Shown: in pieces, positions 1-64,000 of the stretch | Numbering within the stretch: position 1 is the stretch's first letter | Layout of the letters: each line of letters starts with the position of its first letter | Origin: Acidobacteriota bacterium | GTDB lineage: Bacteria > Acidobacteriota > UBA6911 > RPQK01 > JAJDTT01 | Assembly (NCBI GenBank): GCA_028874215.1 | Contig: JAPPLF010000042.1 | Span: forward strand, 82,146-146,145 | Direction of reading: 5' to 3' | DNA length: 64,000 nt | Made by a program: the position numbers and the translations under genes | The notes under the pieces: generated by a model | Seen by the model: the letters and a program-made list of their open reading frames with translations, nothing else | The model's database searches: none | Told to the model about the DNA's origin: nothing

Positions 1-127
1 CCGCCCCCCCACCCCCGGCGGGGGGGGGGCCCCTCCCCGGGGGGGGGGGCGCCCCCCCCCCACCACCCCCTCCCCCCCCCCCGCCGGGGGGCGGGGGGGG
101 GGGGGCCCCCCCCCCCCCCCCCCCCCC
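1..127. other. G/C homopolymer artefact at contig end
   Basis: This stretch is made almost only of runs of C and G, with three A and two T bases, and it stops abruptly where normal sequence starts. No biological element I know has this form. It looks like an assembly or basecalling artefact at a contig end and should not be interpreted. Confidence 0.85.
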
Positions 128-131
128 GCCC

Positions 132-160
132 GGAATCGGCGGCAGGAAAGCCGCCGCCCC
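132..160. repeat. REP-like palindromic repeat, copy A
   Basis: The core reads ATCGGCGGCAGGAAAGCCGC and continues CGCCCC. It forms a hairpin (GGCGGC/GCCGCC) that abuts the stop codon of the minus-strand cytochrome gene. It aligns without gaps to copies at 47792-47820 and 52318-52346. A 3' position beside a gene end suits a repetitive extragenic palindrome that also helps end transcription or stabilise the mRNA; that role is inferred. Confidence 0.6.
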
Positions 161-696
161 TACTCGCCCAGCTCGTGGCAGAGATGGCAGTCGGTCGAGA
201 CCGACGAGGCCTTGTGGCAGTTCATGCACATCTCCATGTTGGCGGAAACCTCCTGGTTCAGAACCTCGTGGGTTTCCACGGCGCCGTGACAGGCGTTGCA
301 GGGCTGTTGGGCGTTCACGTGGTTGGCGTGACTGAAGAAGACGAAGTCGGGAAGCTGGTAGACCCGGACCCACTCGGGCTCCTTGCCCTGCCGGTGCAGG
401 ACCTTGAGCGCCTCGATTCCCGGATCGTTCTTCCGGACCGTGTCGTGGCAGGTCAGGCAGACGGCGGTGGCCGGAAAACCGGCTCGCGCCCCCTTGGACG
501 CTCCCGCGTGACAGCCTCCGCAGGTCAGTCCCAGCCGGGAGTGAAGCTTGTGACTGAATGGTATCGGCTGGGGCGCCACGACCCGGGGCAGATTCTCCTT
601 CTTTCCCTTGTACTGCGGCACGACTTGGGCGAGGCTCAGAACGCCAAAGCCGGTAAGAACCGGAAGGAGCAGCCACCCGAGCCGTCCGCTGTCCAT
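160..696 (-). CDS. Five-heme c-type cytochrome (c7/c3-like)
   Basis: The 178-residue protein has an N-terminal hydrophobic segment (about residues 8-24) that should export or anchor it on the outer face of the inner membrane. Five CxxCH heme sites are visible at residues 59-63, 80-84, 133-137, 157-161 and 170-174. The pairs FSHKLH and FSHANH precede hemes 1 and 3 and could provide distal His ligands, the pattern of multiheme cytochrome c7/c3 families. Such proteins carry electrons between a quinol-oxidising complex and periplasmic acceptors. Partner genes may lie left of the window, which ends in artefact sequence. A function beyond electron transfer cannot be assigned. The start is an ATG; no strong ribosome site is visible. 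Confidence 0.85.
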   Translation of the reverse strand: MDSGRLGWLLLPVLTGFGVLSLAQVVPQYKGKKENLPRVVAPQPIPFSHKLHSRLGLTCGGCHAGASKGARAGFPATAVCLTCHDTVRKNDPGIEALKVLHRQGKEPEWVRVYQLPDFVFFSHANHVNAQQPCNACHGAVETHEVLNQEVSANMEMCMNCHKASSVSTDCHLCHELGE

Positions 697-899
697 CGGC
701 AGATGTTACCACCACCCTCCTCGACAACGCTCCGCGCAGGAGTGCCCCTTGTGGGTCCCCGCTTGACTTTCCGGCAGTTGAACTGCCGGAGAACGCTGGG
801 TAGAGTCAGGACAGACTCATGCCGGGTTCAGCGCCTCCCTCGTCCTCTTACGGAACACGACGCCGCAGGGCAGGTGTCGCACGCGGCACGGCGCAATCC

Positions 900-3800
900 A
901 TGAATCGCATCCAGTTGGCTGTCGCCCGGGCCGGACTCGCCGGATTGCAGGTGGTGCTTCTGGCGGTGACGGCTCTGGGGAGCGAATCCTCTCCGGGGGG
1001 TGCCACCGGCGAAATCTCTTCCGTCCTGCAGAAATGTCAGTTCTGCCACCGCGGGGTCGGCGCCATGGCCGGCCTGGATCTGTCGAGCCGGGAAGGAGCC
1101 CTGTTGGGAGGGAGCTCCGGTCCGTCGCTGGAGCCGGGCGAGTCCGGACAAAGCCTCCTCTATGAAAAGGTCCGATCCGGCGAGATGCCCCCAAGCGATC
1201 CCCTGTCGAAAGCCGAGGTGGACCTGGTGCGGCACTGGATCGATCAGGGCGCCGTCTGGCCGTCCGGGGACCAGGATGGATCCCAGGCCGGAGCCGCTGC
1301 GCCCGAACCGCTCTGGTGGTCTTTGAAGCCGGTGCACCGCCCGGCCGTTCCGGTAGTGAAGCAGGCGGCCTGGGTTCGAAAGCCCGTCGACGCCTTCATC
1401 CTGGCGGCTCTGGAGGAACAGGGATTGAAGCCCTCTCCGCCGGCGTCCCGGGAGGCGTTGATCCGGCGGGCGACCTTGGATCTGCTGGGATTGCCGCCCA
1501 CGCCCGGGGAGATCGAGGCGTTCGTCTCGGACACGTCGCCCCGGGCCTACGAGAACCTGGTGAACCGCCTTCTCGCCTCGCCCCACTACGGCGAGCGCTG
1601 GGGCCGGCATTGGTTGGATCTGGCCCGCTTCGGGGAAAGCCAGGGATTCGAGCGGGACAAGATCCGGGATCATGCCTGGCCCTACCGCGACTATGTGATT
1701 CGGAGCTTCAATCAGGACAAGCCCTATGCCCGTTTCGTCCTGGAGCAACTGGCCGGAGACATTCTGGAGCCCCGGTCCCGGGACGGAGTGGCGGCCACCG
1801 GTTTCCTGGTCGCGGCTCCGTGGGACGAGGTGGGAAACACTCAGCAGAGCGCCATCATGCGAGCCCGGGTCCGGGCCGAGGAGATGGAAGAGATGGTGGG
1901 GACGGTGGCCCAGACCTTCCTCGGCATGACGGTCAACTGCGCCCGATGCCACGACCACAAGTTCGATCCCATCTCCCAACGGGACTACTATCGATTGAAG
2001 GCCTGCCTGGACGGAATCCGGCCCGGCAACCGGCCCTGGATGACGCCGGAGGAGACGGTCGCCCACGAGGAACGAACCGAGCCTCTCAAGGCCGGAATCC
2101 GCAATCTGAAGCGGCGGGTGGCCCAGCTTCAGGACAAGGTCCGGGAGCGGGTTCTGAGGAAGCGGGGGATCGCTTCGCAGCCGGTCGCCGAACCCATCGC
2201 TCGTTGGACCTTCGACCTGAACGGGATCGATTCGGTGGGTGACGGGCATCTGTCCCCGGAATCGGGACCGTTGGTCGAAGACGGCGAATTCCGGTTCGAG
2301 GATGGCGGGATCCGGTTCAAGGACGCCGAGGGCCGATCCGACGCGTTGACCGTAGACCTGTCGGAAAAGACCCTCGAGGCATGGGTCCGGGTTTCAAAAG
2401 AGAACCGCCAGTTCCACTTCTTCAAGGTCGAGGATACCGATTCGCCGCTGCCCAGGGGGCGGTACGATGCCATCTACTACCACCACGAATCCAGCACCTG
2501 GCGAAACCTGAGCGAGTTCAAGAACCGCACCGTCAGTCCCGAGCGGTCCAAGGAGACGAAGACGGAGACCCCGATTCATATCGCCATTGCCTATGACTCC
2601 CGGGGCGGCATCCGAATCTACCGTGAGGGGCTGCTCTATTGGGCCCAGGATCCCAAGGGAGAGGGCCCCGAGTCCGCGCTTCAATTCTATGCCCGGGGCC
2701 GGACCAGGGTGGTCTTCGGCGGGAACAGGACGGGGACGGTGGACGAGGCCCGGCTCTATGATCGACCGTTGACCTCCGAGGAGATCGCAGCCTCCTTCCG
2801 GGCCGGCATTCAGCGGGTCACTCCCGAGGAGTGGAACGCCGAGGCCAGCTCTCAAGAGCGCCTCGCCAGAGATGAGCTGCTGGAAGAGGCGGCCCGTCAG
2901 GAGCGGCTGCTGGAGGGCGCTCCACCGGTTCCCCTGGTCTACGCCGTCCGGACCTACCGATCCGGTCCTCAGGTGATCATGGATCGGGGGGACCCCGCGA
3001 CGCCGGGGGATCCGGTCGAGCCCGGAGGGCTCCTCGCCATCTCTTTGCCGGAGCCTGAATTCGGATTGCCTCCCGATGGGAACGAGGCCCGGCGGCGGCT
3101 GCGCTTGGCGCAATGGATCACCGACCCGGACCATCCTCTCACGGCGCGCGTGCTGGTGAACCGGGTCTGGCACTATCACTTCGGGCGGGGAATCGTCTCG
3201 ACCCCCAATGACTTCGGATTCAACGGAGGCCGCGCCTCGCACCCCGTGCTCCTGGACTGGCTGGCGCAGTCCTTCCTCCGGCACGGCGGCAGCGTGAAAC
3301 AGTTGCACCGTGAGATCATGCTCTCCAACACCTACCAACAGTCGTCCGCGTTCCGGGCCGACGCGGCGGCGGCCGACGCTGAAAACCGGTGGCTCTGGCG
3401 TTTCTCTCCCCGGCGGCTGGAGGCGGAAGTGATCCGGGACTCGCTCCTCGCCGTCAGCGGCCGCCTGAATCGTGAGTTCGGCGGCCCCGGATTCCGCCCC
3501 TTCGAAGTGAAGTTCTTCAACAGCCACTTTTACAACCTGGTCGACTCGGCCGATCCACCGATGCGGAAACGCACCATCTACCGGATCGTGGTCCGATCCG
3601 GGCACGATCCCATGTTGGAAGCGTTCGATTGCCCGGACGCCTCCGACAAGGCGCCCCGCCGCAGCCATACCACGACCCCCATCCAAGCCCTGGCGCTCAT
3701 GAACAGTCCGTTCGTCCTGCGCCAGGCGGATCATCTGGCGGACCGGCTCCGCTTGGCTCTACCCGGTGACAGGGCGGGACAGATCGATTTGGCGTATCGG

Positions 3801-3926
3801 CTGAGCTTGGGGCGAACGCCCGGCCCTGAGGAAACGACCCGTGCCGTGACCCATGCCGGCGAGCATGGACTGGAGAGCTTCTGCTGGGCGCTGTTGAACT
3901 CGAGCGAATTCCTTTATCTCAACTGA
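900..3926 (+). CDS. Secreted PSCyt1-DUF1549-LamG-DUF1553 protein
   Basis: I chose the ATG at 900 over an in-frame ATG at 819 because it begins a signal peptide (about residues 1-28); the product is 1008 residues. A C-type heme motif CQFCH lies at residues 46-50 in the Planctomycete cytochrome C domain. DUF1549 follows, ending near residue 350 with a second CxxCH-like motif in CARCHDHKFDP. About residues 430-620 look like an inserted concanavalin/LamG sandwich, and DUF1553 fills roughly 740-980 (ARVLVNRVWHYHFG). The family is common in Planctomycetota, Verrucomicrobiota and Acidobacteriota, is usually paired with DUF1501, and is linked to extracellular glycan breakdown without a settled reaction. 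The downstream DUF1501 gene starts 14 bases after the stop, so they are probably co-transcribed. Confidence 0.88.
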   Translation: MNRIQLAVARAGLAGLQVVLLAVTALGSESSPGGATGEISSVLQKCQFCHRGVGAMAGLDLSSREGALLGGSSGPSLEPGESGQSLLYEKVRSGEMPPSDPLSKAEVDLVRHWIDQGAVWPSGDQDGSQAGAAAPEPLWWSLKPVHRPAVPVVKQAAWVRKPVDAFILAALEEQGLKPSPPASREALIRRATLDLLGLPPTPGEIEAFVSDTSPRAYENLVNRLLASPHYGERWGRHWLDLARFGESQGFERDKIRDHAWPYRDYVIRSFNQDKPYARFVLEQLAGDILEPRSRDGVAATGFLVAAPWDEVGNTQQSAIMRARVRAEEMEEMVGTVAQTFLGMTVNCARCHDHKFDPISQRDYYRLKACLDGIRPGNRPWMTPEETVAHEERTEPLKAGIRNLKRRVAQLQDKVRERVLRKRGIASQPVAEPIARWTFDLNGIDSVGDGHLSPESGPLVEDGEFRFEDGGIRFKDAEGRSDALTVDLSEKTLEAWVRVSKENRQFHFFKVEDTDSPLPRGRYDAIYYHHESSTWRNLSEFKNRTVSPERSKETKTETPIHIAIAYDSRGGIRIYREGLLYWAQDPKGEGPESALQFYARGRTRVVFGGNRTGTVDEARLYDRPLTSEEIAASFRAGIQRVTPEEWNAEASSQERLARDELLEEAARQERLLEGAPPVPLVYAVRTYRSGPQVIMDRGDPATPGDPVEPGGLLAISLPEPEFGLPPDGNEARRRLRLAQWITDPDHPLTARVLVNRVWHYHFGRGIVSTPNDFGFNGGRASHPVLLDWLAQSFLRHGGSVKQLHREIMLSNTYQQSSAFRADAAAADAENRWLWRFSPRRLEAEVIRDSLLAVSGRLNREFGGPGFRPFEVKFFNSHFYNLVDSADPPMRKRTIYRIVVRSGHDPMLEAFDCPDASDKAPRRSHTTTPIQALALMNSPFVLRQADHLADRLRLALPGDRAGQIDLAYRLSLGRTPGPEETTRAVTHAGEHGLESFCWALLNSSEFLYLN

Positions 3927-3940
3927 AGCGGAAGGGTCCC

Positions 3941-5383
3941 ATGGAAAACTCCAACCCGAAGCCAACATCGCTGCTGCCCAGAAGGCACTTCCTTTGGAAT
4001 TCGGGCAGCGGTTTGGGCGCCATCGCTTTGGCCTGCCTGCTCCGGGAGGAAACCCGGGGAAGCGACACCCGGTCCAGGTTCGGGGCTCGTCCCTCCCATT
4101 TTCCAGGTCCCGCCAAGAGGATCCTGCACATCTATGCTGCGGGAGGCGCCAGTCACGTGGACACCTTCGACTACAAGCCCGAGTTGACCCGGTTGGATGG
4201 CAAGACCATGGCCGGGAAGCGAAAGGTCGACACCTTCTTCGGGCAACCCGGGACCTTGATGCAGAGTCCCTTTGAATTTCGGCGAAGGGGCCAGAGTGGG
4301 CTCTGGGTGAGCGATCTTCTGCCTCACTTGGCGGAGTGCGCCGACGATCTCTGCATGATCCGGTCCATGGTGGCCAAGAGCTCCAATCACACACCGGCCA
4401 CATTTCAGATGAATTCGGGATTCACCCGCAACGGATACCCCTGTATGGGGTCCTGGGTCACCTACGGCCTGGGCTCCGAGAACCGGGACCTGCCCGGTTT
4501 CATCGTGCTTCCGGACCCCCGGGGTCTTCCCGCCGGAGGGTCCATCAACTGGACCGCCGGGTTCCTGCCGGCGTCCCATCAGGGCGTGGCGTTCCGAAAC
4601 TCGGGCGATCCCCTGCCGTACCTGTCGACTCCGCCCACCGTCTCCTCCCGGCGCCGCGCCAGCGAGATGGAACTCCTGGCCCGGATGAATCGGGAACACT
4701 TGGAAATCAATCCCGGAGACAGCGCCTTGGAGGCGCGGCTCCAATCCTACGAGTTGGCCGCCCACATGCAGATGACCATCCCCGACATCGTGGATCTGGA
4801 CACGGAGCGGCCGGAAACGCGGCGGCTCTACGGCCTGGACGAGGAGAAGACGAACAGCTTCGGCCGGAATTGCCTGCTGGCTCGCCGGCTGCTGGAAAAA
4901 GGTGTCCGGGTCGTTCAAGTCTGGATCGGCGGCGCCTTCGGCCGGCCTCGCATCAACTGGGACGGGCACGAGGACATCAAGGAGAATCACACCGATCAGG
5001 CCGACACCATGGATCGTCCGTTGGCCGGACTCCTGAAAGACATGAAGGAGCGGGGCATGCTGGAGGACACCCTGGTGGTCTGGTCGACGGAGTTCGGCCG
5101 GACCCCGTTCACCGAAGGGCTGGGCGCCAAGGGCCGCGACCATCACCAGCTCGCCTTCACCTGCTGGCTCGCGGGCGCCGGTGTCCGGAAGGGATTCAGT
5201 TACGGCGCTTCAGACGATGTGGGCTACGACGTGGCCCGGGACCCGGTCACCATCTACGATTTTCACGCCACCATCCTTCATCTGCTGGGGCTGGACCACA
5301 AGAAGCTCACCTTTTACCACAACGGCATTCAGCGCCGCCTCACCGACGTCCACGGCCACGTGGTGCGTGGTGTATTGGCGTAG
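3941..5383 (+). CDS. DUF1501 (sulfatase-superfamily) Tat-exported protein
   Basis: This 480-residue protein has a twin-arginine-type leader (RRHFLWNSG near residue 15) and the DUF1501 fold, which belongs to the alkaline phosphatase/sulfatase superfamily. Visible family motifs are HIYAAGGASHVDTFD early, HEDIKENH in the middle and the late STEFGRTP and GRDHHQ segments, where Asp and His residues should bind metal. No Cys/Ser-x-Pro-x-Arg sulfatase site is present, so formylglycine chemistry is not expected. It follows the DUF1549/DUF1553 gene with a good ribosome site (GGAAGGG) and is presumably its functional partner. A second such pair lies at 20.3-24.3 kb. The substrate is unknown. Confidence 0.88.
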   Translation: MENSNPKPTSLLPRRHFLWNSGSGLGAIALACLLREETRGSDTRSRFGARPSHFPGPAKRILHIYAAGGASHVDTFDYKPELTRLDGKTMAGKRKVDTFFGQPGTLMQSPFEFRRRGQSGLWVSDLLPHLAECADDLCMIRSMVAKSSNHTPATFQMNSGFTRNGYPCMGSWVTYGLGSENRDLPGFIVLPDPRGLPAGGSINWTAGFLPASHQGVAFRNSGDPLPYLSTPPTVSSRRRASEMELLARMNREHLEINPGDSALEARLQSYELAAHMQMTIPDIVDLDTERPETRRLYGLDEEKTNSFGRNCLLARRLLEKGVRVVQVWIGGAFGRPRINWDGHEDIKENHTDQADTMDRPLAGLLKDMKERGMLEDTLVVWSTEFGRTPFTEGLGAKGRDHHQLAFTCWLAGAGVRKGFSYGASDDVGYDVARDPVTIYDFHATILHLLGLDHKKLTFYHNGIQRRLTDVHGHVVRGVLA

Positions 5384-5508
5384 GGTCGAGTCGTCACCGC
5401 CTAATTCCAGGATGTTCAGCTCCGCCATCCGGGACCCGGACTAAACCTGGGATTCCCGCGCAATGCCGAGGAACGGACCGTCCATGCTCCTCCTGTGAAA
5501 TACGAAAC

Positions 5509-5616
5509 TCAGTTAACACGAACCCGAGCCAGAACTTCCGTTCGGAACACAACCATCCTGTTTCTGGTGTCCGTGGAGCCTTCACCGCCAACGTACTGGA
5601 CAAGGATGGACTTCAT
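5509..5616 (-). CDS. 35-residue minigene copying the neighbour's C-terminus
   Basis: This short frame runs ATG to TGA and encodes 35 residues. From residue 5 to the end it aligns without gaps to the last 31 residues of the secreted protein encoded just upstream: 16 of 31 identical, including VQYVGGEG and VVFR. An AAGGAGG ribosome site sits 8 bases before the ATG, and the frame begins 32 bases after the neighbour's stop. Both the duplication and the translation signal are seen directly. No signal peptide is present, so the product would stay in the cytoplasm. It could be a decayed duplicate gene whose front was lost, or a kept mini-protein. Missense change without stops or frameshifts favours selection, but the frame is very short. 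Confidence 0.5.
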   Translation of the reverse strand: MKSILVQYVGGEGSTDTRNRMVVFRTEVLARVRVN

Positions 5617-5648
5617 GTCTTGTTCCTCCTTCAAATCCCTCGCTTGAC

Positions 5649-6419
5649 TCACTGGAACCTCACCCGGATCTGAAACTCCTGTCGAAACACCACTATCTGA
5701 CTGGCAGACCCGGAGGTCCCCTCACCGCCGACGTACTGGACCACCAACCGGCCCGAGGTGGGGCCTCCGTCGTAGGCGTGGCGCATCTGGACCATGAACG
5801 GACCGTCCCTGGCGTACTCGGCTCCCCCGGCTGACTTCTCGGCCCAATAGGCCAAGTGCGTTCCAAGGGCCTTGCCCCCGGACCTCAGCATCTCGAAGCC
5901 CACAACTTTATCGTGGATCGCCCACTGGAGAAGCCTGCCGTGTTTCCAGGGGCCCATCGCGAACATCTGCTGGGCGAACTGTACAACCCGTACGGCGATC
6001 AGGCCGTTCGCAGCGTCGAACCCCAGGCTCCGGTCGCCCTGGCTCATGTTCGTGAAGATGTTTCCGAGCATGAAGAGCTGGAGCGTGTACTGGCCAAAGA
6101 ACTCCGCATCACAGTATTTGTTGCCATCAACATCCGTCTCCAGCGTATAACCAGCGTTGCATGACTCGCATTGGCCATCACTGCCCAGTGTCCCATTTTC
6201 ACAAGTACCCTCACGGCCAGATTCGGCATCCATGTTTCCGTTCAGCGAGTCAACCGACCTCACGACGGCGACGGTCTGCCAGTACATCGGGTCGTTCCCG
6301 ATCACGTCAACGGCAATCGGGTCCGGGAACCTCAGTTGCGCCTCATCATAAGTTTGACCGAACCCCAACACCCCGAACGCGAGAAACGCCGCCAGGAAAA
6401 CACGACACGAAAACTTCAT
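5649..6419 (-). CDS. Secreted protein of unknown function, Cys-knotted loop
   Basis: I do not recognise the family. The 256-residue product has a clear signal peptide (residues 1-22, ending FGFGQ or similar) and a strong AGGAGG ribosome site. Four cysteines at residues 73, 84, 87 and 103 lie in a Gly/Asp/Asn-rich segment that looks like a small EGF-like or calcium-binding loop; the rest contains none after the signal peptide. The C-terminal half is beta-rich and ends in a VQYVGGEG...VVFRQEF...RVRF pattern that is duplicated in the adjacent minigene. An exported structural or surface protein is likely. It has no obvious partner other than the minigene. Confidence 0.75.
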   Translation of the reverse strand: MKFSCRVFLAAFLAFGVLGFGQTYDEAQLRFPDPIAVDVIGNDPMYWQTVAVVRSVDSLNGNMDAESGREGTCENGTLGSDGQCESCNAGYTLETDVDGNKYCDAEFFGQYTLQLFMLGNIFTNMSQGDRSLGFDAANGLIAVRVVQFAQQMFAMGPWKHGRLLQWAIHDKVVGFEMLRSGGKALGTHLAYWAEKSAGGAEYARDGPFMVQMRHAYDGGPTSGRLVVQYVGGEGTSGSASQIVVFRQEFQIRVRFQ

Positions 6420-6534
6420 GACACCCTCCTACTTCAACCTTGAGGTCCTTGCTTGTTCTCTCTAACGTGCGGGTGTTCAGATCTGTGAGACCTGGCTGAC
6501 GGGAAGGCAACGATGGTGGTTGGAGTTCAGGTGG

Positions 6535-8307
6535 CTACGCCGTTCGCACCTGCCAGTGCCGTGACGTGTCCTGAGCCGTCCAGAGACGTTCGTAGAGGCC
6601 TGCGGCGTGGATCAGCCGCGAGTGGGTTCCCGTCTCCACGACCCGTCCCTCCTGGAGCACCACGATCCGGTCGGCGTTGCGGACGGTAAAGAGGCGGTGA
6701 GCGATGACCAGGACTGTCCGGTCCCGGGTCAGGCGGGTGATGGCTTCCCGGATCTCCAACTCCGACTCGGTGTCCACGCTTGAGGTGGCTTCGTCCAGGA
6801 TCAGGACGGGCGCGTCTTTGAGGAGGGCGCGGGCGATGGAGATCCGCTGTTTCTCGCCTCCCGAGAGGCGCGCTCCCCTCTCCCCGACCATGGTGTCGTA
6901 GCCCTGGGGCAGGGATAGGATGAATTCCTCGGCGTTGGCGGCTCGGGCGGCGTCACGGATTTCGGCCTCGGTGGCGCCGGGGTTTCCCACCAGGATGTTC
7001 TCCCGGATGGTGGCATGGAAGAGATACACGTCCTGCATGACGTGGGCCACACTCCGGCGCAACGGTTCCAGCGCCAGATTCCGGACGTCGATCCCGCCGA
7101 CCTTCACCGCTCCGAACTGCGGTTCGTAGAACCTGGGGACCAGGTTGCAGGAGGTCGTCTTGCCGGCGCCGGTGGGGCCGACCAGGGCCAGGACTTCGCC
7201 CGCTTCGGCCCGGAAACTCACCTCCCGAAGGACGGGAATCTCCGGCGCGTAGCCGAAGGTGACCCGGTCCAGCTCCACCGACCAGCGGAGGTCGCCGGGA
7301 ATGGCGGCCAGGCCGGCCGCCCGCGATTCCACCGGCAGTTCCAGTAGCTCGAAGACTCGCCGCGCCGAGGCGGTCGCTTTCTGGATGACGTCGTTCAGGT
7401 TGGCCAGCCGCAACAGGGGCTGGAAGATCTGTCCCAGGTAGAGGACAAAGACCACCAGGTCGGCCAGGGCCACGTCTCCTCCCAAGGCCAGGCGTCCCCC
7501 CGCGGCGACGACCAGGAGGTAGGCCAGGCCGCCGGCGAATTCGACCACGCCCGCCGGGATCAGAGACCAGCGATTGGCCCTCACGATGCTGTCGCGATAG
7601 CGGGCGCTGGCCTGCCGGACCCGCCGCAGCTCGGAATCTTCCCGGACGAAGGACTTGATGACCGTGTGGCCGCCGATCCGGTCCAGGATCTCGGCCACCA
7701 GGTCGGCGCGGCGGCCCCGGGTTTTCCTCCAGGCTCGACTGGTCCGCCCCGCGAGCCGGTACACCAGCCAGGCGACCAGCGGCAAGGGCAGCGTGACGAT
7801 GAGGGCCAGCTCGAAGTGAATGTTGAAGAGGATCAGGAGCATGGCTGCCGGCATCACCGCCGCCAGGAAGATCTCCGGCACCCCGTGGGCCAGAAAGTCC
7901 TCGATGACCTCCACGTCGTTGACGGTCCGGGACATGAGTGAGCCGCTGCGGCGATGCGTGTAGGCTCCGGGCGGGAGGGCCTGAACCCGGGCGTAGGTGC
8001 GGCCCAGGAGGTTGTGCAGCGTGCGGTAGGCGGCCACGTGGGAGAAGACACCGTAGCCGTAACGGAAGACCCCCCGCAGGAGAAAGAGTCCGGCCAGAGC
8101 AAGGGCCATCCAGATCAGCGTGGACCCGGAAAGACCCCCCTCCTGAAGCAACTGGATCAGCCGTCTCAAGACCAGCGGAGGGAAGAGTCCGACCACCGAG
8201 AAGAGGAGGCCGCACAGGAGCGACAGGGCCAGCAGTCTCCGGCTCTCCACTGCCAGATGGAACAGCCGGACCATGAGGGTTCGAGTCGAGTTGCCGCTCC
8301 GGTCCAT
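6535..8307 (-). CDS. ABC exporter, fused permease and ATPase
   Basis: The start at 8307 (GGGGA ribosome site, 38 bases after the preceding stop) gives 590 residues, the usual size of an MsbA/lipid-type half transporter. A longer reading from 8526 would run into the upstream gene. Six membrane segments occupy about residues 20-330, followed by a nucleotide-binding domain with Walker [10 protein letters not shown] near residue 374, signature LSGGEKQR and Walker [10 protein letters not shown] with the switch His in IAHRL. It would act as a homodimer exporting a lipid, peptide or drug. It is the last gene of a minus-strand run with MacA/MacB-like genes and is probably co-transcribed with them. 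Confidence 0.9.
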
Positions 8308-8344
8308 CCGTGTCCCCGTTGCCACGTCCGGACCCACAGGAAGG

Positions 8345-9565
8345 CTACTCGTAGTGGAGCGCTTCGATGGGGTCCAGTTGTGCTGCCTTGTGGGCCGGAT
8401 AATATCCGAAAAAGACCCCGATGGCAGCCGAGAAGAAGATGGAGACCGCGATGGCGTTGGGGGAGATCTGGGTCGGCCATCCCATGCCCTGGGAGACGAG
8501 GAAGGATCCACCGATCCCCATTCCAAGGCCGATCAAGCCGCCCAACAGGCAGAGCACGATGGATTCGGACAGGAACTGGACTCTCACGTGTCCGGGCCGG
8601 GCTCCGATGGCCATGCGAATGCCGATCTCCCGGGTCCGTTCGGTCACCGAGACCAGCATGATGTTCATGATGCCGATGCCCCCCACCAGGAGGGAGACGG
8701 CGGCGATGCTGGCCAACAGGCTGGTCATGACCCGGTTGGTGGCTTCGGCCGCTTCCGCGAACTCGCTCAGATTCCGAACCCGGAAATCGTCGGCCTGATC
8801 CCGACCCAGATTGTGGCGCTGGCGCAGGAGCGCGCTGATCTGCTCCTGGGCCGCGAAGCTCGCGCGGGCGCTCACGGCGGAGATCAGGCCGGACTGGACG
8901 TAGAGGACCCCTCCCTGGAACTTCTTCTGGACCGTGGTGTAAGGAACGATGATGGTGTCGTCCTGATCCCGCCCCCAGTTGTTGGCGCCCTTCTTCTTGA
9001 GGACTCCCAGCACCTGGAACGGGAGGTTCTTGACCCGGATCGTCTGGCCCACCGGGTCGCCTCCGCCGAAGAGCTCGTCGACGACGGTCTGGCCCAGGAC
9101 GGCGACTCGAGCTGCCGTCTTCACGTGACTCTCTTCAAAGAATTCACCTTGGGTGAGGGGCCAGTTGCGCAGCAGCTGGTATTGCTCGTTGTACCCTTCG
9201 ATGCGAGTGTTCCAGTTCTGGTTGCCGAACACGACCTGGGCCATGGTGGAAGCGCTGGGGCTCACGGCCTGTACCGTGGGAACCTCTTGAAGGATGGCCT
9301 CGAAGTCGGCGGCGGTGAGGGTGTTCTGAGTTCCCGATCCGCTCCGGATTCCCCACGACCGGCGGCTGCCGGCCCGGATCCAGAGGGTATTGGTCCCCAT
9401 GGCGGCGATCTCCTCCTGCACCTGCCGCTGGGCCCCCTGACCCAGGCTGACCATGGTGATGACGGCGGCGACGCCGATGATGATCCCCAGCATGGTGAGA
9501 ATGGAGCGGATCATGTTCCGGCCCAAGGACTTGAGGGAGATTTTCAAGATCATCCAGAAACCCAT
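8345..9565 (-). CDS. MacB-like ABC permease
   Basis: The ATG at 9565 begins MGFWMILKISL and gives 406 residues. A first membrane helix lies at about 20-42, then a large periplasmic MacB core domain (about 45-240), and a C-terminal FtsX domain with three helices (about 285-400). This is the type VII ABC layout that drives mechanotransmission rather than substrate passage through the membrane. The separate ATPase gene ends 14 bases upstream, and the MacA-like adaptor precedes that, so the three make a split MacAB system. Substrate classes for this family include macrolides, siderophores, peptides and lipoproteins. No TolC-like outer membrane gene is present here. Confidence 0.9.
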   Translation of the reverse strand: MGFWMILKISLKSLGRNMIRSILTMLGIIIGVAAVITMVSLGQGAQRQVQEEIAAMGTNTLWIRAGSRRSWGIRSGSGTQNTLTAADFEAILQEVPTVQAVSPSASTMAQVVFGNQNWNTRIEGYNEQYQLLRNWPLTQGEFFEESHVKTAARVAVLGQTVVDELFGGGDPVGQTIRVKNLPFQVLGVLKKKGANNWGRDQDDTIIVPYTTVQKKFQGGVLYVQSGLISAVSARASFAAQEQISALLRQRHNLGRDQADDFRVRNLSEFAEAAEATNRVMTSLLASIAAVSLLVGGIGIMNIMLVSVTERTREIGIRMAIGARPGHVRVQFLSESIVLCLLGGLIGLGMGIGGSFLVSQGMGWPTQISPNAIAVSIFFSAAIGVFFGYYPAHKAAQLDPIEALHYE

Positions 9566-9579
9566 GGCGATTCTCCCGA

Positions 9580-10320
9580 CTAGTGAAATTTGTCGCTGAC
9601 GATAAGACCGTCCCGCAGTTGGATCGTGCGCTTGGCGTGAGCCGCGATGGACGCCTCGTGGGTCACCATGATCAGCGTGATGCCCTGATCCCGGTTCAGA
9701 TCCACGAGAAAGCGCATGATCTCTTCCGACGTCGCCGAGTCCAGGTTGCCGGTGGGTTCGTCGGCCAGCAGGATGGCCGGCCGGTTGACCAGGGCCCGGG
9801 CCACGGCGACCCGCTGCTGCTGACCGCCCGACAGTTGATTGGGCATGACCTGGGCCTTCTCCGGGATGCCCACCACTTCCAACGCCTCCTCGATCCTGCG
9901 GGCCCGCTCCTGGCGGGGAACGCCGGCGTAGAGCATGGGCGCTTCCACGTTCTCCCAGATGGAGGTCCGGGGCAGCAGGTTGAAGCTCTGGAAGATGAAT
10001 CCGATCTTCTGGTTCCGGATGTCCGCCCGCTGGGACGCCGAGAAGGTGGAGACGTCGATCCCGTCCAACCGATACTGTCCGCGGGTCGGCCGGTCCAGGC
10101 ATCCCAACAGGTTCAGCAAGGTCGATTTGCCTGAACCCGAGGCTCCCATGACGGCCACGAACTCGCCCGAGACGACCTCCACGGAGACTCCCCTCAGGGC
10201 TTCGACCTGGACCTCTCCCAGGTCGTAGATTTTCCAAACGGCTTCAAGAGAAAGGAGACTGTCCCCGCCCGGCGGCGCGGAGTCGCGGAGATTCTGCTGC
10301 GCTGCGGCCACTTGAACCAT
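9580..10320 (-). CDS. MacB/LolD-type ABC ATPase
   Basis: The ATG at 10320 overlaps the stop of the adaptor gene by one base (TGATG), so translation is probably coupled; a TTG one codon earlier is less likely. The 246-residue protein has Walker A GASGSGKST (residues 59-67), Q-loop FQSFNLL, signature LSGGQQQRVAVARAL and Walker B LLADEPTGNLD, all typical of the LolD/FtsE/MacB ATPase family. It powers the neighbouring permease at the cytoplasmic face of the inner membrane. Confidence 0.92.
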   Translation of the reverse strand: MVQVAAAQQNLRDSAPPGGDSLLSLEAVWKIYDLGEVQVEALRGVSVEVVSGEFVAVMGASGSGKSTLLNLLGCLDRPTRGQYRLDGIDVSTFSASQRADIRNQKIGFIFQSFNLLPRTSIWENVEAPMLYAGVPRQERARRIEEALEVVGIPEKAQVMPNQLSGGQQQRVAVARALVNRPAILLADEPTGNLDSATSEEIMRFLVDLNRDQGITLIMVTHEASIAAHAKRTIQLRDGLIVSDKFH

Positions 10321-12059
10321 CAACGGCCTCGACTGCCGGTGCCGCCGCCTCGGCCACCGGTCCCACCCCCTCGGGCGCCGCTCCGGTTGCTCGAGCTCCG
10401 GTTCCGGCGCGGCCCGAAGGCTCCGCTGAAGGGAGAAGTGCTGCCGCGCTGGACCTGGCCCGATTCGTCCAGCTTCCAGGTGATGATCTTCTCGTCTTCC
10501 TCCAGATCACTGCGCAATATGGCCGTCTCCCTTCCGTCGGTGATCCCCAGGAGAACGCGGCGCGGCTGGGGCTCGGCGTTTTCGTCCAGCACCCAAAGCA
10601 GACCGGGCCGGGGACGGGTCCGCTCGGCGCGGGGAAACCGGATCTTGGGTCCGGGACGGATGCCGTACTGTTCGATGGTGGAGATTCCGATCTCGGCATG
10701 GGAGATCTCGTCTCCGCCCCGGCGCGGTCCCCGCCGTTGCCCTCCGGGGCCCCGGCCTCGTCCTCCCCACGCCGGACGGCCGCCTCCGCCGTCAGCGTCG
10801 GCCAAGGCGGCCCGGTCGGCTCCCGGTCCTCGGCCGGGGCCGGCCATGGCGGTGCCGGGCCCGCCTCCCGAAGGCCGCCGTCCGCCGCCTCGCATCAACG
10901 CTCGAATCTCTTCCGGAGATATGCCCTCGGGCCGGAAACGAAGCGCCGAGTTGGCCACTTTCAGCACGTCCGCTTCCTGAGCGACCACGAAGTTGACGGT
11001 GGCCGTCATGGAGGGCCGCAGCTTCAATTGCGTGTTCTCCACGTCGATGATGACGTTGTAGACCACCACGTTGGTGGCACCGCCGCCGCTCTGCGCTCCG
11101 CCGGCCGATTCGGTGTTGGGGAGCTTGGAGCTCAAGCGGATCTCGGTAATCTTGCCCTCGAAGCTCTGTCCCGGAAACGCGTCCACGGCAAAATCGACCT
11201 GGGCCATTTCCGAGATGGCGCCGATGTCCGCTTCGTCAATCTGGGCGATGACCTGCATCTTCGCCAAGTCGTTGGCGATCAGAAAAAGGACCGGCGCCTG
11301 GAAGCTGGCAGCGACGGTCTGGCCGATGTCCACGTTGCGCTCGATGACGACGCCGTCGATGGGAGAGGTGATGTTGGTGTAGTGCAGGTCGACCTGCGCC
11401 ATCGTGAGGCTGGCCTTGGCTTGCTGCACGTTGGCGGCGGCTTGATCGTTCTGGGCGTGGGCCGAACGGATGGAGGCTTCCACCTGGCTGACTTGGGCGT
11501 GGTTCTGGCTCAGGCGCGCCTTGGCCTGGTCGAAGGCCGCCTGGGCGTTCTCCAGATCGCGGTCCGAGATCACCTCGGCTTCGTAGAGCTCGCGGCTCCG
11601 TTTCAGCTCCCGCTCGGCTTCCTGTAGATTGACCTCGCCCACCTCCACGTTGGCCCGGGCGCTCTCCAATTCGGCCTCCCGGTTGATGAGGTTGGCCGCG
11701 GCGCTCTTGACGGCCGCTTCGGCGGTGGCCAGAGAGGCCTTGGCCCGCTCCATCTGGGCCTCGAAATTGGCCGGGTCGATGATGGCCAGGGTCTGGCCCT
11801 TCTTGACCACGCTGTTGAAGTCGGCATGGAGCTCCTGGATCCGTCCCGAGACCTGACTTCCCACCTGCACCGTCACCACGGCCTGCAGCAGACCGGTGGA
11901 GCTGACGGTTCGCCTCACGTCTCCGCGGCTCACCGGGACGGTCAGGTAGTCTTCGCCCGGCTGGCTGTCGGAGGGGCCCAGGTAGAGATAGCCGGCCGCG
12001 GAAACGGCCAGGACCAGGATGATGGTGACGACGGTGCGGAGGGTGCGCTTTTTTCTCAC
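10320..12059 (-). CDS. MacA-like periplasmic adaptor with Gly/Arg-rich insert
   Basis: This 579-residue membrane-fusion protein starts at a GTG with an N-terminal anchor (about residues 9-27). It then shows lipoyl half-motifs flanking a long Ala/Gln/Glu-rich coiled-coil hairpin (about 95-215), a beta-barrel and a membrane-proximal domain (RPSMTATVNFVV). It should bridge the MacB-type permease to an outer membrane channel. Unusual features are a ~60-residue Gly/Arg/Pro-rich low-complexity insert after about residue 385 and a Gly/Arg/Ser-rich C-terminal tail. Both are absent from typical MacA proteins and may have grown by repeat slippage or may bind anionic surfaces; that is inference. No clear ribosome site is seen. 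Confidence 0.88.
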   Translation of the reverse strand: MRKKRTLRTVVTIILVLAVSAAGYLYLGPSDSQPGEDYLTVPVSRGDVRRTVSSTGLLQAVVTVQVGSQVSGRIQELHADFNSVVKKGQTLAIIDPANFEAQMERAKASLATAEAAVKSAAANLINREAELESARANVEVGEVNLQEAERELKRSRELYEAEVISDRDLENAQAAFDQAKARLSQNHAQVSQVEASIRSAHAQNDQAAANVQQAKASLTMAQVDLHYTNITSPIDGVVIERNVDIGQTVAASFQAPVLFLIANDLAKMQVIAQIDEADIGAISEMAQVDFAVDAFPGQSFEGKITEIRLSSKLPNTESAGGAQSGGGATNVVVYNVIIDVENTQLKLRPSMTATVNFVVAQEADVLKVANSALRFRPEGISPEEIRALMRGGGRRPSGGGPGTAMAGPGRGPGADRAALADADGGGGRPAWGGRGRGPGGQRRGPRRGGDEISHAEIGISTIEQYGIRPGPKIRFPRAERTRPRPGLLWVLDENAEPQPRRVLLGITDGRETAILRSDLEEDEKIITWKLDESGQVQRGSTSPFSGAFGPRRNRSSSNRSGARGGGTGGRGGGTGSRGR

Positions 12060-12126
12060 AAAATGATTATACGCCTGCCGATCTCACATGTTTCAACGAA
12101 AAATGAAGAGCTGCCGGAGAACCCGC

Positions 12127-13923
12127 TCAGCGCCCTTCGGAGGTCCCGGATCCGGACTGGACAAGGGAGACTTCCACGTAGCGGACGCCCACCGGTTTGT
12201 CGCCCCTGTGAAGCACGGCCTGCAGGCGAGTTTCACCCTCATCCAGCAGGACCTGGTCAAACGTGACTTCGGATGTCCCCGGGTCGAAGGGTTGCATTCT
12301 TCGGACCTGTTGAAGCCTCAACTCGGCATTTCCACCACCGGATGCCGGACCGAATAGGAACCGGATCCGATAGGCGCCCGCGCGATGGACCGTGATTTCC
12401 CAAAACCCCAGGTCGGTGTCTCCCCATCCGTCGGGACCCACCATGCGCCAGTCCTGGCGAGTGAGGATGACGGGGTCATCGTGGACCGTCCCCACCGCGA
12501 TCCGGGGAGGAGCGTAGCCTCGGGAGGAGGAAACGTCCTGGAGCCAGTCCGCATAGGCGGAGCGAAGCCGCCCCACCACCTCGGGACGTCCGCCTGAAAT
12601 ATCCTGTTGTTCTCCCGGGTCGGCCTCCAGATCGTAGAGTTCCAGGGGATAGTCCTCGAATGTCTCGCCGGCGGGCAGACCGCGCGTGGCGAAGGCCACC
12701 GGCTGGACCAGCTTGTACCGCTGCTCGATGGCGGCGAAGTGGCGGAAGGGTTGGGGCTCGTTCCCCCGGTGGGACTGGATGAAGAGGGTCCGGTCGCCGG
12801 GATCCTGGCCGGCGCCGTCGAGCCGGGACATGAGGCTGACTCCGTCGAAGGCAACCCCGTCGGGAAACGCGATTCCGGCCGCCTCCAGCAGCGTGGGCAT
12901 CAGGTCGATGTGGGCGGCGATGCGGCCGTCCGTGCCCGGCTCGAGCCGTCCCGGCCAGCGGAGCAGAAACGGCACCCGGATTCCCCCATCGTAGACTGTC
13001 CCCTTGAGTCCTCTGAGTCCGGCGGTGTACCGGCGCGTGGTGGCTCCGTTGTCGGTCATGAAGATGAGGATCGTGTTTTTCTCCAGTTCCATCCGCTTCA
13101 GGCCGTCCAACAGACGGCCCACGTTGTCGTCGATGTTGGTGATCATGCCGTAGATGCGGGCATCCTTGTCCTCCAGTCCGGTCTCCAGGTAGGACTGGCG
13201 GTAGGGTTCGGGTACGTCGTAGGGGGAATGAGGCGCGTTGGTGGGGATGTAGACGAAGAAGGGGCTCTCCCGATTCTCCTCGATGAACTCCAGCGCCTCC
13301 CGGAAGAAGATGTCGGTGCAGTAGCCCGGGTACGGCTTGGCCTTCCCGTTGTGCTGCAGGATGGGGTCGAAATAGGAGGTTTCGGGCGGGTCGGAAGGCT
13401 GGCCGATGCCGCCGCCCTTGTGGACCACCGACTCCTGGAAGCCCTGGTCCATGGCCCGGAGTGGATAGTTGTCCCCCAGGTGCCACTTTCCGAAGATCCC
13501 GGTCCGGTAACCCGCCTCCGAGAGAGTCTCGGCCAGGGTGACCTCGTCCGAGTGCATCATGGCCCGTCCCACGTAGGTGTCCACCACGCCGGTCCGGTAG
13601 TTGTAGCGGCCGGTCATGAGGCTGGCCCGGGTGGGAGCGCAGACGGGAGAGACGTAGAACCGGGTCAGCTCCACGCTCTCGGTGGCCAGGCGGTCCAGGT
13701 GGGGCGTGCGGAGGACATCGTCCCCATGGCTTCCCAACTGGGCCCAGCCCTGGTCGTCGGTGATGACGAGAATGATGTTGGGCCGTTCCGCTTCCTGAGC
13801 CGGAGGCGGCGAACATCCGAGAATCCAACAGCACAACAGAAGCAGCAGCCCGGATCGGGTGCCGGGCCCGCGGGGGTGCCGGCCAGCTGTGGAGGCGAGT
13901 GGAGAATCAACTGTAGTGGACAT
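12127..13923 (-). CDS. Lipoprotein sulfatase, formylglycine type
   Basis: The 598-residue protein carries a lipobox ending at Cys37 (ILGC) and the type I sulfatase fold. The active-site motif CAPTR is at residues 95-99, so Cys95 should become formylglycine. Metal-binding residues appear in ITDDQG (Asp56/57) and MTDNGATTRR, and GKWHLGD gives the conserved Lys/His. A C-terminal beta-rich extension (about 490-598) is longer than in plain arylsulfatases. It would remove sulfate esters from glycans outside the inner membrane. Its start overlaps the preceding gene by 17 bases, showing translational coupling to the Tat-exported glycoside-hydrolase-like protein. The 67-base gap to the MacA gene means the whole minus-strand run could be one transcript. 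Confidence 0.92.
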   Translation of the reverse strand: MSTTVDSPLASTAGRHPRGPGTRSGLLLLLCCWILGCSPPPAQEAERPNIILVITDDQGWAQLGSHGDDVLRTPHLDRLATESVELTRFYVSPVCAPTRASLMTGRYNYRTGVVDTYVGRAMMHSDEVTLAETLSEAGYRTGIFGKWHLGDNYPLRAMDQGFQESVVHKGGGIGQPSDPPETSYFDPILQHNGKAKPYPGYCTDIFFREALEFIEENRESPFFVYIPTNAPHSPYDVPEPYRQSYLETGLEDKDARIYGMITNIDDNVGRLLDGLKRMELEKNTILIFMTDNGATTRRYTAGLRGLKGTVYDGGIRVPFLLRWPGRLEPGTDGRIAAHIDLMPTLLEAAGIAFPDGVAFDGVSLMSRLDGAGQDPGDRTLFIQSHRGNEPQPFRHFAAIEQRYKLVQPVAFATRGLPAGETFEDYPLELYDLEADPGEQQDISGGRPEVVGRLRSAYADWLQDVSSSRGYAPPRIAVGTVHDDPVILTRQDWRMVGPDGWGDTDLGFWEITVHRAGAYRIRFLFGPASGGGNAELRLQQVRRMQPFDPGTSEVTFDQVLLDEGETRLQAVLHRGDKPVGVRYVEVSLVQSGSGTSEGR

Positions 13924-15583
13924 GGAGAAGAATCTGCTTGAGGTTCAATTTCCCGCTGGCCCGGGAACTGCGCTTCGCAACGCCGATCTCGAACCGGTTC
14001 ATCCCCTGGCGGACCGGATCGGCCGAGAGCTTCCCGGACCGGAAGGGAACCCCCTTTTCCCCTTCCTTGCGAGGCGGCCGGACGCCTTCGGAATCCAACT
14101 CCACGGGCGTCTGATTGAGGGTGATCTCCAAGCGTTCGCCCGGCATCAGGTTGGGGACCTCCACTTCGATGTCCACACTCTTCAATCGTCCCGCTTTTTC
14201 GGCGGCAGGCAGGTCGTCTCCGACCCGCATCTCGACCGCTGTCCGGTCTTGACCGGGGCTTTCCGCCAAGTCCACCGGAACCTGGCCCGGATAGCTGGCG
14301 ATGGAGTAGGGGCCCACGTTGCCCATGACGTCCACCGTCTGGACGTAGTCGATGGCGAAGGTCTTGTCCTGGTAACGGAGCGCGTCGCTGGAACCGATGT
14401 GGTTCAGGACTTCGTAGCCTTCCGCCGCAGGCCGTCCGTAGGAGATCCTGGGCACCCTGCGGTATTGGAAATTCCAGAGATAGATGCCGTCGGCTCCGGC
14501 CCAGAGGATGTTGGAAGCGGCTCCCCGGAAGGCGGCGTCGGAACCGAACATTTGAGTTCCGCAGTTGATGCAGGGGTAGACGGGGACCTGGTGCCGGTGG
14601 CCCAGTCGGACCAGCTCCTCGGCCGGATTGGTGAAGGGGACGTAGCCTCCACCGATGAGAAGGCGGTCCACCAGCCCCTCCTTCAGCCAGGTCTCGATGT
14701 CGATGCCGATGCGCCGACAGGCGGCCACGGTTCCCGGGCTGCGGATTCCAAGCATCAGCGGCCGGCCCCGGCGCTCCGACTCCCGGTCCAGGACCTTGCG
14801 GGCCGAGCGGATCAGGTCGGTCATCAGGGGCATCCCTTCTTCCTCCTTGCCCGTCTTGAAGTACCAGGGCATGCGGAAGAAGTTCAGGTCCACACCCGCC
14901 ACGTCGTATTTTTCAACCGTGTTGCGGATCCACCAGAGCCGGTCTTCCCGGACCTGGGGAACGGCGAAATCCAGGCCCGACCAGATGGCGGCCGCCTGGC
15001 TGCTGAACACCGGTCCCTTCATGCTCTCGTCCCCCAGCAGCCATTCCGGGTGCTCCACCTTGAGGGGATAGATCAGCTTGCCCGCGGGCATGCCGTAGGA
15101 GTCGTGGGTGTCGTTCATCCGCAGGGAGCCGAAGAGTTCGACGTCCCGCCCGCGGGCGGCATCCACCATGACGGGAGTGGGATCTGAGATGACCGGATTC
15201 AGGGGTTTGCCGAGCTGTTGAGTCTCCCAGTAGCGGGTCTTTCCTTTGCCGATGGCGATAGCCCACATGATGCACCAGGCGATGCTGTCCACGGGGGTCT
15301 CCAGGATGGGAACGAAGCGTTGGGCCAGGAAGGCCTCCACGCTCTTTTCGGCGTCGTCGCTGTAGCAGAGGTCTCCGTCATCGTCCAGGATGACGCGCCG
15401 CCGGCGCCAGGCGGCTTCCCGCCTCTGCTCCACGAGCCGGGCCGCCGAATTGCCGCCGCAGCCGGTCAGCCCGCCGGCAAGAGAGGCGGACAGCGCCAAC
15501 CCGGTTCCCTGCAGGAACTGCCGGCGGGAAGAAGATCTTAGGATCGAAGTACTCTCGGGATCGCTGGCGGGCCGGTATTTCAT
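13907..15583 (-). CDS. Tat-exported glycoside-hydrolase-like protein
   Basis: The ATG at 15583 is chosen because it leads into a Tat-type leader (SSRRQFLQGTG, followed by a possible lipobox LTGC); the product is 558 residues. The body has alternating beta/alpha stretches with aromatic and acidic strand ends such as GVDLNFFRMPWYF, LMLGIRSPG and GIYLWNFQYRR, which suggest a TIM-barrel glycosidase of the GHL10 or related class. A beta-rich C-terminal part follows. I cannot name a catalytic pair with certainty. The overlap with the sulfatase gene implies joint work on a sulfated polysaccharide. The assignment to a hydrolase clan is inference from pattern only. Confidence 0.65.
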   Translation of the reverse strand: MKYRPASDPESTSILRSSSRRQFLQGTGLALSASLAGGLTGCGGNSAARLVEQRREAAWRRRRVILDDDGDLCYSDDAEKSVEAFLAQRFVPILETPVDSIAWCIMWAIAIGKGKTRYWETQQLGKPLNPVISDPTPVMVDAARGRDVELFGSLRMNDTHDSYGMPAGKLIYPLKVEHPEWLLGDESMKGPVFSSQAAAIWSGLDFAVPQVREDRLWWIRNTVEKYDVAGVDLNFFRMPWYFKTGKEEEGMPLMTDLIRSARKVLDRESERRGRPLMLGIRSPGTVAACRRIGIDIETWLKEGLVDRLLIGGGYVPFTNPAEELVRLGHRHQVPVYPCINCGTQMFGSDAAFRGAASNILWAGADGIYLWNFQYRRVPRISYGRPAAEGYEVLNHIGSSDALRYQDKTFAIDYVQTVDVMGNVGPYSIASYPGQVPVDLAESPGQDRTAVEMRVGDDLPAAEKAGRLKSVDIEVEVPNLMPGERLEITLNQTPVELDSEGVRPPRKEGEKGVPFRSGKLSADPVRQGMNRFEIGVAKRSSRASGKLNLKQILLHVHYS

Positions 15584-15623
15584 GGTCCAGAGAATAGCAC
15601 CTCGAAGCCCCTGCGGCATGACG

Positions 15624-15654
15624 TTGATCAGTTCCCGAAGGGGCGGCCTATAAT
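15624..15654 (+). promoter_or_regulatory. Candidate sigma70 promoter of CAP gene
   Basis: A perfect TATAAT lies at 15649-15654 with TTGATC at 15624-15629, a 19-base spacer. The expected transcription start falls at about 15661, next to the GTG that opens the CAP gene at 15662, so the mRNA may be leaderless. The spacer is slightly long, so this is a prediction. Confidence 0.45.
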
Positions 15655-15661
15655 TGCTTCG

Positions 15662-16555
15662 GTGCGTCTCGTCTTCGGTATTTCACTGCTGTCGTTTCTG
15701 GTGGGGACCCAGCCCGAGTCCGCCCGGGAGCTGACGGAGAAATCGATCCGGGAATTGCGGCTGATGGTGGTGGAGTTCATCAACCAGGATCGGCTAAAGG
15801 CCTCGGCCCGGCCAGTGGTGTATTCCGAACCCCTCTCCCTGCTGGCCGACGAGCATTGCCGGGAGATGCTGCGGGAAGGCTACACCAGCCACTGGAACCG
15901 GGCCGGCTGGAAGCCATACATGCGTTATTCGCAGGGCGGGGTCACCGATCATACCTCCGAAAACATCGCCAGCATGAACAGCACCGGCTTCGAGGTGAGC
16001 TTCGACTCCGTCAAGGCCGAATTGACCGCGCGCCACGAGAGCCTCATCGGTGAGGAACCGCCGTACGACCAGCACCGCCAAAACATCCTGGACCCTCACC
16101 ATACCCATGTCGGAATCGGGGTGGCCTACAGCAAGGCGGGCCTGCGGATGATCCAGATATTCGCCCGGCGGTACGTGAGCCTGGAGCCCATTCCCGCGAG
16201 GCAGGGACCCTCCGCCAGCGTTCAACTGAAGGGCAAGTTGCTCGTGCCCGGATACGATCTCCAGGCGATCTCCGTCTTCTACGAACCCCTGCCGGAAGAG
16301 ATGTCCCTGGCCCAGTTGATGGGGACCTATTCCTATGCTTTGCCCGCTGACGAGAAGATCTACAGGACCCGTCTGCCCTCGATCATGCGCTACGCCGACG
16401 GCACCCGGGGATCGGTGGACGTCCGGGGCCGGTCCTTCTCCCAGACCATCTCCTTCCCCTCCCGGAAAGGGGTCTACACCCTGGTCGTCTGGCTCGAGAA
16501 AGAGAACGAGGTTCGGGGGTTCACGGCGACCAACGCCACCGTCTTCGTGGAGTGA
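15662..16555 (+). CDS. Secreted CAP/SCP-domain protein
   Basis: The 297-residue product starts at a GTG and has an N-terminal hydrophobic leader (residues 1-20). A CAP domain spans about residues 35-175, with FINQDR, SHWNRAG, SENIAS, HRQNIL and HVGIGVA matching the conserved CAP motifs. The His and Glu residues there form the usual cavity. A beta-rich C-terminal domain (about 180-297) follows and I do not recognise it. Bacterial CAP proteins are exported and have lipid-binding, protease-like or surface roles that are poorly settled. The gene stands alone and diverges from the sulfatase-cluster genes. No ribosome site precedes the start. Confidence 0.82.
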   Translation: MRLVFGISLLSFLVGTQPESARELTEKSIRELRLMVVEFINQDRLKASARPVVYSEPLSLLADEHCREMLREGYTSHWNRAGWKPYMRYSQGGVTDHTSENIASMNSTGFEVSFDSVKAELTARHESLIGEEPPYDQHRQNILDPHHTHVGIGVAYSKAGLRMIQIFARRYVSLEPIPARQGPSASVQLKGKLLVPGYDLQAISVFYEPLPEEMSLAQLMGTYSYALPADEKIYRTRLPSIMRYADGTRGSVDVRGRSFSQTISFPSRKGVYTLVVWLEKENEVRGFTATNATVFVE

Positions 16556-16645
16556 GACGGAGAACTTCCTAGTTCGTTGAGATCACTCTAGATAGGCGCC
16601 TCGTGCACTCGGTAGGTTCCAATCGGACCTCATTCCGAAACTTCC

Positions 16646-16686
16646 CAACAAATCTGTTGCCAACAAATCCGTTGGTAATGTATGAT
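16646..16686 (+). promoter_or_regulatory. Promoter inside two tandem palindromes
   Basis: Two 14-base units, CAACAAATCTGTTG at 16646-16659 and CAACAAATCCGTTG at 16661-16674, repeat with a 15-base period, and each is itself an inverted repeat. A promoter overlaps them: TTGCCA at 16657-16662, an 18-base spacer and TATGAT at 16681-16686. A repressor bound to the palindromes would cover the -35 box. This is the likely control site of the ATPase pair. Confidence 0.55.
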
Positions 16687-16708
16687 GGGTTTTGTAGAGG
16701 AACCAGAT

Positions 16709-17977
16709 ATGAAAAAACTCAAGAAGGCAGGTGGCAACTGGGTCGACGGAGATCGATTCTTCGATCGAGACGTCGAACTTGAGGCATTGAGTGAGCGTGT
16801 CAAAGAGGGAACCCACACTCTGCTGACGGCGCAGCGCCGGATGGGTAAGACGAGCCTAGTAAGGGAACTGTTACGCCAACTGGCGGATGAAGGCAGCTTC
16901 GAGACCATCTTTGTCGATCTGGAAGGCGCTAACGACTCCGCTGACGCCATCGCCGAGATTGCAATCCAGACACGATCGGTTCGGACTGTTTGGGGTCGTA
17001 TCAAGTCCGGTTTCGCGAACTTCCTGGAAGACTTTGGTGATCGAATCGAAGCCTTGGAAGTAGCCGACGTGAAGGTCAAGTTGCGCGCCGGAATCGATGC
17101 CGGAAACTGGCGCCAGCGAGGTGATCAAATCTTCACGGCACTTGCATTGAGCGAGAAACCAGTTGTGTTGGCCATCGATGAGTTGCCGATCCTAATCAAC
17201 AGACTACTCAAGGGTCAGGACTACCGGATCACGCCGGACCGGCGGGACGCGGCAGACCAGTTTTTGAGTTGGCTCCGCAAGAATGGGCAGACCCATCGGG
17301 GGCGGGTATCCATGATCGTCTCGGGCAGCGTTGGTCTTGAACCCGTTCTCAAACAAGCCGGCCTCAGCGCGCAGGCAAATATTTTTTCGCCGTTCGAGTT
17401 GAGACCTTGGAGCCGGGAAATTTCCATCAAATGCCTGGGATCGCTGGCGTATACCTACGGCTTGGACCTATCTCGTGAGGTCCGATCCGAGATGTGCCAC
17501 CGTCTCCGATGCTGTGTTCCCCACCACGTACAGCAGTTTTTCGACCATCTTCATGAACATTTGCGCCGGAATAAAAGACTCGCAGCGACACTCGCCGATG
17601 TCGGCCATGTGTATGAGCAGGATCTTCTCAGCGTCCGTGGACAAATCGATCTGGAGCACTATGAGAGCCGGCTGAGGATGATTCTGGGAACTGAAAGCTA
17701 CAAGACCGCACTCAGTCTGTTGACGGAGACAGCGGTAGGCGATGCTCTACTGAGGTGGAAATCGATCGAGAAGTATCGCGGCGGTCATTCGACAGGTTCT
17801 GGGGATTCGGTGACAATCGAAGATGTTCTGTACACCTTGGAGCATGACGGTTATCTGGCCGCCGACTCCGATGGTTATCGGTTTGTTTCGGGTCTGCTTG
17901 AAGACTGGTGGAAGGCCCGACACGGTGCGTATTTCATTCCGATCGACAGGCGAAGATCGAGACAAGAGGCGAAGTGA
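16709..17977 (+). CDS. AAA ATPase with C-terminal winged helix, unit 1
   Basis: I start this protein at the ATG at 16709, preceded by GAGGA, because the alternative ATG at 16682 lies in the -10 box. The 422 residues begin with an ATPase_2-like P-loop domain. Walker A is the atypical AQRRMGKTS (residues 41-49), Walker B is VVLAIDELP with Asp157/Glu158, and VSGSVGL follows as sensor 1. The last ~90 residues look like a winged helix (EDVLYTLEHDGYLAAD). Proteins of this type are STAND-like regulators or parts of defence and mobile modules. The stop overlaps the start of the second ATPase gene by one base, so the two are translated together. Base composition is lower in GC than the neighbours, which suggests acquisition by transfer. 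The function is not known. Confidence 0.75.
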   Translation: MKKLKKAGGNWVDGDRFFDRDVELEALSERVKEGTHTLLTAQRRMGKTSLVRELLRQLADEGSFETIFVDLEGANDSADAIAEIAIQTRSVRTVWGRIKSGFANFLEDFGDRIEALEVADVKVKLRAGIDAGNWRQRGDQIFTALALSEKPVVLAIDELPILINRLLKGQDYRITPDRRDAADQFLSWLRKNGQTHRGRVSMIVSGSVGLEPVLKQAGLSAQANIFSPFELRPWSREISIKCLGSLAYTYGLDLSREVRSEMCHRLRCCVPHHVQQFFDHLHEHLRRNKRLAATLADVGHVYEQDLLSVRGQIDLEHYESRLRMILGTESYKTALSLLTETAVGDALLRWKSIEKYRGGHSTGSGDSVTIEDVLYTLEHDGYLAADSDGYRFVSGLLEDWWKARHGAYFIPIDRRRSRQEAK

Positions 17978-20175
17978 TGAAGGCAATCACCAAGAAATAC
18001 AATCCGGGGTTTTTGACCGACGACGAACTCTTGCAATCGTTCTGTGTACGGACCGGCGAATTTGAATCGATCGTCGAAACTCTAAGCGAGAGCACCGGAA
18101 ATTCGAATCCACACATCATCGTCATCGGTCCACGTGGCAGCGGTAAGACTCACCTGTTGCTTCGAGTCGCGGTCGAGATCCGGCGAAACCCCAAGTTGGA
18201 GAGGTTTTTCCCCGTCGTATTCGCCGAGGAGAGCTACGAGGTTACGACTTGCGGCGAATTCTGGTTGGAATGCCTTGGCCGTCTTGCGGACCAGGCACCG
18301 TCCACGGATGGTGTGGATCTGCACCGTACCTACGAAGACCTGAGATCCAGTCCGGATGATTTCATTTTGTCGGAGCGTTGTCTCGGGGTGCTCTTGGATT
18401 TCGCCGACCGTCACAGCCAACGTCTGGTGCTCCTGGTCGAGAATCTGAACATGTTATTCGCGGACATGCTCGACCCGGACGCGGGATGGCGGTTGAGAAA
18501 GACGTTACAAACGGAACCACGAATTCTCTTGCTCGGAAGCGCAACCAGCCGATTCAAGGAGATCGACCATCCCGAAAATGCTCTCTACGACCTCTTTCGG
18601 ATCATCACCCTTAACCCACTCAATACCAGTGAGTGCGCAACGCTTTGGAAGACCGTTTCCGGACGATCTACTGAGTTGCGGACCATCAGGCCGCTGCAAA
18701 TTCTCACCGGCGGCAGCCCCCGATTGCTTACCATCGTCTCTTTTTTCGGGGCGGGGCAATCATTCCGTGAATTGATGGAAAACTTACTAGCACTGGTCGA
18801 CGATCACACGGAGTACTTCAAGAGTCATCTCGACTCACTGCCGGTCCAGGAACGACGGGTCTACCTGGCACTCGCGAGGCTTTGGAAGCCGTCGCTTTCC
18901 AGGGAAATCGCGGATTTGGCGCGTCTGGACACGAACCGGTGCAGCGCTTTGCTCGCACGTCTTCTACAACGTGGTGCGGTAACCGTTGAAGGAGGAACTG
19001 CCCGGCGCAAACAATACTATCTGACCGAGCGTCTATACAACATCTACTACTTGCTCCGTCGCGGTTCCGGAGCAGCGGCAATGGTGGATGCACTCATTCA
19101 ATTTATGGCTTCGTACTATTCGCCTGAAAGATTATTGGAATTAGGTAAGCGAATTGCGGCTGAGACAGGAGTTGGTGACCAGCGAGCAAGGGAACTCGCT
19201 CGGGAGGCATTCGCAAATCTACTTGACCTACCGTTGCTAAAGTCATACCGGGAAACACTCCTTACCCACGAGGATGTTGTTAGCGCATTTGGGTCATCGA
19301 GCAGCCCGGAAATAGCGCCACAAATCGCCTATGCGCTTATAGCAAAAGCTGCCAAATTAGGTCCGACGGAACCGGCACTTACCATTTATGACGATGTAAT
19401 CGATCGATTCGGTTCCTCTGAAACGTCTGAGCTCTTGCAAGTAGTGCAGTTCGCTTACGTTCTAAAGGCGGCGATTCTCATTGGAATTGGTCGTAATAGT
19501 AAGGCGGTTACGGTCTGCGACGATATTGTGAACCGATTCCGAACCCGTAGGGATCCAGCATCCTTAATATTATTGGCGATGGCATTTTTCAGCAAAGGAA
19601 GCGTGTTGCACTTGATTGGCGACGCTCCAAACGCGCTCTATGCGCTTGATCAAGCATTAGATCGGCTTAGTACAGCCGAAGCAAAGGGAATTAAGGGCCT
19701 TACCCCAATGGTTTCCAATACAATCCTAGGCAAGGGGCATGCGTATCATAAGAATAACCAACCAGGAGATGCTCTTGCTGCTTACAATGAGATCGCAACC
19801 CGATTCGGTGGAACCGACGATCCGCAGACCGCTAACGTGGTAGCAAAAGCCGTCGTAAAGAAAGTTATTCTCCAATGTGAAATGAATCGCACTGTCAGTG
19901 AAAATGAGGTCGTGATGCTGCTGGAGCACCTGCCAGCAATGGATTATCTTCCCGTAGGCTGTGTGCCTCTACTGATCCAATTTTGCGTCATGGCGGGTCC
20001 AATCCGTGCTCTTGAGTTGATCCAAGGGTCTCCGGCCTCCGATCGGTTGTTGCCCCTGGTCACCGCTTTAGAACAAATCCTTGGTCGCTCGCCTCGGGTA
20101 GCTCGGGAAGTTGAAGAGATTGCGGCTGATATACGCCAGGAACTAGAAGAAAAGATAGCTCTCGCCCGATCCTGA
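17977..20175 (+). CDS. P-loop ATPase with TPR-like repeats, unit 2
   Basis: Translation probably starts at 17977, overlapping the previous stop (GTGATGA) with GAGGCG upstream; this gives 732 residues. Walker A GPRGSGKTH is at 51-59. The Walker B strand is VLLVENLNML, with Glu155 and no preceding Asp. A winged-helix-like part follows near 300-380 (LARLLQRGAVTVEG). About residues 400-700 carry degenerate TPR repeats with recurring IYDDVIDRFG, VCDDIVNRFR and AYNEIATRFGG segments. The architecture, a switch ATPase with a helical-repeat sensor, resembles STAND/AVAST-like receptors, but no effector domain such as a nuclease is visible. An antiphage or stress-sensing role with unit 1 is a hypothesis. 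The 3' half is notably AT-rich. Confidence 0.75.
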   Translation: MKAITKKYNPGFLTDDELLQSFCVRTGEFESIVETLSESTGNSNPHIIVIGPRGSGKTHLLLRVAVEIRRNPKLERFFPVVFAEESYEVTTCGEFWLECLGRLADQAPSTDGVDLHRTYEDLRSSPDDFILSERCLGVLLDFADRHSQRLVLLVENLNMLFADMLDPDAGWRLRKTLQTEPRILLLGSATSRFKEIDHPENALYDLFRIITLNPLNTSECATLWKTVSGRSTELRTIRPLQILTGGSPRLLTIVSFFGAGQSFRELMENLLALVDDHTEYFKSHLDSLPVQERRVYLALARLWKPSLSREIADLARLDTNRCSALLARLLQRGAVTVEGGTARRKQYYLTERLYNIYYLLRRGSGAAAMVDALIQFMASYYSPERLLELGKRIAAETGVGDQRARELAREAFANLLDLPLLKSYRETLLTHEDVVSAFGSSSSPEIAPQIAYALIAKAAKLGPTEPALTIYDDVIDRFGSSETSELLQVVQFAYVLKAAILIGIGRNSKAVTVCDDIVNRFRTRRDPASLILLAMAFFSKGSVLHLIGDAPNALYALDQALDRLSTAEAKGIKGLTPMVSNTILGKGHAYHKNNQPGDALAAYNEIATRFGGTDDPQTANVVAKAVVKKVILQCEMNRTVSENEVVMLLEHLPAMDYLPVGCVPLLIQFCVMAGPIRALELIQGSPASDRLLPLVTALEQILGRSPRVAREVEEIAADIRQELEEKIALARS

Positions 20176-20273
20176 TCAGGTAGGTCCAGTGTAGAAACCC
20201 ACCGCCGGGAATTCGGAGTCACTGTCGGCAGGAGTTTGTCCCGAGACGAGAAGCAAGTCGCCTCGGCACCGTG

Positions 20274-21746
20274 TCAGGCCAGAGCGCCCTCGATCACCTG
20301 GCCCCGCTGGCCGGTGAGGCGCTCTTCCAGGCCGTGGTAGAAGTAGGTCAGCTTGGTGTGGTCCAGGCCCATCAGGTGCAGCACCGTGGCGTGCAGGTCG
20401 GAGACGTGGTAGGGGTCTTCCACCGCCTCGAACCCAAGCTCGTCGGTGGCTCCGATGGCCTGACCGCCCTTGACGCCGGCCCCGGCCAGCCACATGGAGA
20501 AGCCGAGCCAGTTGTGGTCGCGGCCCGGCTTGCCGACGCCCTCGCTGGTGGGAGTTCGCCCGAACTCGCCGCCCCAGATCAGGAGCGTCTCCTCCCAGAG
20601 GCCGGTCCGTTTCAGGTCTTCGATCAGTGCGGCCATGGGCTGGTCGGTCTCGTAGCCGTGGAGCGAGTGGTTCTTGATGCAGTCCACGTGGCCATCCCAG
20701 GTTTCGGGGCCGTGCCCGCCGCCCGAGTAGAGTTGGACGAAGCGGACGCCCTTCTCGATGAGCCGCCGCGCGATGAGGCACTTGCGGCCGTAGTCGGCGG
20801 TGAGCCGGTTGTTGAGCCCGTACATCTCCCGGGTCTGCTCACTCTCCTGTTCGACGTCCACCACGTCGGCGGCCGTGGTCTGCATCCGGTACGCCAACTC
20901 GTAGGAGTGGATCCGGGCGGCCAGCTCCGATTCCTGCTCCCGGCCCTTCAGGTGCTTCCGATTCAACCGTTGCAACAGGTTCAGGGAGTGGCGCTGGGTC
21001 CGTTCGCTGACGTCCTCCGGCGTCGCCAGGTTCAGGAGCGGATTGCCCTTGCTTCGGAAGAGGGTTCCCTGGTAGGCGGCCGGCATGAAACCGGCGGTCC
21101 AGTTGGAGGTTCCGCCGATGGGTCCGCCCCGGGGATCGGTCATGACGACGAAGCTGGGCAGATCGTTGCCCAGTGTGCCCAGACCGTAGCTGAGCCACGA
21201 GCCCAGGGAGGGTCTCCCGATGATGACGTTGCCCGTGTTCATCTGGATGTTCCCCGAGGCGTGCGCCGCCGTGTCGGTGTACAGGGAGCGAATCACGCAG
21301 AGGTCGTCGGCAAAGCGGGAGACGTGGGGGTAGACGCTGCTGATTTCCAGGCCGCTCTGGCCGTGCTTCTTGAACTCGAACGGAGATTGCATCAGGTAGC
21401 CGATGGGACGGTTGTTGGACCCCACCTTCACCTTGCCCTTGTAGGGAGTGCCGTTGTACCTGGTCAGCGCGGGCTTGGGGTCGAACAGGTCCACGTGGCT
21501 GGGCCCGCCGTTCATGAAGAAGAAAATGACGTGCTTGGCGCGCGTCGGGAAGTGGGGCAGCTTGGGAGCCAGGAGCTCCGGCGGGGCGCCGTCGACTGAA
21601 GCCGCGTTCAGTCGTCCGAAAAAGCCGTCGGTAGAGAGGAGGTCGATGAGGGCCAACCCGGCGAATCCTCCGCCCGTCTCCCAGAGGAACTCCCGCCGCG
21701 TCCGGCCACAGGGTGGATTGTTGCGTGTGAACCGCTTCGTCTGCAT
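20274..21746 (-). CDS. DUF1501 Tat-exported protein, second pair
   Basis: This 490-residue DUF1501 protein has a twin-arginine leader (TRREFLWETGGG near residue 16) and a GGGAGAA ribosome site. FFMNGGPSHVDLFDPKP, WDGHVDCIKNH and WGGEFGRTP with the GRDHNW segment are the family metal-site motifs. It lies 39 bases after the DUF1549/DUF1553 gene in the same direction and probably functions with it at or beyond the inner membrane. It is clearly a paralogue of the protein at 3941-5383. As in that protein, the sulfatase nucleophile motif is missing. Confidence 0.9.
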   Translation of the reverse strand: MQTKRFTRNNPPCGRTRREFLWETGGGFAGLALIDLLSTDGFFGRLNAASVDGAPPELLAPKLPHFPTRAKHVIFFFMNGGPSHVDLFDPKPALTRYNGTPYKGKVKVGSNNRPIGYLMQSPFEFKKHGQSGLEISSVYPHVSRFADDLCVIRSLYTDTAAHASGNIQMNTGNVIIGRPSLGSWLSYGLGTLGNDLPSFVVMTDPRGGPIGGTSNWTAGFMPAAYQGTLFRSKGNPLLNLATPEDVSERTQRHSLNLLQRLNRKHLKGREQESELAARIHSYELAYRMQTTAADVVDVEQESEQTREMYGLNNRLTADYGRKCLIARRLIEKGVRFVQLYSGGGHGPETWDGHVDCIKNHSLHGYETDQPMAALIEDLKRTGLWEETLLIWGGEFGRTPTSEGVGKPGRDHNWLGFSMWLAGAGVKGGQAIGATDELGFEAVEDPYHVSDLHATVLHLMGLDHTKLTYFYHGLEERLTGQRGQVIEGALA

Positions 21747-21785
21747 CGTTGTTCTCCCGGCAGGGCCGATTCCTACGGTGCCTCC

Positions 21786-24314
21786 TCAGTTGGGGTAGAC
21801 GAATTCATTGAGATTGAAGACCACCCGGCAGAGTTGAACCAGGCTCTTCTCCCGGGCCACGAGCCGGTTCCGGTTCCGGGCGCTTACCTCCCAGAGGTGG
21901 GCCTCGGTCTCCTGGTTCAGGAAGTCCACCATTTCCCGGTGTTCGTCGGGAGTCGGTCCGCGGGCGAGCGCCAGGCGATACACGAGATCCACCTGCTGGG
22001 CCAGGTCAGGGCCCGCCTCCTCCAGGACTCTGCGAGCCAGGTGGAAGGCCTGCTCGTTGGCGAAGTCTCCGTTGAACAGCGTCAGGGCCTGGGGAGCGAT
22101 GCTGGTCACCGGCCGCTGGGCGGAACTCCGGGTCGTGTCGCACAGGTCCAGGACCTCCAGCATGGGGATGAGCATGGAGCGCTTGATGAAGGCGTAGACG
22201 GTCCTGCGGGAGGCCTCCCGGGGATCGGACGTATACCAGATCTTGTCCGGATCCGGATGCCCTTCCAGCGCGGCCTCGGGTATGGGCGGCACCATGCTGG
22301 GGCCGTACATCTTGCGATTGAGCTGTCCGCTGGCCGCCAGCATCGAGTCCCGGATGGCCTCTGCCTCGAGCCTTCGATAGTGGGCCCGCCAGAGGAAGCG
22401 GTTTTCCGGGTCCGCCTCGAGGTACCCGGCCACTGGCTTCTTGCCCATGCGGTACGTGTTGCTGGTCATGATCAAGGTGTGGAGCTTCTTGAAGGACCAG
22501 CCCTCTTCGATGAAACGGCTGGCCAGCCAGTCCAGAAGCTGGGGATGGCTGGGCCGGTCTCCCATACTGCCGAAGTCGCCGGCGCTGCGGACCAGTCCCT
22601 GGCCCAGGTGCTGCTGCCAGACCCGGTTGACCAGGACCCGGGCGGTCAGGGGGTTTTCCGGGCTGGCGATCCAGCGGGCCAGGGCCAGTCTCCGCCCACT
22701 GCTGTTTCCCTTGGCGGAAAACGGGGGCTGGGAGCTGACCAGGGCGGCGGGAAGAGCCGGGACGGCCACGTCGCCGGGACTGGCGGCCCGGCCTCGCATC
22801 AACACGTGGACCACCTCCGGCGGCTTCGACTCGTAGAGGTAGTAGCCGCGGTCCAGATCGGGAACGGATCGGCGAACCCGGGCGATCTCGGCTTCCAACC
22901 CGGCGATCCGGCCCACCAGCTCGGGAGGGAGGGCCTCGGCCGTCTTGGCGATCATCTCCGTGGAGTATTGCCTGGCCAGTTCCTTCTGCTCTTCCGTTCT
23001 CTTCCTGATGTCTTCCAGCAGGGCAGCCACGGCCTTTGCGGGGAGTCCGCTTTGACCCGAGCGGAGCCGGTCGATCCGGAAGTCCTCCCGCAGCTTGTCG
23101 ATCTTGGCTTCCAGCTCCTTGATGCGCTCGTCCCTCTCGGACTGCCGGGTCATTTGGGTGTGATCCCCCACCGGCAGGCTGACCTCCCGGCGTCCGGTCT
23201 GGGACCGGCGGAGGCCGTTGAAGAGGGCGACCATTCCGTAATAGTCCTGCTGGGTAAGGGGATCGAACTTGTGGTCGTGGCAGCGGGCGCAGCCCATGGT
23301 CAGTCCCAGGAAGGCCTCCGAGGTGGTTCGAACCACGTCGTCCAATTGATCGAAGCGGTCCTGGTCGAAGTCGGCCGGTTCGTCGTCCCAGGGGCCCAGC
23401 CGGTTGAAGCCCATGGCGACATGGGTCTCGGCGGTGGCGTCCTCCAGCTCGTCTCCGGCCAGTTGCTCCAGGATGAACCGGTCGTAGGGCTTGTCCTGGT
23501 TCAGGGACCGGATCACGTAATCCCGGTACTTCCAGACCTCCGGTTTGGTGGCGTCCCGCTCGTAACCGTTGGTTTCGGCGTAGCGGACCACGTCCAGCCA
23601 GTGCCGGCCCCAGCGCTCCCCGTATCCCGGGCGGTCCAGGAGTTCTTCGATCAGGCGGTCGAACGCTTCCGGGCTGGCCTCTTTCAGGAACTCGTGCTGT
23701 TCCTGCGGAGTCGGCGGAAGGCCGACGAGGTCGAGGTGCATGCGCCGCAACAGCGCTTCGTCTCCCGCCGGAGGAGATGGTTTCCAACCGCGGCCTTCCA
23801 ACCTGGCCAGGACGAAGGCGTCGATGGGGTTCCGAATCCATTCCGTGTTCTTCACCACAGGGACCGGAGGCGAGGTCGGCGGTTGAAACGACCAGTGGTC
23901 CTTCGCTTTCGCCAGCGGACTCGAATCGGCCGATTCGGCGTATTCGGCGCCGGCGTCGATCCAGGCCCGGAGCAGGCCGATCTCTTCGGGAGTGAGCCGA
24001 TCTCCGGTCTTGGGCATGAGCCGGTCAGGGTCCAGACCGGCCACGGTCTGAATCAGCAGACTCCGGGCGCTGTCGCCGGGGATGACCGAGGGGTGTCCCG
24101 AGTCGCCTCCTTTCAGAGCGTGGCCGCGTTCGTCGAGCCGCAGGCCGTTCATCTGGACGGTCGCTCCGTGGCACGCGTAGCAACGGTCCCTGAGAATCGG
24201 CTCGACCTGCTCGGAGAAGTCCACGCCGGCAGGAGCTGGGGGAGGGAGGTCCCGGCTCCCGGCCACAGCGGCGGTGACGGAAAAGATCAGCGACACGCCG
24301 AGCCAGTGGAACAT
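21786..24314 (-). CDS. PSCyt1-DUF1549-DUF1553 protein, second pair
   Basis: The 842-residue protein has a signal peptide (residues 1-18) and a Planctomycete cytochrome C domain with heme motif CYACH near residue 45. DUF1549 follows (HWSFQPP and DVVRYAETNGYERD, ending in CARCHDHKFDP). A long helical linker rich in Glu/Lys/Arg (about 390-490) probably forms a coiled coil, and DUF1553 follows (ARVLVNRVWQQHLGQG). Unlike the copy at 900-3926 it has no LamG insert, which explains its shorter length. It precedes the DUF1501 gene in a two-gene unit and diverges from the folate ligase gene. Confidence 0.9.
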   Translation of the reverse strand: MFHWLGVSLIFSVTAAVAGSRDLPPPAPAGVDFSEQVEPILRDRCYACHGATVQMNGLRLDERGHALKGGDSGHPSVIPGDSARSLLIQTVAGLDPDRLMPKTGDRLTPEEIGLLRAWIDAGAEYAESADSSPLAKAKDHWSFQPPTSPPVPVVKNTEWIRNPIDAFVLARLEGRGWKPSPPAGDEALLRRMHLDLVGLPPTPQEQHEFLKEASPEAFDRLIEELLDRPGYGERWGRHWLDVVRYAETNGYERDATKPEVWKYRDYVIRSLNQDKPYDRFILEQLAGDELEDATAETHVAMGFNRLGPWDDEPADFDQDRFDQLDDVVRTTSEAFLGLTMGCARCHDHKFDPLTQQDYYGMVALFNGLRRSQTGRREVSLPVGDHTQMTRQSERDERIKELEAKIDKLREDFRIDRLRSGQSGLPAKAVAALLEDIRKRTEEQKELARQYSTEMIAKTAEALPPELVGRIAGLEAEIARVRRSVPDLDRGYYLYESKPPEVVHVLMRGRAASPGDVAVPALPAALVSSQPPFSAKGNSSGRRLALARWIASPENPLTARVLVNRVWQQHLGQGLVRSAGDFGSMGDRPSHPQLLDWLASRFIEEGWSFKKLHTLIMTSNTYRMGKKPVAGYLEADPENRFLWRAHYRRLEAEAIRDSMLAASGQLNRKMYGPSMVPPIPEAALEGHPDPDKIWYTSDPREASRRTVYAFIKRSMLIPMLEVLDLCDTTRSSAQRPVTSIAPQALTLFNGDFANEQAFHLARRVLEEAGPDLAQQVDLVYRLALARGPTPDEHREMVDFLNQETEAHLWEVSARNRNRLVAREKSLVQLCRVVFNLNEFVYPN

Positions 24315-24525
24315 GGGAAGACTTTTGCTCGATTCAGACCAGAAAATTGCTGATTTCGCAGGTATTCTAGCAGCCGCGTGTGAAGCTCGCCACGGAAACG
24401 GAGCGCCGGCAGATCCCGGCGGGTATGGTCGTTCCGAGTCCGGCGCGAACGGTTGAGCTCCGTGGCAGCATGACCGGGGACGGGCAATCCGTAGTAGACT
24501 GGAAAGGCACGAGGATCAATTCTCC

Positions 24526-26298
24526 GTGGCGATGACGAGTTTGGATCCCACAAAGCTGGAAGGCTGGCAGTTGGCTGAGGCCGCCGAAAAGGTGGCCACG
24601 CCAATCGATCAACTGGGTTCGGAACTGGGCCTTCGGACGGACGAATTGCTTCCCGCCGGCCGGGGACTCGCCAAGGTGGATCACCGGGCGGTCATGGAAA
24701 GGCTCCGAGGCTCTGCCCGCGGGCGGTACGTCGACGTCACCGCCATCACCCCGACGCCTTTGGGAGAAGGAAAAACCACCACCACCATCGGACTGGTGCA
24801 GGGTCTGGCACGGATCGGCTGCAGAGTGGCGGGCGCCATCCGGCAGCCCAGCGGGGGGCCCACCTTCAATCTCAAGGGGTCGGGCGCCGGCGGCGGCCTC
24901 TCCCAGTGCATTCCCCTGGCCCCGCTCTCGATCCGGCTCACCGGCGACCTGGATTCCATCACCAACGCCCACAACCTGGCCATGGTGGCCCTGACGGCCA
25001 GGATGCAGCACGAACGGAACTACGACGACCGCAAGCTGGAGTCGCTGGGGCTGAACCGTCTCGACTTGGATCCCGGCCGGGTGGAGATGAAGTGGGCCAT
25101 CGATTTCTGCGCCCAGTCCCTGCGTAACATCAACATCGGGAACGGCGGCAAGATGGACGGCTATCCCATGGAGTCGGGCTTTCAGATCACCGCCTCCAGC
25201 GAACTCATGGCGATTCTGGCCGTCTCCCGGGATCTGGCGGATCTGCGGGAGCGGATCGGCAGGATCGTCGTGGCCTGGGACCGCCGGGGCGGGGAGGTGA
25301 CGGCTTCCGATCTGGAGGTGGCCGGCGCCATGACGGCGTGGATGACGGAAGCCGTCCATCCGAACCTGCTCCAGACCATGGAAGGGCAGCCCATGCTGGT
25401 ACACGCGGGTCCCTTCGCCAACATCGCGCTGGGCCAGAGCTCCGTCATCGCCGACCGGATGGGAACCCTGCTGACCGACTATCTGGTCACCGAGAGCGGG
25501 TTCGGATCCGACATCGGATACGAGAAGTTCTGGAACCTCAAATGCCGGTACTCCGGGCTCCGGCCCGATGCGGTGGTGATCGTGGCCACGATTCGGGCCC
25601 TCAAGAGCCACGGGGGCGGGCCGCGGGTTCGCCCGGGCCAGCCGTTGGACCCCGCCTACACGGAGGAGAACCTGGAACTGGTGGAAGAGGGATGCTCCAA
25701 TTTGCTGGCCCACATCGACATCGTTCGGAAGAGCGGGATCGAACCGGTGGTCTGCGTCAATCGGATCGTCACCGATTCCGACGAGGAGATCGCCTTGGTG
25801 AAGCGGGTCGCCGAAGAGGCCGGGGCTCCCTTCGCCATGTCCGACCACTGGCTCAAGGGAGGCGAGGGAGCCGTGGAGTTGGCCGAGGCGGTGGTGGCCG
25901 CCTGCGAGCAGAAGCGCGATTTCCGGTTTCTCTACGACATGGAGAGCCGGCTCGAAGCACGGATCGAGTGCATCGCCACCCAGGTCTACGGGGCCGGAAG
26001 CGTGAGCTACTCGCCGGAGGCCCGGCGCAAGCTGGAGCGGCTGGACAGCGATCCCCGGAACCGCTCACTGGGGCTCTGCATGGCCAAGTCCAATCTGAGT
26101 CTCTCCCACGATCCACAGTTGAAAGGCCGGCCGCGCGGTTGGGAGCTCCCGGTTCGGGACATCCTGCTCTACCGGGGCGCCGGACTGGTGGTCCCGGTGG
26201 CAGGGGGAATCCATCTCTTGCCCGGAACCGGTTCCCGGCCCGCCTACCGCGGGATCGACGTCGATCCGCAGACGGGCCGGATCCAGGGACTGTTCTGA
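24526..26298 (+). CDS. fhs: Divergent formate-tetrahydrofolate ligase
   Basis: The 590-residue protein aligns with formate-tetrahydrofolate ligase along its whole length and makes 10-formyl-THF from formate, ATP and THF. The nucleotide loop TPLGEGKTTTT is at residues 77-87, and IRQPSGGPTF holds the Arg of the formyl-phosphate site. Several segments match the C-terminal domain of eukaryotic C1-THF synthase better than usual bacterial Fhs, for example VHAGPFANIALG and AKSNLSLSHDP. However, normally strict segments are altered: GGAAGGGYSQ reads GSGAGGGLSQ, and the AHG after PFANI is ALG. The GTG start has GAGGATC eight bases upstream; an ATG two codons later is possible. The SDR gene starts five bases after the stop, so an operon is likely. 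Confidence 0.85.
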   Translation: MAMTSLDPTKLEGWQLAEAAEKVATPIDQLGSELGLRTDELLPAGRGLAKVDHRAVMERLRGSARGRYVDVTAITPTPLGEGKTTTTIGLVQGLARIGCRVAGAIRQPSGGPTFNLKGSGAGGGLSQCIPLAPLSIRLTGDLDSITNAHNLAMVALTARMQHERNYDDRKLESLGLNRLDLDPGRVEMKWAIDFCAQSLRNINIGNGGKMDGYPMESGFQITASSELMAILAVSRDLADLRERIGRIVVAWDRRGGEVTASDLEVAGAMTAWMTEAVHPNLLQTMEGQPMLVHAGPFANIALGQSSVIADRMGTLLTDYLVTESGFGSDIGYEKFWNLKCRYSGLRPDAVVIVATIRALKSHGGGPRVRPGQPLDPAYTEENLELVEEGCSNLLAHIDIVRKSGIEPVVCVNRIVTDSDEEIALVKRVAEEAGAPFAMSDHWLKGGEGAVELAEAVVAACEQKRDFRFLYDMESRLEARIECIATQVYGAGSVSYSPEARRKLERLDSDPRNRSLGLCMAKSNLSLSHDPQLKGRPRGWELPVRDILLYRGAGLVVPVAGGIHLLPGTGSRPAYRGIDVDPQTGRIQGLF

Positions 26299-26303
26299 CC
26301 GGC

Positions 26304-27104
26304 ATGCCAGGGTCCGATCGATTCAGTCTCCAGGGCAAGGTCGCCGTTGTCACCGGAGCCGGATCGGGCCTGGGAGAGGATCTCGCCTTGGCCCTGGCCG
26401 AAGCCGGCGCCGACGTGGTCGTCGGGGACCGGGACGGTGCCCTGGCCGAAGCCGCAGCCCGCCGCATTCGCCGGCGGGGACGGGACGGGTTGGGAGTGGC
26501 GGCGGACGTCTCCCGTCCCGACGACGTCGACCGCATGATGGCGGCCGCGGAGGAGCGTTTCGGGCGCCTCGACATCCTGGTGAACAATGCCGGGATTTCC
26601 ATTCACGCCCCCACCCTCGACGCCACCCTGGAGGTCTGGCAGAGGGTCTTCGACGTCAACGCAACCGGGACTTTTCTCTGTTCCCAGCGAGCCGGCCGGA
26701 TCATGGTGCGCCAGGGGGGCGGTTGCATCATCAACATCGCCTCGGTCTACGGGCATGTGGGAGTGGACCCTTCCGTCTCCCACCCGCCGGGCAATCCGAC
26801 CCGCGAAGATCTGGCCTACTCGGCCAGCAAGGGAGCCGTGATCAGCATGACGCGGGCGCTGGCCACCTATTGGGCGGACTACAAGATCCGGGTCAACGCC
26901 ATCAGCCCCGGGATGATCCGGACCGAACGGCTGAAAACGGCCGTTCCCAAGGACACCTGGTCCAGAATGATCCAGCGCACCCCCTTGAAACGCCCGGGGA
27001 CGGGGGAGGACCTGCAAGGGGCCGTCATCTACCTGGCGTCGGACGCGGCTTCGTTCGTCACGGGACAGGTCCTGTGCGTGGACGGAGGCTGGCTGGCCTG
27101 GTAG
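26304..27104 (+). CDS. SDR-family NAD(P) oxidoreductase
   Basis: The ATG at 26304 lies five bases after the ligase stop, and the 266-residue length is normal for classical short-chain dehydrogenases. The cofactor motif TGAGSGLG is near residues 17-24, and GDRD after beta-2 suggests an NAD preference. NNAG is present, and the catalytic Ser (NIASVYG), Tyr and Lys (YSASK) are intact. The C-terminal VLCVDGGW is typical. It reduces or oxidises a hydroxyl of a small molecule or sugar acid that I cannot identify. Earlier in-frame codons lie inside the ligase gene and are not used. Confidence 0.92.
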   Translation: MPGSDRFSLQGKVAVVTGAGSGLGEDLALALAEAGADVVVGDRDGALAEAAARRIRRRGRDGLGVAADVSRPDDVDRMMAAAEERFGRLDILVNNAGISIHAPTLDATLEVWQRVFDVNATGTFLCSQRAGRIMVRQGGGCIINIASVYGHVGVDPSVSHPPGNPTREDLAYSASKGAVISMTRALATYWADYKIRVNAISPGMIRTERLKTAVPKDTWSRMIQRTPLKRPGTGEDLQGAVIYLASDAASFVTGQVLCVDGGWLAW

Positions 27105-27183
27105 AGATTCACGCCACGGCGCCCCCGATTGGCGCCGCTGAGCTTTTGACGAACGAGACGACTACGGACGGGAGATCGAAAAA

Positions 27184-27564
27184 ATGAACAAAGACAGGTC
27201 CAAGGCATGCAAACCGGTTCGTTTCGTGGATCTGGCGAACATCGCTGAAAACCAGGAGACGCTGGACCACAAGTCCTTCAACGACGCCTTCGGGCTCCCC
27301 GGCCATCTGCGGATGTCGGTGGGCCGGCTGGCCCCCGGTGGGAGCGTGGAGCACCACCGGCACTTCACCATGGAGGAGGTCTACTACCTGATGAAGGGCC
27401 GCGCCATGGTGAGAGTCGATAACGATGAGTATGAGGTGGAGGAGAACACGGCCATCTACTTTCCTCCCGAGCCCATGCGGTCGGTCTACAATCACACCGA
27501 CGAGGACTGCTGGTGGCTCTTCGTCGGAGCCCCACCCGATGTGAAGCCGCAAGATCAGAAGTAA
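27184..27564 (+). CDS. Small cupin-domain protein
   Basis: The 126-residue protein is a single cupin. Motif 1 reads GSVEHHRHFTMEEVYYLMKG and motif 2 is centred on YFPPEPMRSVYN. The His-x-His and Glu ligands of motif 1 are present, while the motif 2 His is replaced by Arg/Ser, so metal binding may be weak. It could be an isomerase, a sensor or a small dioxygenase-like enzyme. It starts 79 bases after the SDR gene and is followed 45 bases later by the propeller lipoprotein, so it likely belongs to the same unit. Confidence 0.85.
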   Translation: MNKDRSKACKPVRFVDLANIAENQETLDHKSFNDAFGLPGHLRMSVGRLAPGGSVEHHRHFTMEEVYYLMKGRAMVRVDNDEYEVEENTAIYFPPEPMRSVYNHTDEDCWWLFVGAPPDVKPQDQK

Positions 27565-27609
27565 CGACGCTCCGGCCACGCCGCCGCCGGATTCCGAATT
27601 GGAGGAGTC

Positions 27610-29226
27610 ATGTATTTGAAACACCGGGTCCACCTGTATCTCTTCGTTCCGCTGGTCCTTTGCCTGGCCGCTGGTTGTTCCGGCAGCGGACCGGGCACGC
27701 CCGAGCCCGACGGATTCCGTTTCGAGACGGTTCCGGGAGTGGTCCGCGGCGAGGCGCCGCTCCTGGCCATCGATGACCACCTGTTGCCGTTTTGGCGGAA
27801 CGTCTCCCTCTACTATTCCAAGCCGGAGGTGAGGCTGGAGCCGGTATTGACCCCCAGCCGCGACGATCCCGACAAGCCGGATTACATCGGGACCCATTTC
27901 TACGGGACGGTCCTCTTCGACGAGGGCAAGTACCGCATGTGGTACTACCCCCTGGGGACGGGAGAAACCGAATCGGGGTTCACCGTAGGGCCGGTCGCCT
28001 ACGCCGAGAGCGACGACGGGATCCACTGGGTGAAGCCGAACCTGGGACAGGTGGAATACAAGGGGAGCCGCGAGAACAACCTTCTGGATCTGCCCGGGGA
28101 GCGGATGTACGGCGGTCACGTCCTCAAGGATGAGGAGGAACCGGATCCGGAGCGCCGCTACAAGATGGTTTACAACCTCCACAACGGCACGACGTGGGTC
28201 TTCCGGACGGCTACAAGCCCCGACGGAACTCACTGGAAGGTCAAGGACCGGGATGCCGTCGACAAGTTCATCGAGATCGCGGGGGTCTACAAGCACAACA
28301 ATTTCTATGCGGTCCACGGCCAGGCCGTCGGGCACAGCGAAGGGGGCCATGCCCATGGGCGCCAGGGTTACGCCGCCGTCTCGGCCAATTTCGACGACTG
28401 GGTATCGGGGTACGCCCCGGCGTTTCTGATCCGGGAGCCGGAGGACCCCGCCCAACGGGGCGGTCGCAAGCCCTACGATCAGGTGCATCTGGGCATCGGA
28501 GCCCGCAGCTACGGCAGCGTCCTGGTGGGCCTGTTCGGGCTCTGGCACAACTTCCCGGGAGACACGACCCGGAACGTCCCGGCGGCCTGGTTCGGACACG
28601 GCAAGATCTCGGCCGACTTCGGCCTGGTGGTCAGCAACGACGGGATTCATTTCCGCGAGCCGGTGAAGGGGCACGTCTACCTGCATCGGGACGATTCGCC
28701 GGTGACCAACGATCCGGGAAAAAGCTACCCCACCATCCTCTGCCAGTCGGGCAACGGCATCCTCAACGTCGGCGACAAGACCCTCATCTACCACGGACGC
28801 TGGCGCAATGCCGAGTACGGTGAGGAGTACTACGCGGAAGTGGGGCTGGCCACGCTGCCCCGGGATCGCTGGGGCGCCCTGGGACTCTATCCGGAAGGAT
28901 CGACGAGGCTGGACGAGCCCAAGGGCTGGGTCTGGTCCGCTCCGGTGACTCTGCCAACGGGTGGTTTCGAAGTGGTCCTCAACGCCGACCACGCCCGACT
29001 CATGAAGGTGGAGATCTCCGACGCCGCATTCCATCTGCTGCCCGGTTATTCGGGGGAGTCGAGCGGCGTTCCCCAGGGAGAGGGAGGACTCGACGTTCCC
29101 GTCCAATGGCCCGGAGGAGACCTGGCCGCCCTGGCGGGTCAGACGGTGCGCCTGCGGATCCACATGGAGCGAGGGGCGGACGCCGATCCCCGGCTCTACG
29201 TGGTCTACCTGAGGCAACTCGATTGA
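27610..29226 (+). CDS. Secreted beta-propeller lipoprotein, glycan-active-like
   Basis: The 538-residue product has a lipobox ending at Cys23 and a GGAGGAG ribosome site. Its body resembles a five-bladed propeller of the GH32/GH43/GH130-like type, with repeated S-x-DG-x-HW strands (AESDDGIHWVKPNLG, SNDGIHFREP). The last ~90 residues form a beta-sandwich tail with LPGYSGE, which it shares with three other propeller proteins in this window. No catalytic acid can be named with confidence. The lipoprotein signal suggests action at the outer membrane or cell surface. The upstream enzymes (folate ligase, SDR, cupin) hint at a role in a demethylation or sugar-acid pathway, which is speculative. Confidence 0.72.
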   Translation: MYLKHRVHLYLFVPLVLCLAAGCSGSGPGTPEPDGFRFETVPGVVRGEAPLLAIDDHLLPFWRNVSLYYSKPEVRLEPVLTPSRDDPDKPDYIGTHFYGTVLFDEGKYRMWYYPLGTGETESGFTVGPVAYAESDDGIHWVKPNLGQVEYKGSRENNLLDLPGERMYGGHVLKDEEEPDPERRYKMVYNLHNGTTWVFRTATSPDGTHWKVKDRDAVDKFIEIAGVYKHNNFYAVHGQAVGHSEGGHAHGRQGYAAVSANFDDWVSGYAPAFLIREPEDPAQRGGRKPYDQVHLGIGARSYGSVLVGLFGLWHNFPGDTTRNVPAAWFGHGKISADFGLVVSNDGIHFREPVKGHVYLHRDDSPVTNDPGKSYPTILCQSGNGILNVGDKTLIYHGRWRNAEYGEEYYAEVGLATLPRDRWGALGLYPEGSTRLDEPKGWVWSAPVTLPTGGFEVVLNADHARLMKVEISDAAFHLLPGYSGESSGVPQGEGGLDVPVQWPGGDLAALAGQTVRLRIHMERGADADPRLYVVYLRQLD

Positions 29227-29248
29227 ATGCGAGACGGCCGGAACCGGA

Positions 29249-32200
29249 TCAGAACGAATACTTGAGCGCCACCTGGACCTGCCGGGCCGGCGAGGCTTCG
29301 CCCAGTGCGCCGAAATCGGCCGTGCCGAACTGGTTGACCCGGGCTTTCCGCCGGAGGACGAAGTTGGCGCGGTTGGCTGCGTTGAACATCTGCAGGCGCA
29401 GTTCCAGATTCTGGCCTTCGCTCAGCCGGAACGTGCGCCGGAGCGAGAGGTCCACGTTGGCCAGGCCGGGTCCCTCCACGGTGGTCCGGCCCGCGTTGCC
29501 GTAGCGGAAGCCGTCGGGACGCACGAAGGCCTCCGTGTCGAACCACCGGCTCGGCGTGCGCTGGTCCGGGGCCAGGTTCGGATTCCCGATCCGGTCCGGC
29601 CACTGGGAGAACTCGGATCCCACATCCAAGCGATCGCCCGGGAGATAGACGGTGAACCAGGGACCGTCCTGGAAACTGGAAATGACCTGCATGGACCACC
29701 CGCCCAGAACCGCACCCAGAGGCCCGGTCTGGAGGTAGGGCTTGCCCCGGCCGAAGGGGGGTTCGTAACTCGTTGTAATGACCAGCCGGCGCCGGAGGTG
29801 GAGTTCCGAGAGTCCGCGGTTGTGGTGCAGCGGCAGGTTCCGGCTCCTGAAATAGCGCCGTTCGTACGATCCTTCCCAGCCCCCGCCGTTGTTGATCTGG
29901 CTGGACCAGGTGAAGGAGCCGCTCAGGTGCAGTCCTTCCGCTCCGGGCCGCCTCTCCAACCGAAACTGCATGCCATGGTACCTGGAGTCGGCGTCGGCCA
30001 TGGGAATGTGGACAGCCTGCAACCCGGGGAAGGGGCGGCGGGCCTGCCGGTCGCCGGTTCCCGGAAGAGCATCGTTGAGAGACACGGTATCCAACTGGTT
30101 CGCCGTATGGGAGCCCAGATATCCCGCCTCCAGCATCAGGAGAGGGGAGAACTTCTGCTGCAGCGAGAGGCCCCAGACGTGGGTCGAGGAGAGCGGGAGC
30201 GGACTCTCCACTCCGAAGATGGTGGGTACGGCCGATCGGGACAAGGCCGCCGGAAAGGGGTCGGACAGGCTCAGGACGGGAGTCTCCAGGGGAGCGTTGA
30301 AGGTGGAGCGGATGGCGCCCTCCCGCGGAGTCCGGGTCAGCCGGTAAAGCATCCCGGTGTCCAACTCGTTGGCATAGATGCCGTATCCAGCCCGCACCAC
30401 GGAGTTGGTTCCCACCCTCCAGGCCAGTCCGGAGCGGGGCAGGAAACCCTCGCTCCATCTCCAGCTCACCAGGGGAATCCCGGCCGGATAGCGGCCCGTT
30501 TCACCCGGCTTCAGGTCGAGGTCCAGGGGCGGCGCCGCAATGGCGCCCCGATGGGGATCGAAATTGGACACGAAGCCTCGCTTGTCCTTCCAGGGGAATC
30601 TCCCCTCGTAGCGCAGCCCCAGGGTCAGGGTCAGCGTCGGGCTCAGCTTCCAGTCGTCCTGGAGGAACAGGTAAAGGCTGTTCTGGTGCAGGTTGGCCCG
30701 GTAGGACTCGCCCCCCAGAGACGTTCGGGCCGGATAGCCGAGAAGGAAGTCTCCCAGCGCGTGTCCGGTATAGCGGTCGAAGAAGTAGAACCGGGAGCGG
30801 GCCTCCATGTTGATGAACATGTAGTGTTGGCGGAACTCGGCCCCGGTCTTCAGCGAGTGGTCGCCCCGCTGGAAAGAAATCTGTTCCTTGATCTGCCAGT
30901 TCCCGGTGATGGAGTCGCCCTGAAGCTGGATGTCGCCGAGATTGGTGTAGCCCTGGACCTCCACGATGGGAATTCCCATTCGATCCACGACGTTGTCTTG
31001 GAGCTGGCGGATCCCCAGCGCCGCCGAGGCCTCCGGTTTGGGATTGGAAGGCGCCGCGTAGTAGGGCCTGCGTGTCCAGTGGATACTGGCCACGTTGGTG
31101 AGGCCACTCGCCAGGGTCCTCGTGTTGGTGATGCTCTGTCCGTAGGCGCGGAGAGGCTGGGTGGCGGAAAATGCAGAGATCGCGCGCACGGTGACGTAGG
31201 GTCCTGAATTCCAGACGAAGCGCCCCGACCAGCGGCTCTGTTCCGAATCCTTGAAATCGATCCGCGTAATGAACTGCGGGTTGTCATACGGGGCGAAGGA
31301 GTCGGGGCTGGTGAAATTGAGCGCGCGCAGCGTGTTTGGCCGGGGAAAGAAGGCCAACAGCCGGGTCGCCACCGGATTGATCCTTTCCGGAGGAATGGCG
31401 TTGTTGGGGAAGAGGTTTCCGGTAGCCGGATCCCTCAACGGTCTGGAGAAACGGCCCTCCCTCTGTTCGAGGGTGGGGACGACTCCAGTCAGCGGCCGAA
31501 TCTCCCGGATCGACTCGAGCTGGTACGAGACGAAGAACCAAGCCCGGTCCCGCCCGTCCATCAGGTGGGGAATCCGGATCGGCCCCCCCAGGGTGGCGCC
31601 CACCTGATTGCGCTTGTACTCCTGCTTCTCGTGCTCGAAGAAGTTGCGGGCGTCCAGGTTGTCGTTGCGGTGAAACCAGAACAGGTTGCCGTGATAGTCG
31701 TTGCCGCCGCTGCGGGTGACCGCCACGATCTGGCCACCGGGCCGGATTCCGTACTCGGCCCCGTAGAGGCCAGTCTTGACCTCGAACTCCTGCAGGGCGT
31801 CGGTGCTGGGCTTGAAGTTGGAAAAACGGGGAAACAGAGACCCGTCCACGTAGGTGACATTGTCCCGTTGCCGCATGCCCTGGACCCGGATGTTCCCCAT
31901 GGCGCTCCCGGTGGTGCTGGTGCTGCTGGCCGGCGCGGTCCCTGGCGCCAGGGTTGCCAACTTGGTGAAGTCGCGATCGTTCAGGGGCATGTCTTCCAGC
32001 TTCTTGCGGCCGATGACCTCTCCCAACTCCGCGTTTTCCGACTCCAACTGGAGAGCCTGCGCCAAGGTTCGGCGGACTTCCGCCGAGTCTCCGGACAACA
32101 GATGGAAGTCCTGGCGAACCGTCTGCCCTATCTGGAGCAGGACTCCGGTGCGAACCTCCGTCTGGTAGCCGGCCAAACTCACGTGGATCTCGTATTCGCC

Positions 32201-32440
32201 GACGGGGACCCCGTCCACACGGTAGTTGCCGTTCGCCGCGCTCAAGGCCACGAAGACCTCGTTGGTCTGGATCCGGGTCAGGGTCAGCTCCGCGCCGCTC
32301 AGAATTTCGTTCTGACCGTCCCGGACGGTTCCCAGAAGTGTCCCCGTGCCCGTTTGTGCCATGGAGGGACTTCCGGTCAGGAGCAGCAGTCCTGCAGCCA
32401 GAACCAGGATGGGAAAAAGGGAGCGCAGCGGCGTGTGCAT
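29249..32440 (-). CDS. Oar-like TonB-dependent outer membrane receptor
   Basis: The ATG at 32440 opens a signal peptide (about residues 1-29, ending SMAQ) and gives 1063 residues; an earlier in-frame ATG at 32563 would bury it. A carboxypeptidase-regulatory (CarboxypepD_reg) beta-sandwich follows (about 30-110), then a plug-like region with GSAMGNIRVQGMRQRDN, and a large barrel that ends in LKYSF with terminal Phe. Acidobacteriota hold many such receptors, thought to import glycans or peptides. The gene converges with the propeller lipoprotein gene at 29226, so a shared substrate is plausible but not shown. No canonical TonB box is obvious. Confidence 0.88.
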   Translation of the reverse strand: MHTPLRSLFPILVLAAGLLLLTGSPSMAQTGTGTLLGTVRDGQNEILSGAELTLTRIQTNEVFVALSAANGNYRVDGVPVGEYEIHVSLAGYQTEVRTGVLLQIGQTVRQDFHLLSGDSAEVRRTLAQALQLESENAELGEVIGRKKLEDMPLNDRDFTKLATLAPGTAPASSTSTTGSAMGNIRVQGMRQRDNVTYVDGSLFPRFSNFKPSTDALQEFEVKTGLYGAEYGIRPGGQIVAVTRSGGNDYHGNLFWFHRNDNLDARNFFEHEKQEYKRNQVGATLGGPIRIPHLMDGRDRAWFFVSYQLESIREIRPLTGVVPTLEQREGRFSRPLRDPATGNLFPNNAIPPERINPVATRLLAFFPRPNTLRALNFTSPDSFAPYDNPQFITRIDFKDSEQSRWSGRFVWNSGPYVTVRAISAFSATQPLRAYGQSITNTRTLASGLTNVASIHWTRRPYYAAPSNPKPEASAALGIRQLQDNVVDRMGIPIVEVQGYTNLGDIQLQGDSITGNWQIKEQISFQRGDHSLKTGAEFRQHYMFINMEARSRFYFFDRYTGHALGDFLLGYPARTSLGGESYRANLHQNSLYLFLQDDWKLSPTLTLTLGLRYEGRFPWKDKRGFVSNFDPHRGAIAAPPLDLDLKPGETGRYPAGIPLVSWRWSEGFLPRSGLAWRVGTNSVVRAGYGIYANELDTGMLYRLTRTPREGAIRSTFNAPLETPVLSLSDPFPAALSRSAVPTIFGVESPLPLSSTHVWGLSLQQKFSPLLMLEAGYLGSHTANQLDTVSLNDALPGTGDRQARRPFPGLQAVHIPMADADSRYHGMQFRLERRPGAEGLHLSGSFTWSSQINNGGGWEGSYERRYFRSRNLPLHHNRGLSELHLRRRLVITTSYEPPFGRGKPYLQTGPLGAVLGGWSMQVISSFQDGPWFTVYLPGDRLDVGSEFSQWPDRIGNPNLAPDQRTPSRWFDTEAFVRPDGFRYGNAGRTTVEGPGLANVDLSLRRTFRLSEGQNLELRLQMFNAANRANFVLRRKARVNQFGTADFGALGEASPARQVQVALKYSF

Positions 32441-32693
32441 CTTCGGTGCCTGGTAGGGTCCAGAATAGCACGAAACCCCCGCCATCCTGGGCGTTTCACT
32501 GGAATTCACAAGGTCAGATCGTTGCTTGAGCAGTCCAATGCCTCCCATGAAGTCGATCGACACATTTCGACTCGATTAAAGTATTCATTTTGAAGAGTGT
32601 TACACCATAGAATACGGGTTCGGCGACCGCGTGCATGTAGTCGGTGTGACTTCCAGGTTCGGATAGGATCGTATTTCCAGGAGCCTTCCAAAA

Positions 32694-33425
32694 ATGAGCA
32701 TTCGTCATCGAATCGGATTGATGGTCCCCTCCACCAACACCACCTGCGAGGGGGACTACCAACTGGTGGCGCCCAAATCCATGACGGTTCACGGGCAACG
32801 GCTCTGGCTGACCAACGACTCCATGGGCGAAGACGGCATGGAGAGGATGAACACGGACATCGAGAGCGGCGCCCGCTACTTGTCCACGGCCCGGGTGGAC
32901 GCCATCGTCTATGCCTGCACCACCGGGAGTTTCTTCAAGGGCGCCGGCTGGGATCGGGACATGCTCGACCTCATCGAGCGAACGGCGAAGGTTCCCGCCA
33001 TCGGTACCAGTCCGGCCGTGGTCGAGGCGCTGCGCTTCATGGGCGCCCGCAAGATCTCCGTGGCCACCCCCTACCCGGATTGGAGCAACCGGAGACTCCG
33101 CACCTACCTGGAGACCGCCGGTTTCACGGTCCTCAACGTGGAGGGCGAGCCGGTGGCGGTGGGCGCCGGCCAGCAGGGGATCAACGATCAGGATCCGGAA
33201 TCGGTGGTGAGGTTCGCCTCCCAGGCCTGCCGGCCCGAGGCCGATCTGCTCTTCTGTTCCTGCACGGCCTGGCGGTCGCTGGAAGTGGTGGAGGAACTGG
33301 AACGGATCACGGGCCGTCCCGTGGTGACCTCCAACCAGTCCACGATCTGGGCCTGCTTCCGGAAGCTGGGACTGACCGGCCCCATCGAAGGGTACGGCAG
33401 TCTGCTTCGGCGGATGGATCACTGA
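32694..33425 (+). CDS. Maleate isomerase/Asp-Glu racemase-family enzyme
   Basis: The 243-residue protein matches the maleate cis-trans isomerase branch of the Asp/Glu racemase superfamily. Two Cys-centred catalytic motifs are present: YACTTGSF with Cys75, and LLFCSCTAWRS with Cys190 (Cys188 nearby). VPSTNTTCEGD at the N-terminus binds a carboxylate in this family. It may isomerise, racemise or decarboxylate a dicarboxylic acid. It sits 79 bases before an enolase-superfamily gene, and together they could convert a substituted dicarboxylate. The ribosome site is AGGAG at a slightly long spacing. Confidence 0.85.
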   Translation: MSIRHRIGLMVPSTNTTCEGDYQLVAPKSMTVHGQRLWLTNDSMGEDGMERMNTDIESGARYLSTARVDAIVYACTTGSFFKGAGWDRDMLDLIERTAKVPAIGTSPAVVEALRFMGARKISVATPYPDWSNRRLRTYLETAGFTVLNVEGEPVAVGAGQQGINDQDPESVVRFASQACRPEADLLFCSCTAWRSLEVVEELERITGRPVVTSNQSTIWACFRKLGLTGPIEGYGSLLRRMDH

Positions 33426-33504
33426 ACCGGTCGTTCGCCCGGACCGCGTAAGCCCTTCTCGGACCGGTGTTCCGCTCCGGACCATTCGGTATATCCTGGG
33501 ACCC

Positions 33505-34626
33505 ATGAGAATCGATGCCATCGAAGTGGTCCACGTGGCCATGCCGCTCATCTATCCCTGGCGGACCGCCTACGGTGAGGATGCGTCCGTTCAGTCGGTC
33601 CTGGTCCGGATGGAGTCGCAGGGGCTGGCGGCCTGGAGCGAGGCGGCTCCACTGGCCGCTCCCCAGTACCTGCCGGAATGGGCGGGAGGCGTCTTCGCCT
33701 GCATCCGGGACTGGTTAGCCCCGATCCTGGTGGGACAGGAGATCGCCAGCGGGGAGGAACTTCAGGCCCGGCTTGCCTTCGTCAAGGGAAACTCGTTTGC
33801 CAAGGGCGGCCTGGACAGTGCCTGGTGGGTGCTGGAGGCCATGCGCCGGGGAGTACCGCTCTACCGGCTCCTGGGAGGACGGCGTTCGCAGGTCGACGTG
33901 GGAGCCGACTTCGGAATCATGGACTCGGTGGACGATCTGTTGGTTGCCATCGACCGGGCTGTGGTGGCGGGTTTCAAGCGCACCAAGCTCAAGTACGGGC
34001 CGGGATGGGATCTGCCCATGTTGAAAGTGGTCAGGAAGAACTTTCCCGATCACACCTTCCACATCGACTGCAACAGCGGCTACCGGCTCTCGGACCTGAA
34101 GATGTTCCGGGAGATCGACCAGTTGGGCCTGGCCATGATCGAGCAGCCGCTGCAGTACAACGACTTGGCGGACCACGCCCGGCTCCAGGAGGAGCTGCAA
34201 ACGCCCGTCTGCCTGGATGAGAGCGTGACCTCCCCCGACAAGGCCCGGAAGGCCATCGAAATGGGAAGTTGCCGGATCGTCAACATCAAGACCTGCCGGG
34301 TCGGAGGACTGACGCCGGCCCTGGAAATCCACAACCGGTGCCAAGAGGCAGGGATCCCCTGCTGGATCGGGTCCATGTTGGAGAGCGCCGTGGGCGTGCG
34401 GGTCAACCTGGCCCTGTCCACGTTGGAGAACTTCACCTACCCCGCCGACCTTTTTCCCACCAGCCGTTTCTACCGGAAGGACCTGGGCCGTCCCGAAGTG
34501 TTCCTGGATCAGGGGCCTTCAGGCGAACCGGTCATGAGCCTGTCGGAGGAGCCGGGCCACGGAACCGAGCCGGATCCGGCCATGCTGGAGGAGTGTACGG
34601 TCGCCCGCGCGACGATCACGGCGTGA
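33505..34626 (+). CDS. Enolase-superfamily enzyme (OSBS/NAAAR-like)
   Basis: The 373-residue protein has the muconate-lactonising subgroup layout. Lys161 and Lys163 occur in KRTKLKYG, metal ligands are Asp188 (HIDCNSGY), Glu213 (MIEQPL) and Asp238 (CLDES), and the second base Lys262 is in IKTCRVGG. The KxK...K pattern fits o-succinylbenzoate synthase or N-acylamino acid racemase, and the N-terminal SEAAPLAAPQYLPEW loop matches that branch. No menaquinone genes are nearby, so racemisation or epimerisation of an N-acyl amino acid or syn-elimination is more likely than OSBS. The previous gene is a maleate-isomerase-like enzyme in the same direction. Confidence 0.87.
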   Translation: MRIDAIEVVHVAMPLIYPWRTAYGEDASVQSVLVRMESQGLAAWSEAAPLAAPQYLPEWAGGVFACIRDWLAPILVGQEIASGEELQARLAFVKGNSFAKGGLDSAWWVLEAMRRGVPLYRLLGGRRSQVDVGADFGIMDSVDDLLVAIDRAVVAGFKRTKLKYGPGWDLPMLKVVRKNFPDHTFHIDCNSGYRLSDLKMFREIDQLGLAMIEQPLQYNDLADHARLQEELQTPVCLDESVTSPDKARKAIEMGSCRIVNIKTCRVGGLTPALEIHNRCQEAGIPCWIGSMLESAVGVRVNLALSTLENFTYPADLFPTSRFYRKDLGRPEVFLDQGPSGEPVMSLSEEPGHGTEPDPAMLEECTVARATITA

Positions 34627-34667
34627 CGCCGGACCGGGAACGGCAGCTTCCAGCCGCCGACTCTTGA

Positions 34668-36554
34668 TCACGGAAGCGCAAACGCCACGAGCTTGCCGCC
34701 GAAGACCTTGTTGTACTTGTTTCCCCCACCGGCCGCGATGACGAGGAACTGCTTGCCGGTCTTGGGTCCCAGATAGCTCATGGGAGTGGCGTGGCCGCTG
34801 GCCGGCAGGCGCCGGACCCAGACCTCCTCGCCCGATTTCTTGTCGAAGGCTCGGATGCGGCTGTCGTTGGTGGCCGCGATGAAGACCAGCCCGCCGGCCG
34901 TCACAATGGGGCCGCCCAGGTTGGGGGCCCCGGTCTTGGGGATTCCGCGGCGCGTCAGTTCGTCGATCTCGCCCAGGATGGACTGCCAGCGGAACTCGCC
35001 CGTGTTGAGGTCGATGGCGGTCAGCGAGCCCCACGGCGGCTTCTGGCAGGGGTATTGGTTGGAATCCCAGAAGCGTCCGTACTTGGTGCCCCGGGCCCGG
35101 AAAGGGACCTTGGATCCCTCGGGCCGCTCCACCATCCGGACGAAAGCGCCCACGTCCATGGAGTTGATGTAGAGCACCTGGGACTCGGGATCGAACGCCG
35201 CCCCGCCCCAATTGGATCCGCCGTTGGTCCCCGGAAACATGACGGTCAGCTCGCGGCCGATGGGCCGGAACAGCGGGCCCTCCACATAGGCGTCCTTGAC
35301 CATTTCCAGGCACTCGGCGCGGGACTCCGGTGTGACGTCGGTGATCTCGTCCCGGGTCATTGCCTGGCGAACGAAGGGCGGCGGCTTGACGGGAATCGGC
35401 TGGGTCGGGGAGTAGTACTCGCCGGGGATGTCCCCCTGCGGCACCGGCCGTTCCTCGACTTCGAAGAGCGGTTCTCCCGTCTCTCGATGGAGCAGGAAGA
35501 CGAACCCGGTCTTGGTGGTCTGGGCCACCGCCGGAACCGCCTTGCCGTTGCGGCGCACGGTGACCAGGGAGGGCTGCGAAGGCAGGTCCCAGTCCCAAAG
35601 GTCGTGGTGGATGGTCTGGAAGTGCCAGACGCGTTTCCCGGTTCGGCAGTCCAGGGCCACGATGGCGTCGCTGAAAAGGTTGTCCCCTCTGCGGTCCCCT
35701 CCATAGAAGTCGGTGCCGGGAGAGGTCAGGGGAACGAAGACCATCCGGCGCTCCTCGTCCACGCTCAGGTTGGACCAGGCATTGACGCCCGACCGGTCCT
35801 TCCATGAGTCTCCCTCCCAGGTGTCGTGCCCGAATTCCCCCGGACGGGGAACGGTGTGGAAGCGCCAGACCCTCCGCCCGGTCCGGGCGTCGACGGCCTG
35901 GATGTCGCCGCTCGGTCCCTGGGGTTCGCCGTCGGTGACCCAACTGCCGGCCACCACCACGTCGCCGCAGGGAGCCACCGGCGAGCCCAGTCCCCACCGG
36001 AGATGACCGTAGTCCCCCATCATCCCGCTCTTCAGGTCCACCATCCCCGAGGTCCCGAATTCCGGGTCGACTTTCCCGGTGGCCGCGTCCACCGAAAAGA
36101 GGCGGCCCAACTGGTCCCCCAGAAAGATCCGCTTGACCTTCCCATCGGTCCAGTGGGCGACGCCCCTGCTCTTGTACATGTTCACCCGCTCGCTGCGGTC
36201 GAACTTGGGATCGAACTCCCAGAGCTTCTTGCCCGTGTCCGGATCAAGCGCCAGGAGGCGGTGAAAGACCGTGGAGACGTAGAGGACGCCGTCCACCATC
36301 AGGGGCGTGGTCTGAAAGGAGGAGAAGGTGGGCAACTCGGAACCGTCGCTGAAGTCGCCCGTGTCGTAGACCCAGGCTTCCTTCAGGCGGCCCACGTTCT
36401 CGCGGTTGATCTGGTCCAGGGAGGAGTACTGCATCCCTCCCGGGTCCCCGCCGTAGGAGATCCATTCCCGGTCCTGGGCGGGAAGGAGTCCCTGAACCGG
36501 CAAGGTGACGAAGAGAAACAGGCGGAAAAAGGCCGAAGGGCGCGCTGTGCTCAT
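34668..36554 (-). CDS. PQQ-dependent quinoprotein dehydrogenase
   Basis: The ATG at 36554 opens a signal peptide (about residues 1-28, before QDREWISYGG). Earlier in-frame starts lie in the regulatory region. The 628-residue product is an eight-bladed PQQ propeller of the glucose/alcohol dehydrogenase type, with repeated W-motif sequences such as DPDTGKKLWEF, DARTGRRVWRFHT, DCRTGKRVWHFQT and DLNTGEFRWQS. No heme-binding CxxCH motif is present, so electrons would go to a separate carrier. It oxidises a sugar or alcohol in the periplasm. No PQQ biosynthesis gene lies in the window. The gene diverges from the NCS2 permease, and tandem operator-like repeats lie between them. Confidence 0.9.
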   Translation of the reverse strand: MSTARPSAFFRLFLFVTLPVQGLLPAQDREWISYGGDPGGMQYSSLDQINRENVGRLKEAWVYDTGDFSDGSELPTFSSFQTTPLMVDGVLYVSTVFHRLLALDPDTGKKLWEFDPKFDRSERVNMYKSRGVAHWTDGKVKRIFLGDQLGRLFSVDAATGKVDPEFGTSGMVDLKSGMMGDYGHLRWGLGSPVAPCGDVVVAGSWVTDGEPQGPSGDIQAVDARTGRRVWRFHTVPRPGEFGHDTWEGDSWKDRSGVNAWSNLSVDEERRMVFVPLTSPGTDFYGGDRRGDNLFSDAIVALDCRTGKRVWHFQTIHHDLWDWDLPSQPSLVTVRRNGKAVPAVAQTTKTGFVFLLHRETGEPLFEVEERPVPQGDIPGEYYSPTQPIPVKPPPFVRQAMTRDEITDVTPESRAECLEMVKDAYVEGPLFRPIGRELTVMFPGTNGGSNWGGAAFDPESQVLYINSMDVGAFVRMVERPEGSKVPFRARGTKYGRFWDSNQYPCQKPPWGSLTAIDLNTGEFRWQSILGEIDELTRRGIPKTGAPNLGGPIVTAGGLVFIAATNDSRIRAFDKKSGEEVWVRRLPASGHATPMSYLGPKTGKQFLVIAAGGGNKYNKVFGGKLVAFALP

Positions 36555-36687
36555 GCGTTTCTGATAGCAGCGCGCCGAGAGGGAAGTCAAGGAAACAGGC
36601 GGGTGGCCGGTCCACGTTACTGAGGAATGCGAAGGGACTGACGCGGAGCGCTGTGTAAAGCGGCACGTTATCGTCGTGACGATCCTC

Positions 36688-36755
36688 ATGACAATTCGCG
36701 GTCCTGTCGTCAATTGTCATGATCATTCGCGACACAGTTGTCAATTGTTCGCAAT
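36688..36755. promoter_or_regulatory. Tandem 31-bp repeats with palindrome, putative operator
   Basis: Two imperfect 31-base direct repeats start with ATTCGCG at 36694 and 36725 and share TCAATTGT at 36710 and 36741. A perfect 10-base inverted repeat, CATGACAATT and AATTGTCATG (36688-36697 and 36712-36721), overlaps them. They lie between the divergent quinoprotein and permease genes, so a dimeric regulator could control both. The regulator is not identified. Confidence 0.5.
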
Positions 36756-36840
36756 CGATCCAACGGTTCCGATTCAAGTCCGCGCCTTTCCCGAGATCAG
36801 GCTGGCGGCTCCACCCTCCCTGCGGTATAAAAACCGCCAG

Positions 36841-38589
36841 ATGAGACGCTCCGGACCGCCCCCTCGCAGGGGCGTTCGCTACGAACCTCCCGAGAAGCCA
36901 CCGCACCTGCTCTCCCTGGGACTCGGCCTTCAGCTCGTGATGCTGAACATCAGCGGAATCGTGCTGATCCCCAAGATCATCATCGAAGCCGCGGCCGTCG
37001 GCGAGGTCTACCTTTCCTGGGCCGTCTTCGCCGGACTCTGCGTCTGCGGCCTGATCACCGTCATCCAGGCGGTTCGGGTCGGCAACATGGGAGCGGGGTA
37101 CATCCTCCTGATGGGGACCTCCGGCACCTTTGTCGCCGTGTCGATTACGGCTCTGGTGGAGGGGGGACCGGCTCTACTGGCCACCTTGATCGTGGTTTCG
37201 TCCCTGTTCCAGTTCGTCTTGGGCTCGCGTCTCGTACTGCTGAGACGGGTGATTACGCCGTTGGTGGCGGGGACGGTCATCATGCTGGTAGCGGTCACCA
37301 TCATGCCCATTGCCTTCAACATGTTGTCCCGGCCGCCGGAAGGAACTCCGCCGGCTGCCGCCCCCGTCAGTTTCGCGGTGACCCTCCTCGCCATGGCGGG
37401 TCTAGCCCTCTTCGCAGCGGGCGCTTGGCGGCTCTGGGGCCCGGTCTTGGGCGTGATCGCGGGTTGCAGCGTAGCGGGGTACTATGGGATCTACGACACT
37501 GCCCGAGTCGTCTCCGCCCCTTGGTTCGGGCTGCCGCCCATCGGGTGGCCCGGGTTCGACCTGAGTTTCGGCTCGTCGTTCTGGGCTTTGCTCCCGGTAT
37601 TCATATTCGTGGTGGCCATCGATACCGTGAGGACCGTAGGCGGCTCCATCAGCATCCAGCAGGTGTCCTGGCGGCAGCCGCGAGCGACCGATTTTCGGTC
37701 GGTGCAGGGCACCATCGGTGCAAGCGGCCTGTCCAACCTCCTTTCCGGACTGGTGGGGACGTTGCCCAACACCACCTACTCCTCCAGCATCTCGGTGGCC
37801 GCGCTCACGGGTGTGGCGGCCCGCAACGTGGGGGTCTGCGTCGGGATCCTCATCATCGTCTTCTCCTTCATTCCCAAAGCGACGGCGGTGATCCTGGCGA
37901 TTCCCAATCCGGTCGTTGCGGCCTACATCGTCGTGCTCATCTCGCTGCTGTTCGTCGTTGGAACGCGGATCGTGGTCCGGGACGGCCTGGACAGTCGCAA
38001 GAGCATCGTGGTCGGCGTCGCGTTCTGGTTGGGCGTCGGTTTCCAGAACCGGCAGATTTTCTCGGAACACCTGGGAGATGCGGCGGCGTCGATTATGGAG
38101 AACGGGATCGCCGCCGGTGGACTGGCCGCGATCGTGATGACAGTCGCCCTGGAACTGTCCAAGCCCCGGCGGAGGAAGATCAAGACGAAGCTGGGTCTGG
38201 AGTCGTTGGCGGAGGTCGACGAGTTCGTTCAGCGATTCGCCAAGGACAAGCATTGGAACGCGACCTCAACGGGACGACTGCGCGCGGCGACGGAGGAGGC
38301 GATCCTGAGCTTGGTTCCGTATGAGAGGGATACGGAGCCGGAAGACGCGCGGAACCTGGTCCTGTCGATGGGAGGTGACGGCCGGAAGGCGGAATTGGAG
38401 TTTATTGCCGCAGCGGGGGAGGGTAATCTTGAAGATAAATTGGCGCTGTTGGGACAATGGGCGGAACAGTCGAGCGATCGCGAATTCTCGCTCCGGCTGC
38501 TCCGCCACTTCGCCACCTCCGTGAATCACCGTCAGTATCACGACACCGACGTCGTGACGATCCGTGTAGACGCGGACAAGGAATCATGA
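36841..38589 (+). CDS. NCS2 (UraA-like) permease with extra C-terminal domain, copy 1
   Basis: The ATG at 36841 is the likely start of a 582-residue protein; a frame opening at 36676 would cover the operator. About residues 20-440 are NCS2 nucleobase permease with some 12-14 membrane helices. The TM10 signature reads TLPNTTYSSSIS, with Ser where UraA has the substrate-binding Glu, and TM8 has AIDTVRTVGG. The last ~130 residues are soluble. They have a LRAATEEAILSLV helix followed by beta strands and a final RLLRHFATSVNHRQY helix, reminiscent of a GHKL/anti-sigma HATPase fold without the usual ATP-binding Asn and DxGxG. It would import a purine, pyrimidine or related acid, perhaps coupled to signalling. 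A paralogue follows. Confidence 0.85.
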   Translation: MRRSGPPPRRGVRYEPPEKPPHLLSLGLGLQLVMLNISGIVLIPKIIIEAAAVGEVYLSWAVFAGLCVCGLITVIQAVRVGNMGAGYILLMGTSGTFVAVSITALVEGGPALLATLIVVSSLFQFVLGSRLVLLRRVITPLVAGTVIMLVAVTIMPIAFNMLSRPPEGTPPAAAPVSFAVTLLAMAGLALFAAGAWRLWGPVLGVIAGCSVAGYYGIYDTARVVSAPWFGLPPIGWPGFDLSFGSSFWALLPVFIFVVAIDTVRTVGGSISIQQVSWRQPRATDFRSVQGTIGASGLSNLLSGLVGTLPNTTYSSSISVAALTGVAARNVGVCVGILIIVFSFIPKATAVILAIPNPVVAAYIVVLISLLFVVGTRIVVRDGLDSRKSIVVGVAFWLGVGFQNRQIFSEHLGDAAASIMENGIAAGGLAAIVMTVALELSKPRRRKIKTKLGLESLAEVDEFVQRFAKDKHWNATSTGRLRAATEEAILSLVPYERDTEPEDARNLVLSMGGDGRKAELEFIAAAGEGNLEDKLALLGQWAEQSSDREFSLRLLRHFATSVNHRQYHDTDVVTIRVDADKES

Positions 38590-38680
38590 CGCGCAGGCTG
38601 ACGGGCGGCCCGGGAATCGGTCAGCTCCTATTTCGGAAACGAACCGGCAACGACGGGTTGCGACAAACAGGGATATATTT

Positions 38681-40441
38681 ATGAAGCCATCCGCTCCAGC
38701 TCTTCAGAAAGATCTTCGTTACGAACCCAACGAACGGCCCCCGAACCTGCTCTCCCTGGGACTCGGATTTCAGCTTGTCCTGCTCACTATCGGCGGGATC
38801 GTCCTGACTCCGGCGATCATCATTCGCGCGGCCGGCGGGGAGGACGCCTACATGACCTGGGCCGTCTTCGCCGGGCTCTGCGTCTGCGGCGTGTCCACGA
38901 TCCTCCAGGCCGTCCGCGTCGGACGGTTCGGTTCCGGCTACGTCCTCCTGATGGGAACCTCCGGCGTCTTCATCGCCGTGTCGGTGACGGCGCTGACGGA
39001 TGGGGGACCCGGACTGCTGGCGACCTTGGTGGTCGTCTCGTCCATATTTCAATTTGTTCTGGCGTCGCACCTGTCTTTGCTGCGTAGGGTCATTACGCCG
39101 TTGGTGGCGGGGACCGTGATCATGCTGATCTCGGTGACCATCATGCCCATCGCCTTCAACCTGGTGGCCGACGCGGCGGAAGGGGCGGCCTCCACGGGTG
39201 CGCCTGTAAGCGCGGCGGCGACCCTCGTCTTCACGGCAGGTCTGGCCCTCTTCTCCAAGGGCAGCTTGCGGCTCTGGGCACCCGTTCTGGGTGTTACCAT
39301 CGGTTGCATCGTCGCCTCTTTCTACGGTCTCTACGACGTCGCTCGAGTCGCCGACGCTGCTTGGTTCGGAATGCCCACGAGCGGTTGGCCCGGTCTCGAC
39401 CTGACGTTCGGCGCCCCATTCTGGACCTTGCTCCCGGTCTTCGTTCTGGTGACCGTGGTAGGCGCCATCGAAACCGTCGGCGACGCCATCGGAATCCAGC
39501 AGGTCTCATGGCGGAGGCCGCGGGCGACCGACTTTCGCGCGGTGCAGGGGGCCGTCGGAGCGGACGGCGTGGGCAATCTCCTGTCGGGCCTGATGGGGAC
39601 CGTGCCCAATACGACCTACTCCACCAGCGTCGCCGTCACCGAGCTGACCGGCGTCGCCGCGCGCTCCGTGGGGGTCTGCATCGGAATCCTCTTCTTCTCC
39701 TTTGCCTTCCTTCCCAAAGTGACGGCGGTGATCCTGGCGATTCCGGACCCGGTGGTGGCGGCTTACATCCTGGTGCTGATGGCCGTCCTGTTTGTCCTGG
39801 GCATGAGGATCGTGGCGCAGGACGGCCTCGACAGCCGCAAGAGCGTGGTCGTCGGGCTGTCTTTCTGGCTGGGCGTCGGCTTTCAGAATCAGCAGATTTT
39901 CGCGGACTACATGGACGGCACCCTGGCGACCATCCTGGGGAACGGCATGGCGGCCGGCGGATTGGCCGCGATCGTGATGACGGTGGCTCTGGACCTGGCC
40001 AAGCCGAGAAGGAGGCGGGTCAAGGCCATGCTCAGCCTCGATTCGCTGCCGGAGATCGACGGGTTCATCTGCAAGTTCGCCGCCGCCAAGGATTGGAACG
40101 AGGCGTCAACGGAGCGGCTCCGGGCCGCCGCGGAGGAATCGGTCCTGAGTCTGATTCCGGAGGGGGAGGCGTCTGAAGCGGCAGAGGCCCGGCACCTGTT
40201 GCTCCTGGTCCGCGGGGACGGCCGCGGGGCGGAGTTGGAATTCATCGCCTCGGCAGTGGAGGGGAATCTCGAGGACCGTCTGGCGCTCCTGGGCCAGTGG
40301 GCGAGGCGATCGGTCGACCGCGAGTTCTCGCTGCGGCTGCTCCGCCACTACGCCAGTTCGGTGCGCCACCGGCAGTACCACGACACCGACGTCGTGACGG
40401 TGCGAGTCGACGCGGACGCCCCGGTGAAGAGCGGGGGGTGA
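38681..40441 (+). CDS. NCS2 (UraA-like) permease with extra C-terminal domain, copy 2
   Basis: This 586-residue protein is closely similar to the preceding permease along its whole length, including the C-terminal soluble domain, so the pair arose by tandem duplication. The TM10 motif is VPNTTYSTSVAV, again without the UraA Glu. TM8 reads AIETVGD and keeps the acidic residue that became Asp in copy 1, so the two copies may differ in substrate or coupling. The soluble tail has LRAAAEESVLSLIP and RLLRHYASSVRHRQY. The spacing of 91 bases and the weak ribosome site suggest co-transcription with copy 1 at lower translation. Confidence 0.85.
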   Translation: MKPSAPALQKDLRYEPNERPPNLLSLGLGFQLVLLTIGGIVLTPAIIIRAAGGEDAYMTWAVFAGLCVCGVSTILQAVRVGRFGSGYVLLMGTSGVFIAVSVTALTDGGPGLLATLVVVSSIFQFVLASHLSLLRRVITPLVAGTVIMLISVTIMPIAFNLVADAAEGAASTGAPVSAAATLVFTAGLALFSKGSLRLWAPVLGVTIGCIVASFYGLYDVARVADAAWFGMPTSGWPGLDLTFGAPFWTLLPVFVLVTVVGAIETVGDAIGIQQVSWRRPRATDFRAVQGAVGADGVGNLLSGLMGTVPNTTYSTSVAVTELTGVAARSVGVCIGILFFSFAFLPKVTAVILAIPDPVVAAYILVLMAVLFVLGMRIVAQDGLDSRKSVVVGLSFWLGVGFQNQQIFADYMDGTLATILGNGMAAGGLAAIVMTVALDLAKPRRRRVKAMLSLDSLPEIDGFICKFAAAKDWNEASTERLRAAAEESVLSLIPEGEASEAAEARHLLLLVRGDGRGAELEFIASAVEGNLEDRLALLGQWARRSVDREFSLRLLRHYASSVRHRQYHDTDVVTVRVDADAPVKSGG

Positions 40442-40645
40442 GGCGTCCGTGGCGAACGCCACCGAAGCCAGTCCCGAGGCAGGGAGTTCGCCGGTGGTTC
40501 CTCATACGATTTTCTCCGCCGGTGAGGAATCGATCTCCCATCGCCAAAAACTTTATCTACTGGCATTTCTGGTCGTGGAGGATCCCGCTCGTATCGAGTG
40601 CGGGGACCGGATCTTATTGATATGAAGATCGTTTCCAAGACGGAT

Positions 40646-40672
40646 GACATAGTGGACATACTGGACATATTG
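40646..40672 (+). promoter_or_regulatory. Three 9-bp tandem repeats upstream of toxin-antitoxin
   Basis: Three head-to-tail units, GACATAGTG, GACATACTG and GACATATTG, run without a gap 49 bases before the antitoxin ATG, and AGCGCT and AACGTT palindromes follow. Such iterons are likely binding sites for the autoregulatory toxin-antitoxin complex. No clear -35/-10 pair was found. Confidence 0.55.
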
Positions 40673-40720
40673 AGCGCTAACGTTATAGGGTCTTTTCCAA
40701 CAAAAAAGGGAAGGTAACCG

Positions 40721-41284
40721 ATGAATAGAACGTCCGGACCGACGACGCAGGCCGGCAAATTCCGTATTGAGGGTCTTGTGGGTCTTTCTAGAGCCGCGGA
40801 AAACTTTCTTCACGGCCACCCACGGGAAGCCCGTATGGTCGTGAGTGTTGCTCTGGAAACTGCCGCCGCCCAACGGGATGCGTATGGGCGTAGGGCCGTC
40901 GTCAACGTTCCCGGTCGACTTGAGCCTTTCATCGTTCGCCGGCGCATGAGCCCGGATATGATCGGGGTTTCAACAGCCGCAAAACGCCTGAAGGTTTCGC
41001 GCACGACGATCTATGCGTGGGTGGAACAAAAAACGCTGCTCGCCTGGAAGTCAACAAAGCGTGGTCTGACAATTCCGGCCGCGCAGATTCTTGGCCCGGG
41101 GAAGGTGGTTCCGGGACTCGCCAGGGTTATGGGTATCATTGAAGATCCCGAATTAGCTTGGGAGTTTTTGACCCAGGAATGGCCTTTTTCCGACCGTGTC
41201 GCGCGTCCTCTTGAGGAATTGATGGCAGGGCGGATAGAGGATGTCGTAGACGCAGCACCCGGCTTCGGTACGGACTTCACTTGA
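40721..41284 (+). CDS. Xre/MbcA/ParS-type antitoxin of RES toxin
   Basis: The 187-residue protein has an N-terminal part of unclear role, a helix-turn-helix at about 83-115 (VSTAAKRLKVSRTTIYAWV) and a C-terminal MbcA/ParS-like toxin-binding region (about 128-180, ending in an ELMAGR segment). This is the antitoxin layout of RES-Xre modules, where the antitoxin caps the toxin active site and represses the operon. A GGGAAGG ribosome site precedes the ATG. Its stop overlaps the toxin's TTG start by four bases, so antitoxin translation leads toxin translation. GC content is lower than in the flanking genes, consistent with mobility. Confidence 0.88.
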   Translation: MNRTSGPTTQAGKFRIEGLVGLSRAAENFLHGHPREARMVVSVALETAAAQRDAYGRRAVVNVPGRLEPFIVRRRMSPDMIGVSTAAKRLKVSRTTIYAWVEQKTLLAWKSTKRGLTIPAAQILGPGKVVPGLARVMGIIEDPELAWEFLTQEWPFSDRVARPLEELMAGRIEDVVDAAPGFGTDFT

Positions 41285-41880
41285 ACCGACCCGCCTATCC
41301 GCGCGACCGGATCGAAGCTGTACTTTTCAGGGCGAAGCTGCCACCCAGCTATCGGATCGTACCTGGCCGCTATGTGGCGTCACCGATGGGCACCGCGTCG
41401 GCCGACTCCCGATTTTGCTCCAAGACTGGAGTCTATACGATGCTCTATGCCTCGCCCGACTTTGCTACCTCATTCATCGAAACGGTTGTGCGGGATCGAT
41501 TCGTGCGACGGCGAAGGCGTGAGATCCTCCTCAAGGAAGTGACCGAACGAGTTTGGGCCTCGATTGCGACGAAACCGAGAATAGGACTGACGCTGCTTGA
41601 TCTTCGTCATGATGGGTGCATCTTGATCGGTGCACAGACCGACACGGTAAATGCCCGCAATCATGCTGCCGGCCGCGCCTTTGGGAAGGCGATTTATTCC
41701 GATCATGACGACATCGACGGCTTGGTATACGCGTTCCGTTTGACTGGTAGTGACGTCTACGCTGTGTTCGACCGCGCAGTAGGCAAGCTTGAACTGACGG
41801 CTTCAGGACTGCTGCCGGATCACCCGGAACTGCCGGATGTGTTGGGGAAACATGGCATCGGCTTGGTCCTTGAACGGTAG
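41281..41880 (+). CDS. RES-domain toxin
   Basis: This 199-residue protein has the RES fold, an ART-related domain that breaks down NAD+ and stops growth in known members. The conserved Arg is visible in LFRAK (Arg17), the Tyr in LYASPDFATSF, and the Glu in FIETV (Glu67). A strand with LLDLRHDG and a final AGLLL-type end fit the family. Translation starts at TTG overlapping the antitoxin stop, which keeps the toxin level low. Length is normal for the family and the reading frame is intact. Confidence 0.87.
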   Translation: MNRPAYPRDRIEAVLFRAKLPPSYRIVPGRYVASPMGTASADSRFCSKTGVYTMLYASPDFATSFIETVVRDRFVRRRRREILLKEVTERVWASIATKPRIGLTLLDLRHDGCILIGAQTDTVNARNHAAGRAFGKAIYSDHDDIDGLVYAFRLTGSDVYAVFDRAVGKLELTASGLLPDHPELPDVLGKHGIGLVLER

Positions 41881-42027
41881 CGGGGGTGGACCTGTTTTAC
41901 GGTCTGTGAACGGCCTGCCGGGCAGTCAGAGATCAATGGTTTTGTCGTCAGACCTTTGAGGTTGCGGAGTTGACCAAGGTATTGATGAGGTGCAAGACGC
42001 TCCTTCGTCCAGGCTGCAGTTGATTGT

Positions 42028-42046
42028 GAAATTGAAATTCAGTTTC
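42028..42046. promoter_or_regulatory. Fur box of the iron transporter operon
   Basis: GAAATTGAAATTCAGTTTC matches the 19-base Fur consensus at 13 positions and is a near-perfect palindrome with flanking T and A. It lies 35 bases before the start of the iron-binding-protein gene, in the right place for iron repression. Confidence 0.72.
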
Positions 42047-42081
42047 ATGTACGGGCAGGTTAGAGAAGGAGCCTCAACATT

Positions 42082-43083
42082 ATGAACGCGAATCCCCGTC
42101 GATTTGTCATCCTTGCCGCGATCTCATTGTTGTTGACCGGCATCGCGAGTGCACAAGAGGTCAACGTCTACTCGACGCGCTCCCACTACGGGTCCGAGCC
42201 CGCCTTCGAGTTGTTCACCGAAAAGACCGGAATCAAGGTCAACTTCTTCATGGGCAACAACAACGAGGTCTTCGAACGGCTGCGGGCCGAGGGTGCCGAC
42301 ACCCGGGCCGACGTCATGGTGACGGTCGACGCGGGCAATCTGTGGAACGCGGCCCGCGAGGGGCTCCTCATGCCCGTCGAATCCGAGGTTCTGATGGGGA
42401 ACGTTCCGGCGCATCTCCGTGACCCGGAGAACCAATGGTTCGGCCTCGCTGTCCGCGCGCGCACCATCATGTACAGCACCGAGCGCGTGAAGCCTTCGGA
42501 GCTCTCGACGTATGCGGGGCTGGCGGATCCGAAATGGAAAGGCCGCATCTGTTTGCGCACGTCCAACAGCATTTACAACCAGTCCCTGCTCGCCTCGGCG
42601 ATCGGAGTTCACGGCGAAGCGGTCGTGGAGAGGATGATTGGAGGCTGGGTCGCGAACGAGCCCGAGATCGTCAACTCGGATCGGCCCGTCCTCCGCGCCA
42701 TCGCGGCGGGGCAGTGCGACGTCGGGATCACCAACAGCTACTACCTCGCGCGCATCCTGGCCAAAGAACCCGATCTGCCGGTCGCGGCGTTCTGGGCCAA
42801 CCAGGAGACGACCGGAACCCACGTGAACATTTCGGGGGCGGGGGTCACCAAGTACGCGAAGAACAAGGAAAACGCAGTTCGACTCCTGGAGTTCATCACC
42901 TCCGTCGAGGCGCAAGAGACACTTGCCGCGAGCAGTTTCGAGTATCCGGCAAATCCGGCTGCGGAGCCGCACGCCGTTCTGAAAGGCTGGGGCGTCTTCA
43001 AGCAGGAGCAGGTGGGCGTCGCTGCGGCCGGTCAGAATCAGGTGGCCGCGATCAAGCTCGCCGACCGTGCCGGCTACCGGTAG
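42082..43083 (+). CDS. fbpA: Periplasmic iron(III)-binding protein
   Basis: The 333-residue protein has a signal peptide (about residues 1-24, ending IASAQ) and the class II ferric-binding-protein fold. EVNVYSTR starts the mature part, and the vicinal Tyr pair in ITNSYYLARI is the iron-ligating motif of FbpA/FutA proteins. It delivers Fe(III) to the permease encoded six bases downstream. The operon-leading position and a Fur box just upstream both support iron uptake. The ribosome site is GAAGGAG. Confidence 0.92.
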   Translation: MNANPRRFVILAAISLLLTGIASAQEVNVYSTRSHYGSEPAFELFTEKTGIKVNFFMGNNNEVFERLRAEGADTRADVMVTVDAGNLWNAAREGLLMPVESEVLMGNVPAHLRDPENQWFGLAVRARTIMYSTERVKPSELSTYAGLADPKWKGRICLRTSNSIYNQSLLASAIGVHGEAVVERMIGGWVANEPEIVNSDRPVLRAIAAGQCDVGITNSYYLARILAKEPDLPVAAFWANQETTGTHVNISGAGVTKYAKNKENAVRLLEFITSVEAQETLAASSFEYPANPAAEPHAVLKGWGVFKQEQVGVAAAGQNQVAAIKLADRAGYR

Positions 43084-43089
43084 TTTCTC

Positions 43090-44718
43090 ATGGCTCGAAG
43101 CTCGCGAGCGCTCGCCGTCGGAGCATGGCTCACGGCCGCGCTCGTCGCGCTTCCGGTTCTCAGCGTCGCGCTCAATCTGACCTCTCCGCGGGGTGAGGTG
43201 TGGCGTCACCTCGCGGATACGATTCTCTGGGAGCTCCTTTCGAACACATTCTGGCTCCTGGTCGGCGTCGGCTCGCTCGCCGGCACCATTGGGACGGTCT
43301 CCGCATGGCTCGTCGCGACCCGTCGGTTTCCGGGCCGCGATATTTTCGAATGGGCGCTCGTCCTGCCGCTCGCCGTGCCGACCTATGTCATCGGCTTCGT
43401 GTTCGTGGCGCTCTTCGAGTTTGCGGGGCCGGTCCCCACGTTTTTGCGCGAGACCCTCCATATCGGTTGGCGATTTCCGAACGTGCGGTCCTACGGCGGC
43501 GTGGTACTCGCAATGAGCCTGGTCGTGTATCCGTACGTCTATCTGCTCGCTCTGACCGCGTTTCGCGAGTTGGGGGCGAACTTCACCGAGGCGGCGCGTA
43601 GCCTGGGCTGCCGACCGGCAGCCGTATTCCGGAGAGTCGGATTGCCATTGGCCCGACCCGCGATTGCCACCGGCGTCGCACTCGCCCTCATGGAGACGCT
43701 CGCGGACTTTGGAACCGTTTCCGTGTTCGGCTATCGAACGTTGACGACGGCCATCTATCGCGTCTGGTTCGGCATGTTCGACCGTGTCGCGGCGGGTCAG
43801 CTCGCGGTGGTGCTCATGCTGTTCGCGTTGATTCTCGTTACTCTGGAACAGCGGGCACGGGGTCGTATGCGATTCGTTCAAGCTCACGGGCGAAACGTCG
43901 CTCGAACGCTTCCGCCGCTCACGGGAACCAGAGGCTGGGCGGCGACGGCGTTCCTTTCCGGCGTACTGGCGGCAGGATTCCTTGTTCCCACCGGCGTTCT
44001 TGCCTTCTGGAGCCTCCGCGCCGCGGAAGGGTCGCTGCTTCCCGGAAACTTTCCGGCGCTCTTGCGCAACACGCTCGTCCTCGCGGCATCCGCCTGCCTG
44101 CTCGCGGTCGCGGCGGCAACCGTCCTCGCTTATGCGGCCCGCTTCACCCGTTCGCGTGCTTTGGCGTTCGGGACTCGGGTGGCGAGTCTCGGTTATGCAA
44201 TACCCGGCTCCGTCATCGCCGTCGGCGTCTTGCTGACGCTCAGCCGCGTCGACGGCATCGTCAACGCCGCCCTCGGTTGGTTCGGAGACTTCGGAGCCGG
44301 CTTGCTTCTGACCGGCTCGGCGCTCGGCCTGTTGTTCGCTTATCTCGTCCGCTTCATCTCGGTAGCGTTCTTCCCGGTGGAGTCGGGGCTCACCCGGATC
44401 TCGGGTAGTATGGACGAGAGTGCGCGCGGTTTCGGCGCGGGACCGGCCCGCGTACTTGGGCTCGTTCATCTCCCGCTTCTGCGAGGCTCCCTGTTGACCG
44501 CTCTCATTCTCGTCTTCGTCGATGTGATGAAGGAAATGCCGGCAACAATGCTGATCCGACCGTTCGGCGTCGACACCCTCGCCGTGGAAGTGTGGCAGCG
44601 AACGGCCGAGTCGATGTGGACCGAAGCGTCGGCCCCGGCACTCTCCATCGTCGCAGCCGGGATCTTGCCCGTCATCGTGCTGACGCGGCTTCGGGGGATG
44701 AGCGAGGCGCGCCTGTAG
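43090..44718 (+). CDS. fbpB: Iron(III) ABC permease, fused halves
   Basis: The 542-residue protein holds two binding-protein-dependent permease domains with about twelve helices. Both EAA loops that contact the ATPase are visible: EAARSLGCRPAAVFRRVGLP in the first half and ESARGFGAGPARVLGLVHLP in the second. Fused halves and this length are normal for FbpB. The gene starts six bases after fbpA and ends three bases before the ATPase gene, so the three genes form a tight operon. Confidence 0.92.
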   Translation: MARSSRALAVGAWLTAALVALPVLSVALNLTSPRGEVWRHLADTILWELLSNTFWLLVGVGSLAGTIGTVSAWLVATRRFPGRDIFEWALVLPLAVPTYVIGFVFVALFEFAGPVPTFLRETLHIGWRFPNVRSYGGVVLAMSLVVYPYVYLLALTAFRELGANFTEAARSLGCRPAAVFRRVGLPLARPAIATGVALALMETLADFGTVSVFGYRTLTTAIYRVWFGMFDRVAAGQLAVVLMLFALILVTLEQRARGRMRFVQAHGRNVARTLPPLTGTRGWAATAFLSGVLAAGFLVPTGVLAFWSLRAAEGSLLPGNFPALLRNTLVLAASACLLAVAAATVLAYAARFTRSRALAFGTRVASLGYAIPGSVIAVGVLLTLSRVDGIVNAALGWFGDFGAGLLLTGSALGLLFAYLVRFISVAFFPVESGLTRISGSMDESARGFGAGPARVLGLVHLPLLRGSLLTALILVFVDVMKEMPATMLIRPFGVDTLAVEVWQRTAESMWTEASAPALSIVAAGILPVIVLTRLRGMSEARL

Positions 44719-44721
44719 ACG

Positions 44722-45774
44722 ATGTCGGACGTCTTCCTGTCCCTCCGTGGCCTCGACAAGACTTTCCAAGGCACGCCGGCGCCGGCCGTGTCGGACGTGT
44801 CGTTCTCGATGCCGAAGGGTGAGATCCTGGCGCTCCTGGGTCCCAGCGGGTGCGGCAAGACGACGACGCTTCGTCTGATCGCCGGATTCGAGACACCGGA
44901 CCGCGGCACGATTCGCATTGGAGGTCGAATCGTGCAGAGCGGCGATATCGAGTGCCCGCCCGAAGAGCGCCGCGTCGGTTTCGTCTTCCAGGACTACGCG
45001 CTGTTTCCGCATTTGGACGTCCGGCGAAACGTCGAGTTCGGCCTGTCCGGACTCGCCCTCGGCGATCGCAGGAGGCGCGCTCGCCAGGCGATGGATCTTT
45101 GCGGCCTCGAGGGGATGGAATTACGCTTTCCGCACGAGCTTTCCGGCGGTCAACAGCAGCGCACGGCGCTCGCGCGGGCGCTGGCTCCAGGGTACGAGCT
45201 TCTATTGCTGGACGAGCCGCTGTCGAATCTGGACGCGGCCCTGCGCACGAGCTTGTGCAAAGAGCTTCGACGGATCCTGAAGCATGCCGGTCGCGCGGCC
45301 ATCGTCGTCACGCACGACCGGGAGGAGGCCTTTCAGATCGCGGACCGGGTGGCGGTGATGCGCCATGGGCGTCTTGAGCAAGTCGGCTCGGCCCGCGACC
45401 TTCACGATCGTCCGGTCAGCCGGTTCGTTGCGGAATTCGTGCTGGACGCCACCTTCCTGGCGGGAGTCGTCGCGAGGCGGGGAGTCGAAACCGAGATCGG
45501 TCCGATTCCGGGTGCGGACTCGCTGGCGGCAGGGACGAATGTGGTTGTTGCCGTCAGACCGCAGCAGCTTGAACTCACACCGAGTCGCGACGGGTCAGGC
45601 GTTGTCGTCGAGCGCGTGTTTCGCGGCTCCCATGAACGCTATCGTGTGCGGTTGCCTTCGGGAACTGAGCTTGCGAGTTTCCAAACCCTGCGGACCGAGG
45701 CCTCGTCGCTGGACGTTGGCGAGCCCGTCGCCCTGAAGCTCGCCGACCCCGCGCCGCCCATTTTCGGCGAGTAG
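44722..45774 (+). CDS. fbpC: Iron(III) ABC transporter ATPase
   Basis: The 350-residue protein has Walker A GPSGCGKTT, Q-loop FQDYALFPH, signature LSGGQQQRTALARAL and Walker B LLLLDEPLSNLD, followed by THDREEAF with the switch His. The C-terminal ~110 residues form a TOBE-type regulatory domain, as in FbpC/PotA. It drives iron(III) import through the fused permease. Codon choice across this operon (more CGC, CGT and GCG) differs from the CGG/GGA style of the flanking genes, hinting at acquisition. Confidence 0.92.
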   Translation: MSDVFLSLRGLDKTFQGTPAPAVSDVSFSMPKGEILALLGPSGCGKTTTLRLIAGFETPDRGTIRIGGRIVQSGDIECPPEERRVGFVFQDYALFPHLDVRRNVEFGLSGLALGDRRRRARQAMDLCGLEGMELRFPHELSGGQQQRTALARALAPGYELLLLDEPLSNLDAALRTSLCKELRRILKHAGRAAIVVTHDREEAFQIADRVAVMRHGRLEQVGSARDLHDRPVSRFVAEFVLDATFLAGVVARRGVETEIGPIPGADSLAAGTNVVVAVRPQQLELTPSRDGSGVVVERVFRGSHERYRVRLPSGTELASFQTLRTEASSLDVGEPVALKLADPAPPIFGE

Positions 45775-45790
45775 TTCCCGAAAATGCTGA

Positions 45791-45958
45791 TTGTGCGGCC
45801 AGGCCAACGGCGCACGCTTTGGAATGCCCAGCGGGAACTTTCCATACGACCGAGCGGATGCTTGGCGAGAAGAGCTTTTTCATCAATCTCTCGTCGCCCT
45901 GGGTGAGAAGTGCGGGTTCAGCTACCGTGCCTGGCACGAACCACGAAAATCCCGATGA
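45791..45958 (+). pseudogene. Possible gene remnant
   Basis: The 359 bases between the iron transporter and the ankyrin gene have no clear gene. One open frame from a TTG encodes 55 residues with coding-like content (NFPYDRADAWREELFHQSL then GEKCGFSYRAWHEP). I do not recognise it. It may be the end of a lost gene or chance. The rest of the gap holds nothing I can interpret except the ribosome site GGAGGTGA for the next gene. Confidence 0.25.
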
Positions 45959-46133
45959 TCTTTCCGGCCACGCCTGGCATCCAAGCTGATGCGGCACTCG
46001 GAATCGCCGGTTTTGGGCCAGCACGCAAGACCGGACGAGCCACGTCGTCAGGTTGTCTCACGGCAGACCGTCCGGCTAAAATATGCGCTCACCTCGACGG
46101 AATGGTGTAGGTGAAATCTGGAGGTGATTTCCA

Positions 46134-47711
46134 ATGATCCGGGCACTGAATCAATCCAATAGAGTTTGTTTGCTTCTGCTTCTCTTACTGGTTGCGGTGA
46201 GCTGCTCCTCCAACGTCCGGCGGGAGATGGAGGATGCGGTGGAGGCCGGCGAGGCTTCCGATGTGGAAGACCTGATCGTGGACGGGGCCGACCCCAATCG
46301 CGTCTATGGCGGCAAGTCGCTGCTGGTCAGGGCGGCCGAGCAGGGACACGCCGGGGTGATCCAGGCCCTGGCGGCGGGTGGCGCCGATCTGTCCTGGGCG
46401 GATCCGGACGGAAAAACGGCCCTGATGCATGCGGTCGAAAAAGGGCACCTTGAAGCTGCGGACGCGCTCTTGGGACTGGGAGGCGAACTGGACGGCGAGG
46501 ACCGCCGGGGAGAGCGGCCTCTGGCTTTGGCGGCCGCCGAGGGACAGACGGCCATGGTGGAATTCCTCCTGGAGAAAGGCGCCGACGCGGGGGCCAAAGA
46601 CGCCGCGGGCCGGACACCCCTCATGCGGGCCGCGGAGGAGGGGCACACGGACGTGATCCAGGTCTTGGAAGGGGCCGGGGCCAAGGTCAAGGACTCGGAC
46701 AACTCGGGTCGGACCCCTCTGCTTTTCGCGTCCACCGGCGGACATACGGCAATCGTCTCCGATTTTCTCTCCAAGGGGGCCGACGTCAACGCCTACACCA
46801 AGATGGGATGGACTCCTCTCATGGTGGCATCGGGGGAGGGTCACCTGGAGACCGCGAAGGTTCTCTTGGAGAAGAAAGCCCGGGTCGATTACAAGGACGC
46901 GGACAAGCGCACCGCCCTGCTCTGGGCGGCGGGTCGAGGTCAGACTGCCATGATCGAGCCTCTCCTGGAGAATGGAGCCCAATTGGACGCCATGGACAAC
47001 AATGGCCGAAACGCCGTCTGGCTCGCCGCCAGTCACGGCAACGACGAGACGTTGGCGCTGTTGCTGGAGAAGGGGCGAAAGAAATGGCCGCGATCTCTTC
47101 GGTATTTCCGGGACGCCGGCGATAGACGAGGCCAGACCCCACTCATGGCGGCGGCGGAAGGGGGTCACATCGGGAGCATGAATCTGCTCATCGACTCGGG
47201 TTCCAGAATCAGGACCCGCGCCCGGCGGTCCGGATGGACAGCCCTTCTCATCGCCGCAAACCAGGGTAAGACCGAAGCGGCCAAGCTCCTGATGTCCAAG
47301 GGGGCCAACGTGAACGCCAAGACCAAGGATGGTCTTCCGTGCTTGATGCTGGCTGTCAACGAAGGGCACGCCGACACGGTGGAGGCTCTGATTCAAGGTG
47401 GAGCCCGGATCAATTTTCGTCTCAACGCCGATTGGACTCCGTTGATGCACGCGGCTTCGGAGGGCAGGGAAAAGATCGTACGTTCGCTTTTGGCGGGAGG
47501 CGCCGAAATCGAGGCTACGAACTACAACGGCTGGACCGCTCTCATGCTGGCGGTTGCCGAGAAGGAACCCGAATGCGTCCAGGCCCTGATCGAGGGCGGC
47601 GCCGAGGTCAACATCAAGGGAAACGATGGCCGGAGTGCGCTGAAGCTGGCGGTTCAGCAGGGTTACGGACGAATTGTGGGGATTCTCACCGAGGCCGGAG
47701 CCACGCAATAG
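46134..47711 (+). CDS. Ankyrin-repeat lipoprotein
   Basis: The 525-residue protein begins with a lipoprotein leader (LLLLLLLVAVSC, lipobox Cys near residue 24) and then carries about fourteen ankyrin repeats of 33 residues, with the typical GxTPLxxAxxxGH and LLxxGAD/N pattern. One repeat is broken by a basic insert (KGRKKWPRSLRYF). It should be anchored in the outer or inner membrane with the repeats in the periplasm or outside, binding a protein partner. Ankyrin proteins are common in host-associated bacteria, but a eukaryotic target is not shown. A perfect GGAGGTGA ribosome site precedes the ATG and a strong terminator follows. Confidence 0.9.
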   Translation: MIRALNQSNRVCLLLLLLLVAVSCSSNVRREMEDAVEAGEASDVEDLIVDGADPNRVYGGKSLLVRAAEQGHAGVIQALAAGGADLSWADPDGKTALMHAVEKGHLEAADALLGLGGELDGEDRRGERPLALAAAEGQTAMVEFLLEKGADAGAKDAAGRTPLMRAAEEGHTDVIQVLEGAGAKVKDSDNSGRTPLLFASTGGHTAIVSDFLSKGADVNAYTKMGWTPLMVASGEGHLETAKVLLEKKARVDYKDADKRTALLWAAGRGQTAMIEPLLENGAQLDAMDNNGRNAVWLAASHGNDETLALLLEKGRKKWPRSLRYFRDAGDRRGQTPLMAAAEGGHIGSMNLLIDSGSRIRTRARRSGWTALLIAANQGKTEAAKLLMSKGANVNAKTKDGLPCLMLAVNEGHADTVEALIQGGARINFRLNADWTPLMHAASEGREKIVRSLLAGGAEIEATNYNGWTALMLAVAEKEPECVQALIEGGAEVNIKGNDGRSALKLAVQQGYGRIVGILTEAGATQ

Positions 47712-47718
47712 TCTTCAG

Positions 47719-47750
47719 GAGGGGACATTTCTGTCCCCTCTTCTTCTTTT
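47719..47750 (+). terminator. Rho-independent terminator of ankyrin gene
   Basis: A nine-base perfect stem, GAGGGGACA paired with TGTCCCCTC around a TTTC loop, is followed by TTCTTCTTTT. It lies eight bases after the ankyrin stop codon. Confidence 0.85.
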
Positions 47751-47791
47751 TCATTCAAATATTCTTCAACTTCCCATTTTCAGGTTGCCCA

Positions 47792-47820
47792 CGAATCGGC
47801 GGTTGGGAAACCGCCGCTCC
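47792..47820. repeat. REP-like palindromic repeat, copy B
   Basis: The core ATCGGCGGTTGGGAAACCGC followed by CGCTCC pairs GGCGGTT with AACCGCC. It ends one base before the stop of the minus-strand phosphotriesterase-family gene. The changes from copy A at the stem base pairs are compensatory (GC/GC to TT/AA), which supports selection on the hairpin. Confidence 0.6.
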
Positions 47821-47821
47821 A

Positions 47822-48880
47822 TCAGCTTGGGTCGCGGAAGGTCAGGACTCGCTTGGGGTTCTCCACGAAGATCTGGTGGAGAGCCTTCTCGTCCACGCCC
47901 AGGTTCTTCAGGCGGGGCACGATGTTCTCCAGGATGTGCCCGTAGCCGTTTCCGCCGTAGGTGACCAGGTCGCACTGGAAGCAGCAATCCTGAGCCGCCG
48001 TGACGGAACCGGCGTAGCCGTCGGCCACCAGGGTGGCGATGATGTGGTTCCGCAGGTCGTCAGGCGGATGCTGGCGGCCCGCACCGGCAAAGTACATTTC
48101 CCGTCCGTAGGTGTCGAATCCCAGCATGCAACCGGTGTCGGCCAGGCGCTTGTACCGGTCCAGGTCTTCGCGATAGCGGTTCTCGATGTGGCTCATGATG
48201 ACCCGGTCCGGTTGGACGCCCTCCTCCTTCAGCAGCTCGATGAGGGAGAGGGGTGAGTCGGGATCGTGACCGGGATGGACGGAGATGGGGGCGCCGGTTT
48301 CGAGATGCGCGCGGGCGCCTGCACGGAACGTCTTTTCCTCGTCGGGGTGCAAGGGCCAGGACGCCCCCAACTCGCCGATGAGGCCGGAGAGGACGTCGGT
48401 GCCGTGACCGCCGCGGGTGATGTCTCCCACGATCTCTTCCTGGATGTCCTCGATGGTCTTGGAGTCCATGTCCGGCGGATGTGAGGGATAGATGTAGTAT
48501 CCGCTGCCGGCGATCACGTGCAATCCGGTTCTCTCGGAGATCCTCCTGAGACCGGCCGGGTTGGGTTCGATGCCGTTGATGGTGCAGTCCACCATGGCTC
48601 GTCCGCCCAGGTCCATGTAGAGCTCGACCTCCGAGGCGATGACGTCGTCGTCGTAGGACCTGAGGTTGGGCAGCGAACTCATGGTGTTGTTCCGGACCCA
48701 GCCCAGAGTGGACAGGCTCAGTTCCTGATCCGTGAGCCGTTTCCCCTTCTCGTCCTGAGGCGGCTGGTAGTAGCAGGTCAGGTCGAAATAAAGGTGCTCG
48801 TGAATCAGGGTCACCCCCAGGTCTTCGGGCTCGATGGGACCGGTCACCGTCTGAATCTTGCCTCGTAGCGCTTCGATCAT
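47822..48880 (-). CDS. Phosphotriesterase-family (PTER-like) metallohydrolase
   Basis: The 352-residue protein is an amidohydrolase-superfamily barrel. The HxH metal site is in TLIHEHLYFD, later ligands are in ISVHPGHD, VIMSHIEN and GFDTYG. Where paraoxonase-type members have a carboxylated Lys, this one has Glu in IGELGASWPL, as in E. coli PHP and vertebrate PTER. PTER in mammals hydrolyses N-acetyltaurine, so an N-acyl amide or ester substrate is a reasonable inference. GGAGAGGAC precedes the ATG. It is the last gene in a minus-strand run with the M24, racemase-like and MFS genes. Confidence 0.87.
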   Translation of the reverse strand: MIEALRGKIQTVTGPIEPEDLGVTLIHEHLYFDLTCYYQPPQDEKGKRLTDQELSLSTLGWVRNNTMSSLPNLRSYDDDVIASEVELYMDLGGRAMVDCTINGIEPNPAGLRRISERTGLHVIAGSGYYIYPSHPPDMDSKTIEDIQEEIVGDITRGGHGTDVLSGLIGELGASWPLHPDEEKTFRAGARAHLETGAPISVHPGHDPDSPLSLIELLKEEGVQPDRVIMSHIENRYREDLDRYKRLADTGCMLGFDTYGREMYFAGAGRQHPPDDLRNHIIATLVADGYAGSVTAAQDCCFQCDLVTYGGNGYGHILENIVPRLKNLGVDEKALHQIFVENPKRVLTFRDPS

Positions 48881-48955
48881 GCTGTCCTCTCCGTTTGTCT
48901 TCGTTTGGGGTTGGATTTGGCGGTCTCCAGCCGCTGGGTCCGGGGCCCGTTGCTT

Positions 48956-50119
48956 CTAACTTCCGAATCTGACTTGCTGCAGCCGCGCCGGAGTCCGGGC
49001 CAGGGCTTCGGTCTCGTCTTCTCCTACCAGGATCGTCTGGCTCAAATTCACACCGTACTCGCCGTACTTGCGGACCGACATGGGCAGGTGGAAGGTCATG
49101 CCGGCTTCCAGTGGTCGAGGATTGTCGGTGCGCATGAGAAAGTCCACCTCTTCGATCCAGCTTGGCGGATAGCCGATTCCCACCGGATAGCCGAAGTTGT
49201 AATGGAAGACGTGGCCGGGAAGGACCGGCTCCAGGATCGCCAGCGCCGTGCGGGCCACGTGAGCGGCTTCGACACCGGGGCGCGCCTCCTCCCGTATACA
49301 GGCGAGCGCCGCGCGGCCGGCCGCCTCCACGCGTTTCATGTCGTCCGACGGCGGTCCCAGAACCGCGGTGCGCATGAGGGGCGCCACGTAGCGCCGCACC
49401 TGGGCCGTCAGTTCCAGGAAGACGGTCTGTCCCCGGCGCAGCGGCAATCCCATGAAGGTGCTGTGGGCGCTGCCGGCCCGGTAACCGGCGGCCACGATGG
49501 GTCCCCAGCAGACGGTGTCGCTCCCGTTGCCGTACATGGCCTCCATGATGGCCGCGGCCACGTCCGAATCCCGTTGGCCTTCCCGCATGGCGGCGTAGGC
49601 CGCCTCCACCCCCAGATCGGTGAGGATGGCGGCGCGGCGCATGCAGGCGATCTCGGCCGGCGACTTGACTAGGCGGGAACGTTCCACCACGCCGAAGGGA
49701 TCCTCGATCCGCAAGTCGGACAATTCCCCTGCCAGGCGCCGGTAGTGGTCCGGCGAAACCGCCCGGTTGCGCCGCTCCAGGCCCAGTGTCCGGACCTTCA
49801 GGCGGCGCACCGCGTCCAGCGTGACTCGAAGCGGGTCTTCGAACGGTCCGTAGAACACCTGCCCCCGATGCCAGCAGGAGTTCGCTGCCCGGGCCTCCTC
49901 GAAATGGGAGGTGACCAGAATCGGGTCCCCGCCGGCAGGGACCAGAAGGCACTGGTAGTCGGAGAGGTTCTCCGTGTCCATTCCGGAGAGGTAGAAGACA
50001 TTGTGGGGACTGAACAGGACCAGCGCGTCCAGGGACCTCGACGCCATGGATTCGTGGACCCGTTCCAGGCGGCGCCGGTACTCGGCGACGTCGAAGGCGG
50101 GCTCTCTGGGGATGGGCAT
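48956..50119 (-). CDS. M24 creatinase/ectoine-hydrolase-like enzyme
   Basis: The start at 50119 (AAGGAG ribosome site) gives 387 residues and avoids running into the racemase-like gene. An N-terminal creatinase_N domain (about 10-140) is followed by the pita-bread M24 fold. The usual Asp/Asp/His/Glu/Glu metal set is not preserved: the strand that normally carries HxxxTR reads YVAPLMRTAVLG, and the GHG motif is GYPVGIGYPP. That pattern is close to ectoine hydrolase DoeA/EutD and creatinase, which work without metal. It likely cleaves a C-N bond of an N-acyl or cyclic amidine/amide. The 75-base gap to the PTER-like gene fits co-transcription. Confidence 0.85.
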   Translation of the reverse strand: MPIPREPAFDVAEYRRRLERVHESMASRSLDALVLFSPHNVFYLSGMDTENLSDYQCLLVPAGGDPILVTSHFEEARAANSCWHRGQVFYGPFEDPLRVTLDAVRRLKVRTLGLERRNRAVSPDHYRRLAGELSDLRIEDPFGVVERSRLVKSPAEIACMRRAAILTDLGVEAAYAAMREGQRDSDVAAAIMEAMYGNGSDTVCWGPIVAAGYRAGSAHSTFMGLPLRRGQTVFLELTAQVRRYVAPLMRTAVLGPPSDDMKRVEAAGRAALACIREEARPGVEAAHVARTALAILEPVLPGHVFHYNFGYPVGIGYPPSWIEEVDFLMRTDNPRPLEAGMTFHLPMSVRKYGEYGVNLSQTILVGEDETEALARTPARLQQVRFGS

Positions 50120-50147
50120 GTCCGTTTTCTCCTTCGGGGTCGGGGAA

Positions 50148-50918
50148 TCAGCCTCCGCTGGAATTCGACGCCGGGCCGGCGGTGCCGTGGTGAAACAACG
50201 AACCCATGGACGCATCCACCTGGAATGGTCCACCGCCGACGAGCCGAAGCGCTTGCCAGAGGGTCACCTGGTTCGCCGTCAGGACGGGCTTGCCACCGAC
50301 CGCTTCCTCCAGACCGGCGACCCAGCCGGCCGAGTGCATGGCCGTGTCGGGAACCACGATGGCTTCGGCGTCCGGGTGATCGTTGCTCTGGACGAAGCGG
50401 GTGACCTGCTCCTGGTTCAACAGGGCCACCTCCACCCCGGTGACGATGCCCAGGCAGTCCAGGTGGACCGTCTCGACTCCGGCATCGGTGAGGAACCGTT
50501 TCAGCAGCAGGGTCACGTCCCGGGGATAGCTGGCGGCCACCGCAACGCGGCGAATGTTCAGGAAATGAAGGGCCGATACGAAGGCCAGCGAGGTGCTGGA
50601 GACCTGGACTCCCAGGTAGCCGGCCACCGGCCGGACCTGATCCCGGGCCCCGTCCAGTCCGTAGACGAAGCTGCCGCTGGTGCAGGCCCACATGGCGGCG
50701 TCCACCTTCTTGGGAGCCAATTCCCGGGCGCCCTCCAGGAGGCGGTTCACGTCCCCCGTAGCCAGGCAAGCGTCCTCGCGGTGGGCGTCCTCGGAAATGG
50801 TGGTGTGCACGACCTCCATCTCCACCCGGGGACGGACCATGGGAGCCATGCGGGGGTAGTCATCTTCGGCCGAATGAAACGGATAGAGGATTCCGATGCG
50901 CGCTGACTGATCAGTCAT
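50148..50918 (-). CDS. Asp/Glu racemase-superfamily enzyme lacking second Cys
   Basis: The 256-residue protein is related to the maleate isomerase/arylmalonate decarboxylase group. The first catalytic Cys is present in WACTSGSF (Cys79), but at the second site the sequence is VVPDTAMHSAG, with Asp191 where two-Cys members have Cys. That leaves a single-base enzyme, which suggests decarboxylation or one-sided proton transfer instead of cis-trans isomerisation. Its start overlaps the MFS stop by eight bases and the M24 gene starts 28 bases after its stop. A paralogue with both Cys residues is at 32694-33425. Confidence 0.82.
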   Translation of the reverse strand: MTDQSARIGILYPFHSAEDDYPRMAPMVRPRVEMEVVHTTISEDAHREDACLATGDVNRLLEGARELAPKKVDAAMWACTSGSFVYGLDGARDQVRPVAGYLGVQVSSTSLAFVSALHFLNIRRVAVAASYPRDVTLLLKRFLTDAGVETVHLDCLGIVTGVEVALLNQEQVTRFVQSNDHPDAEAIVVPDTAMHSAGWVAGLEEAVGGKPVLTANQVTLWQALRLVGGGPFQVDASMGSLFHHGTAGPASNSSGG

Positions 50919-52176
50919 GAGATTTGGCAGCGATTGTCTCCGCCTGCTTCGGCAAGCACAACACCAGCGTCAGCGACAGCGCCGCCATGGCCAAACCGAA
51001 TCCGAAGCTGGCGGGAAAGCCGAAGGCGTCGGCGAGGGCGCCGTGGAGCGCCGGTGCGAAGGAACTGACGGGAAGCACCAGTGAAAGGAAGGCGTTGTTC
51101 CGGGCCGCCGCGGCCGCCGCGGAGACGCTGATGACGTAGTTGGGAAAATAGGCGCCGGCCAGTTCGCCCCCGCCCATGAAGGCGAAGGCCATCAGGAAGG
51201 CGTGGCCCGGCACCACCCAGGCCCAGAGGATCCCTGCCGCCGTGAGCAGGACCGTCGTCACCAGGGGCGCCCGGATCCCCCAACGAATCATGATCACTCC
51301 CAGGGCGAAACCGGTGACGGCCTTGAATCCGAAGCGGAGGGCGTTCATGTAGCCGGCGTAATCCTTGGGATCGGCCCCCAGGGCCTCCCGGCTGTAAAGG
51401 GAGAGGTTGGTCGTGGAGTTCCAGGCCAGGAACAGGAACAGATACGCGATCCAGATCAGGAAGAGGGTCCGGCCCTGGAGATAGGACCGGAACGTGGTCT
51501 TCATGGTCTCGGCGAAAGGGGGTTTCTTCTCTGCGATATCCACCAGGCGGAAGCGCGTGGCCAGGAAGGCGACCCCTCCCGTGCAACCCGCGGCCATCAG
51601 GTAGAGGAGCCCGAAGTCTTTGGGATGGGACAGAGCCGGAATTCCGCCGCCGAGGATGAACTGGGCCAGCAGGTTGCCCACCACCGCCAGGATGGGTGTG
51701 AAGGCGAAGGTCCATTTCAGGCAGCGGGCCCGGCCCTTCAGGCTCGTTCCCCGCTTCAGGCACTGGTACATGTAGACGATGGAGGAGGAGTCCGCCAGTC
51801 CCAGGACCAGCCCCTGACCGATGACCACCCCCAGGCGGATCGAATCCGCCACCGGCAGGAAGAGCGAGAGCGCCACCAGGATCAGGGAAGAGGAGGTGAT
51901 CAGATTGGCCGCCACCACCACCGTCCGCTCGAAGCGGTAGGCCAGGGTCCAGGAGAGGATGACGGGAAAGAAGAATCCCAGGAAATAGGCCGAGTTGGGC
52001 AGGTTGGCCACTGCCGCGCTGGCGCCCAGCTTGTCGCACAGAGCCGCCTGCACGATCCCGACGTAGACCACCGGCGAAGCGAAGTAGATCAGGAGATGCG
52101 AGATGGCGAAGACCCAGGAGTTGTGCCGGTCCATCTCCCGAGTGACCGCCTCGGGTTTCAGGGTCTCTGCGTTCAC
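50911..52176 (-). CDS. MFS transporter
   Basis: This 421-residue major facilitator protein starts at GTG (AGGAATCA upstream). It shows about twelve membrane helices, with a cytoplasmic loop near residue 215 rich in charged residues (DIAEKKPPF). No specific substrate signature is recognisable. It leads the minus-strand run of MFS, racemase-like, M24 and PTER-like genes and probably imports their substrate. The last eight bases overlap the racemase-like gene, showing tight coupling. Confidence 0.88.
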   Translation of the reverse strand: MNAETLKPEAVTREMDRHNSWVFAISHLLIYFASPVVYVGIVQAALCDKLGASAAVANLPNSAYFLGFFFPVILSWTLAYRFERTVVVAANLITSSSLILVALSLFLPVADSIRLGVVIGQGLVLGLADSSSIVYMYQCLKRGTSLKGRARCLKWTFAFTPILAVVGNLLAQFILGGGIPALSHPKDFGLLYLMAAGCTGGVAFLATRFRLVDIAEKKPPFAETMKTTFRSYLQGRTLFLIWIAYLFLFLAWNSTTNLSLYSREALGADPKDYAGYMNALRFGFKAVTGFALGVIMIRWGIRAPLVTTVLLTAAGILWAWVVPGHAFLMAFAFMGGGELAGAYFPNYVISVSAAAAAARNNAFLSLVLPVSSFAPALHGALADAFGFPASFGFGLAMAALSLTLVLCLPKQAETIAAKSHD

Positions 52177-52317
52177 TGATTCCTCGTTTCCGCTCCTCGT
52201 GGGTCGAAGGGCCTATGCTAGACCATCGCCCCGTCGCGAAACACCTCTGCTTTTTTCGTTTCTGAGGGGGGTAGGCATTTCAGCGGTCCGTTCACTCGTT
52301 GCCTGAGGGTTAGTTTG

Positions 52318-52346
52318 GAGATCGGCGACAGGAATGCCGCCGCTCC
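52318..52346. repeat. REP-like palindromic repeat, copy C
   Basis: The core ATCGGCGACAGGAATGCCGC followed by CGCTCC aligns without gaps to copies A and B. It lies between the divergent MFS and propeller genes, 71 bases before the propeller start, so here it cannot act as a 3' end element unless transcription enters from elsewhere. Confidence 0.55.
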
Positions 52347-52416
52347 ATACCTTGACTTTTGCCGGGTCGGACCCAAGAATTCGGGCGGAAACCGAGAACC
52401 TCAGGGAGGGTGTTTT

Positions 52417-53925
52417 ATGCGGAAACCCAATCGTTTTCTGCTCTTGGGGCTGACCTTGCTCCTGCTGCCGTCCTGTCAGCCGGGCGCACCCGCGGAGCCG
52501 AGCCCGGTCCGGGAGATCGATTCCAGGGTGCAGCTCTTTGTGGACGACCACCTGATCGCCGACAGCGACCGGGTCTGGCGTTCGCTGACCGGGGCTTACA
52601 ACACCCGTCCCCGGAAAGTTGCCGAAAACCCCATCATCAAGCCGGACCGCCCCTGGGAAGGCTATCTGGTGCTGCAGCCGGGCAGCGCCATCTACGACGA
52701 GGAGGAGCAGATCTTCAAGCTTTGGTACAACACCTTCGGCAATTCGCGGAAAACCGACGTCCGCGAGTTCCTCTGCTACGCCACCTCCAAGGACGGGATC
52801 CACTGGGAGAAGCCCGAACTGGGCATTGTGGAGTTCCGCGGTTCCAAGGCCAACAACATCGTCCTCGACTGGGTCAGCTGGAATCACGTGGTCCTCAAGG
52901 AGCCGGACGATCCGGACCCCAACCGCCGTTACAAGATGGCCTACTGGCAACATCACGACCGGCCCAAGCACGGCATCTGGGTCGCCTTCTCGCCCGACGG
53001 TCTGAACTGGACCGACTACGAGAACAATCCGGTGGTGCCCATCTGGGGCAGCGGCGACACCTTCGGCCTGATGCGGGACCCCGGCACGAAACAGTACTGG
53101 CTCTACCACAAGACCAGCCCCGGCGGACCGCGCAAGGTGTCGCGGCTGGTGAGCGACGACTTCATCCATTGGCGCGACAGCCGCTTCGTCCTGGAGCCGG
53201 ACGAGTTCGACCCGCCCCACACCGAGTTCTACGGGGTCTCGGCCTTTCCCTACGGCTCTAGCTACCTGGGATTGATCTGGGTCTTCCATACCGACATCCA
53301 GACCATGGACGCCCAGTTGGCATCCAGCCGGGACGGTGTGAACTGGGAGCGGTCCGTTTACCGCCGGCCCTTCATGGTCCTGGGCTACCAGGTGAACGGC
53401 TACGGCGGAAGCAGTTTCGACAGCGGGATGCTGTTCCCCATCTCGACGCCGGTGGTCCATGACGGTGAGGTCTGGATCTACTACTCGGGGTTCGACAACC
53501 TTCACAACGCCCCCGCGGCCGAACACAAGGGACAGATCGGCCTGATGAAGATCCGCCAGGACGGCTGGGCCGCCCTGGACGCCACCGCCGAGGGTTACGT
53601 CACCACTCACCCGCTCCGCTTCGAGGGCAGCACCCTGAAGGTCAACGTGGAGCTGCTGGCCGGCGGCAAGGGAGGGGCGGACGCTCCCTGGAAGGACATC
53701 TTCAACGACGACCCGGACAACAACGGCTATTTGCGGGTCGAGCTCCAGGACCGGAGCGGCCGGACCATTCCGGGCTACGGCGCCTCGGATTCCACGTTGA
53801 GCGAGGAAGAGGGCGTCTACCGGACGGTGAGCTGGGAAGGAGGCGACCTGAGTGGCGTGACGGGCCCGGCCCGGCTCAAATTCGTCTACAGCCGCGCCCG
53901 GCTCTACTCGTTCCAGATCAAATAG
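52417..53925 (+). CDS. Secreted beta-propeller lipoprotein
   Basis: The start at 52417 has GGGAGGG upstream and leads into a lipobox (LLPSC, Cys20), giving 502 residues. The mature part begins with the LFVDDHLI signature also seen in the protein at 62286, then a five-blade propeller with ATSKDGIHWEKPELG, FSPDGLNW and SSRDGVNWERS strands. The C-terminal sandwich has GYLRVELQDRSGRTIPGYG and ends YSFQIK, matching tails of three other proteins in the window. Such proteins resemble GH43/GH32-like glycan enzymes, but catalytic residues are not evident. A MOSC gene follows 72 bases later. Confidence 0.75.
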   Translation: MRKPNRFLLLGLTLLLLPSCQPGAPAEPSPVREIDSRVQLFVDDHLIADSDRVWRSLTGAYNTRPRKVAENPIIKPDRPWEGYLVLQPGSAIYDEEEQIFKLWYNTFGNSRKTDVREFLCYATSKDGIHWEKPELGIVEFRGSKANNIVLDWVSWNHVVLKEPDDPDPNRRYKMAYWQHHDRPKHGIWVAFSPDGLNWTDYENNPVVPIWGSGDTFGLMRDPGTKQYWLYHKTSPGGPRKVSRLVSDDFIHWRDSRFVLEPDEFDPPHTEFYGVSAFPYGSSYLGLIWVFHTDIQTMDAQLASSRDGVNWERSVYRRPFMVLGYQVNGYGGSSFDSGMLFPISTPVVHDGEVWIYYSGFDNLHNAPAAEHKGQIGLMKIRQDGWAALDATAEGYVTTHPLRFEGSTLKVNVELLAGGKGGADAPWKDIFNDDPDNNGYLRVELQDRSGRTIPGYGASDSTLSEEEGVYRTVSWEGGDLSGVTGPARLKFVYSRARLYSFQIK

Positions 53926-53997
53926 CGGCGCCATTGCACCGGACTCAGCCCTTTCCCGGCGGACGCCACCCGGCCGGCGGCGGAGCGGAGGATATCG

Positions 53998-54552
53998 ATG
54001 ACAAGAACGTTCGTCACTTTGGATCAACTGCAGGAGGCACTGGATACGATTCTGGCGGCTCCCCGCCAGGAGGGCAGGGTGGAGGCCATCACCGCCTGTC
54101 CGGCCACGAACGTCCGGAAGTCTTTGAGCGAAGCCCGCCTCTCTCCTGAGGGGGGTCTGGAAGGGGACCGCTGGCAAGAGACCTGCTGGCGCAAGCTTCC
54201 AGACGGCAGCTCCGATCCCAAGGTGCAGTTGACCCTCATCAATTCGCGCCTCCTTTCCCTCATCGCCGGCAGCCGCGATCGCTGGTCCCTCTCGGGAGAC
54301 AACCTGGCGGTGGACATGAACCTCACCGCGGAAAACCTCCCGGTCGGCACCCGTTTCCGGATCGGCGAGGCATTGGTGGAGGTCTCGGAACTGCCGCACA
54401 CGGGCTGCAAGAAATTCTCGAGCCGTTACGGTGTCGACGCCCTGAAGTTCGTGAACGGCCCCGGTACGAAGGATTTGCGGTTGCGCGGATGCTACGTCTT
54501 CGTGGTGGAGGCGGGGCAGATCCGGGTCGGCGACTGCATCCGGAAACTGTAG
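53998..54552 (+). CDS. MOSC-domain protein
   Basis: The 184-residue protein is a stand-alone MOSC domain. EAITACPATNVRK, GLEGDRW and the late HTGCKKFSSRYG, with the conserved Cys of the Moco-sulfurase C-terminal family, are visible. Such proteins bind molybdenum cofactor or sulfur and act with oxidoreductases such as YiiM/mARC relatives. No Moco enzyme is encoded here, so the partner is elsewhere. GGAGGATATCG precedes the ATG. Confidence 0.87.
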   Translation: MTRTFVTLDQLQEALDTILAAPRQEGRVEAITACPATNVRKSLSEARLSPEGGLEGDRWQETCWRKLPDGSSDPKVQLTLINSRLLSLIAGSRDRWSLSGDNLAVDMNLTAENLPVGTRFRIGEALVEVSELPHTGCKKFSSRYGVDALKFVNGPGTKDLRLRGCYVFVVEAGQIRVGDCIRKL

Positions 54553-54562
54553 GCGAGGCACA

Positions 54563-54831
54563 CCGCCTGCCGCCATCGGCGGCATCGAGATCGTTTGCCG
54601 GGACCTGAAGGGCCAGGTCCTGGGGATTCCTGTCCATGAATTGATCGGCGGACGCTGCCGGGTCCGGCTCTGTCCGGGAATCGGCAGGAGCGCTGCACCG
54701 TCCCGAAGGCGACCGGTGCACGTCCAAATGCGGGCGAGTTCGCGTTACGAGAGGCTCAACGGCGGCTCAGGGACGCGACCAAGGAGTTCGAGGCGATGGA
54801 GGTCACCCGGAATCGACATGGACAGGCGTAA
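54563..54831 (+). pseudogene. Enolase-superfamily gene remnant
   Basis: One frame at about 54572-54660 reads AIGGIEIVCRDLKGQVLGIP followed by VHELIGGR, which matches the [20 protein letters not shown] segment at the end of the mandelate racemase/galactonate dehydratase N-terminal domain. Downstream, another frame gives GEFALREAQRRLRDATKEFE and stops at 54831, close to the next helix of that fold. Both flanking parts of the gene are gone and the frame shifts, so this is a decayed fragment of a sugar-acid dehydratase-type gene. Confidence 0.5.
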
Positions 54832-55834
54832 GTTTATCTATGCAACGACGTTGCCGCCTCTACTGGGAGCGGGGACCGGGATGAGGCTCCCGACCCGCTT
54901 CCAGGGCCAGGGCCAGAGGTGGAGGAAACTGAAGCTCATCTTCCCCTGCGCCGAAGAAGGCGGCTGGGACCGGTGCCCGTCGGCTCCTCACATCGTCCAG
55001 GCCGGCGATCGGCTGCGCATGTACTACATGAGCATCGAGGGTCAGCGGAGGCGAATCGGCCTTGCGGAGGCTGACATTTCCGATCCCCTGAGTTGGAGGA
55101 AGGTTTCGAACCAGCCGCTTTTGGACTTCGGTCCGCCCGGGTCGATCGATTCCCACTGGGTGAGTTATCCCTGGGTGGTCCCCGTCACCGGGAAGCACTG
55201 GCACATGTATTACTGTGGCTGGGGGGGAGACTACCACTCCTTCGGCAGGTTCAAGGCCTATCGGACCACTCTGGCCGAGAGCGACGACGCCGGCCTGACC
55301 TGGAAGCGCAGCGGCCGGTCCCTGCTTGAATTGGGAAGGCCCTTTTCCTGCGACGAGCACGGCACCGGTTCCTGCGCCGTCCTGAAGGTCGGTTCGCAGT
55401 ATTGGATGTGGTATACGGCCGTCGTACGCTGGCCTGAGACGAACAGCAAGATTTCAATCGCCCTTGCCGTCTCGAACGACGGGGGCCATACCTTCAGGCC
55501 GCATCCCGCGGGGGCGCTGATCAATATTCCGCCCCGGATCGACTCCTACCTTTCAACCTGTTCCAAGCCCTTCGTGGAAAAGACCGGGAGCGGCTTTCGA
55601 ATGTGGTTCAGCGTCGTCAAAGACCATCGCCGTCTCTACCGCATTCACTACGCCGAGAGCCCGGACGGAATACGGTGGAAGTGGTGGCCCGACCCGGTGC
55701 TGGAGGTCAGCGAGTCGGGTTGGGACAGCGAAATGACCTGCTATCCTTGCATTTGGCGCTCGGCGGAACACACCTACCTGTTCTATGACGGCAATCGCTT
55801 TGCTGGAATCGGGGTGGCGGAGTTGGTGGGTTGA
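54818..55834 (+). CDS. Exported five-blade propeller protein
   Basis: The ATG at 54818 opens a short Tat-like leader (MDRRKFIYATTLPPLLGAG) in this 338-residue protein; upstream in-frame codons belong to the enolase remnant. The rest consists of propeller blades with DRLRMYYMSIEG, ESDDAGLTWKRSG, VSNDGGHTFRP and ESPDGIRWKWWPDP, as in GH43/GH130-like proteins. It lacks the C-terminal sandwich of the other copies and so is the minimal form of the family. It converges with the LamG-bearing propeller at 55854. Confidence 0.72.
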   Translation: MDRRKFIYATTLPPLLGAGTGMRLPTRFQGQGQRWRKLKLIFPCAEEGGWDRCPSAPHIVQAGDRLRMYYMSIEGQRRRIGLAEADISDPLSWRKVSNQPLLDFGPPGSIDSHWVSYPWVVPVTGKHWHMYYCGWGGDYHSFGRFKAYRTTLAESDDAGLTWKRSGRSLLELGRPFSCDEHGTGSCAVLKVGSQYWMWYTAVVRWPETNSKISIALAVSNDGGHTFRPHPAGALINIPPRIDSYLSTCSKPFVEKTGSGFRMWFSVVKDHRRLYRIHYAESPDGIRWKWWPDPVLEVSESGWDSEMTCYPCIWRSAEHTYLFYDGNRFAGIGVAELVG

Positions 55835-55853
55835 CGATCCGTTGAACAGAGAT

Positions 55854-57650
55854 TCATCGCGTGGATGCGTAGAAGCGGAAGTCATCCAGAGCGCCTTTGA
55901 AGAAGCCGCCCATGTCGTGGGTCAGGTCCCGGCTCAATGGCGCCCTGTTTTGGACGGGCTTCCGAAAATCCAGCTCCGCCCCTACCGAGAGAATGGATCG
56001 GCCCGTTCTCCTTCCGCCCGGGTGAGGCGCCGCTGCAACGAGCTGTCCGTCCAGGTAGAGGCGAATCATGGCGGCCTCTTCACTGTATTCCGCCAGGATG
56101 TGCTGCCACCGCTGCAAGACAACTGGCCGGGTAGCCCGGCACCGAGTGAAGCCATCGGCAGCGTTTGACCTTCCCACCTCGAATAGTGGCCGCCCCCGGC
56201 CGTCGATCCCGATACGCCATTCACGGCTGGGAAAGCCCGAAAACATCCCTTCCACGTTGGACTTGCTCACCAGAGCCTGGGGACGGCTCACGTCGCCCGG
56301 CCACAGGTAAAATGAGATCGAAAGGCTTCCGCGCCCAAGAAGCGGCATGTGGTGAGCCCACAGAAAATCGTCCTGACCGTCGAACTCGTAGGCCGTTCCC
56401 GTCTCTGGACGGGCACCCGGTCGTCCCACCACGGCACCCTCGTTCCGGCCCCGGTGCCCAAACGTGGTTCCGTCTTCCAAATGGTCGCCGCCGCCTTCAT
56501 CCAGGGACCAGTGACAGACCAAGCTGTCTGAGGGTGAGGCATCAAGGTATCCGAAGCCGTAGCCGATGGCACCCACGTACCTGGCGTCTTGCCGGCCTCC
56601 TCGTTCCCGCACCCCGTTCCACCACATCTGAACCCGGCCGTCCGGCAGGATCAAGACGCCGGGCTCGTAGGTCGCCCAGTTATCCCAACTGAAGGGAGTT
56701 GTAGTTGCCAGGGGATTCGCCGGCCCGGGCGCAAATCGGAGTCCGTCCCGGGAAACGGCATACCCCAGATTGTAAGGCGCCGACCAGGTGCTACAGAACA
56801 GATAGTACAAACCTCCATGCCGGACGACACAGGGACCGGCCAATCCGCGGGCCGGCTGCCAGGCATCGCGGGCATTCCAGGCGGGAGTGTGGTTGCCATC
56901 CCCATCGGCGGGAACGGCAAAGTCTATTCCGTCAGGGGAGACGGCATAGCCGATGTGGTCGAAATTGCCGGAAGTCTCGGCCTGAAAGTACATGATATAG
57001 CCCCCTTCAGGCCGTTGAACGACGCAAGGCTCGCTGGCAGTGAGAATCGGCAGGCCGTTGATCTTCTTGCCCTCCAGTTGCGCCGCACCCAGGACCAGGC
57101 GGAAATTCTTCCAGTGAGTACCATCGTGGCTTTCGGCGTAGCCGATCTGCTCGATGCCGTTGGCCGAAAAGTAGATCCGGTAAAGCCCTCCCTCCTTGAA
57201 ACCCCATGGCTCCAACACCTCTTTGTTGCACCAGGGATAGTCCGGGTTGGGGAGTAAGCGTCGAGCAGGATCCTTGACCCAATGAACTCCGTCGCGGGAG
57301 GAGGCATAGGCGATAGTCCACCGGTGTCCGGCGTCATATGGGGGGTATTCGATGGCTTCGTACCACATTTCGTAGACACCATCGACCAACTGCACACACG
57401 GCTCGCCCAGGTAGCCCTCGTCGTACGAGCCAGGTGGTCCGTTGTCAAGGACGGGGCTCGGATACTTGAAAATCTCCAGACGGGGCACATCCCGTCCCCC
57501 ACCTTGTTCCTCCGGACCAGGGTCCGCGACACAGCCTGTGAGCAGTGAAGCGGTGAAAGTGAGAGTCGCGGCTACGATGGGGATTCGGGCTGGTCTCCGG
57601 ACAGGTTCCGTCCTCACCGGGTTCTTCGTGATCGAGTCGGTGAAAGACAC
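55854..57650 (-). CDS. Propeller lipoprotein with C-terminal LamG domain
   Basis: This 598-residue protein starts at GTG. An unusually long N-region precedes a lipobox at LLTGC (Cys40). About residues 55-390 form the propeller, with ASSRDGVHWVKDPAR, AESHDGTHWKNF, AVSPDGIDF and AVSRDGLRF. About 400-598 are a LamG/concanavalin sandwich (SLDEGGG, YEFDGQDDFLWAHH, WQHILAEYSEEAAMIRLYLD) that probably binds glycan. The tail differs from the sandwich used by the other propellers here. The first 25 residues are charged, so the true start could lie later, but no ATG is found there. Confidence 0.78.
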   Translation of the reverse strand: MSFTDSITKNPVRTEPVRRPARIPIVAATLTFTASLLTGCVADPGPEEQGGGRDVPRLEIFKYPSPVLDNGPPGSYDEGYLGEPCVQLVDGVYEMWYEAIEYPPYDAGHRWTIAYASSRDGVHWVKDPARRLLPNPDYPWCNKEVLEPWGFKEGGLYRIYFSANGIEQIGYAESHDGTHWKNFRLVLGAAQLEGKKINGLPILTASEPCVVQRPEGGYIMYFQAETSGNFDHIGYAVSPDGIDFAVPADGDGNHTPAWNARDAWQPARGLAGPCVVRHGGLYYLFCSTWSAPYNLGYAVSRDGLRFAPGPANPLATTTPFSWDNWATYEPGVLILPDGRVQMWWNGVRERGGRQDARYVGAIGYGFGYLDASPSDSLVCHWSLDEGGGDHLEDGTTFGHRGRNEGAVVGRPGARPETGTAYEFDGQDDFLWAHHMPLLGRGSLSISFYLWPGDVSRPQALVSKSNVEGMFSGFPSREWRIGIDGRGRPLFEVGRSNAADGFTRCRATRPVVLQRWQHILAEYSEEAAMIRLYLDGQLVAAAPHPGGRRTGRSILSVGAELDFRKPVQNRAPLSRDLTHDMGGFFKGALDDFRFYASTR

Positions 57651-57790
57651 GACAGCATCAAGACCTCGTATGACCTGTCCGTAGCTGAGCGGTCCGGGCT
57701 ACCTGGGCAAGCAGCTCAGGAATTGGGACGTCCTTCGAAATCAGTCCGGTCAGGCAGGGGAAAGGTTTGAGAACGGGTTCCGGAGTCCTC

Positions 57791-59461
57791 TCAGCCGGCG
57801 GCCTCTGCTGCCACGTCAAAGGCCTCGGAGACTCGAACCTCTCTTTCCTGGATCAGATCCTTCACCGTCACCGTGATCTCATAGCTTCCCGGCTCGAAGC
57901 TCTGCAGGGAGACGGGCAGGACCAGAACGACTCTCTGCTCGGAGAGATATTGTATCGACCGACCCATGATGTCGATGAACTGCGCGACCGGGTGTCCATC
58001 TCTCGCCACCCGGTACGCGACCCTCAGTGAGGGCCTCATTGCGGTCTGATCCAGGGCAACGTTGTACACCTGGAGATAAAAATTGAGATTATCCGAGGGC
58101 CGGAAGACTTTGTCCAAGCTCGGTCGAATCTGCAAGTCCCCCAGAACGAACATCGCATTACGCTCCGGGGCGCTCTCCAGTCGCATGATTCGATTCGAGA
58201 GCAGAATCGAGCTGACTGAAAGCTCGGACCGGTGCGGCGGTGGAATCAATACCAGGCGGCGGACCCCCACACGCCCGCTGTTGAGATCCTTGATGATCAG
58301 GTCCAGCTTGTAGCGGCCCTTTCGTTCCAGCACCAAAACCCTTTGATAGACGGAGCGGGCGGTCCGGGCCCGATAGTCGGTCACCAGATCCGCTTCGAAT
58401 TCGTCCACAGTCCGATTCGACAAACTGGTTACGATTCCATAGACCGCCATGCGAGCCCGCCTTCCATGCTCTTCCTCGCCGAAAGTGAGTTCACGATCGT
58501 GGATTTCGACACTGACCGGCACCAGGGCGCGCGTCTCGTCGAGGCCGAAATAATCGACCCGGTGGGAAAAGGGAAGGTCCTGGTAAGTGACGTCGACCTC
58601 CACGAGGCGTTTCAGGTCACGATGCTTGAGGGGCTTGGCGTGCCGGATCCTGGTGAACGTCTGGTAGCGGTCGAAGGCGGTGTCCCGGGCTCGAAAGCTT
58701 CGGAGATTGGCGTTTCCGGGCGACGTGAAGGCCGTCCCTTCCAGGGATTCGTCGCGCTGAATCATTTCAGCAATGGTATTGCCTGCGCCGGCCACATGGA
58801 GCAGGGCATCCTTCTCGTCGGGGTTGAGGGCGAGCCTGTATTCCCCACTCCATGAAGGGTCTACGAACTCCAGGATGACATCGGAGCCAAGGCCTTCGAT
58901 GAAGCGGTACCTCCAGACTTCGAACGGATGAGCTACGGTGGTTCCTCCTCCCTCTTCAAGGGGCCGGTCATACCTCCCGCCGGAAGGGTGCGCCTCGATC
59001 TCGTCGGGCGGCCCGTGAATGATGTAGATGCGGCCTCGGTCATGCATCCATCCGGGAAAGCCGCTGGCGAATCTCTCATTGGCGTAGGCGATCCGGCGAT
59101 AGTGTTCTTCCTTGAACTCGTTGGCGGCGCTGCGCGGATCCGGATCTCTTTGAAACCAGAACTGTTCGATGAACTGCTCCTTTTCTTCCGGGGTGGTCAG
59201 ACTCTCGAAGACGGCGCGCTCTTCCTTGGAGATCACGTAGACGACGTCCTCGTCCAACCAGCGTCGAAAGTAATCTTCCGCTTCCTCTTTGAGCTGGGCT
59301 TGAGGCGGGGACTTCCCGGACTTGTTCTCCTGGGCTCCGGCCAGGATCGGAACCTCCGGCAGAATAAACAGGAGAAGAGCAATCAGCAGTCGACGGAGAA
59401 TTCTTTCGAAAGAAAGAATCGGCGGGTTCACGCCCTGATTATACAAGAACCCTGAAGACAC
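57791..59461 (-). CDS. GWxTD-domain secreted protein
   Basis: This 556-residue protein starts at GTG with a membrane signal (about residues 22-43). The family's core segment is RRWLDEDVVYVISKEERAVF, followed by FWFQRDPDP and GRIYIIHGPPDEIE, which mark it as a GWxTD-domain protein; the Gly-Trp of the name reads Arg-Trp here. The C-terminal half has Ig-like strands (VSVEIHDRELTFG, LNFYLQVYNVAL). GWxTD proteins are found mostly in Acidobacteriota and some Bacteroidota, and their function is unknown. It supports the phylum call. Its neighbours are propeller genes, without evident coupling. Confidence 0.88.
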   Translation of the reverse strand: MSSGFLYNQGVNPPILSFERILRRLLIALLLFILPEVPILAGAQENKSGKSPPQAQLKEEAEDYFRRWLDEDVVYVISKEERAVFESLTTPEEKEQFIEQFWFQRDPDPRSAANEFKEEHYRRIAYANERFASGFPGWMHDRGRIYIIHGPPDEIEAHPSGGRYDRPLEEGGGTTVAHPFEVWRYRFIEGLGSDVILEFVDPSWSGEYRLALNPDEKDALLHVAGAGNTIAEMIQRDESLEGTAFTSPGNANLRSFRARDTAFDRYQTFTRIRHAKPLKHRDLKRLVEVDVTYQDLPFSHRVDYFGLDETRALVPVSVEIHDRELTFGEEEHGRRARMAVYGIVTSLSNRTVDEFEADLVTDYRARTARSVYQRVLVLERKGRYKLDLIIKDLNSGRVGVRRLVLIPPPHRSELSVSSILLSNRIMRLESAPERNAMFVLGDLQIRPSLDKVFRPSDNLNFYLQVYNVALDQTAMRPSLRVAYRVARDGHPVAQFIDIMGRSIQYLSEQRVVLVLPVSLQSFEPGSYEITVTVKDLIQEREVRVSEAFDVAAEAAG

Positions 59462-59474
59462 CGGAATCGTTCTA

Positions 59475-62201
59475 TTACTTCAGACTGAATGAATAGAGCT
59501 TGGGAGATCCCCCTGTGGCCGCCAGATGGAACTTGATCTGGAATGACTCCCCCTCAAGCCCCCGGAGGCCTCCTCCGCTTTCCCATTCGACTCTCCAAGC
59601 CACCGAGTCCCCCTCGAACCTGGGACTCTCCTCTTTCGAGTACCCCGGCAGTGGCCGTCCGGAGGCGGGATCGATCAGCTCGACTTGCAGGAAGCCTCCG
59701 GCGCTGCAGTCGGCGTTCACGTACAGTTCAGAAGCCGTGCCGGGCCCGATGGGAATGGTGGTGAGACTGCCTCGAGCCCGTTCCTTCACCAACTCCAGAT
59801 GGGTGAAGCCGTCCAGTCTCAGCGTCGCCACGCCCCCCGAGGGCTGCCCTTCGGCCCAATGCGAAAGGCGCCAGCCTCCGTAGTACAGCTTGATTTCTTC
59901 GCCATCCACCAGGGGCACGGAAGGGGCGACCATGTCCGAGTCCCAGGCGTCCGGAGCGCCGCGAGTGATCACCTTCTCGCCGGGCTGGATGAATACGAAG
60001 GACTCTCCGTCACGGCTCGCGGCCAGTTCCACATCCATGTTCGACCCGCTGTGCTGGTATTGATACAGGGCCAGGTAGTAGCCGTATTGTTTCCACACCA
60101 CCACATCATGGATCTGTTCCACCTTTCCGCTTCTGACGACGGGTACGCTTCGCGCAAAGGGGTCGAAAATGGGGTTCTGAGGATGCCCCGTCCACTGAAC
60201 GGCATCCGGGCTGTAGCCGTAGGCCCCGCCGCGGCGGCTGATATTCAATGAAGTAAAGCCGTAAGCCTTGTAGCGCTTTCCCGGATCCTTTTCCGCCTCG
60301 TCGAAAAAAAGGGACATGGGCACGAAAGAACCGGGCTGGCCGGCAGGAAAGGAGATGTTCCCTCCTGCCTGCCGGCTCCACCGGATACCGTCAGGGGAGG
60401 TGAAGAGGGTCCAGCGCTGACTCTCCTGCAGGTGCGGCGCACTCGCTTCCTCGAGGGGGTCCCGGTCCCACTTCAGCAGCTTGTACCTCTTCGCCGGGTC
60501 CGCCTCGTGGGCGTCACGATGGATTCCCCCCGCAAAGATGGGCTTGTAGACCGGGGCGGGGGGAAGTCCCGCAACCAGATTCGTACGCTCCCGTCCACCA
60601 AAGGGAACCAATCCCAGATCCACTCTCCTGAAATCGTAGCCGTCGTTGCTCTCCGCGTAACCAATCCGGCGCATGGGTACGGGGCCCGACTCGGGCCACT
60701 TGGACCCGGGCTCGCGAAAGACGCCGGAATACCACATTCGATACAGGCCGTTCTCTTTCAGGACGCCCAATTGGGAGGCTCCCCCGGCATCGAAGTCCCC
60801 GGCGGCTCCTCGGGCGATCACCGGGTTTCCCTGGTATTTCGTGGCCTCATTGACCTTCAGCCGCAGACCGTCCAGCGCTTTCAACTCCTTCAAATCCAAG
60901 AACAGGACAGTCGTTCCGGGAGTGGCTGTGAGAGACGGGACCGGCATGGTGTGATAGGCCGTCTTGGGAAACCGGCTTTCGTGGGTGATGGAGACACCGA
61001 TCCCCTCAGCGTCCTCAGCCATTTTCTCCTCCACCGCCAGCCGCTCGATGGAGAGATGGTTTTCGTCCATTCTGGGCGTATTGCGCGTGAGCCAGTAGGC
61101 GTTCAAGACCGGACTCCACTGCTTTTCCAGCCAGCGGGCGTAAAACACGTGCTGGCGGGTGCCGTTGATGAAGAAAACCCAGGGGATGCCGTAGCGGTCG
61201 ACGGCAAACCGGGGCGAGTGACAGAAATCCCACGTGAACCTTTCGTCCTCACCGGTGAGAGGAAAGTGTTTTTTTTCTTTGGCCCCTGGAAAAACGGATC
61301 TCAACTCCGCCGTTCCGCTCTCGTGGACCGCCAGTATTCCAGCGGGCGTCTCCACCAGGGCCGGCCGATAGGCCCAGAGCCTCCAGGGTCCGGCGGGCAC
61401 GGAAGAGGAGGCTCGGGTTTCAACGGCAGACTCCTTGAGCGCTTCTCGCAGATCGGAAGGCTCTTTGCTGTTATAGAAACCACGCCCTTCCCGGTTATGC
61501 CAGGCCAGGTGAAAGCCCCCCCCGCTGTCAATGAGAAGAGCGGGTGGAGCATGGCTGTCTCCGGCCGCGATTTCGAAAGCTTCCCATTTCCCTCCGCTGA
61601 TGCTCCCCAGGTGGAGGGAGGCGTCGTCGCCCGTCCCGGCCGTCCATGCCAGCCAGACGTCGCCATTGGGCGCCTGCCTGATGTCACCCACGAGCGAACC
61701 CGACTCAGCCAGAATCAGCGCTCCGGGCGTCCCGTCGGCTGGATTCACCCAGGGCAGCTCCTCTCCGGCCTTCAGGCGCCTCTTGAGCCGATCCAGGCTC
61801 ATCATGCCGTAACCGGAAAGACCCTCTTCGGTGCTCCAGACGAAATGCAGACGGCCGGCGCCATCGAGGGCCATGCCGGCGCAACAAATCGATTCGCGGG
61901 CGCTCCGGGGAGGGACGAGGTCGGCCGGGGGGAGAAAATCCTCCAGTGATCGAGATCTGGTGTTTTTTGAGATTCGAAGTGCGAAGCCCGCCTGTCCCTC
62001 GGGTCCCCTCCCGGGCGTCAGGAGGTAGCGGATCCCCTCGCCGTCCCGGACCACCCACCGGCTGATGGCCCGATCGAACTCTCGAAGCAACAGCCTGCTG
62101 GGGCCGGCGAGAAGGGGAGAACAGACGGGCAAGAGAGCCGGAAATGAGAGGAGCAAGAGGCAGCAGACCTTCGGCCTGCAAAATATAAGATTCTTGTCCA
62201 T
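59475..62201 (-). CDS. Large two-part exported propeller protein
   Basis: The ATG at 62201 has GGAGGATC upstream and opens a signal peptide (residues 1-32), giving 908 residues; a longer frame from 62447 would run through the divergent promoter. The first ~430 residues are a separate repeat domain with BNR-like strands (GRLHFVWSTEEG, GDVWLAWTAG, GGFHLAWHNREG, YGIPWVFFINGTRQ). The rest matches the propeller family (AESNDGYDFRRVDLG, TSPDGIRWSRQAG, ASRDGESF). It ends with the shared sandwich tail (LPGYSKEESPRF, KLYSFSLK). The double-propeller design suggests binding of two glycan sites. The gene diverges from a sister propeller gene with only 84 bases between. Confidence 0.77.
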   Translation of the reverse strand: MDKNLIFCRPKVCCLLLLSFPALLPVCSPLLAGPSRLLLREFDRAISRWVVRDGEGIRYLLTPGRGPEGQAGFALRISKNTRSRSLEDFLPPADLVPPRSARESICCAGMALDGAGRLHFVWSTEEGLSGYGMMSLDRLKRRLKAGEELPWVNPADGTPGALILAESGSLVGDIRQAPNGDVWLAWTAGTGDDASLHLGSISGGKWEAFEIAAGDSHAPPALLIDSGGGFHLAWHNREGRGFYNSKEPSDLREALKESAVETRASSSVPAGPWRLWAYRPALVETPAGILAVHESGTAELRSVFPGAKEKKHFPLTGEDERFTWDFCHSPRFAVDRYGIPWVFFINGTRQHVFYARWLEKQWSPVLNAYWLTRNTPRMDENHLSIERLAVEEKMAEDAEGIGVSITHESRFPKTAYHTMPVPSLTATPGTTVLFLDLKELKALDGLRLKVNEATKYQGNPVIARGAAGDFDAGGASQLGVLKENGLYRMWYSGVFREPGSKWPESGPVPMRRIGYAESNDGYDFRRVDLGLVPFGGRERTNLVAGLPPAPVYKPIFAGGIHRDAHEADPAKRYKLLKWDRDPLEEASAPHLQESQRWTLFTSPDGIRWSRQAGGNISFPAGQPGSFVPMSLFFDEAEKDPGKRYKAYGFTSLNISRRGGAYGYSPDAVQWTGHPQNPIFDPFARSVPVVRSGKVEQIHDVVVWKQYGYYLALYQYQHSGSNMDVELAASRDGESFVFIQPGEKVITRGAPDAWDSDMVAPSVPLVDGEEIKLYYGGWRLSHWAEGQPSGGVATLRLDGFTHLELVKERARGSLTTIPIGPGTASELYVNADCSAGGFLQVELIDPASGRPLPGYSKEESPRFEGDSVAWRVEWESGGGLRGLEGESFQIKFHLAATGGSPKLYSFSLK

Positions 62202-62250
62202 TTGATCCTCCACTTGGCGGGCGGTTCCCTTCCGGACGGCGCGGTCAGGA

Positions 62251-62272
62251 ATACTGCAATACAATTCAGTAT
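62251..62272. promoter_or_regulatory. Inverted repeat between divergent propeller genes
   Basis: ATACTG (62251-62256) and CAGTAT (62267-62272) form a perfect dyad around ten bases that include TACAAT (62260-62265), a possible -10 box for the rightward gene. A shared regulator for the divergent propeller genes is plausible. No -35 box is clear. Confidence 0.35.
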
Positions 62273-62285
62273 ACGGAGAGTGAAC

Positions 62286-63842
62286 ATGACAACCAATCGT
62301 CGCACCTTTTTGAATCGGATCCCCTGGATAACGGCCGCCGCCATGCAACCGGTCGCGCTTGCCCGCGCGGGCCCGAAGAGCACCGATGAACCCGTTTCCA
62401 TAGGGTCGCGCCGCGAGTTGTTCCTGGACGACTTCATGATCGAGCAACTCTCAGGTAAAGCCCGGCTTCGGCTTCATCATCCGGCCTTTCGCGAGGTCGT
62501 GATCGAACATGATGCCCCTTGGGAAGGAAACGCCAGCGGATCCCACACCGTACTCCGGGATGGCGACGGCTACCGCATGTACTATCGCGGTTGGAACTTC
62601 AAGACCCTCCCGGGAAAACTCGTATTCGACGGCACGCCGGTCACCTGTCTTGCCCGGAGCCGGGATGGAATTCACTGGGTCAAGCCCGACCTCGGCATCG
62701 TCGAATACCAGGGATCGAAACAGAACAACATCATTCTGGATGGAATCGGCACCCATAATTTCATGCCGGTGATCGACGAGAACCCGGCCTGCCCCAGGGA
62801 GGAACGGTACAAGGCATTGGCCGGCATCAAGCGAGAGGGCGGACTGTTCGCCTACAAATCCCCGGACGGCGTCCACTGGTCCTTGATGCAGGAAAAACCG
62901 GTGATCACCAACGGCGCGTTCGATTCCGCCAACCTTGCCTTCTGGGATCCCACCATCGGCCGGTACCGTGCCTACTGGCGAACCTTCACCGGCGGCGTCA
63001 CCGAAAAGGACAATTGGAAGCCGGCCGGCTTCCGGGCCATTCGTACCGCTACTTCCGGGAATTTCCTTGACTGGGACAACCATGCCGATTTGACCTATTT
63101 CGATTCTCCCGAAGAGCACTTGTATATAAACAACGTGGCGCCCTACTATCGGGCGCCCCACATCCTGGTGGGAACGCCGCAGCGATATATCGAACGAGGT
63201 TGGTCCGCTTCGATGAGAGCTCTTCCGGACCTGGAGAAACGGGAATTGAGAGCCAGCTCGCATCTACGCTATGGGACGGCTTTGACCGAAACCCTGATCA
63301 TGGCAAGCCGTGATGGTGTGAAGTTCAAGCGCTGGAATGAAGGTTTCATTCGACCGGGCATACAACGTGACGATTCGTGGTATTACGCTCACCAGACAGT
63401 GGCCTGGCAGATGCTGGAAACCAAAGCGGCCCGGGCCGGAGCCCCCAATGAACTGTCTTTTTATGCCTCCTCGGGTTATTGGCACGGCAAGGGTGGAAAG
63501 ATGAGCCGCTACACCCTGCGCCTGGATGGATTCGTCTCAGCCTCGGCGCCGATGCGAGGCGGCGAGTTGCTGACCCGGGTCTTGAAGTTCGAAGGAAGCA
63601 AGCTGAGGCTGAACTTCGCCACCTCGGCGGCGGGCACACTCAAAGTTGAAATGCAGGACGCCGAGGGCCGTCCGATCCCCGGCTACTCGTTGCCGGAAGC
63701 GGATGAGACCTTCGGGAATGAGATCGACCGAACGGTTTCCTGGAACGGTTCCACGGACGTGAGCAGGATTGCGGGTCAGGCGATTCGCTTGCGCTTTATC
63801 CTGCAAGACGCCGATCTGTATGCGTTTCAGTTCGGGGAATGA
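62286..63842 (+). CDS. Exported beta-propeller protein
   Basis: The ATG at 62286 opens a Tat-like leader (NRRTFLNRIPW) and a 518-residue protein. The mature start SRRELFLDDFMIEQL matches the LFVDDHLI signature at 52417. Propeller strands are ARSRDGIHWVKPDLGIVEYQ, KSPDGVHWSLMQ and ASRDGVKFKRW. The C-terminal sandwich reads TLKVEMQDAEGRPIPGYS and ends DLYAFQF. A weak hairpin terminator follows about 30 bases after the stop. The protein is the closest partner of the divergent 908-residue gene product. Confidence 0.76.
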   Translation: MTTNRRTFLNRIPWITAAAMQPVALARAGPKSTDEPVSIGSRRELFLDDFMIEQLSGKARLRLHHPAFREVVIEHDAPWEGNASGSHTVLRDGDGYRMYYRGWNFKTLPGKLVFDGTPVTCLARSRDGIHWVKPDLGIVEYQGSKQNNIILDGIGTHNFMPVIDENPACPREERYKALAGIKREGGLFAYKSPDGVHWSLMQEKPVITNGAFDSANLAFWDPTIGRYRAYWRTFTGGVTEKDNWKPAGFRAIRTATSGNFLDWDNHADLTYFDSPEEHLYINNVAPYYRAPHILVGTPQRYIERGWSASMRALPDLEKRELRASSHLRYGTALTETLIMASRDGVKFKRWNEGFIRPGIQRDDSWYYAHQTVAWQMLETKAARAGAPNELSFYASSGYWHGKGGKMSRYTLRLDGFVSASAPMRGGELLTRVLKFEGSKLRLNFATSAAGTLKVEMQDAEGRPIPGYSLPEADETFGNEIDRTVSWNGSTDVSRIAGQAIRLRFILQDADLYAFQFGE

Positions 63843-64000
63843 GTTTCGGAGCCAACGCCGATCTCATCCCTTGAGTCTGGTGACTCATTTTTGCCCCTGA
63901 CCGGAACTCCTGCCGCGGCTGCTGTCGCCGGCTGGTTGGTGCTTCCTTCCTCCACCACGACGATCTGCCGGGGTTGAAGCTCTCGCAGATGATCTCGGAT
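63827..64000 (-). CDS. Possible partial gene running off the right edge
   Basis: The minus strand is open from the window end to a TGA at 63829-63827, giving 57 codons (beginning IRDHLRELQPRQIVVVEEG). It overlaps the propeller gene end and a candidate terminator, and the last part is low in recognisable content. It may be the end of a gene beyond the window or chance. I do not recognise it. Confidence 0.2.
   Translation of the reverse strand: MRDHLRELQPRQIVVVEEGSTNQPATAAAAGVPVRGKNESPDSRDEIGVGSETHSPN
63872..63892 (+). terminator. Weak Rho-independent terminator
   Basis: TGAGTC and GACTCA pair around TGGT and are followed by TTTTT, 30 bases after the stop of the propeller gene. The six-base stem is short, so strength is uncertain. 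Confidence 0.55.

What the first reader, a model, noticed from the sequence alone, without database searches (positions are those of the whole stretch)
36841..40441. Tandem NCS2 permeases fused to a degenerate GHKL-like domain
Both copies carry ~130 extra soluble residues with the helix-strand order of an anti-sigma/HATPase domain (ATEEAILSLV helix, final RLLRHFATSVNHRQY helix). They lack the usual Asn of the N-box and the DxGxG loop. UraA's TM10 Glu is also Ser/Thr in both. A transporter fused to an inactive kinase-like module could be a transceptor that senses substrate and binds a signalling partner.
Basis: inference. Interest (0 to 1): 0.6.

Follow-up and report, generated by a model that had tools for sequence, protein, structure and literature searches.

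The report
Permeases with dead anti-sigma-kinase tails
Two neighbouring bacterial genes encode uracil/xanthine-type membrane permeases whose inner-side tail has the fold of an anti-sigma-factor kinase that has lost its ATP site; the architecture is widespread, and in some bacteria the gene sits beside the tail's expected signalling partner, so these permeases may be regulated by, or report to, a known bacterial signalling switch.

Summary
Window 36841-38589 and 38681-40441 encode two NCS2 (PF00860) permeases, 66% identical, each with a ~140-aa cytoplasmic tail. The tail, modelled alone without templates (pLDDT 83), matches RsbW/SpoIIAB/UsfX anti-sigma factors: the top 19 PDB hits are all of that class, VIA Z 15.0 over 114 of 115 RsbW residues. 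The ATP motifs (N-box Asn, DxGxG, G2 Gly) are lost across the family, while dN/dS of 0.09-0.2 shows the tail is maintained. The TM10 Glu is Ser/Thr in both copies. The family spans Acidobacteriota, Gemmatimonadota, Chloroflexota, Pseudomonadota and Binatia (up to 12 copies per genome), with membrane-anchored stand-alone tails. In a second clade of tailed NCS2 permeases, an RsbV-like STAS gene and an intact RsbW-like gene follow at 24 of 30 loci; one genus of the window's own clade has STAS two genes downstream in 11 of 11 genomes. Best reading: a permease with a pseudokinase RsbW module that binds a STAS partner. Direction of control is untested.

The parts
36841..38589 (+). NCS2-type permease with RsbW-like tail, copy 1 (582 aa)
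   Evidence: PF00860 E 1e-42; AF2 model of the whole protein, TM part like UapA/UraA
38681..40441 (+). NCS2-type permease with RsbW-like tail, copy 2 (586 aa, 66% identical to copy 1)
   Evidence: PF00860 E 1.5e-48
38167..38586 (+). C-terminal RsbW-like degenerate GHKL domain of copy 1 (residues 443-582)
   Evidence: PF13581 E 0.0029, below cut-off; AF2 model pLDDT 83; Foldseek/VIA to RsbW, SpoIIAB, UsfX
40007..40438 (+). C-terminal RsbW-like degenerate GHKL domain of copy 2 (residues 443-586)
   Evidence: aligned with copy 1 tail, 65% identical
38293..38298 (+). Glu485-Glu486 of copy 1: N-box Glu kept in 100 of 100 members; Asn at +4 is Ser490
40133..40138 (+). Glu485-Glu486 of copy 2, as above
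38494..38550 (+). RLLRHFATSVNHRQYHDTD, family signature at the place of the G2 helix and last strands (copy 1)
   Evidence: conservation
40334..40390 (+). RLLRHYASSVRHRQYHDTD, same signature (copy 2)
37630..37632 (+). TM8 substrate-site codon of copy 1: Arg264 in place of the NCS2 Glu
39470..39472 (+). TM8 substrate-site codon of copy 2: Glu264 kept
37783..37785 (+). TM10 position of UraA Glu290 / UapA Gln408: Ser315 in copy 1
39623..39625 (+). TM10 position of UraA Glu290 / UapA Gln408: Thr315 in copy 2

Best explanation
These are UraA-fold (SLC23-like) membrane transporters whose C-terminus is a cytoplasmic pseudokinase of the RsbW/SpoIIAB type. The tail cannot bind ATP in the usual way; it keeps the RsbW fold as a docking module, most likely for a STAS-domain protein (the normal partner of RsbW), and that binding is coupled to the permease. 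Shown: the predicted fold, loss of the ATP motifs, purifying selection, family spread, and linkage of tailed permeases to STAS genes, and to an intact RsbW-like gene in one clade. Inferred: that the tail binds STAS, that phosphorylation of STAS by a real RsbW switches the binding, that binding gates transport, and that the two window copies use a STAS protein encoded elsewhere in the genome.
For: Tail model matches only anti-sigma factors in its top 19 PDB hits (best 1.8e-8) and RsbW at Z 15.0, 2.2 A over 114 residues. PF13581 matches 11 of 20 tails, best 2.6e-5. Group II tails against real RsbW-like proteins: hhalign 87%, E 3.8e-6 over 128 columns; against group I tails 66%, E 5.5e-5; shuffled controls 0.03 or worse. 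Group I against RsbW-like: 48%, E 1.9e-4. ATP motifs lost across 100 members; dN/dS 0.09-0.2. STAS plus RsbW-like gene directly downstream of the tailed permease at 24 of 30 loci, permeases down to 66% identical (Pfam for one of them). STAS two genes downstream in 11 of 11 genomes of one Acidobacteriota genus; STAS just upstream in L191. Chance of three such lineages about 0.0015 by a rough Poisson estimate.
Against: No STAS gene beside the window's own copies; most group I loci have none within about 5 kb. In the L186 cluster the STAS-RsbW pair follows a gap of 157 bp and could have its own promoter. No complex was modelled and no binding measured. The strongly conserved HRQYHDTD motif could instead make a ligand or metal site.
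Confidence: 0.6

Rival explanations
1. Transceptor: the permease senses substrate and its tail captures or releases a STAS protein, so that sigma-factor or other RsbW-controlled output follows substrate supply.
For: Linkage to STAS plus intact RsbW-like gene; substrate-site acids replaced in many members.
Against: TM fold intact and substrate site diversified rather than uniformly dead; up to 12 paralogues per genome, some next to other transporters and catabolic genes, suggest uptake; no sigma factor linked.
Confidence: 0.2
2. The tail is only a structural module (dimerisation, folding or stability of the permease), as proposed for the STAS domain of SulP proteins, with no signalling partner.
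For: Most group I loci lack STAS genes; RsbW-type proteins dimerise (established knowledge); the STAS domain of SulP is reported to be needed for stability and function (PMC8256260).
Against: Stand-alone membrane-anchored tails exist without the permease; recurrent STAS linkage.
Confidence: 0.2
3. The tail became a small-molecule or metal sensor: the ATP pocket was replaced by a site built from the conserved Glu485, Glu486, His556, His563, Gln565, His567 and Asp570, giving feedback control of transport.
For: These residues are nearly invariant in 46 tails while ATP motifs are lost.
Against: Group II tails lack the HRQYHDTD motif though they share the architecture; the geometry could not be inspected.
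Confidence: 0.15

Closest known systems
NCS2 / NAT (SLC23) permeases: UraA, UapA, XanQ, PbuX
   Same: PF00860 core and UraA-like 14-TM fold
   Different: RsbW-like tail; TM10 Glu/Gln and Asn-x-Gly lost; TM8 Glu often Arg, Lys, Asp or Gln; scores below NCBIfam cut-offs for pbuX and ncs2
RsbW / SpoIIAB / UsfX anti-sigma factor kinases
   Same: Fold and topology, Z 15.0; N-box Glu kept
   Different: Fused to a permease; no Asn, DxGxG or G2 Gly motifs, so no canonical ATP site; sigma binding untested
SulP / SLC26 transporters with C-terminal STAS domain
   Same: UraA-fold transporter with a cytoplasmic domain taken from the partner-switching toolkit
   Different: SulP carries the STAS partner; here the permease carries the RsbW partner of the same pair
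Partner-switching operons (rsbV-rsbW, spoIIAA-spoIIAB)
   Same: STAS plus HATPase_c_2 genes beside the tailed permease in clade II
   Different: A transporter with a second, dead RsbW copy is part of the cluster; no sigma gene linked

Membership tests
NCS2/NAT permeases | PF00860 domain over cut-off | tested here: met
   146.7 and 165.9 bits, cut-off 27
NCS2/NAT permeases | UraA-type fold | tested here: met
   Foldseek to UapA 7.2e-16 and UraA 1.5e-14
NCS2/NAT permeases | TM10 signature [QEP]-N-x-G-x4-T-[RKG] | tested here: not met
   S-S-I-S and T-S-V-A in place of Q-N-N-G; final T-G kept
NCS2/NAT permeases | NCBIfam ncs2 superfamily cut-off | tested here: not met
   174.3 and 191.4 bits, cut-off 291.8
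RsbW-type anti-sigma kinases (HATPase_c_2) | Bergerat/RsbW fold | tested here: met
   predicted fold only
RsbW-type anti-sigma kinases (HATPase_c_2) | PF13581 at gathering score | tested here: not met
   window copy 1 tail 18 bits; 21.2 for L064 and 23.6 for the group II protein L192; cut-off 27.4
RsbW-type anti-sigma kinases (HATPase_c_2) | N-box Asn, DxGxG, G2 Gly motifs | tested here: not met
RsbW-type anti-sigma kinases (HATPase_c_2) | binds STAS or sigma factor | not testable with these tools
   only genetic linkage to STAS
SulP transporters | C-terminal STAS domain | tested here: not met
   tail has the RsbW fold, no STAS hit

The most novel reading that the evidence does not exclude
A partner-switching circuit in which the dead RsbW tail of a permease and a true RsbW kinase compete for one STAS protein, so that substrate transport and STAS phosphorylation control each other; the UraA-fold superfamily would then have recruited both halves of the RsbV/RsbW pair, STAS in SulP and RsbW in these permeases.
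Probability: 0.3. Interest if true: 0.8.

Novelty: new variant of a known kind. Interest (0 to 1): 0.62.

Why it matters
Such genes are likely to be read as xanthine/uracil permeases; a published comparison of Gemmatimonadota reports more xanP in marine genomes (PMC11596202), and this family may contribute to that count, although its substrate-site residues argue against xanthine as a general substrate. If the tail binds STAS, this links nutrient uptake directly to the best-known bacterial partner switch and would bear on why SulP transporters carry a STAS domain, a role the review PMC8256260 calls not fully explored. The three-gene cluster in Pseudomonadota makes the question testable.

Tried and rejected
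Sequence search of the tail profile against PDB gave nothing useful; only group II tails and structure made the link firm. Plasmid search with copy 2 found only tail-less NCS2 among the rows listed, but with the group II protein it found full-length tailed relatives. No Rfam element near the genes. No paper on an NCS2-RsbW fusion in the searches made. The tree could not tell one fusion from two: groups I, II and the few tail-less rows are each one side of a branch. The hhalign of group I tails against RsbW alone is modest (48%). A first tail alignment (A4) was discarded because one row seemed misframed. Adjacency to STAS within 1.5 kb was absent in 6 of 30 loci.

Full report
Check of the observation. 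The window carries two tandem + strand genes, 36841-38589 (582 aa) and 38681-40441 (586 aa), 66% identical. Both hit PF00860 strongly but fall under the NCBIfam cut-offs for xanthine permease and for the ncs2 superfamily. The first 440 residues model as a UraA/UapA-like 14-TM core; residues 443 onward are a separate soluble domain after a basic PRRRR/PRRRK linker. The tandem pair is conserved in two related genomes (L004, L005).

The tail. Pfam gave only a sub-threshold HATPase_c_2 match (0.0029 for copy 1; 11 of 20 homologous tails, best 2.6e-5). AlphaFold2 on the tail alone, from 46 family members and no templates, gave pLDDT 83 with a core above 90. Foldseek's first 19 PDB hits are all anti-sigma factors (UsfX, SpoIIAB, RsbW; best 1.8e-8). 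VIA-align gives RsbW 6m37_C at Z 15.0, rmsd 2.2, 114 of 115 residues, and the RsbW class stands clear of histidine kinases, at Z about 7. Profile comparison to 24 real RsbW-like proteins from related genomes gives E 1.9e-4 against 0.11 or worse for shuffled controls.

Degeneracy. Real RsbW-like proteins keep Glu...Asn, DxGxG and GxG. In the tails the Glu is invariant (Glu486, 100 of 100), the Asn position is mostly Ser, Thr, Ile or Leu, the Asp and Gly loops are gone, and the G2 helix reads SLRLLRHxASS. A new signature, RLLRHxASSVxHxQYHDTDxVTVxV, is nearly invariant. dN/dS in the tail is 0.09-0.2 between species, as in the TM part, so it is maintained, not decaying.

Substrate site. Copy 1 also has Arg264 where NCS2 has the TM8 Glu; copy 2 keeps it. 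Over 100 members TM8 is E 41, R 20, D 17, K 10, Q 8, N 2. This looks like a family that has spread over different substrates, some probably anionic (inference).

Family and surroundings. Full-length relatives occur in Acidobacteriota, Gemmatimonadota, Alpha- and Gammaproteobacteria, Binatia and Chloroflexi MAGs. Several MAG names point to marine-sponge datasets, and several Candidatus Palauibacter species names to sponges and corals (for the names; the reading is from my own knowledge). Copies reach 10 in Chloroflexota and 12 in Gemmatimonadota genomes, with 29 of 301 and 33 of 200 genomes positive. Neighbours vary: TRAP operons with the permease between DctM and DctP (L059; same order by sequence in L088), DctP beside a group II permease in L188, polyketide synthase genes directly upstream of Gemmatimonadota copies with TM8 Arg (L016, L017, L018), Liv-type ABC ATPases. 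The tail also exists alone behind a single hydrophobic helix, next to an Nramp-like transporter (L095) or at the end of an asd-dapB-dapA-dapD cluster (L096) (dap names by eye, not by Pfam).

Second clade (group II). NCS2 proteins that NCBI calls 'solute carrier family 23 protein' (Azospirillum, Thiodictyon, Pseudoroseomonas plasmids) and relatives in Acidobacteriota and in the phylum of the Binatia genome have a similar degenerate tail. Their tail profile matches RsbW-like proteins over 128 columns (87%, E 3.8e-6) and group I tails (66%, E 5.5e-5); one member hits PF13581 at 5.5e-5 across the whole domain. Groups I and II are each one side of a branch in the permease tree; the tree does not say whether the fusion happened once or twice.

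Partners. In relatives of one Pseudomonadota genome, 24 of 30 group II loci have an RsbV-like STAS gene and then an RsbW-like HATPase_c_2 gene on the same strand right after the tailed permease (Pfam for the L186 copy). That STAS is the only hit in G1047 in a short (162-codon) open frame, the other two lying in frames over 400 codons. In L191 a STAS gene ends 11 bp before the permease. In group I, 11 of 11 genomes of one Acidobacteriota genus have HMGL-NCS2tail-GPP34-STAS. The window genome has STAS and RsbW genes, but none on the window's contig.

Mechanism. The simplest account is a transporter with a dead RsbW module that docks STAS. In the linked clade a true RsbW can phosphorylate STAS and so decide whether it sits on the permease. 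Whether STAS gates transport, or the permease reports substrate through STAS, cannot be told from sequence. This mirrors SulP, where the same transporter fold carries STAS itself (PMC8256260).

Verdict. Observation confirmed, fold claim confirmed and sharpened, transceptor claim open. Architecture not found in the literature searched; new variant of a known kind.

Noticed in passing
window 16682-20175: Low-GC stretch (0.543 against about 0.64) with two adjacent ORFs that look like AAA/STAND-type ATPases by their P-loop-like segments (431 and 755 aa), possibly a mobile or defence island.
   Followed up: no
window 40721-41880: HTH gene followed by a RES-domain gene, a Xre/RES-type toxin-antitoxin pair just downstream of the permeases.
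   Followed up: partly
window 32694-34626: Arylmalonate decarboxylase / Asp-Glu racemase family gene followed by a mandelate racemase (enolase superfamily) gene upstream of the permeases, suggesting organic-acid catabolism.
   Followed up: partly
L096:173-685 (-), L094:2261-2767 (-), L093:4841-5452 (+): Stand-alone single-TM proteins carrying only the RsbW-like tail; matches in open frames of about 225 aa recur in Gemmatimonadota.
   Followed up: partly
L188:4864-7590: TRAP solute-binding protein DctP directly upstream of a tailed NCS2 permease with no DctQ/DctM seen in the stretch read: possibly an NCS2 permease fed by a binding protein.
   Followed up: no
L016, L017, L018: Tailed permeases with TM8 Arg directly downstream of type I polyketide synthase genes.
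   Followed up: no
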